A stretch of DNA of 52,245 nt from an uncultured Methylobacillus sp. (GTDB taxonomy: Bacteria > Pseudomonadota > Gammaproteobacteria > Burkholderiales > Methylophilaceae). The stretch spans positions 1-52,245 of the forward strand of contig CAMLDQ010000004.1 of assembly GCA_946478965.1 (NCBI GenBank), given 5' to 3'. The position numbers were made by a program, and so were the translations under genes. The notes under the pieces are model-generated. The model worked only from the letters and a program-made list of their open reading frames with translations, was not told the DNA's origin and ran no database searches. Shown in pieces: positions 1 to 52,245 of the stretch (positions are counted from its first letter, which is position 1; every line of letters starts with the position of its first letter).

Positions 1-161
1 TGCTGCAACCGGGCGAGCATTTCCAGTACACCAGTGGTACGGTTATCGCGACCCCAGTGGGCACCATGCATGGCAGTTACCAGATCACCGCAGAAGACGG
101 TACGCAGTTCGAGGCGCAGATTCCGAGCTTTACGCTTTCCGTTCCACGCATACTGCATTGA
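1..161 (+). CDS. apaG: ApaG domain protein, C-terminal part (cut by window edge)
   Basis: The last 52 codons of an open frame run off the left edge and stop at 159-161. The readable part contains the ApaG signature (YTSG, TPVGTMHGSY, then IPSFTL before the terminal LH). ApaG is a small beta-sandwich protein of about 125 residues with an unsettled function, linked in Enterobacteria to cobalt/magnesium handling. It ends 6 nt before mltA, so the two are probably co-transcribed. The identification is firm; the role is not. Confidence 0.9.
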   Translation, partial: LQPGEHFQYTSGTVIATPVGTMHGSYQITAEDGTQFEAQIPSFTLSVPRILH

Positions 162-167
162 AGTCCG

Positions 168-1454
168 ATGCAGTATCGTAGCCTGATTCTATTTTCTCTG
201 TTATTGGTGGCATGTGCGGCGCAGCCGCCCGCCCCGCCAGCGCCCCAGCGTGCTGTGCCACCTCCGGCGCCCGCGCCGGTCCAGGCGAACTGCAGCTGCG
301 AGCCGCAGGAAACCTTGCCGCCGCTCCAAATTCCGGACGTGGAGCGCTATATCCCGCCGGAAGTCCCCGGCAAGCCGGTCGAGGCGCCCAAAGGGCCTGA
401 GTACGGTTTGTTGCGGCCAGTCGAGTGGAAGGCGCTGACTGAGTTCGATCAGGATGACTTAACGGCGGCGTGGGATGGGCTGGTGCGGAGTTGCAATGCG
501 CTCGGTAAACGCGATGTCTGGCGTGTTGCTTGTGCGGCCGTCTCGGGCTTGCAGCATCCGGATAATCAAAGTATCCGGACCTTGTTGCAAGAGCGGTTCA
601 GTCCTTATCAGGTAGTCAATGCGGATGGCAGCGACACGGGCTTGATCACCGGCTACTACCAGCCGTTGCTGAACGGCAGTCTGGTGCCTACGGAACGTTA
701 TCGTTATCCCTTGTATTCGCGCCCGGACAACTTGATTACGGTGGATCTTGCGAGCGAGTATCCAGAACTTGCCGGCCGCCGGGTGCGTGGACGTCTGGAG
801 GGTCGCCGCCTGCTGCCTTATTACAGCCGTGGCGAAATCGATGTGACCCAGTCGCCATTGGCGGGCAGGGAACTGCTCTGGGTCGATGATATCGTCGATC
901 TGTTCTTTCTACAGATTCAGGGTTCGGGCATCATCCAGCTTGAAAACGGCGACCGTATTGCTGTCGGGTACGCCGACCAGAATGGTCAGCCATACCAGTC
1001 GATAGGCCGGTTGCTGATAGAACGTGGAGAGCTGACTCTGGACAAGGCTTCCATGCAGGGCATCAAGGAGTGGGGTCGGCAAAATCCGGATAAGTTGCGG
1101 GATGTGTTGAACAGCAATCCCAGTTACGTCTTTTTCCGAAAACTGCCTACCGGCTTGAGTGGGCCGCTTGGCGCGCTTGGCGTGCCGATTGCCGCAGAGC
1201 GTAGCCTGGCGGTCGATCCCCGTTACATTCCGCTCGGAGCGCCGGTGTTCCTCAGTACCACGTATCCCAATAGCCGTCAGCCTTTGCGCCAGCTGATGCT
1301 CGCGCAGGATACCGGTGGGGCGATCAAGGGCGCCGTACGGGCAGATTTTTATTGGGGCACCGGTTTCGATGCGGGCCGTCAGGCTGGCGCAATGAAGCAG
1401 GCTGGGCGCATGTGGGTGTTGTTGCCGCAGGAGTGGTCCACGGATAAACAGTAG
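168..1454 (+). CDS. mltA: Membrane-bound lytic murein transglycosylase A
   Basis: A 428-residue lipoprotein: a hydrophobic leader ends in the lipobox LLVAC, followed by a Pro/Ala-rich linker that would span the periplasm. The MltA catalytic region covers roughly residues 130-300 and the C-terminal 3D domain residues 320-420. It includes LAVDPRYIPLG and AQDTGGAIKGAVRADFYWG, whose aspartates match the family's catalytic region. MltA cleaves the MurNAc-GlcNAc bond of peptidoglycan, releasing 1,6-anhydromuropeptides, from the inner face of the outer membrane. The length is normal for the family. It starts 6 nt after apaG and is probably in the same transcript. Confidence 0.95.
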   Translation: MQYRSLILFSLLLVACAAQPPAPPAPQRAVPPPAPAPVQANCSCEPQETLPPLQIPDVERYIPPEVPGKPVEAPKGPEYGLLRPVEWKALTEFDQDDLTAAWDGLVRSCNALGKRDVWRVACAAVSGLQHPDNQSIRTLLQERFSPYQVVNADGSDTGLITGYYQPLLNGSLVPTERYRYPLYSRPDNLITVDLASEYPELAGRRVRGRLEGRRLLPYYSRGEIDVTQSPLAGRELLWVDDIVDLFFLQIQGSGIIQLENGDRIAVGYADQNGQPYQSIGRLLIERGELTLDKASMQGIKEWGRQNPDKLRDVLNSNPSYVFFRKLPTGLSGPLGALGVPIAAERSLAVDPRYIPLGAPVFLSTTYPNSRQPLRQLMLAQDTGGAIKGAVRADFYWGTGFDAGRQAGAMKQAGRMWVLLPQEWSTDKQ

Positions 1455-1504
1455 TTTCCATTCTATAATGATGGTATTGCTGGAATCGGCCCCTTCCTAT
1501 CGCC

Positions 1505-3493
1505 ATGGTCACTCCAAACTTTTCATCCAGGCAGCATCGTCGTGTTATGGGCGCGATCCTGGCATTGGTCTGCTGCACTGCCCGGGCGGAGGCGCCGGAT
1601 GCGCTGACGGTCAGGCAATTGACCGAAATTCCATTTGAGCAGCTGCTTACGCTGGAGGTCTCCAGTGCTTCGAAATATCCCCAGAAAATAGGCGAGGCGC
1701 CCTCCGCTGCGGTCGTTGTTTCCGCCGAGGATATCCGTTCCTTCGGCTATCGCACCTTGGCCGACATCTTGCGCAGCATGCCAGGGCTCTATGTCAGCGA
1801 TGACCATAGCTGGAGCTATATCGGGGTGCGCGGGTTTTCCCGGCCAGGCGATTACAACACACGCGTGCTGCTACTGGTCGACGGTTACCGGGTCAACGAC
1901 AACATTTACAACCAAGCTTATATCGGCCGGGAATTTCTGGTGGATGTGGACCTGATCGACCGTGTAGAGTTCATTCCCGGACCTGGCGCTTCGGCCTATG
2001 GCGACAATGCGTTTTTCGGTGTTATCAATGTCATCACAAAGCAGGCCTCTGCAATTGGAGGCAACGTTGCAACGCTGGAAGCCGGCAGTCATGACAGCTA
2101 CAAGGTAGGCTACCAACATGGCGAACGTTTCGAGAACGGCGCCGAACTGGTGGTGTCCGCTACCGGATATAGCAGTCAGGGGCGAGACTGGTTTTTCCCG
2201 GAATACGGTGGGGTCGCACACGACCTGGATGGTGAACGGTACGGCAAATTCTTTGCGAAACTGCATTATCAGGAATGGACGTTCGAGAGTGGCTATATGC
2301 GACGTCCCAAGGCCAATCCGGCTGCGCCTTTTGGCAGCGTTTTCGACGACAGCCGCTATGAAACCGTGGATACGCACGCATTTGCCAGTGCCAATTATTA
2401 TGCCCCTTTCTCGGAGACGCTGGATGTGTCGGGCAACCTGTACTATGGGATGTACGACTACGACGGGACTTATCCTTATGCGACGACCCTGAACATTGAT
2501 CGTTCCCGTGGTCGACGGGCCGGCGCAGAGCTGCGGCTCATCAGCACGGCTTTTGCCGGACACAAATTGATGGGCGGCATCGAATACCAGAAGGATCTGC
2601 GTCAGCTCCAGCAGAATTATGATCTGACGCCCAGGACGACCTACATCGATACCAACGCATCGCCCTACAAATATGGGCTGTTCATACAGGACGAATATGC
2701 GTTGCGTAGTGATCTGCTGCTTAACGCCGGGGTGCGCTATGACCATTATGAATGGTTCGGCGACACCGTTAATCCGCGGTTGGCGCTGATCTATCACACC
2801 GCGCCGGGCGACGACATCAAGCTGATTTACGGTACGGCTTACCGGGCGCCCAATGTCTATGAGATGTTCTATGCCGATGGCGGCGTGACCTACAAGGCCA
2901 ACCCCGACCTGAAACCCGAGAAAATCCGCACTTACGAGCTGGTCTTCGACCGTAATCTTGGTGCCGCATGGCACGGTACCGCATCGCTCTACCATTATCA
3001 GGTGGACCGCTTGATCACCCAGATTACGGATCCTTTGGATGGCAGCCTAGTGTTCGTCAACGAAGCAGGAGTGCGGACCAACGGTGTCGAATTGAGCGTG
3101 GAGAAATCCTGGCAGGGAGGCACGCGGCTCAAGGCGAATGTCAGCTACCAAGATGCCAAGGACCGCATGTCCGGCAGCCGGCTGGTCAATTCTCCGCGCG
3201 TGCTGGGCAAAATGGCGTTGGCCGTACCGGTGGCGACTGTCTGGCAGGCGGGCATGGAGTTGCAGTATACCGGCGCGCGTGCGACGGCGGCTGGGGCGGA
3301 GGTAAGCGGATATACGCTGGCCAATCTGACGCTGAGCCGCAGGGATATTTTGCCAGGACTCGATCTATCGGCGAGCGCCTACAACCTGTTGAACAGGGAA
3401 TATCAGGATCCGGCGGATCCGGGTAGCTTTACGCAGGATGTGCTACGGCAGGATGGTCGCGTACTACGCCTCAAGCTGGATTACAGGTTCTGA
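1505..3493 (+). CDS. TonB-dependent outer-membrane receptor
   Basis: 662 residues with a signal peptide ending near residue 28 (ARA|EAP). A plug domain (about residues 50-165) carries the typical APSAAVVVSAEDI, LRSMPGLYVS and IGVRGFSRPGDY motifs. A long beta-barrel follows, ending in an aromatic residue (DYRF). Such receptors import scarce ligands using TonB energy, but the ligand cannot be told from sequence. A TATAAT hexamer at 1464-1469 may be its -10 element, with no good -35. No riboswitch fits in the 50-bp leader. It is followed 2 nt later by a YfiR-like gene and a GGDEF-EAL gene, so the receptor may feed a c-di-GMP signalling unit (inference). A start at the internal ATG at 1547 is possible but would weaken the signal peptide's basic n-region. 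Confidence 0.9.
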   Translation: MVTPNFSSRQHRRVMGAILALVCCTARAEAPDALTVRQLTEIPFEQLLTLEVSSASKYPQKIGEAPSAAVVVSAEDIRSFGYRTLADILRSMPGLYVSDDHSWSYIGVRGFSRPGDYNTRVLLLVDGYRVNDNIYNQAYIGREFLVDVDLIDRVEFIPGPGASAYGDNAFFGVINVITKQASAIGGNVATLEAGSHDSYKVGYQHGERFENGAELVVSATGYSSQGRDWFFPEYGGVAHDLDGERYGKFFAKLHYQEWTFESGYMRRPKANPAAPFGSVFDDSRYETVDTHAFASANYYAPFSETLDVSGNLYYGMYDYDGTYPYATTLNIDRSRGRRAGAELRLISTAFAGHKLMGGIEYQKDLRQLQQNYDLTPRTTYIDTNASPYKYGLFIQDEYALRSDLLLNAGVRYDHYEWFGDTVNPRLALIYHTAPGDDIKLIYGTAYRAPNVYEMFYADGGVTYKANPDLKPEKIRTYELVFDRNLGAAWHGTASLYHYQVDRLITQITDPLDGSLVFVNEAGVRTNGVELSVEKSWQGGTRLKANVSYQDAKDRMSGSRLVNSPRVLGKMALAVPVATVWQAGMELQYTGARATAAGAEVSGYTLANLTLSRRDILPGLDLSASAYNLLNREYQDPADPGSFTQDVLRQDGRVLRLKLDYRF

Positions 3494-3495
3494 GG

Positions 3496-4020
3496 ATGTA
3501 TTTGCGAGGGGGCCTGCGCGGCCTGATCCTATGGCTGGGTTGTGTGCTTGCGGTCGAAGGCCATGCCGCGTCGGCAGTGTCGGAATACGACCTCAAGGCT
3601 GCCTATATCTACAACTTCGCGTTGTTTACCGTATGGCCAACGGATAAGTCCGATGATGCCAGCCCAATGTCGTTTTGCGTTACCGGGCAATCGCCATTAG
3701 CCGGTGCGATGGAAGGCCTCAAGAACAGAAAGATTCGCGATCGGCGCATCGTAATCCGGGAAATTGCCAGTCCTGAGGAAGGTGCAAGTTGTCATGTGCT
3801 TTATTTGGACGCCTCTGCCATGTCCAGCTTGGTGCAAAGCGTCCGTGATACGGGTACATTAACCGTATCGGACACGAGCGATCCCTTAAGCATGGAAGCC
3901 GTCATCAACATGGCCGTCGAAAATGGCAAACTGGTATTCGATGTCAACCTGCAGAATGCGCGCCGGGCCAAGCTGACGCTGAGCTCCAAGCTGCTCAAAT
4001 TGGCGAGGAATGTGCATTGA
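3496..4020 (+). CDS. YfiR-family (DUF4154) periplasmic protein
   Basis: 174 residues with an N-terminal signal sequence ending near AASA. The DUF4154/YfiR pattern is visible: EYDLKAAYIYNFALFTVWP near the mature N-terminus, a FCVTG strand, and a C-terminal VENGKLVFDVNLQNARRAKLTLSSKLLKLA. In Pseudomonas, YfiR is a periplasmic repressor that binds the diguanylate cyclase YfiN and releases it under redox or envelope stress. The same pairing is likely here, because the next gene encodes a membrane GGDEF-EAL protein and starts essentially at this gene's stop. It starts 2 nt after the receptor stop, so translational coupling is likely. Confidence 0.88.
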   Translation: MYLRGGLRGLILWLGCVLAVEGHAASAVSEYDLKAAYIYNFALFTVWPTDKSDDASPMSFCVTGQSPLAGAMEGLKNRKIRDRRIVIREIASPEEGASCHVLYLDASAMSSLVQSVRDTGTLTVSDTSDPLSMEAVINMAVENGKLVFDVNLQNARRAKLTLSSKLLKLARNVH

Positions 4021-4022
4021 GC

Positions 4023-5942
4023 ATGAATTCCTTGTCGCTCCCCGAATGGCTTGTGGAAAAAACATTCCAGGGCAATCGCTGGAAAGTCGATCTGTTGGTG
4101 ATTTCGGCCGCTTTGCTACTGGCCGGTATTGTGCTGATCGTGGCGGAGTTCATCATCCTGCGTTCTTCCTTGCTGGAGGAGCTGGATGTGCAGATGAAAG
4201 TTGTGCGCGACAGTACCGGAGCCGCGCTAGTGTTCAATGACAAGGATGCTGCCGGCGAAGTGCTGGACACCTTGAAAGCTTCTCCCAGCGTGGATGTCGC
4301 CGTGCTTTACGACGTATCCGGGGGCAAGTTTGCCGAGTATCGCCGGAATTCCGCAGAGTCTGCGCAAGCGCATCTTGGGGCGGATTCGAAATTTTCCCGG
4401 CACGTGTCGCTGACCCATGTCGAATATCTCCAGCCGATACAAGTGGAAGGCAATATGGTCGGCACGGCGTTCATGCGCGCCAATATGCGCCAGCTCTACG
4501 TGCACTTGCTTTGGTATGTGGGGACGACGGTGCTGGTTGTGCTGTCCATTGTCGGTGCGGCCGGGCTGTTGCTGCGACGCATGCGCAGGATGGTGGCGCA
4601 CGCCGAGGAACGCGTGGGGTATCTGGCCTATTTCGATACCGTCACGCAGTTGCCCAATCGTCATGCATTCAACGAGCGTTTCGAAGCCTTGCTGAAGGAA
4701 ATCGCCAAGCGTGGGCACAGCCTGAGTTTGCTGTTCCTGGACCTGGATGATTTCAAGGTGGTGAACGATACGCTTGGGCATCACATCGGGGATTTGCTGT
4801 TGAAAGTAGTTGCGGAAAAACTTTCCGCCTGCGTGCGGCAGGGCGATGCCGTGTACCGTATCGGTGGGGATGAGTTTGCGATGATTTTGGCGGATGTCAG
4901 CGAGCCGGAGGCGGCCGCTATCGTTGCCGAGAAATTCATTCGCGCGCTTAATCGTCCGCTGGTGATTGAGGGGCAGACCCTCTATGTAAGTGCCAGCATC
5001 GGCATCAGTACTTCTCCGCATGACGGCACTGATACGGCGACGCTGCTGCGCAATGCCGATGCGGCGATGTATTTTGCGAAGGAGCGTGGCAAGAACAATT
5101 TTCAGCTGTTCTCCAAGGAAATGCATGAGAAGGCCAGCCTGCGCCTTGCGCTAGAAGGTGATCTGCGCCATGCGCTCGAGCGCAAGGAGTTCGAGCTGCA
5201 TTACCAGCCCATTGTCGACCTCGCCAGCGGGCGTATTGTTGCGGTGGAAGCCCTCATCCGTTGGAACCATAAGGATAAGGGCATGGTGAGCCCTAATGCC
5301 TTTATCCCGCTGGCGGAAACAACCGGCTTGATCGTGCCGATCGGCGAATGGGTGTTGCGCGAGGCCTGCACACATGCCAAGGCATGGCATGCCATGGGGC
5401 ATGATGTGAAGGTCAGCGTGAATCTGTCCGGACGTCAGTTCCGCGAGGAATCGATGATCCAGACCATTCAGGACATCCTGCGTGAGACCGGGCTCGACCC
5501 CAAGCTGTTGGAGCTCGAAATCACCGAGAGCGTGCTGATGGAGCATGCGGAGGTCACGGTGGCGCGCCTGTATCAACTCAAGGACATGGGAATTTATCTT
5601 TCGATCGACGATTTCGGTACCGGGTATTCCTCGATGACTTATCTGAAGCGTTTCCCGGTGGGGAAACTGAAGATCGACCAGAGTTTTATTCGCGATATTC
5701 CGGAGGACAGTGAAGATGTGGCCATTACCGCAGCGACGATCCAGATGGCGCACAGCCTTCGCTTGAAAGTCGTGGCGGAAGGGATAGAAACGCAAGCCCA
5801 GGCAGATTTCCTGAAGGAGCGCGGTTGCGATCTGGGGCAGGGCTACCTGTTCAGCAGGCCGTTAAGGCACGCGATCCTGCTCGACCATTTCCACACCAAC
5901 CTGATGCGGCAGTTCTCACGCAGCAGCGAGACCATCAAATAG
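4023..5942 (+). CDS. Membrane sensor with GGDEF and EAL domains (c-di-GMP turnover)
   Basis: About 639 residues. There are two membrane helices (about 22-45 and 160-183) with a roughly 110-residue periplasmic CHASE8-like segment between them, then a GGDEF domain and a C-terminal EAL domain. GGDEF is intact at residues 281-285, with a product-inhibition RxxD site just upstream (RQGD). The EAL domain has EALIRW at 409 and IDDFGTGYSS, so both synthesis and hydrolysis of c-di-GMP look possible. YfiN/TpbB has the same sensor layout but lacks EAL. The ATG at 4023 is used; an in-frame TTG at 4017 overlaps the YfiR-like stop and is the alternative. Coupled to the upstream YfiR-like gene, it probably responds to periplasmic conditions. 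Confidence 0.93.
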   Translation: MNSLSLPEWLVEKTFQGNRWKVDLLVISAALLLAGIVLIVAEFIILRSSLLEELDVQMKVVRDSTGAALVFNDKDAAGEVLDTLKASPSVDVAVLYDVSGGKFAEYRRNSAESAQAHLGADSKFSRHVSLTHVEYLQPIQVEGNMVGTAFMRANMRQLYVHLLWYVGTTVLVVLSIVGAAGLLLRRMRRMVAHAEERVGYLAYFDTVTQLPNRHAFNERFEALLKEIAKRGHSLSLLFLDLDDFKVVNDTLGHHIGDLLLKVVAEKLSACVRQGDAVYRIGGDEFAMILADVSEPEAAAIVAEKFIRALNRPLVIEGQTLYVSASIGISTSPHDGTDTATLLRNADAAMYFAKERGKNNFQLFSKEMHEKASLRLALEGDLRHALERKEFELHYQPIVDLASGRIVAVEALIRWNHKDKGMVSPNAFIPLAETTGLIVPIGEWVLREACTHAKAWHAMGHDVKVSVNLSGRQFREESMIQTIQDILRETGLDPKLLELEITESVLMEHAEVTVARLYQLKDMGIYLSIDDFGTGYSSMTYLKRFPVGKLKIDQSFIRDIPEDSEDVAITAATIQMAHSLRLKVVAEGIETQAQADFLKERGCDLGQGYLFSRPLRHAILLDHFHTNLMRQFSRSSETIK

Positions 5943-5978
5943 CAACGGGGCTTGAAAGCCCCGTTGCTATTTGATGGT
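5931..5978. terminator. 22-bp perfect inverted repeat, likely bidirectional terminator
   Basis: Arms 5931-5952 and 5957-5978 are perfect reverse complements around a TGAA loop. The left arm covers the last codons and the stop of the GGDEF-EAL gene. The right arm ends 13 bp from the stop of the convergent pqqA. The G+C-rich core (CAACGGGGCT) is flanked by A/T-rich arm ends, giving a U-rich tail in either direction. It most likely ends both converging transcripts. Confidence 0.75.
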
Positions 5979-5991
5979 GCATGCGGCCGGC

Positions 5992-6063
5992 TTAGCGATT
6001 GCAGACGTACATCGTCACTTCGAAACCAAAACGCATTTCAGTTGCTTCAGGTTTGGTCCACAT
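5992..6063 (-). CDS. pqqA: Orphan PqqA precursor peptide
   Basis: A 23-residue PqqA, far from the other pqq genes. It contains the crosslinked Glu and Tyr in E-V-T-M-Y (residues 16 and 20) that become the PQQ skeleton. It differs from the pqqA at 50952 only at residue 6 (Glu here, Gln there). The ATG at 6063 is chosen because AGGAG lies 7 nt upstream; an ATG two codons earlier (6069) is too close to that site. PqqA is modified by PqqE/PqqD and trimmed by PqqF/G. With no other pqq gene nearby, the product must be processed by enzymes encoded elsewhere. The divergent neighbour is a small secreted protein. Confidence 0.93.
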   Translation of the reverse strand: MWTKPEATEMRFGFEVTMYVCNR

Positions 6064-6291
6064 GGTCATGCTCCTTTCTGCAGTTGAATGATGTAACCCT
6101 ATGGTGAGAGCGCTCATGGAGGAAGCGATCTATATGATTGGAGTTTGTTACCTCCTGCAAATTCACCTCGACCCCTGCTAAAACTCATGAAATGCAGGTC
6201 ATGATTTTCATGAATCGGACATGCCTCCCGCTCTTGTACAAGGGGCCATGGGCGGGTACATTGCGCGTTAACATCTTTGGGATCCTCGTAC

Positions 6292-6675
6292 ATGTTGCGT
6301 CATTTGTTTGCAGTGTTGTGCCTTTGGGCTTTTGCAGGGACTGTCGTTCTGGCGGATGAAACCCTCTCCGACGCTGCCGTGGCGACCAGTTTTCAAACGG
6401 GGTTTGATCAGAAATACAAGGAATACCTGAAAGCCGACAGCCAGATGCTGTTGCCATTTCCGAAGCTGGAACTGCAGGAGTGGAAAAATCTGGCGCAAAC
6501 CAGGTCGTTACAGCAGTTATATGTTGAGCCTGACCGGTTTTACAACAACAAGGTCTACACTTTTACCTTGTACAAAGCTGCCGATGACGGCAGTTATTAT
6601 CTTGACGCCAAAGGGGGATTCTGGGGGATGGATGAATTGGTGTACGGGCCTCTGCAAGAGCAGGAGCTGAAATGA
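6292..6675 (+). CDS. Small secreted protein of unknown function
   Basis: 127 residues from the ATG at 6292. A signal peptide (LFAVLCLWAFAGTVVLA|DE) is followed by a roughly 107-residue mature domain rich in aromatic residues, with PFPKLELQEWKNL and the segment DAKGGFWGMDELVYGP. No family is recognised. It has no cysteines after the signal peptide and no lipobox. It is divergent from the orphan pqqA, with a 228-bp shared upstream region. The codon pattern and signal peptide support a real gene. Confidence 0.75.
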   Translation: MLRHLFAVLCLWAFAGTVVLADETLSDAAVATSFQTGFDQKYKEYLKADSQMLLPFPKLELQEWKNLAQTRSLQQLYVEPDRFYNNKVYTFTLYKAADDGSYYLDAKGGFWGMDELVYGPLQEQELK

Positions 6676-6827
6676 AGGCAGCCGTGCTTTCCGGCCGAAT
6701 TGCCCGGGTTTGCGGAGTAAGGGTTAGGCACTATTGAAGGAGCGTTTTGCAAGGCGTACCATCACTCTGCAATGCAACGCAGGATGCCTCAGGGAGACGG
6801 ATCCAACGACGACAGGAGGATGCGCTC

Positions 6828-7004
6828 ATGTGCTATTTTGCCGAATGGGATGAACGATTTCAGAAGGCCGCGAAAACAGTGCGTCAAGCTGATGCGATGA
6901 TGGAGCACACCGCCGCTCAGGCAGTGCGTCAGCCTATCCCTTCAGAAACTGAGCGGTCATTGAAAGAACAGCAGGCTACCGAACCTGCCGAAGCGTTCGG
7001 CTGA
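6828..7004 (+). CDS. Small hypothetical protein (58 aa)
   Basis: Starts at ATG 6828 behind a strong ACAGGAGG ribosome site and ends 20 bp before a clean intrinsic terminator. The peptide (MCYFAEWDERF..., then a Gln/Glu/Ala-rich helical stretch) has no signal peptide or recognisable motif. It is probably cytosolic and helical. The good ribosome site plus terminator argue for a real, separately transcribed gene. The function is unknown. Confidence 0.6.
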   Translation: MCYFAEWDERFQKAAKTVRQADAMMEHTAAQAVRQPIPSETERSLKEQQATEPAEAFG

Positions 7005-7024
7005 TTCGAGTTTGCGTGCTTTTG

Positions 7025-7045
7025 CCCCGCTTCGGCGGGGTTTTT
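7025..7045 (+). terminator. Intrinsic terminator
   Basis: Stem CCCCGC (7025-7030), tetraloop TTCG (7031-7034), stem GCGGGG (7035-7040), then five T. Textbook form, directly after the 58-aa gene. Confidence 0.9.
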
Positions 7046-7059
7046 AATGCCGTATCCTG

Positions 7060-7227
7060 CTATACACAGTCACAGTAATCGTCGATGTGGCTGACGAAAT
7101 ACTCGCGTTGTGATGTGGATTCCACCCGCGGTGTTTCCTGAGGGTCCAGCGAAGCGTCAGGTTGATGGCTGGAAAGCAGGCGAATGAAGGCGGCGTAAAG
7201 CGCTTGCAAAACGGATACTTCTTTCAT
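7060..7227 (-). CDS. Small hypothetical protein (55 aa)
   Basis: A 55-codon frame on the minus strand from ATG 7227. The first half is amphipathic (MKEVSVLQALYAAFIRLL) and the C-terminus ends in REYFVSHIDDYCDCV with two cysteines one residue apart. No family is recognised with confidence. The REYF...ID ending loosely recalls the short DUF3563-type peptides of betaproteobacteria, but the match is too weak to name. It is convergent with the 58-aa gene, and both could use the hairpin at 7025-7040. Confidence 0.45.
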   Translation of the reverse strand: MKEVSVLQALYAAFIRLLSSHQPDASLDPQETPRVESTSQREYFVSHIDDYCDCV

Positions 7228-7368
7228 GATGCATTTTCCTTGTGGGAAGTTTCAACTGCCCGGGATTGTGTCCCGGTGACTGCTTAGATTCTGCTTCGCT
7301 TGCATGGTTCGCGCAAAGCCAGCGTTATGATAGTGGAAATTCTGCGGCCCATGTTAGCAATCTGCACA

Positions 7369-8925
7369 TTATTTGTACCCATAGAATATCTCCTTGGAGG
7401 TGTCGCCGAAACCTGACTGTGTGAGCAGCGCCTGTTCGATATAGCGGCTGATGCGGGCTCGCATGGCTGGGACCAGCTCGCCTTCGTGGAACTTTGCAGG
7501 AAACTTGAAGGACAGCCATGCATACAGACTCAGATGTTTGCTCAGGTCCTCTGCAGCTTCCAGATGTTTTGCACTGTCTCCAGTCAGCCAGTCCGGTTCT
7601 GGTGGCAGCCGTTTCTTTCTGTCTGCGGCAAAGCTTTTCAGGCAGTCGACGAAGAAATCCCGTTCATGACTTCTGTCCAAGGACACGGGGGCGCAGGAGA
7701 AGGTGAATTTATGCCGTAGCGGCAAGTCGGGGGTATGCAGGTCGACCAGATGACCTTGGCTAATCTGGCTGTCGATGGCAGCCGTTTCGAAGATCGGGCT
7801 GTCGATACTGACCTGCGCTGCAAAATACGCCAGCAGCTCGCCTATTCTATTGGTATGCCGCACGTCCGAAAGTGTCTGCATATGGAGCAGGCTGGGCGTG
7901 ATGGGCAATTTCTGGAGCTCTGCTGTATCGGACGTGGTGAGCATGTGTTCGAGATGCAGCAGCTCGTCATCTTCGAAAGCTGTGACATAGCCGGTCGGAT
8001 AGATGCCATAGCGCCCGGCGCGGCCGGCGATCTGCCTGACTTCGGTGGCATTCAGGTTGCGTGTTGCAAGGCCATCGAACTTGTGGGTTGAGGAAAAAAC
8101 GACGCGCCGGATCGGCAGGTTCAACCCCATACCCACAGCGTCGGTTGCGACCAGGATATCCGCGGCACCACAATTGAAGCGGTGCGCTTCGGTACGTCGC
8201 ACTTCCGGCGACAGGGCGCCGTAGATACTGGCAACCCCGAATCCCCATTGTCGGAAGCGGGCGCTTAAGGTGAGGACATCCTTTCGAGTGAACGCGATGA
8301 CGGCATCGCCTTTGCACAGATTTTTTTTAAGATTCCGGCGATTGTAACTTGGGCCGCTCAAGCTGGTGGTTTCGAGGACCAGCGGCGTTTTTCGCTCGAG
8401 CCGGGTAGTGGAGTAGCTTTCACCCAATGCCTCAATGGCCCGGATGCAAGGCGCGGTGACCGCATCCGAACCGCAGACGAACACGCTTTTTGCCGGTACG
8501 CCTATCAATGCCGCCGTCCAGGCTGATCCGCGCGCCTCATCTTGTAGCATCTGGATTTCGTCGATGATGGCGACATCAACTTCCCGTCCTGCGTGCATCA
8601 TTTCTACGGTACTAGCCGTATGCTGCGCCCCGGGGATCAGCGTGCGTTCTTCGCCGGTGATCAGGTTGCAAGGGATACCGGCTTTCATGAGGCGATCGCG
8701 GATTTCCATGGCCAGCAGGCGCAGCGGCGCCAGATACACGCCAGACTTGGCTTGCTGCAAGGCCTGCAGCGCTTCGTAGGTTTTACCCGAGTTGGTCGGC
8801 CCCAAATGGAAATGGATATGTCGGCCAAGCGCGCGGGCGAGCGGGAATGTGGCGGCATAATCGTGCAGGCCCAGTGGCGCGGTGCGTGACGATGACGGAA
8901 CAGAACGGGCAGGCGGCGGGGCCAT
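7369..8925 (-). CDS. Suv3-like superfamily 2 RNA helicase
   Basis: 518 residues resembling the mitochondrial degradosome helicase Suv3. The Walker A motif is GPTNSGKT at 42-49, the DExH-like box DEIQ at 122-125, a TDAVGMGLNLP motif lies near 261, and motif VI is QIAGRAGR at 298-305. The C-terminal 200 residues are the helical region typical of Suv3. Suv3 unwinds RNA 3' to 5' with ATP, usually alongside an exoribonuclease. Bacterial homologues exist, mostly in proteobacteria, with little functional work. It is monocistronic, divergent from the LexA-like repressor, with 210 bp between them. The ATG at 8925 has only a weak ribosome site. Confidence 0.88.
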   Translation of the reverse strand: MAPPPARSVPSSSRTAPLGLHDYAATFPLARALGRHIHFHLGPTNSGKTYEALQALQQAKSGVYLAPLRLLAMEIRDRLMKAGIPCNLITGEERTLIPGAQHTASTVEMMHAGREVDVAIIDEIQMLQDEARGSAWTAALIGVPAKSVFVCGSDAVTAPCIRAIEALGESYSTTRLERKTPLVLETTSLSGPSYNRRNLKKNLCKGDAVIAFTRKDVLTLSARFRQWGFGVASIYGALSPEVRRTEAHRFNCGAADILVATDAVGMGLNLPIRRVVFSSTHKFDGLATRNLNATEVRQIAGRAGRYGIYPTGYVTAFEDDELLHLEHMLTTSDTAELQKLPITPSLLHMQTLSDVRHTNRIGELLAYFAAQVSIDSPIFETAAIDSQISQGHLVDLHTPDLPLRHKFTFSCAPVSLDRSHERDFFVDCLKSFAADRKKRLPPEPDWLTGDSAKHLEAAEDLSKHLSLYAWLSFKFPAKFHEGELVPAMRARISRYIEQALLTQSGFGDTSKEIFYGYK

Positions 8926-9100
8926 GATTACCGGGCGATGTCGGGATGTGGCAGGATCAAAAGCGTTAGTGCGCCTAATCTATGTCGGCAGAGTCACACT
9001 AGGTCAATGACGGCTCATCGGTCAGGCATGCCAGACCGACTGCCTTATTCGCAGCACTAACGGTTTCGTATTGTACACACTCCGGGTGCCGTGTAGGCGG

Positions 9101-9129
9101 TTGAATTTTATACGATCGTACAGTATGAT
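9101..9129 (+). promoter_or_regulatory. Sigma-70 promoter with palindromic operator in the spacer
   Basis: TTGAAT (9101-9106), a 17-bp spacer and TATGAT (9124-9129). The spacer contains the perfect palindrome TACGATCGTA (9111-9120). Read on the other strand this region is CTGTACGATCGTATAA: one half-site matches the LexA consensus CTGT, the other is degenerate. The predicted transcript start falls on the A of the downstream ATG at 9136, so the mRNA would be leaderless. Confidence 0.7.
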
Positions 9130-9135
9130 GGGTTC

Positions 9136-9714
9136 ATGGGAAAAGACCTCAACTACCTGGCCGTCCTGCAGGACTATTACGCCGATCACAAGACGCTGCC
9201 GTCGTATGCGCTGATTGCGCAGATGCTCGGTTTCAAATCCAAGAATGCAGTCACGGCACTGGTTGCGCGCCTCAAACTGCAAGGCTATCTGGACTCGGCG
9301 CCCGACAAGCGCCTCAAGCCGGGCGCGCGCTTTTTCGAGCGCGTGCTCGCAGAGAGCACGGTACGGGCAGGAATGCCTTCTTCGGCTGCGAGCGATGGGC
9401 AGGATAGCCTTTCGATCGACAGCTTCCTCGTCGAGCGCCCGTCGCAAACCGTCCTGATTGAGGTCAAAGGCGATTCCATGGTCGACGTCGGCATTATGCC
9501 GAACGATATTGTGGTGGTGGAAAAGCGGCAGATGGCAAATATCGGCGATGTGGTGGTCGCCATCGTCGATAACGAGTTCACCCTTAAAACCTTGGGCAAA
9601 GAGAAGGGGGAGTTCGTGCTTTATCCTGCAAACAAGGCCTATTCCACGATCCGTCCGCGCGGCCAGTTGGAGATTTTCGGAGTTGTCGTAGGGCAGTTCC
9701 GCAAGTACAAATAG
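9136..9714 (+). CDS. LexA-like self-cleaving transcriptional repressor (S24 family)
   Basis: 192 residues: an N-terminal LexA-type winged helix-turn-helix (LPSYALIAQMLGFKSKNAV, about 21-39) and a C-terminal S24 peptidase domain. The autocleavage site is probably Ala78-Gly79 (VRAG), the nucleophile Ser114 in GDSM, and the general base Lys151. RecA-stimulated self-cleavage after DNA damage is the family behaviour. The N-terminus differs clearly from canonical LexA, so this may be a second LexA-type regulator rather than the main one. No Shine-Dalgarno precedes the ATG, in line with the leaderless promoter at 9101-9129. The spacer palindrome suggests autoregulation, and the divergent helicase could be a second target (inference). 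Confidence 0.9.
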   Translation: MGKDLNYLAVLQDYYADHKTLPSYALIAQMLGFKSKNAVTALVARLKLQGYLDSAPDKRLKPGARFFERVLAESTVRAGMPSSAASDGQDSLSIDSFLVERPSQTVLIEVKGDSMVDVGIMPNDIVVVEKRQMANIGDVVVAIVDNEFTLKTLGKEKGEFVLYPANKAYSTIRPRGQLEIFGVVVGQFRKYK

Positions 9715-10070
9715 GCCTGGAATCCGCATGAAATCAGGCTGTTCATAGTCATCTTATGCACACTACCTCATGTAAGACTTTAAGAAATCCCCTAAGCTAC
9801 TAATCTATAATGCAAAGAATGTAACCTATTGATTTTTAAAGAGTGTAATAAAAGTTCAATTTTTAAGCGATTTAAAAAAATCCTTATCGCAGGTCAGGTT
9901 ACGGTTTTAAGTCACAGATGTTCACAGAGTTATCCACAGATTTTGTGGATTGTATATGGGTTTATTCCTGGTGTTGGCGATCAATTTTTTCATCCATTAC
10001 ACTACGGAATTGCCGCAGGGGAGGGCTGATGTCTTTCCGCGGCACCGAGCAACCTGAATAACGAAGCGTC
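9715..10070. other. 356-bp gene-free AT-rich region
   Basis: No convincing gene. The left two thirds (about 9760-9900) are strikingly AT-rich, with runs such as GATTTAAAAAAATCC and a TATAAT at 9806-9811. The right part holds a DnaA-box cluster (separate entry). A 66-codon open frame here lacks a ribosome site and coding character. Confidence 0.6.
9911..9952. promoter_or_regulatory. DnaA-box cluster
   Basis: A perfect consensus DnaA box TTATCCACA at 9930-9938, an inverted box-like TGTGGATTG at 9944-9952, and a weaker ATGTTCACA at 9918-9926. The core CACAGA recurs at 9913, 9923 and 9935, spaced 10 and 12 bp, close to one helical turn. It adjoins the AT-rich stretch, as in replication origins or DnaA-controlled promoters. 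No dnaA, dnaN or rep gene is in the window. Confidence 0.55.
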
Positions 10071-11165
10071 ATGCCTACATTGCTTACTCAAAGCATCGAA
10101 TTTTTCCAGAACGATCGCTGGTGGATTGTCCAGGTTTTCATCGTGGTACTCGCTACCGTGATTGCCAATTTCGTGGCGAATTATGTGCTCACGCAATTGC
10201 GCCGACGAGCGGAGGCCACCAGTACACCGTGGGACGATGCGGTGCTCACCGCCGCTTATAAGCCACTGGGATTGGTGATCTGGCTACAAGGGCTGGCGAT
10301 TGCAGCGCATATTGCCAAGCGGGAAAGCACGGCGACCATTTTCGACCTGGTCGATCCGGCAAGGCGCTTGGGCGTGGTGGTGATCGTGACATGGTTCCTG
10401 GTGCGTGCGGTCAAGGCGGCAGAAACCAGTTACACGGTCACGCATGCCTCCAGCGAAGAAGCGATGGATCGCACCACGCTGACCGCAATGAGCAATCTTG
10501 CCAAGATTTCCGTGGTGATTACCGGCGTACTGGTGGCGATGCAGTCCATGGGCTACAGCATTTCCGGCGTATTGGCGCTTGGCGGTGTCGGCGGCATCGC
10601 CATCGGCTTTGCCGCCAAGGATATGCTGGCCAACCTGTTCGGCAGCCTGATCATCTTTCTCGACCGGCCCTTCAAGATTGGCGATTGGATTCGCAGCCCG
10701 GACCGGCAGATCGAGGGCGTCGTAGAACATATCGGCTGGCGTATGACGGTTATCCGTACCTTCTCCAAAAATCCCGTGTACGTGCCGAACGCAGTTTTCG
10801 CCACGATTGCCATCGAGAATCCTTCCCGCATGACGCACCGGCGGATTCACGAGACGATCGGCATTCGTTATGCGGATTTCGACACGATGGAACGCATCAC
10901 ACAGCAGGTGAAGGCGATGTTGCTGGCGCATCCCGAAATCGACAGCGAAATGACGCTCATGGTCAATTTCAACAATTTCGGCGCCAGCTCACTGGATTTC
11001 TTCATCTACACCTTTACCAAGACCACCGTGTGGGAGCGTTTTCATGAGGTGAAACAGGAAATCCTGCTTGCGGTCGGCCGCATCATCGCCGCCAATGGGG
11101 CGGAAATCGCGTTTCCGACCTCGACGGTGCATCTGCAGGTGGAGCGAGGCGAGCCACCGGCCTAA
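10071..11165 (+). CDS. MscS-family mechanosensitive ion channel
   Basis: 364 residues with N-terminal transmembrane helices (first near residues 20-43), then the pore helix and start of the beta domain. The signature is GVLALGGVGGIAIGFAAKDMLANLFGSLIIFLDRPFKIGDWI, abbreviated here as the stretch at about residues 165-205. A cytosolic alpha-beta cage follows, with IPN-like YVPNAVF. MscS channels open under membrane tension to release osmolytes. The length is in the range of YnaI/YbdG-type members. Its stop overlaps the convergent LysR stop by 4 bp. Confidence 0.93.
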   Translation: MPTLLTQSIEFFQNDRWWIVQVFIVVLATVIANFVANYVLTQLRRRAEATSTPWDDAVLTAAYKPLGLVIWLQGLAIAAHIAKRESTATIFDLVDPARRLGVVVIVTWFLVRAVKAAETSYTVTHASSEEAMDRTTLTAMSNLAKISVVITGVLVAMQSMGYSISGVLALGGVGGIAIGFAAKDMLANLFGSLIIFLDRPFKIGDWIRSPDRQIEGVVEHIGWRMTVIRTFSKNPVYVPNAVFATIAIENPSRMTHRRIHETIGIRYADFDTMERITQQVKAMLLAHPEIDSEMTLMVNFNNFGASSLDFFIYTFTKTTVWERFHEVKQEILLAVGRIIAANGAEIAFPTSTVHLQVERGEPPA

Positions 11166-12127
11166 ATGTGGTGTGCCAGATTGGGCTGGATGGCGTTGCA
11201 AGCCGCGTCCGGGCAGCATGCCAGATAGTGCAGCTGTTCGCGGCCGAACAACTCGGTAATCCAGTCCACGAATGCCCGCACATTCGCTGAAAGATGGCGG
11301 TTCTGCAGATACACGATATGGATGGGGCTGGCCTCGGCAATGAGGTCGGGGAGTATGCGCTGCAAGCGGCCGGATACAATATGTGCTCGCACGCTGAAAT
11401 ACGGCAATTGGACTATCCCGATGTCGGCCAATGCGGCAGCCACGCAGGCATCGATATCATTCAGGGCAATTCTGCGTTGCCCGTGGATAGTTACTTTTTC
11501 ACCGTTATCGAGGTACTGAAAGCCCAGCACGCGACCGGTGCGCGGCGATAAGAAATTCACGACGTTGTGCTCTGCCAGCTCCTTCAATGTGTGTGGAGTG
11601 CCGTGCCGTTCCAGATAAGCGGGTGTGGCGCATGTGATGGGGCGCGTTTCGATCAACTTGCGCGCTACCAGCGATTCATCGATAGGCATGCCGCCGCGAA
11701 TGGCGCAATCAATGCCTTCCTCCAGCAGATCCACTGCGCGATCGGTACACCCTAGCTCCAGCTCGATGTCGGGATAGCGCCTGAAGAAGTCGTCAATGGC
11801 CGGCAGAATGATGTGGCGTCCCAGCGTGCCTGAGGTATCGACGCGCAGCCGTCCCTTGTAGGTGCGGTTGGCTTGGGAGACGGCCGACTCCATGTCGTCC
11901 AGCTCGTTCAGCAGATGTACAGCTCGAGCGTAATACGCCATACCGTCTGCGGTTGCGCTGATGCGGCGCGTGGTTCGATGCAGCAGTTTGATGCCCAGAT
12001 GTTTTTCCAGTTTGGCGATCTGTGCCGATAAGGTCGCCTTGGGCATATTGAGGGAAAGGGCGGCCTTGGTGAAGCTGTTCAGCTCCACTACCCGCGCAAA
12101 TGCCAGCATGGTGGCGAATCGATCCAT
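11162..12127 (-). CDS. LysR-family transcriptional regulator (CrgA-like)
   Basis: 321 residues: an N-terminal helix-turn-helix (FTKAALSLNMPKATLSAQIAKLE, about 18-40) and a LysR substrate-binding domain (about 90-295) with TRPITCATPAYLERHG. It is divergent from an SDR gene across 145 bp, the usual arrangement for a LysR and its target. A 14-bp perfect palindrome lies 9 bp upstream of its start. The effector is unknown. Confidence 0.93.
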   Translation of the reverse strand: MDRFATMLAFARVVELNSFTKAALSLNMPKATLSAQIAKLEKHLGIKLLHRTTRRISATADGMAYYARAVHLLNELDDMESAVSQANRTYKGRLRVDTSGTLGRHIILPAIDDFFRRYPDIELELGCTDRAVDLLEEGIDCAIRGGMPIDESLVARKLIETRPITCATPAYLERHGTPHTLKELAEHNVVNFLSPRTGRVLGFQYLDNGEKVTIHGQRRIALNDIDACVAAALADIGIVQLPYFSVRAHIVSGRLQRILPDLIAEASPIHIVYLQNRHLSANVRAFVDWITELFGREQLHYLACCPDAACNAIQPNLAHHI

Positions 12128-12135
12128 AATTATTG

Positions 12136-12149
12136 TCTATATATATAGA
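12136..12149. promoter_or_regulatory. Candidate LysR operator (14-bp palindrome)
   Basis: TCTATATATATAGA is a perfect palindrome in the LysR-SDR divergent region, 9 bp upstream of the LysR start. The position suits autoregulation, but the low complexity of the sequence (alternating TA) means it could equally be promoter DNA. Confidence 0.4.
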
Positions 12150-12272
12150 ACAGTATTTCCAATATTAACTTATTTATCTCTAATAACCGCATAAATATAC
12201 TGGCTCCGGCGTTTTGCGATGCACGGCAAACGTATCTTCAACCAATAGCGAATCATGAAAAGGAGCCGGATC

Positions 12273-13019
12273 ATGGAAAATAGACTTGCAGGAAAAATCG
12301 CGGTGGTTACGGGGGCATCCAAAGGCATCGGAGCCGCCATAGCAAAGCGTCTGGCCGGAGAAGGTGCGGCCGTTGTCGTGAATTATGCTTCCAGCCAGAA
12401 GGATGCCGATCAGGTGGTTGCCGAAATTGTGCGGGGAGGAGGACGCGCGATCGCAGTCAAGGCCGATCTCTCGGTCAGGGCGGATATCGAAAGACTGTTC
12501 GCCGCGACCCAGCATGCCTTCGGGGCGGTCGACATCCTCGTCAATAATGCCGGCATTTACAATCCGGCCCCGCTGGAAGAAGTGACCGAAGAGCATTTCT
12601 ACAAGCATATCAACCTCAATATGCTGGGCCTGGTAATCAGCACCCAGGAAGCGGTAAAACATTTCAATCGTGAAGGTGGCAGCATCGTTAACATTAGCTC
12701 TGTGGTGAGTACGTTGGGGATGCCGGGGCTGTCGATTTACAGCTCGACCAAAGCGGCAGTCGATGCGCTGACGCGCTCCTTGTCCAAGGAGCTGGCGCCA
12801 CGCAGGATTCGCGTCAATTCGGTGAATCCAGGCATGGTGGAGACGGAAGGCTTGCACGCCACCGGGTTCATTGAAAGCAGGCAGCAAATTGAAGCAATAA
12901 CGCCATTGGGTCGGATTGGGCAGCCGGAGGATATCGCCCCTGCCGTCGCATTTCTTGCCTCGGGCGATGCATCCTGGATTACCGGTGAGACCTTGTATAT
13001 TTCGGGAGGACTACGCTGA
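12273..13019 (+). CDS. Short-chain dehydrogenase/reductase
   Basis: 248 residues with the classical SDR plan. The cofactor loop is TGASKGIGAAIAKRL near residue 14, with NNAG near 94, a catalytic Ser near 142 (NISSVVS), and the YxxxK motif in YSSTKAAVDAL near 155. The C-terminal GRIGQPEDIAPAVAFLASGDASWITGETL is typical of 3-ketoacyl-ACP-reductase-like and glucose-dehydrogenase-like SDRs. An NADP(H)-dependent carbonyl/alcohol oxidoreductase is likely; the substrate is unknown. The ATG at 12273 follows AAAAGGAG at good spacing, better than the ATG at 12255. It is probably controlled by the divergent LysR. Confidence 0.9.
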   Translation: MENRLAGKIAVVTGASKGIGAAIAKRLAGEGAAVVVNYASSQKDADQVVAEIVRGGGRAIAVKADLSVRADIERLFAATQHAFGAVDILVNNAGIYNPAPLEEVTEEHFYKHINLNMLGLVISTQEAVKHFNREGGSIVNISSVVSTLGMPGLSIYSSTKAAVDALTRSLSKELAPRRIRVNSVNPGMVETEGLHATGFIESRQQIEAITPLGRIGQPEDIAPAVAFLASGDASWITGETLYISGGLR

Positions 13020-13053
13020 CGCCAGCGAGGCATTACGGGCGGGATGCAGATGT

Positions 13054-13130
13054 TGGCGGAGTGGACGGGACTCGAACCCGCGACCCCCGGCGTGACAGGC
13101 CGGTATTCTAACCAACTGAACTACCACTCC
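13054..13130 (-). tRNA. tRNA-Asp (anticodon GTC)
   Basis: A 77-nt cloverleaf on the minus strand. The acceptor GGAGTGG (5' end at 13130) pairs with CCACTCC, followed by discriminator G and an encoded CCA (13054-13056). The D-arm AGTTCAGTTGGTTAGA, an anticodon loop CTGTCAC giving GTC, and the T-arm GGGTTCGAGTCCC are all present. Standard bacterial tRNA-Asp. Confidence 0.97.
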
Positions 13131-13312
13131 ATTGCTGCGGGAATATCGCCAGGCGCCGATGTTCCCGTTGCACTTTCATGCACGCATGGCTTAGATGCGA
13201 AGCAAGAAGGGCGGCATCATATACCAGCACGTTAACAATTTCCAGTGATTTCGATGCCGCGCTTGCGGCACCAGCATGCAACAAAACGACGAGGGCGTGG
13301 CATACTGTTTTC

Positions 13313-13564
13313 ATGAGGCCTGAAATCCTGTTCGAACTGCTGACCGAGGTGGAAAAGGAAGACCCGATCGACTTCTCCGGTTTGCCTTTCGATGCAAATG
13401 ATTTACGCAGATTGGCCTGCCTGAATGTGATGGAGATCATCGGGTATTGGGCGCAGGAGCCCGTGGAGGAGCGGGAGCTCATCATGGCTGCGACCGTGGT
13501 CAGGTTGGTACTGGAGAACATGGTGCTGAATGCGCGTATCGCCATCCTGAATCGGGAAGAATGA
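13313..13564 (+). CDS. Small conserved-type hypothetical protein (83 aa)
   Basis: 83 residues from ATG 13313: acidic, helical, no signal peptide. It begins MRPEILFELLTEVEKEDP and ends in a hydrophobic helix (TVVRLVLENMVLNARIAIL). A longer frame reaches back to 13178, but there is no support for that part, which runs close to the tRNA. No family recognised. Codon use and the ordered helix pattern suggest a real cytosolic protein. Confidence 0.6.
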   Translation: MRPEILFELLTEVEKEDPIDFSGLPFDANDLRRLACLNVMEIIGYWAQEPVEERELIMAATVVRLVLENMVLNARIAILNREE

Positions 13565-13645
13565 ACGCACAATCCTGTAGGGGACACGTGCGCCGAATGC
13601 CTTTACAATGCAGCCACTTATGACCGGGAGACTCTCCGGATAGCC

Positions 13646-13978
13646 ATGACTTGTAAAATGCCTTACTTCAGCTTATTCCGCATTGCGCTATTGTTCCTGA
13701 TTCTGGCTGCCCCCTTTCCCTCCTCGGCCAAGGATGTGGCGACGGAGCAGTACAATACCTATGCTGCCCGCAAACATTACGACGAAGCCCAAGAGGAATA
13801 CGCGACTGTAAGCGAGCAGGTCGAAGCGCAGGCAAGACGCGTAGCGGACGAGAATGAGCGTCTCAAGGAGCTGCGCAAGCAACAGGCGTCTGCCAAGACG
13901 CGTATGGACAAAGCCAAGATTCGTCTCGACCAGCAGCAGAAGGCGCTGGACAAGGCATGGGGCGGCGGCGGGAACTGA
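13646..13978 (+). CDS. Secreted coiled-coil protein of unknown function
   Basis: 110 residues: a signal peptide (LLFLILAAPFPSSA|KD) and a mature part that is almost entirely a charged coiled coil with heptad-like Glu/Lys/Arg/Gln (about 40-102), ending in a Gly tail. A periplasmic helical rod is likely. It lies 15 bp upstream of the DUF455 gene and may be co-transcribed with it. No named family is recognised. Confidence 0.65.
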   Translation: MTCKMPYFSLFRIALLFLILAAPFPSSAKDVATEQYNTYAARKHYDEAQEEYATVSEQVEAQARRVADENERLKELRKQQASAKTRMDKAKIRLDQQQKALDKAWGGGGN

Positions 13979-13993
13979 AGCGGGTGCGGGCTC

Positions 13994-14818
13994 ATGGCTG
14001 AGCAGGGAATGGCACCGACCGAACTGCGCCGTGCGGCATTGGGATGGCTACAGTGCTGCGATCCTGCCGAAAAAACCGTCGGGGTTACCGAGCTAGCGCG
14101 ACAGTGGCGCGAGGGGCGACTGCTGCTCGATGTGCGCGTCGAGCAGCATCCGGACGCCGCGATTCCCGGGCGTCCTGACCAACCTGCATTGGTCTCACCT
14201 TCGGCCCTCAAGCGGCGTAGTCTGTCCAGCCTCGAAGGGCGCGCGGTGATGATTCATGCGTTCGCACACATCGAATTCAATGCCATTAATCTTGCCCTGG
14301 ATGCCCTGTGGCGTTTCCCTGGAATGCCATCCGATTTTTATGGCGACTGGCTGCAAGTGGCGGCCGAAGAGGCATACCACTTCACCCTGCTTTCCAATCA
14401 CTTGCAATCCATGGGGGCGGCCTATGGCGATTTCCCTGCGCATAACGGGTTGTGGGAAATGGCTGAACGCACCAGCCACGACTTGCTTGCCCGCATGGCA
14501 TTGGTGCCAAGAACCCTGGAAGCGCGCGGACTGGATGTGTCGCCGGCATTGCGCGACAAATTCGCCCGGGCGGGAGATGACGCTGCAGCGGCCATTCTCG
14601 ACATTATCCTGCGGGATGAGATCGGGCATGTCCGCATCGGCAATCACTGGTACAACTGGCTCTGCGCGCAGCGCGCGCTGGATCCGTTGGATGCCTACCA
14701 GAAGCTGGCACAGGCGCACAATGCGCCCCAGATGCGCGGACCATTCAACCTGGACGCGCGTCGGGCGGCAGGGTTTTCGGAGCGCGAACTGGCTACCCTG
14801 TATGCGACTAAACCCTGA
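13994..14818 (+). CDS. DUF455 family ferritin-like protein
   Basis: 274 residues matching DUF455. A long four-helix ferritin-like core carries candidate metal ligands in AFAHIEFNAINLALDA, AAEEAYHFTLL and LRDEIGHVRIGNHWY. The pattern of Glu and His pairs indicates a di-iron (or di-manganese) site. MiaE, the tRNA hydroxylase, has a related fold, but the DUF455 reaction is not established. It starts shortly after the coiled-coil gene. An ATG at 14009 is an alternative start. Confidence 0.85.
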   Translation: MAEQGMAPTELRRAALGWLQCCDPAEKTVGVTELARQWREGRLLLDVRVEQHPDAAIPGRPDQPALVSPSALKRRSLSSLEGRAVMIHAFAHIEFNAINLALDALWRFPGMPSDFYGDWLQVAAEEAYHFTLLSNHLQSMGAAYGDFPAHNGLWEMAERTSHDLLARMALVPRTLEARGLDVSPALRDKFARAGDDAAAAILDIILRDEIGHVRIGNHWYNWLCAQRALDPLDAYQKLAQAHNAPQMRGPFNLDARRAAGFSERELATLYATKP

Positions 14819-14975
14819 GCTTCAACGTCCATCTATCCAGGCATGTCGTCTGATGACGACACGCCCTCAACATCACGGACAAAAAAATCCATGGGTCGAA
14901 TTGCCAGACGCATTTAGGCAGGCTTAGCCATGTTTTTGCGCAACGGCATGAAGTGTCTCTATTCGACGACAACAG

Positions 14976-15203
14976 CTATTTTTTCTTGCTGCCGTAGTCG
15001 TCCACGCCGTGGCCGATAATGCCGCCGATGGCAGCACCGCCTACCGTGCCAATCGAGCTTCCGCCCGTCAATACTGCCCCAGCCACGCCACCTACGGCAG
15101 CACCAACGGCGGCATTCTTCTGACGCGTGCTCATGTCTGCGCAGCCACCCAGTGCCATCGTGCCGGCCAGGATGAGAGTCATGGTTATTTTGGGATATCG
15201 CAT
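14976..15203 (-). CDS. Glycine-zipper lipoprotein
   Basis: 75 residues from ATG 15203 behind GGAGG. A leader ends in the lipobox LGGC (Cys near residue 21). The mature part is a Gly/Ala-rich stretch (AAVGAAVGGVAGAVLTGGSSIG, then GGAAIGGIIGHGVDD) forming two glycine-zipper hairpins, with a Lys tail. It resembles the OsmB/YmgG-type envelope lipoproteins, often induced by osmotic stress. Single gene, no partner visible. Confidence 0.85.
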   Translation of the reverse strand: MRYPKITMTLILAGTMALGGCADMSTRQKNAAVGAAVGGVAGAVLTGGSSIGTVGGAAIGGIIGHGVDDYGSKKK

Positions 15204-15613
15204 AATGCCTCCGTGATTAACCCCTGATGGGGGACAATCGGATACCTGCAAGCACTATGCCATTTGCCTTGGTGAACGCGTCAAGCAATGCGCTGGCCAC
15301 AATCTACGCACGTATCAGAGAAGAGAGTGGGCACTATGAGGCACAAATAGCAGGTGCGCGCCATCGATTCGTCGCTGAAATGTCGCCGAATAGCAACAAC
15401 TCTGATTCGACTATTCACTAGTTGAGGCGTCGCAGACAAGCCAAGTCTCTCTTGCTCCCGCACACAGGATATGCCCCGTGCAGGAGGCGAAGAGGCATTA
15501 CAGCGGGCAAGAAACTGGAAATTCAGGGGAATGTAGCCCTGACCGGCTTGGGGGCCGGCTAACACGTGGCTACGAGTGGTGCCAGGCGCTAGCGCATCAC
15601 GGCGTGCAAGGCG
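15204..15613. other. 410-bp region without a supported gene
   Basis: Several short frames on both strands lack ribosome sites and recognisable products. One minus-strand 27-codon frame near 15290-15373 has two CxxC pairs (CYLC and CVDC), but nothing else supports it. No repeat or mobile-element end was seen. It may be decayed coding sequence. Confidence 0.5.
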
Positions 15614-15781
15614 TCATGCACAGCAAGCCAATGCGGGTACGCACTGGCGGGAGTCGGAGGCCTTGGCATCCGAAGGTCCTGCGACAACACCGTCGTAGCG
15701 GGCGGCGAGCTTTACTGCGTCTTCGCGCGTTGCTGCCTCGACTATAAAAGTTTCCGATTCGTCATAACATAACCACTGCAT
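15614..15781 (-). CDS. Small hypothetical protein (55 aa)
   Basis: Starts at ATG 15781 with AAGGAG seven bases upstream. The N-terminal 40 residues (MQWLCYDESETFIVEAATREDAVKLAARYDG) read as a compact beta-alpha-beta unit: two strands and an amphipathic helix. The C-terminus is Cys-containing. No family recognised. The longer version starting at 15811 is less likely because the ribosome site fits 15781. Confidence 0.55.
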   Translation of the reverse strand: MQWLCYDESETFIVEAATREDAVKLAARYDGVVAGPSDAKASDSRQCVPALACCA

Positions 15782-15812
15782 GGTACTTCTCCTTATCAAC
15801 TTCACAAACATC

Positions 15813-15845
15813 TACCGGGTTCCAGCGTTATGGAACCCTAAGGTA
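15813..15845. other. Hairpin upstream of the 55-aa gene
   Basis: TACCGGGTTCCA (15813-15824) pairs with TGGAACCC (15831-15838) and, after a TAA bulge, GGTA (15842-15845), around a GCGTTA loop. It lies 32 bp upstream of the minus-strand start at 15781, so on that strand it would be a 5' UTR structure. No known RNA family is recognised. Confidence 0.4.
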
Positions 15846-16009
15846 CTCCAGCATGACTTATGCCACGCACTCAGACCGTGTTCGCGAGCGATAAGTTTCA
15901 TGCAGAAGGCAGAAAGGCAAGGGAATGCATCGGTTGTAGAATCCTATATATTAGAACATGATGAAATTTTAATTATTCACTCCATTTACAATCGGGCTAG
16001 TAGAACATC

Positions 16010-16843
16010 GTGGCAATTCTGATCGGAATATGCATCGGGTTGGTGCTCGGACTTACCGGGGCCGGCGGATCCATCTTTGCCGTGCCGCTGCTGATGGCCG
16101 GGTTGCAGTGGCCGATTACCCAGGCCGCTACTGCAGCACTGCTGGCCGTTGCGGTGTCGGCCGCGGTTGGGGCCGGATTGGCCTGGCGGCACAGTTACGT
16201 GCGTTATCGTGCGGCTACGCTGATGGCACTGATCGGGATGCTCTTTGCTCCTGCCGGCATCGCTGCGGCCGACTACCTGCCGGAATTCGTACTGAAGCTC
16301 TTGTTCGCGGGTGTGCTGGTCATCGTTGGCATGCGGATGTATCGCATGGCACAACGCTCGAAGGAGGACGCCAGTGTTGTGCGTGCCGCGGTGGCCGGGG
16401 AAGGGCATCCTTCGGTCGGAAAAATCGGCCATATCAATCCGCAGACGGGACGGCTGATCTGGAGTGCGCCGGTCGCCATCGCCGTCTCGGTGATTGGGGC
16501 CGTGACCGGCTTTCTCTCCGGCCTGCTCGGCGTTGGAGGAGGCTTCGTTATCGTCCCGGCCATTCGCGCGTCGTTGCCCCTCTCCATGCATTCGGCGGTG
16601 GCGACTTCACTCATGGCGATAGCCATCACCAGCTTGGGTACCTTTACGCTCGGGGTGCTGCAGGGGCGACATGTTCCCTGGGCATTGGCGCTACCCTTCG
16701 TCATCGGCGCCGTGCTTGGCATGGTGATGGGGCGTCGCCTGGCTCCGGCGATTTCCGGGCCGGCATTGCAGAAAGCATTCGCACTGGCTGCATTCCTGGT
16801 TTCGGCCATCATGGTGGCGCAAGCCACAGCCAATTTGCTTTAG
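16010..16843 (+). CDS. TauE/SafE family sulfite/anion exporter
   Basis: 277 residues, about eight transmembrane helices in two homologous halves. The repeated family motif appears as GLTGAGGSIFAVPLL (near residue 12) and GLLGVGGGFVIVPAI (near residue 170). The family exports sulfite, sulfoacetate and related organosulfonates. The start is GTG at 16010; there is no earlier in-frame start. Its stop overlaps the convergent efflux gene by 4 bp. The AT-rich segment at 15940-15990 is its likely promoter. Confidence 0.88.
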   Translation: MAILIGICIGLVLGLTGAGGSIFAVPLLMAGLQWPITQAATAALLAVAVSAAVGAGLAWRHSYVRYRAATLMALIGMLFAPAGIAAADYLPEFVLKLLFAGVLVIVGMRMYRMAQRSKEDASVVRAAVAGEGHPSVGKIGHINPQTGRLIWSAPVAIAVSVIGAVTGFLSGLLGVGGGFVIVPAIRASLPLSMHSAVATSLMAIAITSLGTFTLGVLQGRHVPWALALPFVIGAVLGMVMGRRLAPAISGPALQKAFALAAFLVSAIMVAQATANLL

Positions 16844-18018
16844 GATTTTTTGACTGCTTTCTGCGGGGCTGCCGCCATAACACGAACGCTGTCGCCGTCG
16901 CCGATGCCGTCGGGCGGATTCTCGATCACGCGGTCGGTAGCCTCAAGTCCGGCGCTGAGCTCGACGGTCTTACCCAAGTCGCGAGCGATGGTGACCGTCT
17001 TCATCACCGCCTTGTCGCCGTTTCCCACCGTCGCAACGTGTACGCCGGATTGATCGAACACCAATGCGCTGGATGGGATGCTGAGCGATTTGACGGAATC
17101 CGGTAGTTTCAGGCTGACATTGGCAAAGCCGCCGGGCAGAAGCTCGCCCGTGCGGTTGTCGACCAGCAGCTGCACCAGCATGGCCCCGGAGGCGGCATCC
17201 ACTGCGCGTGCCGAAGTTTCTACCGTGGCCGTATAGGTTCTGCCGGGATGCTCAGGCACGCTGATACTGGCCTGGGTGGTGGGTTTGATACTGCTTGCAT
17301 AGCTTTGCGGTACATTCACGTAAAGGCGCAGCTTGTGGGTATCGGCGATCTCGAACAGAGCGGGTCCATTGCTGCTGCCTGCATTGATCAGCGCACCCGT
17401 GTCCGTATCACGCGCCGTGACGGTTCCACTGAAGGGGGCGACAATGCGGGCGAAGCCCTGCATGGCGTTGAGGCGCTCGACATTGGCCTGTGCGGACTTC
17501 AACATCGCACGCTTGGCAGCAAGATCACCCACTTTTTCATCGACTTCCTGAGGCGATACGGCGCCCGAGTCGAGCAGCGACTTCCAGCGCTCGGCCGTGG
17601 TTGAGGCGAGTTCCAGGTTCGCTTGTGCGGTGGCGAGGTCGGCGCGTGCCTGTAGCAGTTGCTGCTGGATATCGGGCGTTTCGATTTCGGCCAGCAATTG
17701 ACCGGCGCGTACCTGGCTGCCGATGTCGGCATACCAGTGTTTCAGATAGCCATTTACGCGCGCATAGATCGGTGCGCGCGAAAAAGCTTCGAAACGCGCA
17801 GGCAGGACGATAGCTGAGACCTCGCCGCTGGTGCCCGGCTGGATAACGCTGACCGTAGGTACCGATTGCTCCAGCGTCCATTGTTTGATCTTTTCCTGGT
17901 TGCTGGCGCGGCTGGCGATGCCCGCGACGGCTACGGCGGCTGCCGTGGCCAATGCGACAAACCCGGCGATGCGCAAGGTGCGACTAGCGACCGGAGCGGT
18001 GTGTTGATCAGATGACAT
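16840..18018 (-). CDS. RND efflux periplasmic adaptor (membrane fusion protein)
   Basis: 392 residues from ATG 18018. An N-terminal membrane anchor (about 17-38) is followed by the lipoyl domain (YARVNGYLKHWYADIGSQVRAGQLLAEIETPD), a helical hairpin (about 100-165), then beta-barrel and membrane-proximal domains. The start overlaps the last 11 bp of the RND gene and has GGAG at the right distance, so a longer frame reaching 18159 is rejected. It links the inner-membrane pump to an outer-membrane channel; no OMF gene is present here. Confidence 0.92.
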   Translation of the reverse strand: MSSDQHTAPVASRTLRIAGFVALATAAAVAVAGIASRASNQEKIKQWTLEQSVPTVSVIQPGTSGEVSAIVLPARFEAFSRAPIYARVNGYLKHWYADIGSQVRAGQLLAEIETPDIQQQLLQARADLATAQANLELASTTAERWKSLLDSGAVSPQEVDEKVGDLAAKRAMLKSAQANVERLNAMQGFARIVAPFSGTVTARDTDTGALINAGSSNGPALFEIADTHKLRLYVNVPQSYASSIKPTTQASISVPEHPGRTYTATVETSARAVDAASGAMLVQLLVDNRTGELLPGGFANVSLKLPDSVKSLSIPSSALVFDQSGVHVATVGNGDKAVMKTVTIARDLGKTVELSAGLEATDRVIENPPDGIGDGDSVRVMAAAPQKAVKKS

Positions 18019-21000
18019 GGGCTTCTCCGATAACGGGTTGAACTGTGATGGGCTGGCGGCGGCGCGCATGGACGATGCTGAACACCACCGGCACGAAAAT
18101 AAGCGTGGCAACGGTTGCAAAAGCGAGGCCGCCGATGACGGCGCGGCCGAGCGGCGCATTTTGTTCGCCGCCCTCGCCCAGGCCGAGCGCCATCGGCGTC
18201 ATGCCAATGATCATCGCCAGTGCCGTCATCAGAACCGGGCGGAAGCGGACGAAACCGGCCTCGATAGCAGCCTGGCTGGCATTGCCGAGTTCGGCCAGCT
18301 TCTCGCGCGCGAAACTGATGACCAGTACGCTGTTGGCCGTGGCGACGCCCATGCACATGATGGCGCCCGTCAGTGCCGGGACCGAAAGCGGCGTGTTCGT
18401 GGTGAACAGCATCCAGACGATGCCGGCCAGGGCGGCGGGCAGCGCCGTGATAATGACGAAGGGATCGCTCCAGGACTGGAAGTTGACCACGATGAGCAGA
18501 TAGATCAGCACAATTGCCCCCAACAGTCCGAACAGCAGGCCGGTAAATGAGCTTTCCATGGTCTTGACCTGGCCCAGCAGGGCGACGGTGGAGCCCTTGG
18601 GCACGCTGGCGGCGGTTTCCTGCAATACGTCCCGGATATCGGCGGCAACCGCCCCGAGGTCGCGACCTTGCGTGGTCGCATTGATCTGCACCATGGCCTG
18701 GATATCGTACTGGCTGACCACCGCGTTGCCGTTGCCGCGCTCGAAACTGGCGAGTGCACCCAGCGTCTGCGGTTGCTTGCTGGTCGCGCTGCTGATCGGC
18801 AGGCTGGCCAGTGCAGGCAGCGAATCCAGCTTGTATTGCGGCGTTTGCATGACGATCGGATACGACACGCCGTTGGCCGGATTGAGCCAGAAGGTCGGGG
18901 CCACTTGCGAGCTGCCTGCCAGGTTGACGACCAGGCTGTTGCTCACGTCGCGTGCGGTGAGGCCCAACTGCTGGGCACGCGTGCGATCGAAACTGATGTC
19001 GAAACGCGGACTACGCTGCGATTGCTGGATACGCACGTCGGCGACACCGGGAATACGGCGTATCTTGTTGACCAGCAGGTTGGCGTACTCAAAGTCGGCC
19101 CCCAGCTTGCCGCCGCGGATCTGCAGGTCGATCGGCGCCGGCGAGCCGAAATTCAGGATCTGGCTGACGATATCTGCCGGTGGGAAGGAAAACGTCGTCC
19201 CTGGGAATTCGCGCGGCAACTGCTCGCGCAGTGCCTTCACATATTCCGCGGTCGGCTGGTGCCCTTCCTTGAGCGCGATCTGGATGTCGCCATCCTGCTC
19301 GCCGATCAGACCGGTATTGTTGTAGGTCATGTTGATGCTACTGATCGGGATGCCGATGTTGTCGACCAGCGTTTCGATTTCCTGCTCGGGAATCACGCGC
19401 TTGATCGCGCGCTCGATATCGGCAAACCGGGCGGCGGTTTCCTCCACACGGGTGCCGACCGGCACGCGTGCATGCATCAGGATCTGGCCGCTATCCACGG
19501 CGGGGAAGAAGTTGCGCCCCAGGAAAGGGATCAATCCGGCACTGAGCAGGACGACTCCGAGAAAACCAGCGACAAACATCTTGCGATGGGCGATGGCGAG
19601 TTCCAGAAGGCTCCGATAGCCTACGCGGAAGACTTCGAAGTGTTCCTCGAAATTGCGCTGGAAGCGCACCAGCGGATTGGCCGAAGGCGGCAGCGCAGTA
19701 TTGTTGCCATGCAGGTCGGTATGCGGTGCGTGCGGCTTGAGCAGGTAGTTAGCCATGGTTGGCACCAGCGTGCGCGACAGGATGAAGGAACTCACCATCG
19801 CGAACATCACGGCCTCGGCCATCGGCACGAACAGGAAACGCGATACGCCTTCCAGGAAAAACATCGGCACGAACACAATGCAGATGCACAGCAGCGAAAC
19901 AAACGCGGGCGTGACGATCTGCGCCGCGCCGTCGAGAATCGCCGGCTCGACGGCCTTGCCCTGCTCCAGGTGCCAGTTAATGTTCTCGATGGTGACGGTG
20001 GCGTCATCCACCAGGATGCCGACCGCAAGCGCGAGGCCGCCCAGCGTCATGATGTTGAGCGTTTCGCCCATCGCAGAAAGAGCGGCAATCGCGCCCAAGA
20101 TGGAAAGCGGAATCGAGATTGCGATGATCAGTGTCGAGCGCCAGCTGCCAAGAAACAGCAGGATCATCAGGCTGGTCAATGCCGCGGCGATCACGCCTTC
20201 AACGGCCACGCCCTTGATCGCGGCGCGCACGAACAGCGACTGGTCGTTGATTGGCGTCACGGTCAGGGCTTCCGGCAGGGAGGGCTTGATTTCCGCGAGT
20301 TTGGCCTTGATGCCAGACACGATATCGAGTGTCGAGGTCGCGCCGTTCTTCATGATGGACATCAGCACGGAGCGGTTGCCATCGACATGAACCACATTAG
20401 TCTGCGGCGGGTTGCCATCGCGCACGTGCGCCACGTCGCGGATGTAAACCATCGCACCATTGACTGCCTTGATCGGCAAGTCGTTGAGCTCGTCGATGGC
20501 GGAAGGGGCGTTGTTGAGGCGCAGCGTATATTCGAAGTTGCCGATCTTCTGGGTGCCCACCGGCAGGATCAGGTTCTGTGCTGCCAGTGCCTGCGCCACA
20601 TCCTGGGCCGACAGGTCTCGCGATTGCAAGGCAACTGGGTCAAGATCGATCTGCACTTGACGTGTCTTGCCGCCAAAAGGATAGGGCAAGGCTGCGCCCG
20701 GAACCGTGACCAGCCGTGTACGGATGATGTTGAGGCCAAGGTCGCCGAGATTCTGCTCGGTCATACCGCGTCCTGATAATGCCAGCTGCAGGATAGGCAC
20801 GGTGGAGGCGCTGTAGTTCAGGATCAGCGGTGGAGTGGTTCCCGGTGGCATCTGTTTGGTAATGACCTGGGAAACCGCCGTTACCTGTGCATTGGCGGTA
20901 GCGATGTTGACGCCCGGGTGAAAGAAAATCTTGACGATGCCGAAGCCGGTGTAGGAGTTGGCTTCAATATGGTCAATGTCATTGACGGTCGTGGTGAGCA

Positions 21001-21211
21001 CGCGTTCGTAAAGGGTCGTGATGCGGCCGGCCATATCGTCCGGAGGCAGGCCGTTGTATTGCCATGCCACGGCAATCACCGGAATACGGATTTCGGGGAA
21101 AATGTCCACTGGCGAGCGCAGCGCCGCCAGTGTGCCGGCAATCAGCAGCAAAATCGCCATCACCACAAAGGTGTACGGACGGCGTAAAGCAATTCCCACA
21201 ATGTTAGTCAT
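18008..21211 (-). CDS. RND multidrug/solvent efflux permease
   Basis: 1067 residues, the full RND length. TM1 is at about 13-31; two large periplasmic loops follow TM1 and TM7. TM4 carries GGLALAVGILVDDATVTIENI with the proton-relay Asp pair, and the C-terminal half has GAIMCMGVATANSVLVISFAREKL. Fits the AcrB/HAE group by length and loop layout. It is the first gene of a two-gene operon with the adaptor, divergent from a marR gene. Substrate unknown; solvents, dyes or antibiotics are usual for the family. Confidence 0.93.
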   Translation of the reverse strand: MTNIVGIALRRPYTFVVMAILLLIAGTLAALRSPVDIFPEIRIPVIAVAWQYNGLPPDDMAGRITTLYERVLTTTVNDIDHIEANSYTGFGIVKIFFHPGVNIATANAQVTAVSQVITKQMPPGTTPPLILNYSASTVPILQLALSGRGMTEQNLGDLGLNIIRTRLVTVPGAALPYPFGGKTRQVQIDLDPVALQSRDLSAQDVAQALAAQNLILPVGTQKIGNFEYTLRLNNAPSAIDELNDLPIKAVNGAMVYIRDVAHVRDGNPPQTNVVHVDGNRSVLMSIMKNGATSTLDIVSGIKAKLAEIKPSLPEALTVTPINDQSLFVRAAIKGVAVEGVIAAALTSLMILLFLGSWRSTLIIAISIPLSILGAIAALSAMGETLNIMTLGGLALAVGILVDDATVTIENINWHLEQGKAVEPAILDGAAQIVTPAFVSLLCICIVFVPMFFLEGVSRFLFVPMAEAVMFAMVSSFILSRTLVPTMANYLLKPHAPHTDLHGNNTALPPSANPLVRFQRNFEEHFEVFRVGYRSLLELAIAHRKMFVAGFLGVVLLSAGLIPFLGRNFFPAVDSGQILMHARVPVGTRVEETAARFADIERAIKRVIPEQEIETLVDNIGIPISSINMTYNNTGLIGEQDGDIQIALKEGHQPTAEYVKALREQLPREFPGTTFSFPPADIVSQILNFGSPAPIDLQIRGGKLGADFEYANLLVNKIRRIPGVADVRIQQSQRSPRFDISFDRTRAQQLGLTARDVSNSLVVNLAGSSQVAPTFWLNPANGVSYPIVMQTPQYKLDSLPALASLPISSATSKQPQTLGALASFERGNGNAVVSQYDIQAMVQINATTQGRDLGAVAADIRDVLQETAASVPKGSTVALLGQVKTMESSFTGLLFGLLGAIVLIYLLIVVNFQSWSDPFVIITALPAALAGIVWMLFTTNTPLSVPALTGAIMCMGVATANSVLVISFAREKLAELGNASQAAIEAGFVRFRPVLMTALAMIIGMTPMALGLGEGGEQNAPLGRAVIGGLAFATVATLIFVPVVFSIVHARRRQPITVQPVIGEAHVI

Positions 21212-21270
21212 GGCGTTATCATTCCGGCCTGGATCAATAAGTTAGCAAAGGCATTACTTGCAAAAGCAGT

Positions 21271-21301
21271 ATTGTTGCATAGACAATAGCTGCATATGCA
21301 G
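21271..21301. promoter_or_regulatory. Candidate MarR operators between marR and the RND operon
   Basis: ATTGT-N7-ACAAT (21271-21287) and the perfect 12-bp palindrome CTGCATATGCAG (21290-21301) sit side by side, 60 bp upstream of the RND start and at the marR start. Such tandem sites suit control of both divergent promoters by the MarR protein. Confidence 0.55.
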
Positions 21302-21787
21302 TATTATATGCACATGGCCAAAATTAATACAACATCTTCCGGGGATGATGCAGCGCACTTCTACACCGGCGAACAGTACACCATCGAAACTTCGTTAGGC
21401 TACTTGCTCAAACAGGCGCAGCTTGCCTTTACCCGAACGGTGGACAGCAAGATGGCGGATATGGATTTGACGGCGATGCAGTGGGGGCCGTTGCTGTTGA
21501 TCGCGCACCGCAAGGCGGAAACGGCAGCGGAGCTTTCCCGTATCTACGGGGTGGAGACAAGCACGATGACGCGCATGCTGGACCGCCTGGAGTGCAAGGG
21601 GTTGCTCACGCGTCATCGCTGTGCCGAGGACAGGCGCGTCATCAAGCTCGAACTGACACCGGCCGGGGCTGAAGTTGCGGCCAAAGTTCCCTATCGCATC
21701 GCCGACAGTCTCAACTATCACCTGCAAGGGTTCAGCAAATCCGAATTCGAGACGCTGAAATCCTTGCTTCAGCGTTTTACGAAGTAG
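21296..21787 (+). CDS. MarR-family transcriptional regulator
   Basis: Up to 163 residues. The winged helix carries ETAAELSRIYGVETSTMTRMLDRLECKGLLTRHRCAEDRRVIKLELTPAG in the middle third, with the DRR wing tip typical of MarR. MarR dimers repress efflux genes and release DNA on binding phenolic or drug ligands. Divergent from the RND pump, its probable target. Three in-frame ATGs (21296, 21308, 21314) are possible and none has a good ribosome site; 21314 would clear the palindrome. Confidence 0.9.
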   Translation: MQYYMHMAKINTTSSGDDAAHFYTGEQYTIETSLGYLLKQAQLAFTRTVDSKMADMDLTAMQWGPLLLIAHRKAETAAELSRIYGVETSTMTRMLDRLECKGLLTRHRCAEDRRVIKLELTPAGAEVAAKVPYRIADSLNYHLQGFSKSEFETLKSLLQRFTK

Positions 21788-21850
21788 CCGGGCTGATGTA
21801 CTCGGCGGTATTTGCGTCCGAGAGCATCAGCCTGGAATCTGCATTGTGAT

Positions 21851-22249
21851 CTAGTCGCGGCTTAGGCTGAGCGGCCCGCTGCCGTGGACAAGCACATACA
21901 GCAGCCCGCCCATCATCGATACATTCTTCATGAAGTGAATCATCTGGTTCTGTGCTTCGCCGGCTGGCACTGCCCAGAAATTATGGAACAACGCAGCGGC
22001 CAGCGCAGTGAAGACGAACAAGGCCGCCGCGGCCCAGCGTGCGCGCCAGCCGAGCACCAGCATCAAACCACCGCCGAGCTCCGCGAAGATCGCGCCGATC
22101 GCCAGCAATTGAGGCAGCGGCAGCCCCTTGCTGGCAATGTAGCCGACCGTGCCCTCAAAGCCGGTCACCTTGCCCAGGCCGGAAAGCACGAAAATCAGTG
22201 CGATCAGGATGCGGCCCAACAACGGGCCATAACGGTTCAATGTATTCAT
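21851..22249 (-). CDS. DoxX family membrane protein
   Basis: 132 residues, four transmembrane helices, with the DoxX opening RILIALIFVLSGLGKVTGF and the acidic ELGGGLMLVLGW motif near residue 57. DoxX proteins act with quinones or thiosulfate oxidation in some species and oxidative-stress complexes in others. Last gene of the azoR-pirin-doxX unit, 16 bp after pirin. A paralogue lies at 43702. Confidence 0.88.
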   Translation of the reverse strand: MNTLNRYGPLLGRILIALIFVLSGLGKVTGFEGTVGYIASKGLPLPQLLAIGAIFAELGGGLMLVLGWRARWAAAALFVFTALAAALFHNFWAVPAGEAQNQMIHFMKNVSMMGGLLYVLVHGSGPLSLSRD

Positions 22250-22265
22250 CTGTTTCTTCCTTCAG

Positions 22266-23168
22266 TCATGATTGGTGAGGCAATGTGTTTGCTGCAGAGG
22301 CGAATCGCCCTTCGCGGAAATCGCTGAGGGTCTGGAAGATTTCCTCCTGCGTGTTCATCACGAACGGCCCGTACTGCACGATAGGTTCACGCAGCGGACG
22401 GCCAGCGACAAGCAGCGCGCGTGTCGGCATTGCGGCTTTCAATACTACGCCGTCGCTGTCGGGCGTGTTCTTCAGAATCGCCATGCGCTGCGGCGGTACC
22501 TCGCGCTCGCCGATTTGCGCGGCACCCCGGTAGACATAGACGAAGGCATTGAATTCGGGCGGCAACGCCTGCGCAAACTCGGCGCCGGCAGGCAGGTGCA
22601 GGTCGAGATACAAGGGGGAGGTGGTGGCGCGCTGCACGGCGCCGGCGACGCCGTGGCTGGCCCCGGCGATCACGCGCGCTTTAACGCCTTCTGCAGTGAC
22701 GAACTCCGGCATTTCAGCCGATTGGATGTCGCGATACCAGGGCGTAGACATTTTGTCTGGTCCGGACAGGTTCAGCCACAATTGAAAGCCTTCCATGCGC
22801 CCTTCCTGCTGCTCGGGCAATTCGGAATGCACGATGCCGCTGCCGGCATTCATCCACTGCACGCCGCCGCTTTGCAGCAGGCCTTCGTGGCCGGCGCTGT
22901 CGCGGTGGCGCATACGGCCGGCTATCATGTAGGTGACAGTCTCGAAGCCGCGGTGCGGATGGTCGGGGAAGCCGCCGATGTAATCGTCCGGATTGTCGGT
23001 GCCGAACGCATCCAGCATCAGAAAAGGATCGAGGCGACGTTGCAAGTGCTGCGTCAGCACCCGGGTGAGTTTCACCCCGGCACCATCGGATGTGGATTGG
23101 CCGATTACCAGCTGCTCGACCTCACGCGGACGGCGCACGGTGTCGGAAGTGCCTGTTGTCGTGGTCAT
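22266..23168 (-). CDS. Pirin family protein (bicupin)
   Basis: 300 residues with both cupin domains. The iron-binding pattern is in FPDHPHRGFETVTYMIAGRMRHRDSAGHEG (about 67-96) and GSGIVHSELPE (about 108-118). Pirins are Fe(II) cupins; several bacterial ones open quercetin-type flavonols and others act as redox sensors. A good ribosome site (AAGGAG) precedes the ATG. It lies between azoreductase and DoxX genes, pointing to quinone or electrophile metabolism. Confidence 0.92.
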   Translation of the reverse strand: MTTTTGTSDTVRRPREVEQLVIGQSTSDGAGVKLTRVLTQHLQRRLDPFLMLDAFGTDNPDDYIGGFPDHPHRGFETVTYMIAGRMRHRDSAGHEGLLQSGGVQWMNAGSGIVHSELPEQQEGRMEGFQLWLNLSGPDKMSTPWYRDIQSAEMPEFVTAEGVKARVIAGASHGVAGAVQRATTSPLYLDLHLPAGAEFAQALPPEFNAFVYVYRGAAQIGEREVPPQRMAILKNTPDSDGVVLKAAMPTRALLVAGRPLREPIVQYGPFVMNTQEEIFQTLSDFREGRFASAANTLPHQS

Positions 23169-23179
23169 GGCGATCTCCT

Positions 23180-23782
23180 TTAAGCGGCAACGGCCTGCTC
23201 AATCTGGGCATAGGCGTCTGCCAGGCTTTGCTGTTCAAGTTCCGGTCCCATGGAGAGTCCCTCCGCAAAGACGAACTGCACGTCCGTAATGCCAATGAAG
23301 TTGAGGAAGGTCTGCAGGTAAGACGTCAGCGAGTCCGTCGGCATATTGCGGTGGATGCCGCCACGTGTCTGCACGACGATGGCACGCTTGCCTTGCAGCA
23401 GCCCTTCGGGTCCCTGGGCGGTATAGCGGAAAGTGACGCCGGCGCGCGAAATAGCATCAATCCAGTGCTTGAGTTGCGCCGGGATGCTGAAGTTATACAT
23501 CGGGACGCCCAGGACGACGATGTCGGCGGACTGGATTTCCGCAATCAACGCATCGTCCAGGGCCACGCGCGCTTGTTGATCCGATGTGCGTGCTTCTGCC
23601 GGAGTGAAAATTGCCTGAAGTGCGAATTCATCCAGCATGGGGTGCGGGTGTTTGCCGAGGTCGCGGACGACGATATTGGCCTCATTGCTGGTTTCCTGCA
23701 GGCGTGCAACCAGTGCATCGGCCAGGCGTGTTGAGTGGGATTGGTCGGCGCGAGCGCTCGAATTGATTTGCAGAATGTTCAT
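23180..23782 (-). CDS. azoR: FMN-dependent NADH:quinone oxidoreductase (azoreductase)
   Basis: 200 residues, the usual AzoR length. The FMN-binding segments are SSARADQSHSTRLA near the N-terminus, VPMYNFSIPAQLKHWIDAI (about 93-111), and TRGGIHR (about 138). AzoR reduces quinones by two electrons and azo dyes in vitro. First gene of the azoR-pirin-doxX operon. It is divergent from a LysR, its likely regulator. Confidence 0.93.
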   Translation of the reverse strand: MNILQINSSARADQSHSTRLADALVARLQETSNEANIVVRDLGKHPHPMLDEFALQAIFTPAEARTSDQQARVALDDALIAEIQSADIVVLGVPMYNFSIPAQLKHWIDAISRAGVTFRYTAQGPEGLLQGKRAIVVQTRGGIHRNMPTDSLTSYLQTFLNFIGITDVQFVFAEGLSMGPELEQQSLADAYAQIEQAVAA

Positions 23783-23869
23783 GCTGCTCTCCTTGGTCGG
23801 TTGTGACGTGTTGGAGATACTTTAATCATTCCAATATAAATCATTAAGCTGGCATAATGGATAATATTG

Positions 23870-23883
23870 TTCCATAAATGGAA
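23870..23883. promoter_or_regulatory. Candidate LysR operator in the azoR-LysR divergent region
   Basis: TTCCAT-AA-ATGGAA is a perfect palindrome 5 bp upstream of the LysR start and about 90 bp upstream of azoR. The position favours autoregulation; activation of azoR may need a further site. Confidence 0.45.
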
Positions 23884-23888
23884 ATGTC

Positions 23889-24788
23889 ATGATACTGGAG
23901 CCTAACGATCTCCTGCTGTTCGCGCGTGTCGTTGACGAGGGGAGCTTTAGTCGCGCGGCGGACAAGCTGGATATGCCAAAGTCTACGCTATCCCGGCGGC
24001 TGTCGGCGCTGGAAGCTCAACTGGGCGAGCGCTTGCTGCTGCGCACCACGCGCAAGCTCAGCGTCACCGATTTCGGGCAGGCCGTCCTCACGCATGCCCG
24101 ACAGGTCAATGTCGAAGTTGAGGCGGCCCTGGCGTTGACTCAGCATCGCCAGGCCCAGCCAAGCGGCCGCTTACGCATGTCGGTACCGGGCGATTTCGCG
24201 AGTGAGGTCTTAAGCCAGATGCTTGCGGATTTTGCCAAGCGGTATCCGGCGATTTCACTGGAGGTGGACATCTCGCCGCGGCGCGTCGACCTGATCGGCG
24301 AGAACTTCGATCTTGCCATCCGGGTCGGGGACTTGGCCGATGACGCCTCTCTTGCGGCGCGGCGCATTACCACGCTCCAGACCGGACTGTATGCGTCGCC
24401 GGGCTACCTGGGGCAACACGGGGCGCCGCACGAGCCCGAGGCGTTGATGGAGCACGATGCCCTGCACCTGATGTCCCGCAGTGGGGAGCCTGTGCCGTGG
24501 CGGCTGACGCGCGAGCACATGCAATGGGAAGGACGCCCGCCCGGGCGTATGGTCGCCAACTCGCCCGGCCTGCTGCTGCGTCTGGCTGTTTCGGGTGCCG
24601 GCATCGCGTTACTGGGGGACCGGTTGGTAGACCAGCAGGTAAAGCGAGGTGACTTGGTGCGCGTACTGGAAGAGTGGCGGATGCCGGGTGTCGACGTATG
24701 GGCGGTATTCCCGGGCCGCCGCCTCATGCCGGCGCGGACTCGCGCATTTCTGGACGCACTGACACAGGGGCTTGCAGAGCCCTGCTAA
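23889..24788 (+). CDS. LysR-family transcriptional regulator
   Basis: 299 residues: helix-turn-helix FSRAADKLDMPKSTLSRRLSALE (about 18-40) and a C-terminal effector domain with ISPRRVDLIGENFDLAIRVGDL, typical of the AaeR/CrgA group. Divergent from azoR-pirin-doxX across about 106 bp. Likely senses a quinone, phenolic or azo compound (inference from the target genes). Confidence 0.93.
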   Translation: MILEPNDLLLFARVVDEGSFSRAADKLDMPKSTLSRRLSALEAQLGERLLLRTTRKLSVTDFGQAVLTHARQVNVEVEAALALTQHRQAQPSGRLRMSVPGDFASEVLSQMLADFAKRYPAISLEVDISPRRVDLIGENFDLAIRVGDLADDASLAARRITTLQTGLYASPGYLGQHGAPHEPEALMEHDALHLMSRSGEPVPWRLTREHMQWEGRPPGRMVANSPGLLLRLAVSGAGIALLGDRLVDQQVKRGDLVRVLEEWRMPGVDVWAVFPGRRLMPARTRAFLDALTQGLAEPC

Positions 24789-24869
24789 GAGAGGCGGCGG
24801 CGTCAGGTTGCCGGATTGCTGTCTCCGGCATAGCATGCTGCGGTGATCGGACTATCACGGAGGGAGTGC

Positions 24870-25955
24870 ATGACCAGCGATCTGATTTTCCGGCAGTTAT
24901 ATGATGCCACTTCATCGACCTACACCTATCTGCTCGGGGATCCGGAAAGCCGGCAGGCCGTTATCATCGACACCGTGTTCGAACAGCACTGGCGGGATAT
25001 ATCGCTGGTGCGGGATCTGGGGCTGCAACTGGTCGCGGTACTCGATACGCACTGCCATGCCGACCATGTGACCGGTGCCTGGCTGATGAAAGCGGCGACC
25101 GGCTGCCGGATCGGAATCTCCAGGCGTTATGGTGAAGCAATACAGGAGGCGGATTTGCGCCTGGACGACGGAGACAGGGTGGTGTTCGGCACGCGCTACT
25201 TAACGGTGCTGGCGACGCCGGGGCACACCGATGGCTGCCTTACCTATGTTAGCGACGACCAGGCCATGGCATTCACCGGCGATAGCCTGCTGATTCGCGG
25301 TGCCGGGCGCTGCGATTTTCAGCAGGGCAATGCCCGGGCGCTGTTCAACTCCATTCGGGAGCGCATCTTCACCCTCCCGGAGGCATGTCTGGTCTATCCC
25401 GGACATGATTACAACGGCCGTACCATGTCCTCGATCGGAGAAGAGAAAAAACACAATCCTCGTATCGGCGGCCAAGCTGACGAGCGCGATTTCGTCGGAT
25501 TCATGGAAAACATGCATCTTCCGCACCCCAGGCTGCTGGCGATCTCCTTGCCAGCCAACCAGCGGTCCGGCAAGCCCGAGGATGGCAAGTTGCCGTTGCC
25601 GGCGGACTGGGGGCCGGTCCGGCAAACCTATGCAGGTATGATGGAAATCGACCCGGACTGGCTTGCCCAGCATCTGGCTCAAGTACATGTCGTCGATGTA
25701 CGCCAGCGCGAAGAGTTCACAGGCGAGGGCGGCCATATTCCGGGCGCCCAGCTGATACCGCTTAACGAATTTCAGCAACGGCTGGGTGAAATCCCGGCAG
25801 ACAAGCCGGTTGTCACGGTATGCCATGCCGGTGCGCGTTCATCACAGGCAACTGTACTGCTGAAAAATGCCGGGTACACGCGCTATGCCAATCTGCATGG
25901 CGGCATGCTGCTCTGGCAGGAAAGTGGTTTGCCAGTGATGGCAGAGTCAAGTTAA
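24870..25955 (+). CDS. Persulfide dioxygenase-rhodanese fusion
   Basis: 361 residues from ATG 24870 (ribosome site GGAGGG). The N-terminal ETHE1-like metallo-beta-lactamase domain has H61, H63, D65 and H66 in THCHADH, the GHTDG loop, FTGDSLLIRGAGRCDFQ and PGHDYNG. The C-terminal rhodanese domain (about 265-355) has its active Cys318 in CHAGARS. The first domain oxidises glutathione persulfide to sulfite; the second moves sulfane sulfur to or from thiosulfate. The fusion is known in several proteobacteria and is a sulfide-detoxification enzyme. The DUF2127 membrane protein follows 36 bp later. Confidence 0.93.
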   Translation: MTSDLIFRQLYDATSSTYTYLLGDPESRQAVIIDTVFEQHWRDISLVRDLGLQLVAVLDTHCHADHVTGAWLMKAATGCRIGISRRYGEAIQEADLRLDDGDRVVFGTRYLTVLATPGHTDGCLTYVSDDQAMAFTGDSLLIRGAGRCDFQQGNARALFNSIRERIFTLPEACLVYPGHDYNGRTMSSIGEEKKHNPRIGGQADERDFVGFMENMHLPHPRLLAISLPANQRSGKPEDGKLPLPADWGPVRQTYAGMMEIDPDWLAQHLAQVHVVDVRQREEFTGEGGHIPGAQLIPLNEFQQRLGEIPADKPVVTVCHAGARSSQATVLLKNAGYTRYANLHGGMLLWQESGLPVMAESS

Positions 25956-25991
25956 TGCCGCCATGCAGATTGGCATATTCCAGGGGGGCGC

Positions 25992-26441
25992 ATGAATATT
26001 CGGCAAGGGGTGCGCGCGATTGCCCTGTTCGAAGCGGCCAAGGGACTGCTGGTGCTGGGAGCCGGTTTCGGCCTGCTGTCCCTGGTGCACAGCAACCTGC
26101 AAGCCGCAGGCGAAATGCTGGTCGGCCATTTCCATCTCAACCCTGCCAGCCGCTACCCCCATATCTTCATGCAATTGCTTGGCAACATTAGCAGCCGCGA
26201 ACTCTGGGGCATGGCCGGTTATGCCTTCGCCTATGCAACACTCAGGCTGGTGGAAGCTTACGGGTTGTGGGGTTGCCGCAAGTGGGCCGAGTGGCTGGCA
26301 GTCGGCAGCGGTAGCTTGTATGTCCCTATCGAGGTGTACGAACTGTTCCACGGCGCATCGTGGATCAAGGCGGGCACGCTAAGCCTGAACCTGGCCATTG
26401 TCGGTTACATGGCGTACGCGCTAAACCAAAATCGGGCCTGA
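25992..26441 (+). CDS. DUF2127 membrane protein
   Basis: 149 residues with about four hydrophobic segments. It opens with RAIALFEAAKGLLVL and later has LRLVEAYGLWGCRKWAEWLAVG and PIEVYEL, which are DUF2127 hallmarks. Function unknown. It follows the persulfide dioxygenase closely and may share its transcript. Confidence 0.85.
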   Translation: MNIRQGVRAIALFEAAKGLLVLGAGFGLLSLVHSNLQAAGEMLVGHFHLNPASRYPHIFMQLLGNISSRELWGMAGYAFAYATLRLVEAYGLWGCRKWAEWLAVGSGSLYVPIEVYELFHGASWIKAGTLSLNLAIVGYMAYALNQNRA

Positions 26442-26520
26442 TGGTAGGAGGCGAGGGTGAGGTTCATGGTTTGTAATCTTTAGTGGATACTATGCGTTTT
26501 TCCCGCTCCATGGAGCTAAC

Positions 26521-27408
26521 TTGAACGACGCTGCCAGTCTGCTACGCATCCTTTCCATCGTGTTTCCCGTGCTGGCGATCGCGCTGGTGGGCTGGGTTTA
26601 CGGCAAACGGCACGCCGTGGAAATGTCGGCCTCCAACCAGCTCAATATGGATATCTTCATCCCGGCGCTGGTGTTTTCGGCACTGGCGGATCGATCGTTC
26701 CAGCTGGCCGGGCATCAGGCACTCGCGCTTGGGGCTTTCCTGATGATCGTGGGGTCCGGCCTGATTGGCTGGGGAGTGGCCTTGTTCGCGCGCATCCCAC
26801 CCAAAGTACTGGTGCCGTCCATGATGTTCAACAACTGCGGCAATCTGGGGCTACCCCTTGCCGTACTGGCATTCGGACAGTCCGGCCTGGCCAGCGCGGT
26901 GGTGATGTTTCTCGTGGTCAACCTGATGCAGTTCTCCTATGGCATCTGGCTGCTCGATCATCACGCCAAGTGGTGGAATTTCTGGCGTTCGCCGGTCATC
27001 CTCGCTGCTGGAACTGGCCTGGGGATCAGTCTTACGGGCATGGCGCTGTGGCCTCCCGTGCAGATGGCCATCAAGATGCTGGGGGATGTGTCCATCCCGA
27101 TGGCGCTATTTTCCCTGGGAGTACGCATCGCGCAGTCGCAGGTGCAGAATTTCCGTGTCGGCCTGATCGGTGCGCTGGCGCGGCCGTTGGCAGGCGTATT
27201 GCTGATGTGGCTGATCGCCTTGCTGCTGGGCCTGGAAGGGCAACAGCGGGCGTCCTTGATCATCTTCGGCGCATTGCCGCCCGCGGTCATCAACTACGTG
27301 TTTGCCGAACGCTATCGGCAGGGGCCGGAAGAGGTGGCCGCGATCGTGTTGATCGGCAATATCGCGGCGGTTCTGGTCGTGCCGGCAGTGCTGCTGTTCG
27401 TTCTCTGA
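26521..27408 (+). CDS. AEC (auxin efflux carrier) family transporter
   Basis: 295 residues, about ten transmembrane helices in two halves. The N-terminal motif (GKRHAVEMSASNQLNMDIFIPALVFSAL) and the central FNNCGNLGLPLAVLAFG are typical. Bacterial members move carboxylates such as malonate or malate. The start is a TTG at 26521 with GGAG at about 26512, since no ATG gives a complete first helix. Confidence 0.88.
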   Translation: MNDAASLLRILSIVFPVLAIALVGWVYGKRHAVEMSASNQLNMDIFIPALVFSALADRSFQLAGHQALALGAFLMIVGSGLIGWGVALFARIPPKVLVPSMMFNNCGNLGLPLAVLAFGQSGLASAVVMFLVVNLMQFSYGIWLLDHHAKWWNFWRSPVILAAGTGLGISLTGMALWPPVQMAIKMLGDVSIPMALFSLGVRIAQSQVQNFRVGLIGALARPLAGVLLMWLIALLLGLEGQQRASLIIFGALPPAVINYVFAERYRQGPEEVAAIVLIGNIAAVLVVPAVLLFVL

Positions 27409-27436
27409 CAGAGGCGGAAGCGGCCCCGGAGCGGAG

Positions 27437-28141
27437 TTAGCTCATGCCTGGCCGCCAGTGGCGGCGGCGATCCTCGATGAGGATGCCTTTGCCGCCGCAC
27501 AGGCGAATAATCCTGTGCATGCCGCGCAGCAGCGTGAAAAACGTGCTCATCAGCAATTCCGATAAAATCTCTCCGAAATTCCATTCGCTGTGGCTTTCCG
27601 TGCGCAGCGGCTTCATTCCGGTGAGCATCGAGCGCACCAGGTTTTCGCGGTGGAAGATGCTGCCGACAATCACGCCGGTCAGGTGGATGCCGATCAGTAC
27701 GAGCAGCGTGGTCGAGAGGAAGGCGTGCAGGGATTGAGCACCCTCATCGCCGCCAATGCTGAGGGGAAAGCCGATCTGTTCGAAACTCAGGTAGCCGCTG
27801 ACAACGGTGGCCAGCATCGTCCCGAGCAGTGCGTAAACAGCCAGCGAGCCAGCCGGGTTGTGGCCGATATGGCGATGCGCCCTGCCTGAAATAATCCCGC
27901 GCATATAGTCTAGGGCCGCCCTGAATTTGGGCGGGAACGACCAAAATGATGCATGGTCGCGCGCAAAAATGCCGACCAGCAGGCGAATCAGAATGACACA
28001 TCCGGCAACATAGCCGGCATCCACATGGATATCGCGGTTCAGCTCGGAGTCGCGGGTGTAGTACGCAACGCAGAAGGACGTCACCAATGTCCAGTGTAGA
28101 AGCCGCACGGCAGGCGACCAGACCTTGACATGCCTTTTCAC
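27437..28141 (-). CDS. Cytochrome b561-type membrane protein
   Basis: 234 residues from GTG 28141, with GGAGG five bases upstream. Four membrane helices hold candidate heme-ligand histidines (RLLHWTLV near the N-terminus, LHAFLST and IGIHLTG in the third and fourth helices). The fold is that of Ni-Fe hydrogenase cytochrome b / b561 proteins, which pass electrons between quinol and a periplasmic partner. The catalase-like gene upstream in the opposite direction is a recurring genomic neighbour of such cytochromes, suggesting a quinol-linked peroxidase system. Confidence 0.88.
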   Translation of the reverse strand: MKRHVKVWSPAVRLLHWTLVTSFCVAYYTRDSELNRDIHVDAGYVAGCVILIRLLVGIFARDHASFWSFPPKFRAALDYMRGIISGRAHRHIGHNPAGSLAVYALLGTMLATVVSGYLSFEQIGFPLSIGGDEGAQSLHAFLSTTLLVLIGIHLTGVIVGSIFHRENLVRSMLTGMKPLRTESHSEWNFGEILSELLMSTFFTLLRGMHRIIRLCGGKGILIEDRRRHWRPGMS

Positions 28142-28554
28142 GATAACCTCCTTTTTGTTACCTGAATGGAAGTACACCTATCGGAACCGGGGATTCTGCA
28201 GCCATTGTGTTAAAACCACATGGCGGCTCCATGAAAATATGATGCAATCTTCATTCCCGGCGCAATCCGAACCGCGGATCCGGAATAAGGGGATGGTTTG
28301 TCATGCATGGCGGTTATGGAATTAATATTGCGTACGATTCAATCGTTGAAAATAGTAATGGCGCGGCAGCTATTCTCAAGCGGCGCAACTGGGTGCGTCA
28401 CATCCGTTATGCGGAGCCGGAACTGCGCAATGCCTATGGCTACCCGGTTAGGGTATAGATCGCGTGCGATTTAATAGTGGTAATTCACCGTCGGTTTCGG
28501 TATCCGATGGTGCTGTTTTCTAAAGTGCCGACAACGAGAACGAAAGGAATCCAT
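28142..28554. other. 413-bp divergent region between cytochrome b561 and catalase
   Basis: Holds promoters for both genes and one possible 51-codon gene (separate entry). No clear -35/-10 pair or operator was recognised. The motif CGAACCGCGGATCCGG near 28267 is rich in short palindromes, but no repeat of it was found. Confidence 0.4.
28303..28458 (+). CDS. Possible small basic protein (51 aa)
   Basis: A complete frame from ATG 28303 with AAGGGGA 8-11 bp upstream. The peptide is basic and aromatic-rich in its second half (ILKRRNWVRHIRYAEPELRNAYGYPVRV); no signal peptide or known family. The composition looks protein-like, and the frame fits neatly upstream of the catalase gene, but the evidence is thin. 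Confidence 0.4.
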   Translation: MHGGYGINIAYDSIVENSNGAAAILKRRNWVRHIRYAEPELRNAYGYPVRV

Positions 28555-29556
28555 ATGAAAATTGCTCACTTCCCCCTGGCCTTGATTGCCGTAACCTTGT
28601 TCGGTAGTGCTTGGCCTGCCGCGGCGGACGAGGCTGCCAAGCCGGTTACCGAGCAATTAGTGGACACCATGACCCGGCTTGCACACGGTCCTTATCCGGG
28701 ATTCCGTGCCAATCATGCAAAGGGGATCATGGCCCGTGGCACATTCATGCCTACCGAGCAAGCGGCCGAAGTCAGCAAGGCCCCGCATCTGCAGGGAGCC
28801 GCATCGCCTGTGCTGGTGCGGTTCTCAAATGCGACCGGCGTGCCTACCATTCCGGACGCAGACCCGAATGCGATGCCAAAAGGAATGGCAATCCGTTTTT
28901 CACTCCCGGACGGCAGTAGCACCGACATTGTGTGCATTTCGGTAAATGGCTTCCCTGCGGCAACGCCGGAGGAGTTTCTCGGGCTGCTGAATGCCGTGGC
29001 GGCGAGCGGCCCGGATGCCGTGTCGCCCACGCCTGTGGAACAGTTTCTCGGCACGCATCCGGCGGCCAAGAAATTTGTCGCCACGGCAAAGCCGGCACCT
29101 GTCAGTTTTGCCACGCAGGCATTTTATGGTGTGAATGCCTTTGCCTTTACGAATGCGCAAGGGCATACCCGCTATGGTCGTTACCGTATCGTGCCCGTTC
29201 TCGGCGAACAGCATCTGGCTCCTGAGGATGCGGCGAAGCAAGCCCCCAACTACTTGATGGATGAATTGCCTGCGCGGCTTGGCAAGCGCGGTGTGCAATA
29301 TCGCTTGCTGCTGCAGATTGCCGAAGCGGGCGATAAGCTGGACGACCCTACAGCGGTATGGCCGGACGATCGCAAACTGGTAGAGCTCGGAATGCTAACG
29401 CTCAATGTGCCGGTCGCCGACAGCCAACAGCTGGAAAAGACGTTGATGTATAACCCGTTATCGCTGCCTGACGGAATTGCGCCTTCCAATGATCCGGTGT
29501 TGTTGGCGCGGCCTGCGGCCTATGCGGTGAGCTACAGCCGGCGGATTGGGCAGTAG
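28555..29556 (+). CDS. Periplasmic catalase-family peroxidase (SrpA-like)
   Basis: 333 residues from ATG 28555 (AAAGGA upstream). The signal peptide ends near PAAA|DE. The mature protein is the short catalase fold: the distal His in FRANHAKGIMARGTF, PVLVRFSNATGVPT, and the TRYGRYRIVP region. At about 310 mature residues it is shorter than true catalases (about 480). Such enzymes are periplasmic heme peroxidases with weak catalase activity. It pairs with the divergent cytochrome b561 gene. Confidence 0.9.
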   Translation: MKIAHFPLALIAVTLFGSAWPAAADEAAKPVTEQLVDTMTRLAHGPYPGFRANHAKGIMARGTFMPTEQAAEVSKAPHLQGAASPVLVRFSNATGVPTIPDADPNAMPKGMAIRFSLPDGSSTDIVCISVNGFPAATPEEFLGLLNAVAASGPDAVSPTPVEQFLGTHPAAKKFVATAKPAPVSFATQAFYGVNAFAFTNAQGHTRYGRYRIVPVLGEQHLAPEDAAKQAPNYLMDELPARLGKRGVQYRLLLQIAEAGDKLDDPTAVWPDDRKLVELGMLTLNVPVADSQQLEKTLMYNPLSLPDGIAPSNDPVLLARPAAYAVSYSRRIGQ

Positions 29557-29567
29557 GCGGCAGGCCT

Positions 29568-31820
29568 TCACGCAAAAGACCACCAGTTGGGCAAAAGGGT
29601 GCGGATATCGGGCTGCGTATAGCGGTCGTCGATCAGGTAAATCACGCCGCGATCCTGCTGGGTACGGATCACACGGCCGGCTGCCTGCACTACCTTTTGC
29701 ATGCCGGGGTAGAGGTAGGTGTAGGCGTAGCCCTGTCCGAAAATGGCTTCCATGCGCATCCGCATCTGCTCATTGATTTCGTTGATCTGGGGCAGCCCTA
29801 TCGTCGCGATGAATGCACCCACAAGACGCTCACCCGGCAGGTCGATGCCTTCGCCGAAGGCGCCGCCCAGCACGGCAAAGGCGATGCCTTCCGAGGTCGG
29901 CGTAAAACGGCTGACGAAGGCATCGCGGTCGTGCTCGTTCATCATGCGCGCCTGTTGGCGGATGGGGATATCCGGGAAGCGATCGGCAAACAGCGCATAC
30001 ACCTGCTCCAGATACTCGAAGCTGCTGGCGAACATCAGGTAGTTGCCCGGCCGAGCCCGGTATTGCTTGGCCATCAGCTGCACGATGGGCATCAGCGAGT
30101 GCTTGCGCCGCAGGTAGCGAGTCGAGATATGGTCCACCACATGGACTTGCAGCTGCTCGGGCGCAAACGGCGAGGGCACGTCGACGAAAGGCGTTTTTTC
30201 CGGCAGTCCCAGCATGTCGCTGTAGAAATGCGCCGGACTTAGCGTTGCCGAAAACAAGGTTACCGAGTGCGCCGCCTCGAAGCGTCCTTTGAGAAATGGC
30301 GCAGGGACCACATTGCGGATACACAGCGTGGTGTTGTGGTGCTGCAAGCTGGTACGTTGCTCGGAGCGGGTCACGTCGAACATCGAATGCGGGCCGAAGG
30401 CATCGGCCAGCGTAACGAACTGCAAGGCATCGAAGTAGAAATTCAGCAGGCCGGGGTCATTGGTGGTCGGGTGGTCGGCCAGAAAATCGGTGATGCGCGT
30501 CACCACGCGCTGCAATGCGAAATGCAGTTCCTCGTCGATCGTCGGGTAGACCTCGTACGGCGCCTCCTGCGGTTCCACCAGACGCGTCCAGGCGAAGCTG
30601 AGCTTGTCCAGCACCGGCTTCAGCGCCTTGGGCGCTTCCTGGCGCATGTGCTCGAAGGCGAACTGGCTCAGCTCCGCACTGTACATGCCGCGTCCGCGCT
30701 CGATCATGTTGTGCGCTTCGTCCACCAGCACGCTCACGCGCCACTCGTTCATCACCGTGCCGGCATACAGCAGCGCGTAGAGGTCGAAGTAGTAGTTGTA
30801 GTCGCCGATGACGACGTCCGCCCAGTTGGCGAGATCCTGGCTGAGAAAATAGGGGCAGATCTGGTGCTCGCGCGCCACTGCGCGCAGCGTATCGCGGTCC
30901 AGCATGCCACGTTCCAGCGCGGCGAGGCGTGCTTCCGGCAGCCGATCGTAGAATCCTTTGGCGAGCGGGCAGGATTCGCCGTGGCAGGATTTATCGGGAT
31001 GCTCGCAGGCCTTTTCGCGCGCCACCAGTTCCAGCGTGCGCAGCCTGAGCCCGGGGTTGGCGCGGTGCAGCGTTTCCAGCGCTTCCAGCGCCAGTCCACG
31101 CCCCGAGGTCTTGGCGGTGAGGAAGAAAATCTTGTCCAGCTTCTTCTCCGGCATCGCTTTCAACAGCGGGAACAAGGTGCCCAGCGTCTTGCCGATGCCG
31201 GTGGTCGCCTGCGCCATCAGGCAGCGCCCGAGGTTGGCGGTCTTGTAGACGGATTCGGAGAGAAAGCGCTGCCCGGCGCGGAATTCCGCATGCGGGAATT
31301 TCAGCGCGGCGAGGGCCGTGTCGCGCGCCTGGCGGTGGGCGACTTCGCGGTCGGCCCAGGCCTGCAGCTTTTCGCATTGCTGTGCGAAATAGGCGTCCAG
31401 CTCATCGGCGGAAAAGGATTCGACCAGTGGGAATTCGTTCTTGCTGGAAACATTGAAATACACCAGCGCCGCGTTGATTTCCGCCAGCCCACGCTCTGCA
31501 GCCAGCAAGTGGGCGTAGATCCTGGCCTGCGCCCAATGCAGGTGCCGGTGATTGTCCGGCATGCGTTCCAGCAGGCCCTTGAAGGTCTTGATCTCCTCCA
31601 GCAGGTTGTCTTGCGGGTCGTAACCGTCGGCGCGTCCGCGGATGAAAATATTCTTGTATTCGCCGGTCAGCGGGATTTCGGTTTGATAACCGGGCGGGCG
31701 CCGCGCCGTAACCGTGCCGTGACCCAGCATGCCTTCCAGCGCGGTTGGTGCGGGGGTGAAGCGCTGGTCGAGGTCGCCGGCGCGCGCGGTGAGATCGCAC
31801 AAGGCTCGCACCGAAATCAC
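29568..31820 (-). CDS. DinG/XPD-like Fe-S helicase with N-terminal nuclease-like domain
   Basis: 750 residues. The N-terminal 130 carry a PD-(D/E)XK-like pattern (GRADGYD then EEIKT). The helicase has Walker A ATTGIGKT, a four-cysteine Fe-S region (CEH, SCH, SCP, ICPY), and a DEAH box in LVDEAHN. Motif VI-like residues near the C-terminus include QAAGRVIR. XPD/DinG helicases unwind DNA 5' to 3'. The start is a GTG at 31820 with no good ribosome site; homologues begin within a few residues of this point. It stops 12 bp from the convergent catalase gene. Confidence 0.88.
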   Translation of the reverse strand: MISVRALCDLTARAGDLDQRFTPAPTALEGMLGHGTVTARRPPGYQTEIPLTGEYKNIFIRGRADGYDPQDNLLEEIKTFKGLLERMPDNHRHLHWAQARIYAHLLAAERGLAEINAALVYFNVSSKNEFPLVESFSADELDAYFAQQCEKLQAWADREVAHRQARDTALAALKFPHAEFRAGQRFLSESVYKTANLGRCLMAQATTGIGKTLGTLFPLLKAMPEKKLDKIFFLTAKTSGRGLALEALETLHRANPGLRLRTLELVAREKACEHPDKSCHGESCPLAKGFYDRLPEARLAALERGMLDRDTLRAVAREHQICPYFLSQDLANWADVVIGDYNYYFDLYALLYAGTVMNEWRVSVLVDEAHNMIERGRGMYSAELSQFAFEHMRQEAPKALKPVLDKLSFAWTRLVEPQEAPYEVYPTIDEELHFALQRVVTRITDFLADHPTTNDPGLLNFYFDALQFVTLADAFGPHSMFDVTRSEQRTSLQHHNTTLCIRNVVPAPFLKGRFEAAHSVTLFSATLSPAHFYSDMLGLPEKTPFVDVPSPFAPEQLQVHVVDHISTRYLRRKHSLMPIVQLMAKQYRARPGNYLMFASSFEYLEQVYALFADRFPDIPIRQQARMMNEHDRDAFVSRFTPTSEGIAFAVLGGAFGEGIDLPGERLVGAFIATIGLPQINEINEQMRMRMEAIFGQGYAYTYLYPGMQKVVQAAGRVIRTQQDRGVIYLIDDRYTQPDIRTLLPNWWSFA

Positions 31821-31916
31821 GTAGCGGAACGGATCGGCGTCGTTTTCGGAAACGGCGAGGCTGGGGGCGAGCTTGATGATAAGACCCTGATTAACGGCCT
31901 GAAATGGCGAATAAAA

Positions 31917-32825
31917 TTATAGCATTCGTGCGCAGCTGCCTGCCGCGTGATGTGCTGTTACGGCATCGGCGGCATCCGGCGGCTGCATGGAGAATGCCGC
32001 CTTTTCCGTTTGCGCTTGCGCGCCATAGTAGGCGGAGCGCCTGACCGGCTTCCGGAAGTTCGTCATGAATAACTCAACCGCCATGGTCAGGTGAAATCTC
32101 GCTCTGTTGGGCCGCAGCCGCAGGATCGCCAACAATGCGCGCGCGAATCGTGGAATCACATACTTCGGGCCGCGCAATTCGGGATGTGTGAAGTAGGCCA
32201 TCGAGATGAACTCGTTCATGGTTTTCAACTCATTCACATTGGGGTTCAGGTAATTCACGTAAACCGAATGGAAACTGAAGAAATTGGCGTCGCGCTCGCG
32301 CAGATAGTAGGCTGCCCATTCCTGGTCCTCGGCCGAGAAGACGTCTTCGCGGAAGGGACGTTCGACGATGTATTGCCGCTTCAGGAAGGCGCAGGAGTTG
32401 GACAGGCCCAGCAATAGCGAGAAGCTGTCCTTGTCCACCCGCGAGACCCCGTAGGTTTTCCCGTAATCCCCGCCCTGGTTGAAGCAGCACCCCAGGCAGC
32501 GCTCGCCGTTCAGCGCGATATGGTTGATGCCGTAGGAGATGAGATAAGGGTCGGCCAGGACGACGTGCGAGCTGATGAGCAGCACATACTCGGTTGCGCA
32601 GGCCGCGACCCCGATATTGATGGCTTTCGAATAATTAAAGGGTTCGTTGGGATAATCGAGGACCAGGTCGAACAGGTCGTTCAACGCCGATCTCTGCTCC
32701 GGGTCAGAGTGGGAATCGACGGCGATGATCTTCTCCGGCGGCACGGCTTGCGCCCGCAAGCCGGCGACCACGTCCCTCACCAGAGGAAGGCTATTGTAGG
32801 TCCGGATCAAGGCGGTATATTTCAT
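31917..32825 (-). CDS. Family 2 glycosyltransferase
   Basis: 302 residues. The GT-A start is MKYTALIRTYNSLPLVRDVVAGL, with AVDSHSDPE, the nucleotide-binding NIGVAACATEYVLLISSHVV, and the catalytic ED in FSAEDQEWAAYYL. An inverting transferase using a nucleotide sugar at the cytosolic membrane face is likely. It lies next to an acyltransferase and an ABC flippase: a small surface-glycan locus. Confidence 0.9.
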   Translation of the reverse strand: MKYTALIRTYNSLPLVRDVVAGLRAQAVPPEKIIAVDSHSDPEQRSALNDLFDLVLDYPNEPFNYSKAINIGVAACATEYVLLISSHVVLADPYLISYGINHIALNGERCLGCCFNQGGDYGKTYGVSRVDKDSFSLLLGLSNSCAFLKRQYIVERPFREDVFSAEDQEWAAYYLRERDANFFSFHSVYVNYLNPNVNELKTMNEFISMAYFTHPELRGPKYVIPRFARALLAILRLRPNRARFHLTMAVELFMTNFRKPVRRSAYYGAQAQTEKAAFSMQPPDAADAVTAHHAAGSCARML

Positions 32826-32905
32826 ATGCAGTTCAGGCTCCGACGAGTCGTATGTGCATCGCAGTCCATATCAATAAAACTGTTTGGTATTATTTTTAAC
32901 AAATT

Positions 32906-33529
32906 ATGGAAAACTTCTTGAGCATCAGTCCCGACAGGGATCTTGGGTCGCGTGCCAGAACGGCTTTGCTCGCATGGAGGAAAAAGACCCGCTGTATTTC
33001 GGTTTACCCCGAGGTGAGCGTTTTTGCCGCCCCGTCCTCGGTGCTTTCCGGCAACGGCAGGCTTGAACTGGGCTGCAAGTGGCCGGGATTGAGGTATTTC
33101 CCCTCCGAGTTCAAGCTGGCCGAGCAGGCGAGGATCACCGTCGAGGGCCATTTCTACCTGATGACCGGCTGCCATCTGGCGGTCAACGATGGGGCGACGC
33201 TTACTCTCGGCAGCGGCTACATCAACAACAATGCCACCATCGACTGTTTCACCTCCATCACCATCGGCCACGACGTGGCCATCTCCAGCGGCGTCACCAT
33301 CCGCGACAGCGACAATCATGCGATCAATGGCAATACCGGGATTTCCGCGCCCGTCATCATTGAAGACCACGTCTGGATCGGATTGAATGCCACCATCCTG
33401 AAAGGCGTGCGCATCGGCAGCGGCGCGGCCGTCGCGGCCGGTGCGGTCGTCACCTCCGATGTGCCGGGAAACACCCTGGTCGGCGGCGTGCCTGCCAGGG
33501 TGATCAAGCGGGATATCGCGTGGGAGTGA
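32906..33529 (+). CDS. Hexapeptide-repeat acyltransferase
   Basis: 207 residues of left-handed beta-helix repeats with the [50 protein letters not shown] ending. It matches the WbbJ/maltose-O-acetyltransferase group, which acetylates sugars from acetyl-CoA. Opposite strand to its glycan neighbours and divergent from the GT2 gene over 80 bp, with a TATTAT -10-like hexamer before the start. No clear ribosome site. Confidence 0.9.
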
Positions 33530-33536
33530 CATCGGC

Positions 33537-35363
33537 CTAGCCTGCCGCTGTCGCCTTGTAAGCCGGGGGGCTGGACGACATCGCCTGGAATTGCCTGTTC
33601 CTCGCCATCAATTCCGCATAGCTGCCATGATCGATGATGCGGCCCTTGTCCATGTAATAGATGAGGTCGCATTGCTGGATAGTGGAAAAGCGATGGGCGA
33701 TCAGGATGATGGTCTTCTTGCCCGAGAAAGCATGGATGGCCTCCATGATGGATTTCTCGGTGATGCCGTCGAGCGCACTGGTCGCTTCGTCGAACACCAG
33801 GATTTCTGGATTGTGGTAAAGCGACCGGGCGATCCCTACCCGCTGGCGCTGCCCGCCCGAGAGCTGTACCCCGCGCTCGCCGACCCGGGTTTCGACCCCG
33901 TCCGGCAACTCGGCGATGAACTCATCCAGGTGTGCCAGTTTCAGCACCTCGAGCACGCGCCGGATGTCGATGCACTCCGGATTGATGCCGAAGGCGACGT
34001 TCTCCTTGATGCTGGCATCCGACAGGAAAATGCTCTGCGGCACCAGGCCGATCTTGTCTTGCCAGGAGCGGATGTTGCGGGGCGTCAGCGGCACGCCGTC
34101 GACCAGTATTTGGCCGGCATCGGGCGCGAGCAGCCCGATCAGCAGATCCGCCAGCGTGGATTTTCCGGAGCCGGTGGCTCCCACGAAACCTATCGACCGG
34201 TTTGCCGGAATCTGCAGGCTGAGCGAGCGTAGCGCCGGCCTGAACTTGCCGGGATAAGTGAACGTGATGTCGTGCAGGACGATACTGCGCTGCAGGCCAT
34301 TGAAGGGTGCCACACCCGCGGTAGCGTGACCGCCGTCGATCGAACGGCTGTTCTTGAGGTCCTCCTTGATGGCTTCGAACGCGGCGGCGGAGCCTCTGAT
34401 TGTCGCTGCCGCATGGTAGATTTGCTGGATCGCGGGCAGCACCTTGAATCCCGCGAGGGCATACAAGGCGAGCATCGGCAGAAGGGTGGCCAGATCGTTG
34501 TGGTAGCTCTTCGACAAATACAGGAACAGCAATATCACCGAGCTGAAGGCCACCATGTCCATGAAGTGCTTGGGCGCCATCGCCAGCGCGTCATTCGTGC
34601 TGACGCTTCTGGAAAGCGTATCGCCGCTGGTTTCGAAGCGCGCGATGAAAACGGACTGCCGACCCAGCAACAGCACATCCTTGATTCCGCCGAAGCCCTC
34701 GGACATGAGCTTGTAGCGCCGGGTGGCGATCTCTGCGATGCGTCTACCGTTCTTCATCAGGCGCTGTCGCACCCCCCGGTACAGAACGGCATACCCACAG
34801 CCGAAGATGGCCAGCGCTGCCAGGATCACCCAGGGATTGAGGATAAGCAGCCCCAGCATCATGAAAAAAGTCAGAATGATCTTGGTGTTGATCTGCATCA
34901 ACGGGTAAACGACTTGCGAAGACACCACGTAAGCGTCGGAAGCGATGCGTTTGGTCAGTTCCGCGCTGCTGCTGCGGGCATGAAACAGCCAGGGCTGGTG
35001 CATGTAGTAGCGAAAGAGCTGATCCGTCATTTCCTGGCCGATGCGTGCGGAGAACAAGGCCGCGCGCCAGATCGTCAGCATCGAGATCATCGCGCTCATC
35101 ACCAGGACCACGAGCGCGACAATGGCGACGAGGCGGATGAATTCGCCGGGATCGTCCGCGCCGCTAAGCTGGTAGATTTTTCCGATCACATGCGCGCGAT
35201 CTAGGTTCTCCGGGTCTGCGACCACTGCCATGAAGATGCCGATGGCGGACACCCCTGCGATCTCGGCAAACGCCATGAAAACCATGAGCGATTGCAACAG
35301 CAAAAGGCGTCTGAGCTGGCTCCGCGTAAAGATGCCGAACAAATCTCGCAGCAATGAAAACAT
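33537..35363 (-). CDS. ABC transporter, fused permease-ATPase (PglK/MsbA-like flippase)
   Basis: 608 residues from ATG 35363 (a start at 35423 is also open but less likely). An N-terminal six-helix exporter domain (about 1-330) is followed by a nucleotide-binding domain with Walker A GATGSGKST, signature LSGGQRQRVG, Walker B ILVFDEATSALD and the H-loop AHRFST. PglK flips lipid-linked oligosaccharides; with the GT2 and the acyltransferase this suggests export of a lipid-linked glycan. Its stop is 7 bp from the convergent acyltransferase stop. Confidence 0.92.
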   Translation of the reverse strand: MFSLLRDLFGIFTRSQLRRLLLLQSLMVFMAFAEIAGVSAIGIFMAVVADPENLDRAHVIGKIYQLSGADDPGEFIRLVAIVALVVLVMSAMISMLTIWRAALFSARIGQEMTDQLFRYYMHQPWLFHARSSSAELTKRIASDAYVVSSQVVYPLMQINTKIILTFFMMLGLLILNPWVILAALAIFGCGYAVLYRGVRQRLMKNGRRIAEIATRRYKLMSEGFGGIKDVLLLGRQSVFIARFETSGDTLSRSVSTNDALAMAPKHFMDMVAFSSVILLFLYLSKSYHNDLATLLPMLALYALAGFKVLPAIQQIYHAAATIRGSAAAFEAIKEDLKNSRSIDGGHATAGVAPFNGLQRSIVLHDITFTYPGKFRPALRSLSLQIPANRSIGFVGATGSGKSTLADLLIGLLAPDAGQILVDGVPLTPRNIRSWQDKIGLVPQSIFLSDASIKENVAFGINPECIDIRRVLEVLKLAHLDEFIAELPDGVETRVGERGVQLSGGQRQRVGIARSLYHNPEILVFDEATSALDGITEKSIMEAIHAFSGKKTIILIAHRFSTIQQCDLIYYMDKGRIIDHGSYAELMARNRQFQAMSSSPPAYKATAAG

Positions 35364-35509
35364 GCGTGCCCTTGTTGTTGCCGATGGGAAGTCGCTACCC
35401 GGACCGGGTAGCATGGCATGCATGGTAATCCCGGGGGGCGCGGCCTTCTATGGTACGAACGGACTAATCGGCAGGCTGCTTTTCATACAGGCGGCAACTG
35501 GATGCATAC

Positions 35510-36628
35510 TCAGTACATCCGGTGCCGGAACAACCAGCCGGCGAGTGCGAGGCTGACCAGGCCGATCAGCGCCATCGGCCAGTACTGATCCAGCAACAGG
35601 GAAAACCCCGCCCCTTCCAGAAATACCTTGCGCAGGACAACGAGAAAATAGCGCAGCGGGTCGATCAAGGTGATCGTCTGCACGGCCTGTGGCATGTTCG
35701 CGATTGGTGTGGCAAACCCGGAAAGAATGACCGCCGGCACCATGAAGAGAAACGCACCCAGCAGCCCCTGCTGCTGGGTTGCGGCAAGCGAGGAGATCAG
35801 CAGGCCCGCCCCCACGCCGGACAACAGAAACAAGAGCAGCCCGCAATAGAAAGCAGGCAGGCTGCCCAGGAACGGAACCTCAAACCACTGCGTTGCGACC
35901 AGCAGGATCAGGGTGGCCTGCACGATGCCGATCACAAACCCGGGAATCATCTTGCCCAGCAGGATTTCGCCCGGTCGCATCGGCGTGACGAGCAGCTGGT
36001 CGAAGGTGCCCTGTTCACGCTCGCGTGCGACGGTCAGCGCCGTGACCAGCATGGTCACAACCAGGGTCAGCATGCCGACGATGCCTGACACGAAGAACCA
36101 GCGGCTCTCCAGGTTGGGGTTAAACCATGCGCGCATGACCAGCTTTGCCGGCGGCTGCTGGCCGCCGCGCTCGGCAATCCAGCGGTCATTGAATCGGTTG
36201 ACGATGGTGCGTACATAGTTGAGCGCGATCATGGCGGTGTTTGAATTGCGCCCGTCGATGATCAGCTGTAGCGGCGCTGGCCGCCCCGCCAGCATGTCTG
36301 CACTGAAGCGCGGGCCAAGATGGACCACGACCAGGGCCTGGCGCGTGTCGATCAGCGGCGCGATATCGGCATCGGCATGCAATTCGGCAACCAGGTGAAA
36401 GCTGGTAGTGCCGCTGAAGCCCGCCAGTAGGTCGCGCGACACGAGGCCGCGATCTTCGTTATAGACAGCGTAAGGCACCTGCTTGAGGTCGAATGTGGCT
36501 GCATAACCGAACACCAGCAGCTGAATCAAAGGCGGCACGATCAGCACCATGCGGCTCTTGGGGTCCTTCAGCAAGGTAAGGAATTCCTTGCGGACCAGGG
36601 CGAGGATACGCTGCAGCATGGGACTCAT
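35510..36628 (-). CDS. ybhR: ABC-2 type permease (YbhR-like)
   Basis: 372 residues: a first helix, a long extracytoplasmic loop (about 45-170), then five helices and the family motif REREQGTFDQLLVTPMRPGEILLGKM. Last gene of the cecR-ybhGFSR-type operon, overlapping the previous permease by 4 bp. The operon is an efflux pump; in E. coli it exports cephalosporin-like drugs and Na+/Li+. Confidence 0.9.
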   Translation of the reverse strand: MSPMLQRILALVRKEFLTLLKDPKSRMVLIVPPLIQLLVFGYAATFDLKQVPYAVYNEDRGLVSRDLLAGFSGTTSFHLVAELHADADIAPLIDTRQALVVVHLGPRFSADMLAGRPAPLQLIIDGRNSNTAMIALNYVRTIVNRFNDRWIAERGGQQPPAKLVMRAWFNPNLESRWFFVSGIVGMLTLVVTMLVTALTVAREREQGTFDQLLVTPMRPGEILLGKMIPGFVIGIVQATLILLVATQWFEVPFLGSLPAFYCGLLLFLLSGVGAGLLISSLAATQQQGLLGAFLFMVPAVILSGFATPIANMPQAVQTITLIDPLRYFLVVLRKVFLEGAGFSLLLDQYWPMALIGLVSLALAGWLFRHRMY

Positions 36629-37761
36629 TCCAGACGTTTCCTGGATTTACGCCAGGTCACCGTCATGAAGAAGACCGCCATGATGGCCAGCGCCAGGGCG
36701 TTGGGGAGGATCACCGACCAGACGTTGCCTGCCAGGAACAATGTCTGGACGATGGCGACGAAATAGCGGGCCACGACCGCATGGGTGATGATTTGCACCA
36801 ATTGCGGCATGCTGTCGATGTCGAAGATGAAGCCCGACAGCAGGAACGCGGGCAGGAAGGTCGCGATGATGGCGATCTGTCCAGCAACAAACTGGCTGCG
36901 CGCCAGCGTCGAGATGGTCAGCCCCATGCCAAGGGCTGCCAGCAGGAACAGGCTGGAGCACGCCAAGAGTACCCAGAAGGAGCCGCGTAGCGGCACATCG
37001 AACAGCCATACGGCAAGGCTTACCGAAAGCAGCATGCCACCGGTGCCCAGGGTGAAATAGGCGGCAATCTTGCCCAGCAGCACTTCGCTCATGCTGGCTG
37101 GCGTTACCATCAGGGCTTCCATGGTGCCGCGTTCCCACTCGCGCGCCATTACCAGGGCCGTCAGCAATGCGCCGATGAGGGTCATGATGATGGCAATCAG
37201 GCCGGGCACCAGATAATTGCGGCTGCGCAATTCGCTGTTGAACCAGATGCGCGGCTGCAGATCGACCGGCGTGGTGAGCGGCTGACCGGATTGGGCCGCA
37301 TGCGCTGAAAGCCAGTTGCCCCAGGCGCCTTCGATGTAGCCTTCGAGCAGACGCGCCGTATTGGCATCCACGCCATCGACCACCGCCTGGACAGGTGCGC
37401 CATCAGGCAGACGCAAGCGGCGCGCGAAGTCCGCTTGCAGGCGCACGATCGCCTTGACCGAACCCTGGCGCAGCGCTTGTTCGGCTTCCGGCATCGATTG
37501 CATCGGGTGCACTTCGAAATAATGCGAGCCTCGCAATGAGGCGGTGAAGTCGGCACTGTCCTGCGAAGGGGCTTCGACCACCAGTGCGACCGGGACATGG
37601 TCGGCATCGAGCGATACCCCGAAACCGAACAGCACCAGCAGAAAGAGCGGCATCAGGAAGGCGATGGCAATGCTGCTGGGGTCGCGCACGATCTGCAGGA
37701 ACTCCTTGCGCACCAAACCGCGCAGGCGCATGCTCGTGCCGCCGTGAGCATGCTTCGTCAT
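36625..37761 (-). CDS. ybhS: ABC-2 type permease (YbhS-like)
   Basis: 378 residues with the same architecture as the neighbouring permease, including WERGTMEALMVTPASMSEVLLGKI. The two probably form the membrane heterodimer. ATGA overlaps join it to the ATPase gene upstream (start at 37761) and the second permease downstream, confirming tight translational coupling and supporting the start at 37761. Confidence 0.9.
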   Translation of the reverse strand: MTKHAHGGTSMRLRGLVRKEFLQIVRDPSSIAIAFLMPLFLLVLFGFGVSLDADHVPVALVVEAPSQDSADFTASLRGSHYFEVHPMQSMPEAEQALRQGSVKAIVRLQADFARRLRLPDGAPVQAVVDGVDANTARLLEGYIEGAWGNWLSAHAAQSGQPLTTPVDLQPRIWFNSELRSRNYLVPGLIAIIMTLIGALLTALVMAREWERGTMEALMVTPASMSEVLLGKIAAYFTLGTGGMLLSVSLAVWLFDVPLRGSFWVLLACSSLFLLAALGMGLTISTLARSQFVAGQIAIIATFLPAFLLSGFIFDIDSMPQLVQIITHAVVARYFVAIVQTLFLAGNVWSVILPNALALAIMAVFFMTVTWRKSRKRLE

Positions 37762-39503
37762 GGCATCGCCGCCGTCGTGGAGGTGCTCACCAGTCGGATG
37801 AAAGCATCTTCCATGCTGGGTTCCGGATGTTCGGCGTCGCGCGCCAGGGCCTTGATGGCGGGCGGTTCGCCCGCGGCCAGAATACGGCCGGCCGCCATGA
37901 TCGCCAACCGGTCGCAGTATTCCGCCTCCTCCATGAAGTGAGTGGTTACCAGCACTGTCACGCCCTGCCGGGCGAGCGTATTGATGCGTTGCCAGAACTC
38001 GCGCCGAGCCAGTGGGTCGACGCCGGAAGTGGGTTCATCCAGGAAAAGGATTTCCGGCTGGTGCATCAGAGCGCAGGCCATGGCCAGGCGTTGTTTGAAA
38101 CCAAGCGGCAATTCGTTGCTCAGCTGATCCGCAAACGCCTGCAGTTCGAACTCCTCCATCGCCCAGGCAATGCGCTCGCGCGCCAGCGTGCCGGTCAGGC
38201 CATAAGCACCGGCGAAAAAATCCAGATTCTGCGCTACGCTCAAATTGCCGTAGAGCGAAAACTTCTGGGACATGTAGCCGATACGCGCGCGCGCCTTGGC
38301 CGCCGCCCGGCGCAAATCGAGTCCGGCGACCTGCAGCTGACCAGCACTGGCAGGCAGCAGTCCGCACAGCATGCGGAAGGTGGTGGTCTTGCCGGCGCCA
38401 TTGGCACCCAGCAGACCGAAGATCTCGCCCCGGGAAATCTCGAAATCGACGCCGTCCACCGCCCAGAATTCACCGAAACGCCGCTTGAGGCCGCTGACGC
38501 GGATCATGATGCCGTCCTTGCCCTGCGAACCTTGCCCGGTCGCGTTGAGTGCCGCCGGAGGGTGCTTATGGCCTCCCATTCTTTTACGCAACAGGTCGAT
38601 GAAGCCATCCTCGAAGCGCGGGGGAACTTCGCGCACGATGATTCCGGGATAAGCTGAAACTGCGGCCGGGATGCCGGGCGTGGTCGTGACCAGGCGGACA
38701 TGCTCGCCTTGGACCAGGGCATCCACGATGCCTTCGCGGCCATCCAGCGCGGCCTGCAGGTCGCGATGATGCAGGCCGGGCACGGACACGGCCCAGGTGC
38801 GTCCAGCCATGCGCCGGCGCATCGCGCCCGGGCTGCCCTGATCCAGGACTCTGCCTTCGTGCATCAGGATGACGTCGGAACAGCGTTCCGCTTCATCGAG
38901 GTAGGCGGTAGACAACAGTACGCTCATGCCGGCGTCCCTTACCAGCCTGTCGACGATAGCCCACAATTCCCGGCGTGAGACTGGATCCACGCCCACCGTC
39001 GGTTCGTCCAGCAGCAGCAGGCGAGGGGGGCGCACCAGCGTGCAGGCCAGGCCCAGTTTCTGTTTCATGCCGCCCGAGAGCCGGCCTGCCAACCGGTGCA
39101 GGAACGGCGCCATGCCGGTCATGTGCAGCAGTTCGTCATAGCGGGCCTGGCGCGTGTCGGGAGCAACGCCTTGCAGGTCGGCGTACAGGTCCAGGTTTTC
39201 CTGCACCGTCAAATCCTCATAGAGGCCGAAGCGTTGCGGCATGTAGCCGAGCATGGTCTGCACCTGCAATGCGTCGCGCGTCGCGTCCATGCCCAGTGCA
39301 ACTATACGGCCCGTGTCGGGAATCAGCAGCCCTGCGGCCAGCCGCATGAAGGTGGTCTTGCCAGCCCCGTCAGGGCCGATGAGCCCGGTGATCGTGCCGG
39401 GGCGTATGCTCAGGCTGATCGCATCCAGGGCGATGATGGCGCGCTTGCCGGCCTTGAAGGATTTGCTTACTTCCTGCGCCGCAAGAATATGCTCACTACC
39501 CAT
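37758..39503 (-). CDS. ybhF: ABC transporter ATP-binding protein, two fused domains (YbhF-like)
   Basis: 581 residues from ATG 39503. There are two nucleotide-binding domains: the first with GLIGPDGAGKTT, LSGGMKQKLG and LLLLDEPTVGVDP; the second with GLLGANGAGKTT and FLDEPTSGVDP. In the second, the signature region reads LPLGFKQRL, lacking the usual LSGG, as in other YbhF proteins. A TAATG overlap links it to the HlyD gene. A TTG at 39518 would lie inside that gene and is not used. Confidence 0.93.
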   Translation of the reverse strand: MGSEHILAAQEVSKSFKAGKRAIIALDAISLSIRPGTITGLIGPDGAGKTTFMRLAAGLLIPDTGRIVALGMDATRDALQVQTMLGYMPQRFGLYEDLTVQENLDLYADLQGVAPDTRQARYDELLHMTGMAPFLHRLAGRLSGGMKQKLGLACTLVRPPRLLLLDEPTVGVDPVSRRELWAIVDRLVRDAGMSVLLSTAYLDEAERCSDVILMHEGRVLDQGSPGAMRRRMAGRTWAVSVPGLHHRDLQAALDGREGIVDALVQGEHVRLVTTTPGIPAAVSAYPGIIVREVPPRFEDGFIDLLRKRMGGHKHPPAALNATGQGSQGKDGIMIRVSGLKRRFGEFWAVDGVDFEISRGEIFGLLGANGAGKTTTFRMLCGLLPASAGQLQVAGLDLRRAAAKARARIGYMSQKFSLYGNLSVAQNLDFFAGAYGLTGTLARERIAWAMEEFELQAFADQLSNELPLGFKQRLAMACALMHQPEILFLDEPTSGVDPLARREFWQRINTLARQGVTVLVTTHFMEEAEYCDRLAIMAAGRILAAGEPPAIKALARDAEHPEPSMEDAFIRLVSTSTTAAMP

Positions 39504-40519
39504 TACTTCGCGCCGCAAGGCGCGCCCTTGGGCTTTTGGTCGTATGCGATGCTGACGGTCACCGGCATGCCCTGGCGCAGTTCGTCCTTGCCGTCGCAGG
39601 CGAATACGCGCATTTGGTAGACCAGGCTGGTGCGCAGCTCGGGCGTTTCCACCGTCTTGGGCGTGAATTCCGCGGTCGGCGAGATGTAGCCGATCCAGGC
39701 GCGGTATGAATGGTCGGGATGGCTATCGCCGACGATGGTTGCAACGGCGCCCATCGGCACGCGGCCCAGTGCATTTTCCGGCAGGTAAACGCGCGCCCAC
39801 ACGGGGTCGGTCAAGGCCAGGGTCAGCACAGGCTTTTGCGGCGAAGCCATGTCGCCGGGCTGCAGGATACGGTTTTCGACGATGCCGTTATCCGGTGCCT
39901 TCAACTCGCCTTCCGCAATGTCGTGTTCCAGCACGGCGATGGCGGCGTTTTGTGCCGCCAGCGTGGCGTCAGCCGCCGCCCGATCTTCCTTGCGCGGCCC
40001 GAGCACGGCCAGCCGGTAACTTTCTTCGGCGGCTTGCAGCCGTTGCTGCGCTGCATCCAGATTGAACTGTGCGCTGTCCGCCTGCTGCTGGGAAACGAAA
40101 TGCCGCGCCACCAGGTCCTGCTGGCGCCGATAGATTTGCCTGGCATCCTCGACGGCGACCTTGGCCGCGTCGCGCAATGCCTCCGCCTGCCGGATTTCCT
40201 CGGGGCGCGAGCCGCTCTTGAGTTTCGCCGATTGGCTGCGCAGCGCGCCTGCTTGTGCTTTGGCTTCAGCCAGTGCCAGCTGTTGGCGCTGGGTGTCGAG
40301 CCGGGCCAGCAGCTGGCCCGGGCGAACATGTTCGCCTTCCTCCACCAGCAGCTGATCGATCCTGCCGCTGGCATTGAAGGCGAGTTCGACCTGGCGGATA
40401 TCGATATTGCCGTGCAAGACCAGATCGCGCTCCTGATCGGGATGATCCCGTTTTGCCCAGAATATCCCGCCAGGCACTGCCAGCAATATCGCCAGAGCCG
40501 CAATCACTTTTCTGTTCAT
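39503..40519 (-). CDS. ybhG: HlyD-family adaptor (YbhG-like)
   Basis: 338 residues: an N-terminal anchor (about 5-22), a lipoyl half-motif VEEGEHVRPGQLLARLDT, a long coiled-coil hairpin (about 75-190) and a second lipoyl half with APDNGIVENRILQPGDMAS. It couples the ABC pump to an outer-membrane channel. It overlaps the TetR stop by 4 bp, placing it second in the operon. Confidence 0.92.
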   Translation of the reverse strand: MNRKVIAALAILLAVPGGIFWAKRDHPDQERDLVLHGNIDIRQVELAFNASGRIDQLLVEEGEHVRPGQLLARLDTQRQQLALAEAKAQAGALRSQSAKLKSGSRPEEIRQAEALRDAAKVAVEDARQIYRRQQDLVARHFVSQQQADSAQFNLDAAQQRLQAAEESYRLAVLGPRKEDRAAADATLAAQNAAIAVLEHDIAEGELKAPDNGIVENRILQPGDMASPQKPVLTLALTDPVWARVYLPENALGRVPMGAVATIVGDSHPDHSYRAWIGYISPTAEFTPKTVETPELRTSLVYQMRVFACDGKDELRQGMPVTVSIAYDQKPKGAPCGAK

Positions 40520-41166
40520 GGCCGCACTTCCTGTTGTTGTTGGCCCAGCCCGTTAAGCAGCAGGTCAAGGTGTGTGTCGAGATGGCGCTGCAGATCCAGG
40601 GGCTCGGACTCACAGGCCTGGAAGCTGTGTTTCCAGACGATGGAAAGCAGCAGCGGCGCGATCAGGATGCGCCAGGCATATTCGCTGTCTACCGGCCGGA
40701 ATTCGCCCGCCGCCGCGCCACGGGCCAATAGGTCAGTAATGATTTTGCGGCCGCGCTGGATCACTTCTTCATGATAGAAGTGGGCAACTTCAGGGAAATT
40801 GCCGGCTTCGGCGATGATCAGTTTGGGAATGCCGGAAAGCGGCGAATCGACTACGCGCTGCATGAAAGCCGTGCAAAGGTGGACCAGCTGTTCACGTGCG
40901 CTCAGCGGTTCCTGGGCCAGCGCGGCCGAAACTTCATCGATGCCGGAGATGAGGGAACTGCGGACGACGGCCTTGAACAGCTCCAGCTTGCCGGGGTAGT
41001 AAAGATAAAGCGTTGCCTTGGAAACGCCGGCACGGTTTGCGACTTCTTCCAGCCGGGTGGCGGCATAGCCGCGTTCGACAAACAGCGACATCGCTGCGTC
41101 GAGCAACTCCTGCGGTCGCGCATCGGCGCGGCGTTGCCAGCGAGGATTTGGCAGGGAAGTCGGCAT
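40516..41166 (-). CDS. TetR-family regulator (CecR-like)
   Basis: 216 residues: the N-terminal helix-turn-helix RLEEVANRAGVSKATLYLYYPGKLELF (about 38-64) and a ligand-binding C-terminus with LIIAEAGNFPEVAHFYHEEVIQRG. First gene of a five-gene export operon, as cecR is for ybhGFSR in E. coli, where it represses the operon and responds to cefoperazone and chloramphenicol. A perfect 24-bp operator-like site lies 11 bp upstream. Confidence 0.92.
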   Translation of the reverse strand: MPTSLPNPRWQRRADARPQELLDAAMSLFVERGYAATRLEEVANRAGVSKATLYLYYPGKLELFKAVVRSSLISGIDEVSAALAQEPLSAREQLVHLCTAFMQRVVDSPLSGIPKLIIAEAGNFPEVAHFYHEEVIQRGRKIITDLLARGAAAGEFRPVDSEYAWRILIAPLLLSIVWKHSFQACESEPLDLQRHLDTHLDLLLNGLGQQQQEVRP

Positions 41167-41177
41167 GGAAAAGTCCG

Positions 41178-41201
41178 ATAAATGACTAACAGGTCATTTA
41201 T
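41178..41201. promoter_or_regulatory. Candidate TetR operator
   Basis: ATAAATGAC-TAACAG-GTCATTTAT: perfect 9-bp arms with a 6-bp spacer, 11 bp upstream of the tetR start. Symmetry, size and position are those of an autorepressor site for the whole operon. Confidence 0.7.
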
Positions 41202-41280
41202 AGCAAGATTTAACCAGGGAGGCAAACGTTCGCCAGGGTAGCGCCTTGCCGTTTCGGCGGTAGATGTACCTCCGTTCAGG

Positions 41281-42741
41281 CTAGGTGCCGCAGAATGTTC
41301 GATATCTTCCTGCATCGGGCGGTGCAGGCGGGCGATACGGTTCGTTGTCCGGCGTGTCCTCATATGGGCGCTGCAGCACGGCCAGCAACTTCTCAAACGG
41401 GACCATGTCTTGGTGGCGTACCGCCGCCGTCAATGCCGCCTCGACCTGATGATTGCGCGGGATGATCGCCGGATTCGCGCGGCGCATCATGGCCATGGCT
41501 TCGGGGTGCGAGGCGTCCTGGCGTTCCAGCCGCTGTCGCCAGCGGGCCAGCCAGGACGCGGTATCCGGCGTGTTGGCAGGAAGAGTTTGCTGCGTCGCCA
41601 GCAGGCGGAAGGTGTTGGTGAAGTCCATGCCGTGCTGGCGCATGCATGCCAGCAAACCGTGCGCCAGCATCGCGTCATCCGGGGCTTCGTCCACAAGGCC
41701 GAGCTTGCGGCGCATGCCGGTAAGCCATGCGTGCTCGTATTGGTCGGGAAAGGTATGGATCGCCTCCTCCGCGAGCGCCAGTGCCCGTTCCGCCTCGGCA
41801 TCGATCAGCGGCAGTAGCGTTTCGGCGAAACGCGCCAAGTTCCATTGCGCAATCGGCGGCTGGTTGGCGTAGGCATAGCGCCCCTGGGAATCGATGGAAC
41901 TGAAGACGGTCGCCGGGTCGTAGGCATCCATGAAGGCGCACGGGCCGTAGTCGATGGTCTCGCCGCTCAGGGTCATGTTGTCGGTATTCATCACGCCATG
42001 GATGAAACCCACATTCATCCAATTCGCCACCAGTGCCGCCTGCCTGCCCATGACGGCATACAGCAGCGCGAGATAAGGGTTTTCAGTGTCGGCCAGTTCA
42101 CGGTAGTGCCGCTGGATGGTGTAGTCGGCAAGCGCCTTGAGCGCTTTGGTGTCGTCGATGGCGTAGGCGAACTGGAATGTCCCCACGCGGATGTGGCTGG
42201 CCGCCACCCGCGTCAGCACGGCACCCGGCAGCACTTCCTCGCGCATCACTGCCTGGCCGGTCGTGACCACCGCGAGGCTGCGTGTGGTGGGAATGCCGAG
42301 CGCGTGCATGGCCTCGCTGATCAGATACTCGCGCAGCATCGGGCCAAGGACGGCACGTCCGTCGCCGCGGCGGGAATACGGTGTGCGGCCCGAGCCCTTG
42401 AACTGGATGTCGAAGCGCTGACCATCGGGCGCGATGTGCTCACCGAGCAGCAATGCGCGGCCATCGCCCAGCATCGTGAACTGGCCGAACTGGTGACCGG
42501 CGTAAGCCTGCGCAATCGGTTCCGCGCCCGCAGGCGGTGCGATGCCGGCGAACAGTGCGGCGCCTGCGTCTTCACCGAGCTTGTCGGCACTAAGCCCCAG
42601 GCGTTGCGCGAGCGAGTGGTTGAACACCGCCATGCGCGGAGCTTCCACGTGGGCCGCTGACTGCCTGGCATAAAACGGCTGCGGCAAGTCGAGGTAGGTG
42701 TTGTCGAACATCCAGCCGGTCGGGGGATGATGGCTGTCCAT
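41281..42741 (-). CDS. selO: SelO protein adenylyltransferase (YdiU)
   Basis: 486 residues from ATG 42741, close to the 478 of E. coli YdiU. Family motifs are all visible: AYAGHQFGQF, DIQFKGSGRTPYSRRGDGRAVLGPMLREYLISEAM, VGFIHGVMNTDNMTLSGETIDYGPCAFMDAYDP. The pseudokinase-like fold transfers AMP to Ser/Thr/Tyr of target proteins in response to redox state. A start at 42831 would add 30 residues with no support. It is divergent from the pirin-doxX unit. Confidence 0.95.
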   Translation of the reverse strand: MDSHHPPTGWMFDNTYLDLPQPFYARQSAAHVEAPRMAVFNHSLAQRLGLSADKLGEDAGAALFAGIAPPAGAEPIAQAYAGHQFGQFTMLGDGRALLLGEHIAPDGQRFDIQFKGSGRTPYSRRGDGRAVLGPMLREYLISEAMHALGIPTTRSLAVVTTGQAVMREEVLPGAVLTRVAASHIRVGTFQFAYAIDDTKALKALADYTIQRHYRELADTENPYLALLYAVMGRQAALVANWMNVGFIHGVMNTDNMTLSGETIDYGPCAFMDAYDPATVFSSIDSQGRYAYANQPPIAQWNLARFAETLLPLIDAEAERALALAEEAIHTFPDQYEHAWLTGMRRKLGLVDEAPDDAMLAHGLLACMRQHGMDFTNTFRLLATQQTLPANTPDTASWLARWRQRLERQDASHPEAMAMMRRANPAIIPRNHQVEAALTAAVRHQDMVPFEKLLAVLQRPYEDTPDNEPYRPPAPPDAGRYRTFCGT

Positions 42742-42866
42742 GGCTTTCCAATAAGTATCCTGGTTGCCGATGATACTGGGGATGGGGCGATTGGAACACG
42801 GTTTGCCGCACAGGGGTATTGCGGCGCGCACAGGCGCATGGCTTGCAGCATGATGGAGCGTTATTT

Positions 42867-42897
42867 ATTCAAAAAAATTGAATATTGACGTCAATAT
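42867..42897. promoter_or_regulatory. Candidate LysR operator and adjacent palindrome upstream of pirin
   Basis: ATTCAA-N5-TTGAAT (42867-42883) followed directly by the perfect 16-bp palindrome ATATTGAC-GTCAATAT (42882-42897), 64 bp upstream of the pirin start. The first element has the same arms and spacing as the site next to the LysR gene at 45140, and it fits the LysR T-N11-A pattern. Confidence 0.6.
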
Positions 42898-42960
42898 ACC
42901 AGGCTCATCATTCACGAGTTCTTGCCCATAATGCACCTCATCAACACAGGAGGGAACATC

Positions 42961-43662
42961 ATGTTAACCGTACGCAAAGCAAACGATCGCGGCTATGCCG
43001 ATCATGGATGGCTCAAGAGTTACCACTCATTTTCTTTTGCCGAGTATTACGATCCGTCGCATATGGGTTGGGGCAATCTGCGCGTCATCAACGAAGACCG
43101 CGTCGATCCCGGCTACGGATTTGGCAAGCATGGCCACCGGGACATGGAAATCATCAGCTATGTATTGTCCGGCGAGCTTGCACACCAGGACAGCATGGGC
43201 AATGTCGAAACCATCCCTCCGGGTGACGTGCAACGCATGAGTGCAGGGAGCGGTGTCCGGCATAGCGAGTTCAACTACTCGAAGGATCAGACCACGCATT
43301 TCCTGCAGATATGGATCGAGCCCAACGTCACCGGGATTTCGCCCAGCTATGAGCAGAAATCCGTACCGGCTGCGCAAAAACGCGGCAAGCTGCGCCTGAT
43401 TGCATCGCCGGACGGGGCGCAGGACTCGGTATTGATTCATGCCGATGCACGCGTATACGCAGGGCTGTTCGATGGCGAGGAGCAGGCGGAATTGACGATT
43501 GATCGAAGCCGCAAGGCCTACGTACACCTGGTGGTGGGCGAACTGGAGGTGAACGGGCAACGGATCCGGACCGGTGACGCCGTCTTGCTGGAAGCGGAAA
43601 GACGAATCACGCTGGCCAGAGGGATTGATGCCGAGGTGCTGGTGTTCGATCTGGCCGCCTGA
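42961..43662 (+). CDS. Pirin family protein (YhhW-like)
   Basis: 233 residues from ATG 42961, behind AGGAGG. It has the YhhW/quercetinase hallmarks: SFSFAEYYDPSHMGWGNLRVINED, the iron ligands in GFGKHGHRDMEIISYVLSGELAHQDS, and GSGVRHSEFN. YhhW can open quercetin. Shorter than the 300-residue pirin at 22266 and from a different branch. First gene of a pirin-doxX unit. Confidence 0.93.
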   Translation: MLTVRKANDRGYADHGWLKSYHSFSFAEYYDPSHMGWGNLRVINEDRVDPGYGFGKHGHRDMEIISYVLSGELAHQDSMGNVETIPPGDVQRMSAGSGVRHSEFNYSKDQTTHFLQIWIEPNVTGISPSYEQKSVPAAQKRGKLRLIASPDGAQDSVLIHADARVYAGLFDGEEQAELTIDRSRKAYVHLVVGELEVNGQRIRTGDAVLLEAERRITLARGIDAEVLVFDLAA

Positions 43663-43701
43663 CAAATTATTTAATCACTTAACAACACGCAAGGAAACGA
43701 T

Positions 43702-44112
43702 ATGAACAACACATTGAATAACGCACTTTCCCTCGTTGGCCGCCTGCTGCTGGCGCTGCTTTTCCTGCCTGCGGGCATCGGCAAGCTGACCGGGTTTGCT
43801 GGCACCGTCGCTTATATCCAGTCTGTAGGTATGCCCGTGCCCGAAATCGCGGCGGCGCTTGCGCTGACGGTCGAGATCGTGGGCGGTGTGGCGCTGGTCA
43901 TGGGCTTCGGTACCCGCATCGCGGCGGCAGTACTGGCCCTGTTTACCCTGGTGGCGTCGTTCTACTTCCATAATTACTGGGGCGCGCCCGCAGAACAGCA
44001 GTTTGTCCAGCAACTGCTCTTCTTCAAGAATATTGCCGTGGTCGGGGGCCTTTTGACGCTAGCGGCCTGGGGTGCGGGCGCTTGGAGCCTGGATCAGCGC
44101 CGGGCACGTTGA
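43702..44112 (+). CDS. DoxX family membrane protein
   Basis: 136 residues, four helices: RLLLALLFLPAGIGKLTGFAGTVAYIQSVG, then VEIVGGVALVMGFGTRIAA. It is a paralogue of the DoxX at 21851, with the same RxLLALxF...GxGKxTGF start. Co-directional with pirin at 39 bp and ends before a clear terminator. Confidence 0.9.
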   Translation: MNNTLNNALSLVGRLLLALLFLPAGIGKLTGFAGTVAYIQSVGMPVPEIAAALALTVEIVGGVALVMGFGTRIAAAVLALFTLVASFYFHNYWGAPAEQQFVQQLLFFKNIAVVGGLLTLAAWGAGAWSLDQRRAR

Positions 44113-44149
44113 AGTATTCGCCAACAAGCTCTCGCAGACCTGGCTTCTC

Positions 44150-44173
44150 CGGGCCCGAATCAGGGGCCCGTTT
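44150..44173. terminator. Hairpin terminator after doxX
   Basis: Stem CGGGCCC (44150-44156), loop of 7, stem GGGCCCG (44164-44170), then TTTGCATTT. It lies between convergent doxX and LysR genes and may serve both. Confidence 0.65.
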
Positions 44174-44195
44174 GCATTTGCGCAGGCGAACCGCG

Positions 44196-45140
44196 TTAGG
44201 GCGTCTTGTGTCGAGCGCCCAGCAGGGCCGCGCGGGTCACGGGGGATTTGAGGTGTTCCAGCCACCACTGGAGTGCCCGCCCTTCGCTTGCTTTGCCGCT
44301 GCTGCGCCAGGCATAGCTTGCCTGCACCTGCGGCTCTGTACGCTCGACCGCCTTCACCACCAACCGGCCGGAGTCAATGTAGGGCTGTGCCAGGCAGCTA
44401 GGCAAGAAGCCCACGCCCAGGCCGCGCAGGTGGGCATCCAGCTTCATCGGCATATCCGGCACGGTGAACACGTCCTGCCCGGCAAGGAGGCCAATGGTGA
44501 TACTGGTTCCCAGCTTGACCGAGTCGGATACGGCAACCGCTCGGTGTAAACGAATCTCCTTGTCCGGCAGCGGAGCGGGGAGGTTGGCGAGCGGATGATG
44601 CGGCGCGACCGCAAAGTGAAAATTGACCTTGCCCAATTGCTCGCGCTTGAGACCGATCTTGGTGTTGTCGTCCATGACGACGCCGATGGCCAAGTCGGCC
44701 TGCCCGGAACTGAGGGCCTCCAACGTCCCGGACAAGGTTTCCGCACGCAGCTTCACGCGCGTGGGCGGATTCAGCTTGAAAAAGTCGGTGCACAGCTCCA
44801 TCACCGTGCTGCGGTCGATGATGCTGTCCACGGCGATGGTCAGTTGCGGCTCCCAACCGGTGGCGATGCGTTTCACACGGTTGGCTACCGCATCGACTTC
44901 GGCGAGCAGGCTGGCGCCCTCCAGCAGCAGGGCGGAACCGGCTTCCGTGAGCCTGGCCTGGCGCGAGCTGCGGTCGAACAGCAGCACGTCCAGCGCATCC
45001 TCGATCTGTCTGACCTGGTAGGTGACGGCGCTGGGTACCAGGTTGCTTGCACGGGCGGCTGCGGCGAAACTTCCGGTATTCGCGATGAGCTGCAGCAATG
45101 AGATCGCGCCGGGGGTGAGTACATCGCGTGGAGTGGGCAT
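44196..45140 (-). CDS. LysR-family transcriptional regulator
   Basis: 314 residues: helix-turn-helix FAAAARASNLVPSAVTYQVRQIEDAL (about 24-49) and an effector domain with TIAVDSIIDRSTVMEL and HHPLANLPAPLPDKEIRLHRAVAVSD. Convergent with pirin-doxX, with a 23-bp palindrome just upstream of its own start and a matching site upstream of pirin. Regulation of that unit is likely. Confidence 0.93.
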   Translation of the reverse strand: MPTPRDVLTPGAISLLQLIANTGSFAAAARASNLVPSAVTYQVRQIEDALDVLLFDRSSRQARLTEAGSALLLEGASLLAEVDAVANRVKRIATGWEPQLTIAVDSIIDRSTVMELCTDFFKLNPPTRVKLRAETLSGTLEALSSGQADLAIGVVMDDNTKIGLKREQLGKVNFHFAVAPHHPLANLPAPLPDKEIRLHRAVAVSDSVKLGTSITIGLLAGQDVFTVPDMPMKLDAHLRGLGVGFLPSCLAQPYIDSGRLVVKAVERTEPQVQASYAWRSSGKASEGRALQWWLEHLKSPVTRAALLGARHKTP

Positions 45141-45150
45141 TGGCGATCCG

Positions 45151-45173
45151 ATGATTCAAATAATTTGAATCAT
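45151..45173. promoter_or_regulatory. Candidate LysR autoregulatory operator
   Basis: A perfect palindrome with 11-bp arms (ATGATTCAAAT and its complement) around one central base, 10 bp upstream of the LysR start. It contains ATTCAA-N5-TTGAAT, the pattern also found at 42867-42883. Confidence 0.7.
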
Positions 45174-45299
45174 GCATGAGGCCGTCGGGATCATCAAGGC
45201 CAGCGGTGGTTGTACGTGAGATTGTCAGCTTGCAGTAAGCCAACTGCGTATACGATTGAGAATGCAGACATACAACATCAACGTACCGGAGGATATCGC

Positions 45300-45584
45300 A
45301 TGAAAAGATTACTAATCGCTATTGCCCTGGCGACCGTCTGTTTTGGCGCGCAGGCGGGTACGCAACAAGACAAGATGAAGTCCTGCAACGCAGATGCAGC
45401 GACCAAGGCGTTGAAGGGCGACGCACGCAAGGCTTTCATGAAGGATTGCCTGTCCGCCAAGCCTGCTGCAGCGGTTTCCCAGCAAGACAAGATGAAGATG
45501 TGCAATGCCGATCCGAAAGCCAAAACGCTGAAAGGTGACGAGCGCAAAGCCTTTATGAAAGGGTGCCTGTCGTCCAAGAATTAA
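45300..45584 (+). CDS. PsiF repeat protein
   Basis: 94 residues from ATG 45300 behind GGAGG. A signal peptide (LLIAIALATVCFGAQA) is followed by two copies of a roughly 35-residue repeat, QQDKMKxCNADxxxKxLKGDxRKAFMKxCLS, each with two cysteines. PsiF-type proteins are small periplasmic proteins of unknown role, phosphate-starvation-inducible in E. coli. It ends before a strong terminator. Confidence 0.92.
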   Translation: MKRLLIAIALATVCFGAQAGTQQDKMKSCNADAATKALKGDARKAFMKDCLSAKPAAAVSQQDKMKMCNADPKAKTLKGDERKAFMKGCLSSKN

Positions 45585-45624
45585 GTTTTATCCCCTCGCA
45601 ATGGTTTGCTGCCATTGCATTCCG

Positions 45625-45648
45625 CGGCAGCTCCGGCTGCCGTTTTTT
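45625..45648 (+). terminator. Intrinsic terminator after the psiF-like gene
   Basis: Stem CGGCAGC (45625-45631), loop TCCG, stem GCTGCCG (45636-45642), then six T. On the minus strand it may also follow the DUF302 gene. Confidence 0.88.
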
Positions 45649-45671
45649 ATTGGGGGGTGTTTCGTCGTTGT

Positions 45672-46058
45672 TCAGATACTGGCGAGTGCTTTTTCGATAC
45701 GGGCATCGGCTGCGCCGGCCAGCGCCGTGAGCTGATCGTCCCCAAGAATGCGCATCATCGCGGAGGGCGCGGCCAGTTCCACCGAAACCCTGCCAGGCGA
45801 CAGCTCGCGTATTACCGCATTGCATGGCAGCAGGCCGGCGACATCGCTGTTCATGGAGTAGGCCTCATAGGCCAGGGTCGGGTTGCATGCGCCGAGAATT
45901 ACCGTCGGCATGATTTCCTTGCCGGTTTTTTCCTTGATCTTGAGGTGCATGTCGATGCGCGTCAGGATGCCGAATCCCTCCGCGCCCAGCGCCTTGGTAA
46001 CGCGTTCGATGGCCTGGTCGAGTGTGGCCGGTATTTCCCGTTTGAAATTGATGTCCAT
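45672..46058 (-). CDS. DUF302 family protein
   Basis: 128 residues from ATG 46058. The DUF302 signature is visible in FGILTRIDMHLKIKEKTGKE and GACNPTLAYEAYSMNSDVAGLLPCNAVI. DUF302 proteins are small alpha-beta proteins of unknown role, often linked to stress. Follows the EamA gene by 35 bp and is probably co-transcribed with it. Confidence 0.9.
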   Translation of the reverse strand: MDINFKREIPATLDQAIERVTKALGAEGFGILTRIDMHLKIKEKTGKEIMPTVILGACNPTLAYEAYSMNSDVAGLLPCNAVIRELSPGRVSVELAAPSAMMRILGDDQLTALAGAADARIEKALASI

Positions 46059-46093
46059 GCAGCTGTTCTCCCGATGGATTGATTCGGCGCCCG

Positions 46094-46993
46094 TCACTCC
46101 ACCCGGCTGAAAGCCGGTAGTCGACCCGGCAACATCGCCACCATGACGCCGCCCAGCACGAGCAGCCCGCCGGCCACCTGTACGGCGGTGGGTGGCGTTC
46201 CCAGTATACCGCCGATCAGCATCGCGAACACCGGCACGAGGTTAAGGAACAGCGCGGTGCGGCTTGCTCCCAGGCGCTGGATACCCAGCCCCCAGAACAG
46301 GTAAGCCAGCACCGTACCCGCGACGGTCATTGCGGCCAGCGCGGCCATGGCCTGCATTCCGGGAACGGCAAGATGCGTGCCGCTCGATGCGGCGGCAACT
46401 ACCAGGATGCCCGCACCGGCAGTCATCATCAGGGCGGTGTTGACGACAGCCGAACCCTTGGGCATGAATTGCCGGGAGAGCACGTTGAAGAGCGCCCAGG
46501 TCAGGTTGGCGGCCAGCATCAGGAGATCGCCCTCGGCCACATGCAGCCGCGCAATCCGGCTGAGATCGCCATGCGCAATGACTACGGCAACGCCGAACAG
46601 GGCGATCGGAAGCGCAATCAATTGGCGCAACGTGACGCGTTCACCTAGGAATGCCGCTGCCAGCAGAGTCGTCAGGAGCGGGTTGGTTGCCATGACCAGC
46701 GCGCCGTTGTCGGCCGACGTGCTTTGCATGGCGCGGAAGAAAAAGTAGTTGAAGCCGACGATGCCGACCAGGCCAAGCAACAGATAGGTGCCGGCATGTC
46801 GCTGCAGTTGCTTGAGTAGGGGCTCGCCTTGCCATAAGGCAATGCCGAGCATGAGCGCGGCGCCCAGGATAAAGCGCAACGCCGCCGCCCATAGCGGCGG
46901 CAGGTCAGCCAGTACGGTGCCGGCCAGCACGAAGTTCGCGCCCCAGAAAAATGCCGAGGCCGTTACAAGCAGGTAGACAAGATTGAGCGGCAT
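46094..46993 (-). CDS. EamA/DMT family transporter
   Basis: 299 residues, ten helices in two EamA halves. The opening AFFWGANFVLAGTVLADLPPLWAAALRF and the second-half ALFLNLVPVFAMLIGGILGTPP are typical. DMT proteins export amino acids, nucleobases or drugs; the substrate is unknown. It is divergent from the LysR at 47093 with a 99-bp AT-rich gap, suggesting control by it. Confidence 0.9.
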   Translation of the reverse strand: MPLNLVYLLVTASAFFWGANFVLAGTVLADLPPLWAAALRFILGAALMLGIALWQGEPLLKQLQRHAGTYLLLGLVGIVGFNYFFFRAMQSTSADNGALVMATNPLLTTLLAAAFLGERVTLRQLIALPIALFGVAVVIAHGDLSRIARLHVAEGDLLMLAANLTWALFNVLSRQFMPKGSAVVNTALMMTAGAGILVVAAASSGTHLAVPGMQAMAALAAMTVAGTVLAYLFWGLGIQRLGASRTALFLNLVPVFAMLIGGILGTPPTAVQVAGGLLVLGGVMVAMLPGRLPAFSRVE

Positions 46994-47092
46994 GATCTTT
47001 CCAATTCAGAATAACTAATTAATGATGCAGTCTATTGGCTATAATTTACTTGTTCAAATGATATTTTGTTGGTTTATTGTTAAGAAAAACTA

Positions 47093-48004
47093 ATGGCTAG
47101 GCGTTTGCCCCCACTGACTGCTTTACGTGCATTCGAAGCTGTTGCGCGCCACCTTTCGATGGCCAAGGCGGCGGAAGAGTTGCATGTCACCCCTGCCGCG
47201 GTCAGCCAGCAGGTCAAGCAACTGGAGGATTTACTGGGGCAGCCTCTGTTCCTGCGCGGCAAGGGCTTGGCACTGAGTGAAGCGGCAGAGGCCGCCTTGC
47301 CGCTGCTCAGCGACGCGTTCGACCGTCTGGAGCGGGCGGCTGCACAACTGCGCTCCGGGGCGGCGGACGGGCCGCTGGTGGTTTCGACGCCTCCCACGTT
47401 CGCCGCGCGTTGGCTGGTGCCGCGCCTGGAGGATTTTCACGCCCGCCACCCGGAAATCGAATTGCGGCTATTGGCTACACGCCGCCTGGTGGATTTTCAT
47501 CTTGAAGATGTCGATTGCGCGATTCGGTTCGGCGCCGGCGTCCATCCCGGGCTGAGCGTGGAAAGGTTGATGCCCGAGACGATCATCCCGGTTGCGGCTC
47601 CAGCCTTGGCACACGAGGTGACGAAAGCCGCCGACCTGGCGCGATGGCCACTGCTGGTGGACGAGTGGCACATCAGCAACCAGTTTTTTCCCGACTGGGA
47701 AACCTGGTTCGCCTCCCAAGGGGTGGCGCTGGAAGCGCCTTTACGCCTGCAGCGCTATGAAGACAGCAACCTGGCGATTCAGGCTGCCGTGTCCGGCCTT
47801 GGCATTACGCTGGCGTGGCATACGCTGGTGGAGGCAGAACTGCGTGCTGGAAGCTTGATCCGCCTGTTGGGGCAGACCATCGCCAGCAGCATGGCCTATC
47901 ACCTGGTCATGCCGCCCAACCGGGCCGGATACGACAAGGTCGCCGCATTCAGGTCCTGGCTGCTGGAAACCGCAAACGCCAAAACGGGGGATCGGATGGC
48001 TTGA
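47093..48004 (+). CDS. LysR-family transcriptional regulator (GcvA-like)
   Basis: 303 residues beginning MARRLPPLTALRAFEAVARHLSMAKAAEELHVTPAAVSQQVKQLEDLLG, shown here as the region at residues 1-50, which is the GcvA-type opening. The effector domain contains STPPTFAARWLVPRL. Divergent from the EamA transporter, a likely target. Confidence 0.93.
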   Translation: MARRLPPLTALRAFEAVARHLSMAKAAEELHVTPAAVSQQVKQLEDLLGQPLFLRGKGLALSEAAEAALPLLSDAFDRLERAAAQLRSGAADGPLVVSTPPTFAARWLVPRLEDFHARHPEIELRLLATRRLVDFHLEDVDCAIRFGAGVHPGLSVERLMPETIIPVAAPALAHEVTKAADLARWPLLVDEWHISNQFFPDWETWFASQGVALEAPLRLQRYEDSNLAIQAAVSGLGITLAWHTLVEAELRAGSLIRLLGQTIASSMAYHLVMPPNRAGYDKVAAFRSWLLETANAKTGDRMA

Positions 48005-48063
48005 GCGCATGCCTCCCTGGCATTGAGGTGCTTTATGCGCGGATACGGCCTGCTTTCGCAGGC

Positions 48064-48264
48064 TCAACCAGGGCTTTCAGGTTTGTCCGATACAGGGATG
48101 CCATCATCATTCAGCTCGAACCAGTCTTCTCCAAAGAGCTCCACCGGATGCTGCGTGCGGTCCGTGCCGTTGCCGCATTTCAATGAATCAACCGAACAAT
48201 ACTTGTCGCATCCCCAGCATATTCGCTCGGGGTGCTTGGGAAGCAAAGGAAATTTCTTGGCCAT
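48064..48264 (-). CDS. DUF3079 family protein
   Basis: 66 residues with the strongly conserved DUF3079 core: KFPLLPKHPERICWGCDKYC and GNGTDRTQHPVELFG. The CWGC...C...C cysteines suggest metal binding. Function unknown; common in proteobacteria. Confidence 0.92.
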   Translation of the reverse strand: MAKKFPLLPKHPERICWGCDKYCSVDSLKCGNGTDRTQHPVELFGEDWFELNDDGIPVSDKPESPG

Positions 48265-48385
48265 GGGTTTAAGGTAACGACGCCGGTATTTGCGGCATTG
48301 CGCTAGAGCCCTCCAGATAAGTATGAACCGGTACGGCGGCCAGGCGCGTGAACGCGCCGCCGCTTTGCTGCGACGGGTGGTGGTG

Positions 48386-48610
48386 TCAGCTTGCGGTGAG
48401 GCTGACTTCTTTCAGATATGCGTACAGTTGATCCTTCAGTAGAAGCTTTTCTTTTTTCAATTGCTCAATTGCTTCATGGGAGCCAGGTTCGGTTCCGGAT
48501 TCGATGTTGGCAATCTTTTGATCCAATTTGTTGTGCTTCTCGAAAAGCTGATTGAAATGACGATCCGTGCTCTTGAGTTTGCTGATGAGATCTCGATATT
48601 CAGGAAACAT
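48386..48610 (-). CDS. DUF465 (YdcH) family protein
   Basis: 74 residues, a helical hairpin: FPEYRDLISKLKSTDRHFNQLFEKHNKLDQKI then HEAIEQLKKEKLLLKDQLYAYL, the DUF465 pattern. Small cytosolic coiled-coil protein of unknown role. ATG 48610 has GGAG upstream. Confidence 0.9.
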   Translation of the reverse strand: MFPEYRDLISKLKSTDRHFNQLFEKHNKLDQKIANIESGTEPGSHEAIEQLKKEKLLLKDQLYAYLKEVSLTAS

Positions 48611-48823
48611 TGCCGCTCCTTGTCATGGGTTGCTGGATATTTTAAATGGATGTTTATATCCTCATTATAGGGTTGAATGTATGAAAACTCCAGAAGGTAG
48701 CCTCTGCGAGCAGGCGGTCAACGGTCATGGCCGAGATGATGGAGTGTTGATACAAAAAAATTAACCCATTAAATTTTAGTGGGAATAAGATGACATCTCG
48801 ATCTCGTGAAGAAGGAGTTCGTG

Positions 48824-50182
48824 ATGGGCGCCAGTAAACAGATTACCCATTGGCTTTGCCGATTTGCATTGCTGCTCATGGGTGTGGTTGCTGCTACAGA
48901 AGCGAGTGCCGTTCCCAGTTTTGCCCGCCAGACAGGCATGGATTGCGCAGCCTGCCATATCAGTTTCCCGGAGCTGACGCCTTTCGGCAGGGAATTCAAA
49001 CTGAACGGCTATACCTTGGGGGAGCGTCAGTTGGTGCCGTTGGCGGCCATGATGCAATTCTCCATGACACACCTGAAAACCAATCGGGATAACAGCGGGG
49101 CGGAAATCATGCCGCGCGAGAATGACCCGCAGTTCGATATCCTGAGTCTGTTCGCCGCCGGAAAATTGAGCGACCACGCCGGCATGTTCGTGCAGTGGAC
49201 GTACAGCAATAATTCCGAAACGCGTCCGGATGGCTCCATTCGGCATCATAGCTCCATCGACAACACGGACCTCCGTATCATCGGCAGCCATGATCTTTTC
49301 GGAAAAAACCTGGTCTTCGGTTTCAACCTGAACAACAACCCGACTGAGCAGGATGTCTGGAACTCCACGCCAGCGTGGGGCTATCCGTTCAACGGCCCCA
49401 ATCTGGCCAACGTGCCCGGCCCGGCCTTTGCCACTATCATCGATGGCGGTCTCGGCCAGCAGGTGGCTGGACTCGGCGGCTATCTCTGGTACGACCGGCA
49501 CCTGTATGCCGAGCTTTCGTTCTACGGCACGGCAGACAAGGCGTTTCGCCTGCTGAGCGAGGGGGCATGGGTCAAGTCGGAAGGGCCCTACCTGGATGGG
49601 CGGGATAATCCGTATTGGCGCCTCGCCTGGAATCAGGAATGGGGCGCGCATTCACTGATGGTGGGCACCTATGGGATGCAGGTGGATATTTATCCCGATC
49701 CCAATAACCGTAGCGGTCCTTCAGACCGATACACCGACACCGCCCTGGATGCGCAATACCAGTATCTGTCGGACCCGCATATCGTCACGGCACAGGCGAC
49801 CTATATCCATGAAAAGCAGGACTACCGTGCCAGTTTCGATCCGCTGTGCACGGATGGGCCATGCAATTCGCATGACCACCTGAACACCTTCAAAGCCCGG
49901 GTCAGCTATCTGTATGACCGCAAGTATGGCGCCTCGCTGGCATTCTTCAACACCACCGGCAGCAACGATTCCGTTGCATTCTCCACCGGCGATAACATTG
50001 TGACCAGGCCGGACAATCGCGGGTATATCGCCCAGTTTGACTACAACCCATGGACTTTCGCGCATGTCTCGTTGCAGTACACGCGCTATACCAAATGGGA
50101 TGGGTCGAGTCGAACCGATCTGCTCGGTCTGAAGCCAAGTGACAGGAATACCTTATTCCTGAATACCTGGTTTGCTTTCTAG
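48824..50182 (+). CDS. Outer-membrane cytochrome c-porin fusion (Cyc2-like)
   Basis: 452 residues from ATG 48824, behind AAGGAG. The signal peptide ends near EASA|VP. A single heme site CAACH (41-45) sits in the segment FARQTGMDCAACHISFPELT and is followed by PFGREFKLNGY, the N-terminal arrangement of Cyc2. The remaining 380 residues alternate polar and hydrophobic strands, with aromatic girdles and a final Phe, as in an outer-membrane barrel. Cyc2 of iron oxidisers takes electrons at the cell surface. Related proteins in other proteobacteria have no known role, so Fe(II) oxidation is not claimed here. The cytochrome c4 gene follows 15 bp later. Confidence 0.8.
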   Translation: MGASKQITHWLCRFALLLMGVVAATEASAVPSFARQTGMDCAACHISFPELTPFGREFKLNGYTLGERQLVPLAAMMQFSMTHLKTNRDNSGAEIMPRENDPQFDILSLFAAGKLSDHAGMFVQWTYSNNSETRPDGSIRHHSSIDNTDLRIIGSHDLFGKNLVFGFNLNNNPTEQDVWNSTPAWGYPFNGPNLANVPGPAFATIIDGGLGQQVAGLGGYLWYDRHLYAELSFYGTADKAFRLLSEGAWVKSEGPYLDGRDNPYWRLAWNQEWGAHSLMVGTYGMQVDIYPDPNNRSGPSDRYTDTALDAQYQYLSDPHIVTAQATYIHEKQDYRASFDPLCTDGPCNSHDHLNTFKARVSYLYDRKYGASLAFFNTTGSNDSVAFSTGDNIVTRPDNRGYIAQFDYNPWTFAHVSLQYTRYTKWDGSSRTDLLGLKPSDRNTLFLNTWFAF

Positions 50183-50197
50183 GTGAAGGGGGAAGTC

Positions 50198-50803
50198 ATG
50201 CACGCACACATTCGAATTTGGGTGGGGGTGGTGGGCTTGCTCGTCACCTCCTGGGCCATGGGGGGCAATGAAGCCGCCAGGCTGGATAGCCAGCTCTGCT
50301 CGGTGTGTCACGGCCCTGGCGGTACCACGAGTTCCGAGCTTTTTCCGCAACTCGCCGGGCAACCGGCAGCTTATTTGGTCAACCAGATGCGGGCATTCCG
50401 GGATAAGTCGCGCTCCGACCAGAATGCGAAACGATTCATGTGGGGCATCTCGGCGCAGCTCTCGGATGATGACATACGAAGCCTGGCCGATTACTACCAG
50501 GCGCAGCCGCCTGTACATGGCGGGAAAATTACGGACCAGGCCAAATACGATCTGGGTAAGACTCTTTTCACGACCGGCAATACCGACAAAGGTGTTCCGG
50601 CCTGCATGTCCTGCCACGGGGAAAAGGGAGAAGGCAGCGACACCGTTCCTCGACTGGGAGGGCAGCACGAGGCTTACCTCAAGAGGCAGTTGAAGGTTTT
50701 CTATGGCGATGAGCGGCCTGCAGCCATCGCCATGCACCAGATCGTGAAAGGGCTTTCAGACACCGACATAGATGCTGTGGCGCAATATTTACAAGCCCAG
50801 TGA
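50198..50803 (+). CDS. Periplasmic diheme cytochrome c4
   Basis: 201 residues from ATG 50198 (AAGGGGGA upstream). A signal peptide is followed by two similar heme domains: CSVCH at 34-38 and CMSCH at 136-140. Candidate distal ligands are Met81 (RFMWG) and a Met in AMHQIVKGL. Cytochrome c4 carries electrons between periplasmic partners and terminal oxidases. Tight coupling to the cytochrome-porin gene suggests the two form one electron path. Confidence 0.92.
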   Translation: MHAHIRIWVGVVGLLVTSWAMGGNEAARLDSQLCSVCHGPGGTTSSELFPQLAGQPAAYLVNQMRAFRDKSRSDQNAKRFMWGISAQLSDDDIRSLADYYQAQPPVHGGKITDQAKYDLGKTLFTTGNTDKGVPACMSCHGEKGEGSDTVPRLGGQHEAYLKRQLKVFYGDERPAAIAMHQIVKGLSDTDIDAVAQYLQAQ

Positions 50804-50951
50804 CTTGGAGGACGCACGCCAATTCAAGAAAATCATGAGGGTTGAATCATGATCCACACGACTCCGGGGCTCGGGCATCTGCGTATGATGGGCTCCAATG
50901 TTCAAGCAGATGGTTGCTCGGACCTTATCAACCGGACAAAAGGAGATTGTC

Positions 50952-51023
50952 ATGTGGACCAAGCCTCAAGCTACCGAAATGCGTTTTGGTTTTGAAGTGA
51001 CCATGTACGTCTGCAACCGCTAA
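50952..51023 (+). CDS. pqqA: PqqA precursor peptide (main pqq cluster)
   Basis: 23 residues with GGAG upstream. Glu16 and Tyr20 (EVTMY) are the residues joined by PqqE to start PQQ synthesis. A strong hairpin separates it from pqqB. One residue differs from the orphan pqqA at 5992-6063. Confidence 0.97.
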   Translation: MWTKPQATEMRFGFEVTMYVCNR

Positions 51024-51035
51024 GTTGCACGACTG

Positions 51036-51060
51036 ATGAAGGCCGCATTGCGGCCTTCAT
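51036..51060 (+). terminator. Hairpin between pqqA and pqqB (attenuator)
   Basis: ATGAAGGCCGC (51036-51046) pairs perfectly with GCGGCCTTCAT (51050-51060) around ATT. The downstream TATCTCTATA is only partly T-rich, so read-through is likely. This would give excess pqqA mRNA over pqqB, as described for other pqq operons. Confidence 0.75.
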
Positions 51061-51102
51061 TATCTCTATAAACAGGATATAAGAATCCCATTAGCCTATA
51101 TC

Positions 51103-52020
51103 ATGCATATCCACGTACTCGGTTCCGGTGCCGGCGGAGGTTTTCCGCAATGGAATTGCAATTGCCATAATTGCGATGGCCTGCGCAAAGGCACCATCAA
51201 GGCGCGCCCAAGGACGCAGTCATCCATTTGCGTCAGCGGCGATGGTGTCAATTGGGTGCTGTTCAATGCCTCGCCTGATGTGCTCAAGCAGTTCCAGGAT
51301 TTCCCGCCGTTGCAGCCGGCGCGTGCAATCCGCGATACCGGCCTGGTAGGCATCATCCTGATCGATGCTCAGATCGACCATACCACCGGCCTGCTGATGT
51401 TGCGCGAGGGTACGCAGAAGCGCGAAATCTATTGCACGGAGATGGTGAAGCGCGACCTCACCGGCGGTAATCCGCTGATGAATATCCTGGGCTATTACTG
51501 TGGTGTGAACTGGCATGGGGTGCCGATCGACGGCAAAACCAGCTTCGAGATTCCTGGCGCGGCCAACCTGCGCTTTACCTGCGTGCCGCTCAAGAGCAAG
51601 GCGCCGCCGTATTCGCCGCACCGCTATGACAGCCACGAAGGCGACACCATAGGCGTGCTGGTCGAAGACACCAGCAATGGCAAAAAGCTTTTTTACGCAC
51701 CGGGCCTGGGCGAAATCGAGCCGCATGTGCCGGCGCTGTTCGAGCAGGCCGATTGCATCATGGTGGACGGCACCTTCTGGACCGATGACGAGATGATCGA
51801 TCTTGGGCTGATGGACCAGACCTCCCGCGCGATCGGGCACATTCCGCAGTCCGGCCCCGGCGGCATGATGGAAGTCCTGTCCGCGTATCCCAACGCGCGC
51901 CGCGTATTGATCCACATCAACAACACCAACCCCATCCTGAACGAGGAATCCCCGCAGCGCCGCACCCTCGAGGCGACCGGCATCGAGGTTTCCTACGATG
52001 GCATGGACATTATTATTTAA
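51103..52020 (+). CDS. pqqB: PQQ biosynthesis protein PqqB
   Basis: 305 residues, the normal length. The N-terminus [23 protein letters not shown] and [10 protein letters not shown] are characteristic. The fold is metallo-beta-lactamase-like, and [15 protein letters not shown] replaces the usual HxHxDH. PqqB is an iron hydroxylase that adds hydroxyls to the Glu-Tyr dipeptide. 11 bp upstream of pqqC. Confidence 0.97.
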
Positions 52021-52031
52021 TGGAGAGAGCA

Positions 52032-52245
52032 ATGAGCGATAACACCCCTTGGAGCCGCGAAGAGTTTGAAGCCAGGCTGCGTGAAAAAGGCAAGGGCTAC
52101 CATATCAACCACCCCTTCCACGTGATGATGTACGAAGGCAAGCTCAGCAAGGAGCAGGTGCAGTGCTGGGTCGCCAACCGCTATTACTACCAGATCGCGA
52201 TTCCCATCAAGGATGCGGCGATTCTTTCCAACTGCCCGGACCGCG
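52032..52245 (+). CDS. pqqC: PQQ synthase PqqC, N-terminal part (cut by window edge)
   Basis: 71 codons from ATG 52032, with GGAGAGAG upstream. The visible part ([17 protein letters not shown], then [13 protein letters not shown] and [14 protein letters not shown]) is the start of PqqC, an oxygen-dependent, cofactor-free oxidase that performs the last ring closure and eight-electron oxidation to PQQ. The rest lies outside the window. Confidence 0.96.

Follow-up and report, generated by a model that had tools for sequence, protein, structure and literature searches.

A putative Cyc2-like cytochrome-porin gene and a cytochrome c4 gene lie directly upstream of pqqABC in this uncultured Methylobacillus sp., which raises the question of whether the two cytochromes serve PQQ-dependent enzymes or merely stand beside the pqq genes. 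The initial annotation had offered the former as one possibility, in the shape of an extracellular electron path working in either direction for PQQ-dependent dehydrogenases. We examined the locus within the window, by which we mean the whole stretch of 52,245 nucleotides that was analyzed, and its features are collected in Table 1.

Table 1. Features of the window, in window positions
Feature	Coordinates	Strand	Remarks
Second, solitary pqqA	5992-6063	minus	TIGR02107; own palindrome at 6198-6214 (-151)
Methylophilales-1 RNA (RF03011)	8964-9062	minus	
tRNA	13057-13130	minus	
Half FNR-type site	48747-48760	+	TTGATACAAAAAAA, 2 mismatches to TTGAT-N4-ATCAA; 77 bp before cyc2 ATG
Cyc2-family cytochrome-porin fusion gene	48824-50182	+	452 aa, one CAACH, predicted 16-strand barrel
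Diheme cytochrome c4 gene	50198-50803	+	201 aa, two CxxCH; closest solved relative 1h1o
Remnant of relatives' pre-pqqA palindrome	50823-50839	+	TTCAAGAAAATCATGAG, 2 mismatches to CTCATGANNNTCATGAG; 129 bp before pqqA
pqqA, PQQ precursor peptide	50952-51023	+	23 aa; PF08042 and TIGR02107 above cut-offs
pqqB	51103-52020	+	TIGR02108 above cut-off
pqqC, cut by window end	52032-52245	+	TIGR02111 positions 2-66 of 239; start codon chosen in frame

The cyc2 open reading frame starts with ATG, and an in-frame GTG at 48806 would lengthen the protein by 6 residues. Near its N-terminus the protein carries AVPSFARQTGMDCAACH, with a CxxCH count of one and no second heme site, in the order AVPSFARQTG-MD-CAACH-ISF-PEL. 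An AlphaFold model built with 105 sequences (pLDDT 90.4, pTM 0.86) contains 16 long strands, and its best 50 Foldseek rows are OmpC/OmpF-type porins at 9-14% identity and an rmsd of ~7-9 Å, with modest TM-scores of 0.40-0.49 by query length and 0.50-0.63 by target length; a viral fold search returned mostly porin- and barrel-like matches. No PDB sequence matched a profile of the barrel, and a Pfam/NCBIfam scan of the whole protein gave no meaningful family match. That this is more than a chance open reading frame follows from the 5839 of 8000 candidates scored that match it at E ≤ 1e-3. The protein encoded 15 bp further on has a Pfam Cytochrom_C match above the cut-off and the combination of two CXXCH motifs, a mass of ~20 kDa and similarity to solved c4 proteins that defines cytochrome c4, and pqqA follows it after 148 bp. 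The description first given of these genes from the letters alone, an N-terminal single-heme site on an outer-membrane barrel succeeded at these distances by a diheme c4 and by pqqA, is borne out by the coordinates, the heme motifs, the 16-strand prediction with its porin matches, and the Cytochrom_C, PF08042 and TIGR02107 assignments. The 71 residues of PqqC that fall in the window score 106.7 bits against TIGR02111; a truncated gene is expected to miss the cut-off for the whole protein, as this one does.

Membership in the Cyc2 family can be judged by the rules of Keffer et al. 2021, which ask for the motif AXPXFAR[Q/K][T/Y], a single CXXCH with PXL shortly after it, a length of 365 residues or more, and a porin barrel (PMC8406198). 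The window protein has AVPSFARQT, a single CXXCH followed by PEL, 452 residues and, by prediction, a fused 16-strand outer-membrane barrel; the motif and the CXXCH are 3 residues apart by count, a spacing that the available text of the paper words as 5. Sequence and model together confirm the protein as a predicted Cyc2 in this sense, with a caveat as to clusters, and iron oxidation has been shown for a few members of the family (PMC8406198). We placed it in a tree of 138 chosen rows (quick search, SH-aLRT support). The selection contains none of L096-L112, L168-L182 or the odd-numbered L183-L211, only a minority of L126-L134, and no Zetaproteobacteria or Chlorobium; it includes relatives of a plasmid-borne Cyc2 homologue of Acidithiobacillus ferrooxidans, but not that plasmid protein itself or the chromosomal Cyc2. 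The window protein falls with 12 Methylophilaceae-type rows in a 13-row set (support 99), nearest to L001 and L002, and this set sits in a 20-row clade (support 99) that includes the Methylococcaceae protein L010. PqqB of the window shows 87-88% identity to its counterparts in Novimethylophilus and the L002 MAG, and together with the Methylophilales-1 RNA (Table 1) this makes a host within Methylophilaceae most likely. The 23 Gallionellaceae rows lie across a long, fully supported branch, and among the 88 of 120 Gallionellaceae genomes with Cyc2 matches the match covers the N-terminal part alone except in G190, G198 and G268. By its tree position the window protein thus lies apart from cluster 1, as represented by Gallionellaceae, and the long branch puts it outside the group with the best-supported neutral-pH iron oxidation; it probably belongs to cluster 2, that of the chromosomal A. 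ferrooxidans Cyc2, to which Methylobacter Cyc2 has also been assigned (PMC12810054). The likeness to Cyc2 noted at the outset therefore stands as family membership and fails as proximity to the Gallionellaceae proteins.

Related genes were also seen on plasmids. A Cyc2-like gene adjoins a transposase gene on a plasmid of A. ferrooxidans YQ-N3 (L165, 5890-7257), its product being 32% identical to the window Cyc2, and two Acidiphilium plasmids have Cyc2 matches at the same ~32% identity. On the Caballeronia megaplasmid pSBC1_3 (L166, 3942-6959), genes for a HiPIP, Cyc2 and a c-type cytochrome stand in a row, the HiPIP gene 0.8 kb before cyc2-c4. Locus L003 holds two divergent side-by-side cyc2 genes (271-1683, minus strand, and 2113-3462), the first of which (L003_1) falls on another branch of the tree.

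The c4 partner recurs beyond the window, and the pairing is not new: the available part of one report already describes cyc2 adjoining a mono- or diheme cytochrome gene in Acetobacteraceae (PMC10715153). Of 80 loci, 70 had an open reading frame and at least 900 bp of downstream DNA, the other 10 lacking the one or the other, and in 42 of the 70 a diheme open reading frame lies directly 3' of cyc2. A c4 match follows cyc2 in 24 of 30 loci from a Burkholderiales search, three of which are repeats (L182 comes from the genome of L009, L183 equals L019 and L195 equals L062). The cultivated relative Novimethylophilus kurashikiensis (L009) carries the pair as well. In a joint recount that classified 103 of 109 loci (of the rest, 2 were dropped and 4 have truncated DNA downstream), cyc2 is c4-coupled in 68; two duplicates remain among these loci, L019/L183 and L062/L195, which are identical in DNA and carry no exact FNR-type site. 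Gene clustering found little else in common among the neighbors of cyc2. A Pfam tally of 118 neighboring proteins (from 80 loci, the closest called gene up to 3 kb upstream or up to 4 kb downstream, <700 aa) gave Cytochrom_C 6 times and Copper-bind 3 times. An apparent cyc2-c4 fusion in L028 proved to be a run of N. A profile of 23 cyc2-coupled c4 proteins matched PDB 1h1o best, at 202 bits with the next entry at 166.5; this entry is labeled cytochrome c-552 in the search output, and we take it to be Cyc1 (c4) of A. ferrooxidans. The coupled set shares with 1h1o a Trp right after the conserved Met (W82, nearly invariant), a position at which the three remaining solved c4 proteins align a Lys or a Thr. 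The initial view of a Cyc2-type cytochrome-porin with a c4 partner is supported by the motif, the model and the recurrence of the gene pair.

The DNA upstream of cyc2 carries a second regularity. Exact copies of TTGAT-N4-ATCAA, the FNR/ANR consensus, occur within 200 bp before cyc2 in 13 of 70 loci, compared with 11 of 607 control genes from the same loci (70 of 80 loci were scored, 7 having been dropped by motif and 3 lacking a called open reading frame). Letter shuffles of the upstream DNA produced such sites at a rate of ≤0.07%. The 28 Burkholderiales-search loci include 8 with the exact site and the 23 Gallionellaceae loci include none, though one of the latter has a site with a single mismatch; this part of the analysis used 79 of the 80 loci. 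Divided by partner, the exact site occurs within 200 bp in 20 of 68 c4-coupled versus 0 of 35 uncoupled loci, or 27 of 68 versus 1 of 35 when one mismatch is allowed. The Fisher's p of 1.2e-4 for this difference is too small, since the loci are related and the uncoupled ones come from more distant taxa, so that c4 coupling and kinship are confounded. We regard the tie between FNR-type sites and c4-coupled cyc2 as a modest new lead. Eight Methylophilaceae-type loci have the exact site at -79 to -84 and a ninth, L004, at -41. The window keeps the left half only, at -77, and L001, L002, L006, L007, L009 and L031 have no FNR-type site at ≤1 mismatch, which indicates that low-oxygen control may have been lost here. 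These patterns suggest that many bacteria use the cyc2-c4 pair as a low-oxygen module, the control of which seems to have changed in the lineage of the window.

We are moderately confident in a reading of the whole locus in which the Cyc2-family pair forms an outer-membrane electron conduit, used at low oxygen in many hosts and more likely to carry electrons inward, while its pqq neighborhood is incidental and came about through rearrangement. Conduit function across the outer membrane and low-oxygen use in many hosts are what we infer from the predicted protein pair and its upstream sites. The barrel heme would take electrons from a small outside donor, such as Fe(II) or reduced humic matter, and would pass them to c4, from which they would reach an oxidase or denitrification; many hosts would use the pair when oxygen is scarce. 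Cytochromes c4 usually have high potentials. With such a partner, a Cyc2 at the 208 mV given for the one-heme Cyc2 of strain PV-1 (PMC8406198) would transfer electrons inward more easily at neutral pH than it would export them to iron oxides, and by this analogy we lean toward inward flow. In Methylobacter sp. S3L5C, which has two Cyc2 proteins, dissolved organic matter raised cyc2 expression, which the authors read as humics acting as donor (PMC12211021).

The most serious of the alternatives, though we consider it unlikely, is that under oxygen limitation the pair carries electrons outward for disposal on Fe(III) or humics, untied to pqq. FNR-type sites fit anoxic expression, He et al. 2019 proposed outward extracellular electron transfer for the Cyc2-bearing methylotrophs Methylotenera and Methylobacter (PMC6344600), and Cyc2 and Cyc1 isoforms are described, in the available text, as the path of ferric iron reduction in acidithiobacilli (PMC10715153). 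The potentials that favor inward transfer would, however, make transfer to iron oxides uphill at neutral pH, and the pair has no multiheme partner gene.

Inward or outward, a role tied to PQQ should leave the neighborhood visible in other genomes. We searched the DNA of 48650-52245 against 187 Methylophilaceae genomes, scoring two candidate places per genome, and the matches listed fall in two blocks, cyc2-c4 (query ~258-2157) or pqq (from ~2287), with none among them spanning the junction. A cyc2 relative is present in only 26 of the 187 genomes (17 with at least 50% identity), so that these 26 are the ones informative on the junction. In 14 of 18 genomes examined pqqB was found, always on a contig other than that of the cyc2 match, and in G009, outside Methylophilaceae, the whole cyc2 contig L010 is without pqqB. 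Across 184 cyc2 loci (152 distinct, 30 of them from the Gallionellaceae search), no pqqA, pqqB or pqqC was found in the flanks, and the 27 loci that match pqqB have zero overlap with them; the DNA past the cyc2 match is 1200 bp or longer in 136 of the distinct loci and 5000 bp or longer in 61. Five XoxF-type queries, one of which (L213) is probably a wrong-strand frame, matched neither the window nor any of 151 cyc2 loci, of which 122 are distinct. PQQ families are absent among the 25 of 163 Pfam families listed for the 118 neighbors, a list in which single occurrences may be hidden. Neither a pqq neighborhood of cyc2 nor FNR-type sites before cyc2 were found reported in the accessible text of the open-license papers retrieved on Cyc2. 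A PQQ link of the cyc2-c4 pair is not supported: the functional connection to PQQ enzymes suggested at first finds no backing in these loci, and the porin-cytochrome/pqqA neighborhood, which the initial annotation had expected to recur if it mattered, exists among the genomes searched in this one only.

How the junction arose is suggested by the DNA between c4 and pqqA. Among nine loci of relatives, eight (the Methylophilaceae loci L168, L169, L172, L173, L176, L177, L180 and L181) carry the palindrome CTCATGANNNTCATGAG with ≤3 mismatches at 127-151 bp before pqqA; L171 has four mismatches, and L170, with no pqqA found before its pqqB, is omitted from the count. The window retains a remnant directly past the c4 stop, from which it seems that the pair landed directly in front of the pqqA control region. 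A rearrangement in the lineage of the window would have placed it there, making the adjacency to pqq incidental. The window lacks a preserved copy of the GCGCTGT-like box that follows the palindrome in several relatives. There is no jump in GC content at the junction.

The same gap bears on whether cyc2, c4 and pqqABC form one transcription unit in which the cytochrome-porin serves a PQQ-dependent methanol dehydrogenase. The genes share a strand, 148 bp separate c4 from pqqA, and a simple consensus scan found no terminator-like or promoter-like site between them, which makes read-through into pqqABC possible; the loss of the GCGCTGT-like box fits as well. We nevertheless consider a single functional unit improbable, as the junction was found in this genome only among those searched, what is left of the pqqA palindrome still stands at the customary distance, no XoxF-type match was seen in the cyc2 loci or in the window, and a second pqqA copy lies elsewhere in it. 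Quite improbable too is a variant in which the pair, its low-oxygen switch lost, has been captured by the pqq locus. Read-through would then tie electron exchange with the outside to the supply of PQQ and, through it, to methanol oxidation, and such a capture, if true, would mark the beginning of an extracellular electron path linked to PQQ in a methylotroph. That assembly joined two unrelated contigs at this point would fit the absence of the junction from every other genome searched and its being known from a single assembly, but this is highly improbable given whole genes on both sides, an intergenic join with the palindrome at the usual distance from pqqA, and the even GC.

With the incidental-neighborhood reading of the conduit, an unsupported PQQ link is removed and a testable regularity takes its place, namely that c4-partnered cyc2 often has an FNR-type site, the uncoupled and Gallionellaceae cyc2 genes examined being without an exact one. 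The role of Cyc2 in bacteria not known to oxidize iron may in this way be approachable through growth at low oxygen.

Set beside known systems, the window Cyc2 has the N-terminal motif and single heme in common with cluster 1 (Gallionellaceae, Zetaproteobacteria, Chlorobium), from which it differs in that Gallionellaceae matches are mostly N-terminal only, in the long intervening branch, and in the absence of an exact FNR-type site from all 23 Gallionellaceae loci. Rhodobacter FoxEYZ includes FoxY, a PQQ-containing periplasmic protein in Fe(II) oxidation (PMC10654088), so a link between PQQ and iron is as such known, but FoxE is listed in the available text as a diheme cytochrome and not as a cytochrome-porin (PMC10654088). 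Cyc2 homologues are reported in the methylotrophs Methylotenera and Methylobacter (PMC6344600, PMC5566968), as here, in reports whose accessible sections do not mention a c4 partner, an FNR-type site or a pqq neighbor. Acetobacteraceae likewise have a cyc2-cytochrome gene pair outside the acidithiobacilli, in another bacterial group and with FNR-type sites and pqq neighbors unmentioned in the available text (PMC10715153). For A. ferrooxidans the protein compared was the plasmid homologue, at 32% identity, and not the chromosomal Cyc2. The Acidithiobacillus rus operon, which is described as a cytochrome-porin gene, then a diheme c4 gene, with cup, cox and rus genes (PMC10654088), differs from the window in having these in place of pqqA past c4, while the order of cytochrome-porin and diheme c4 is the same in both and the c4 of the window is closest to 1h1o.
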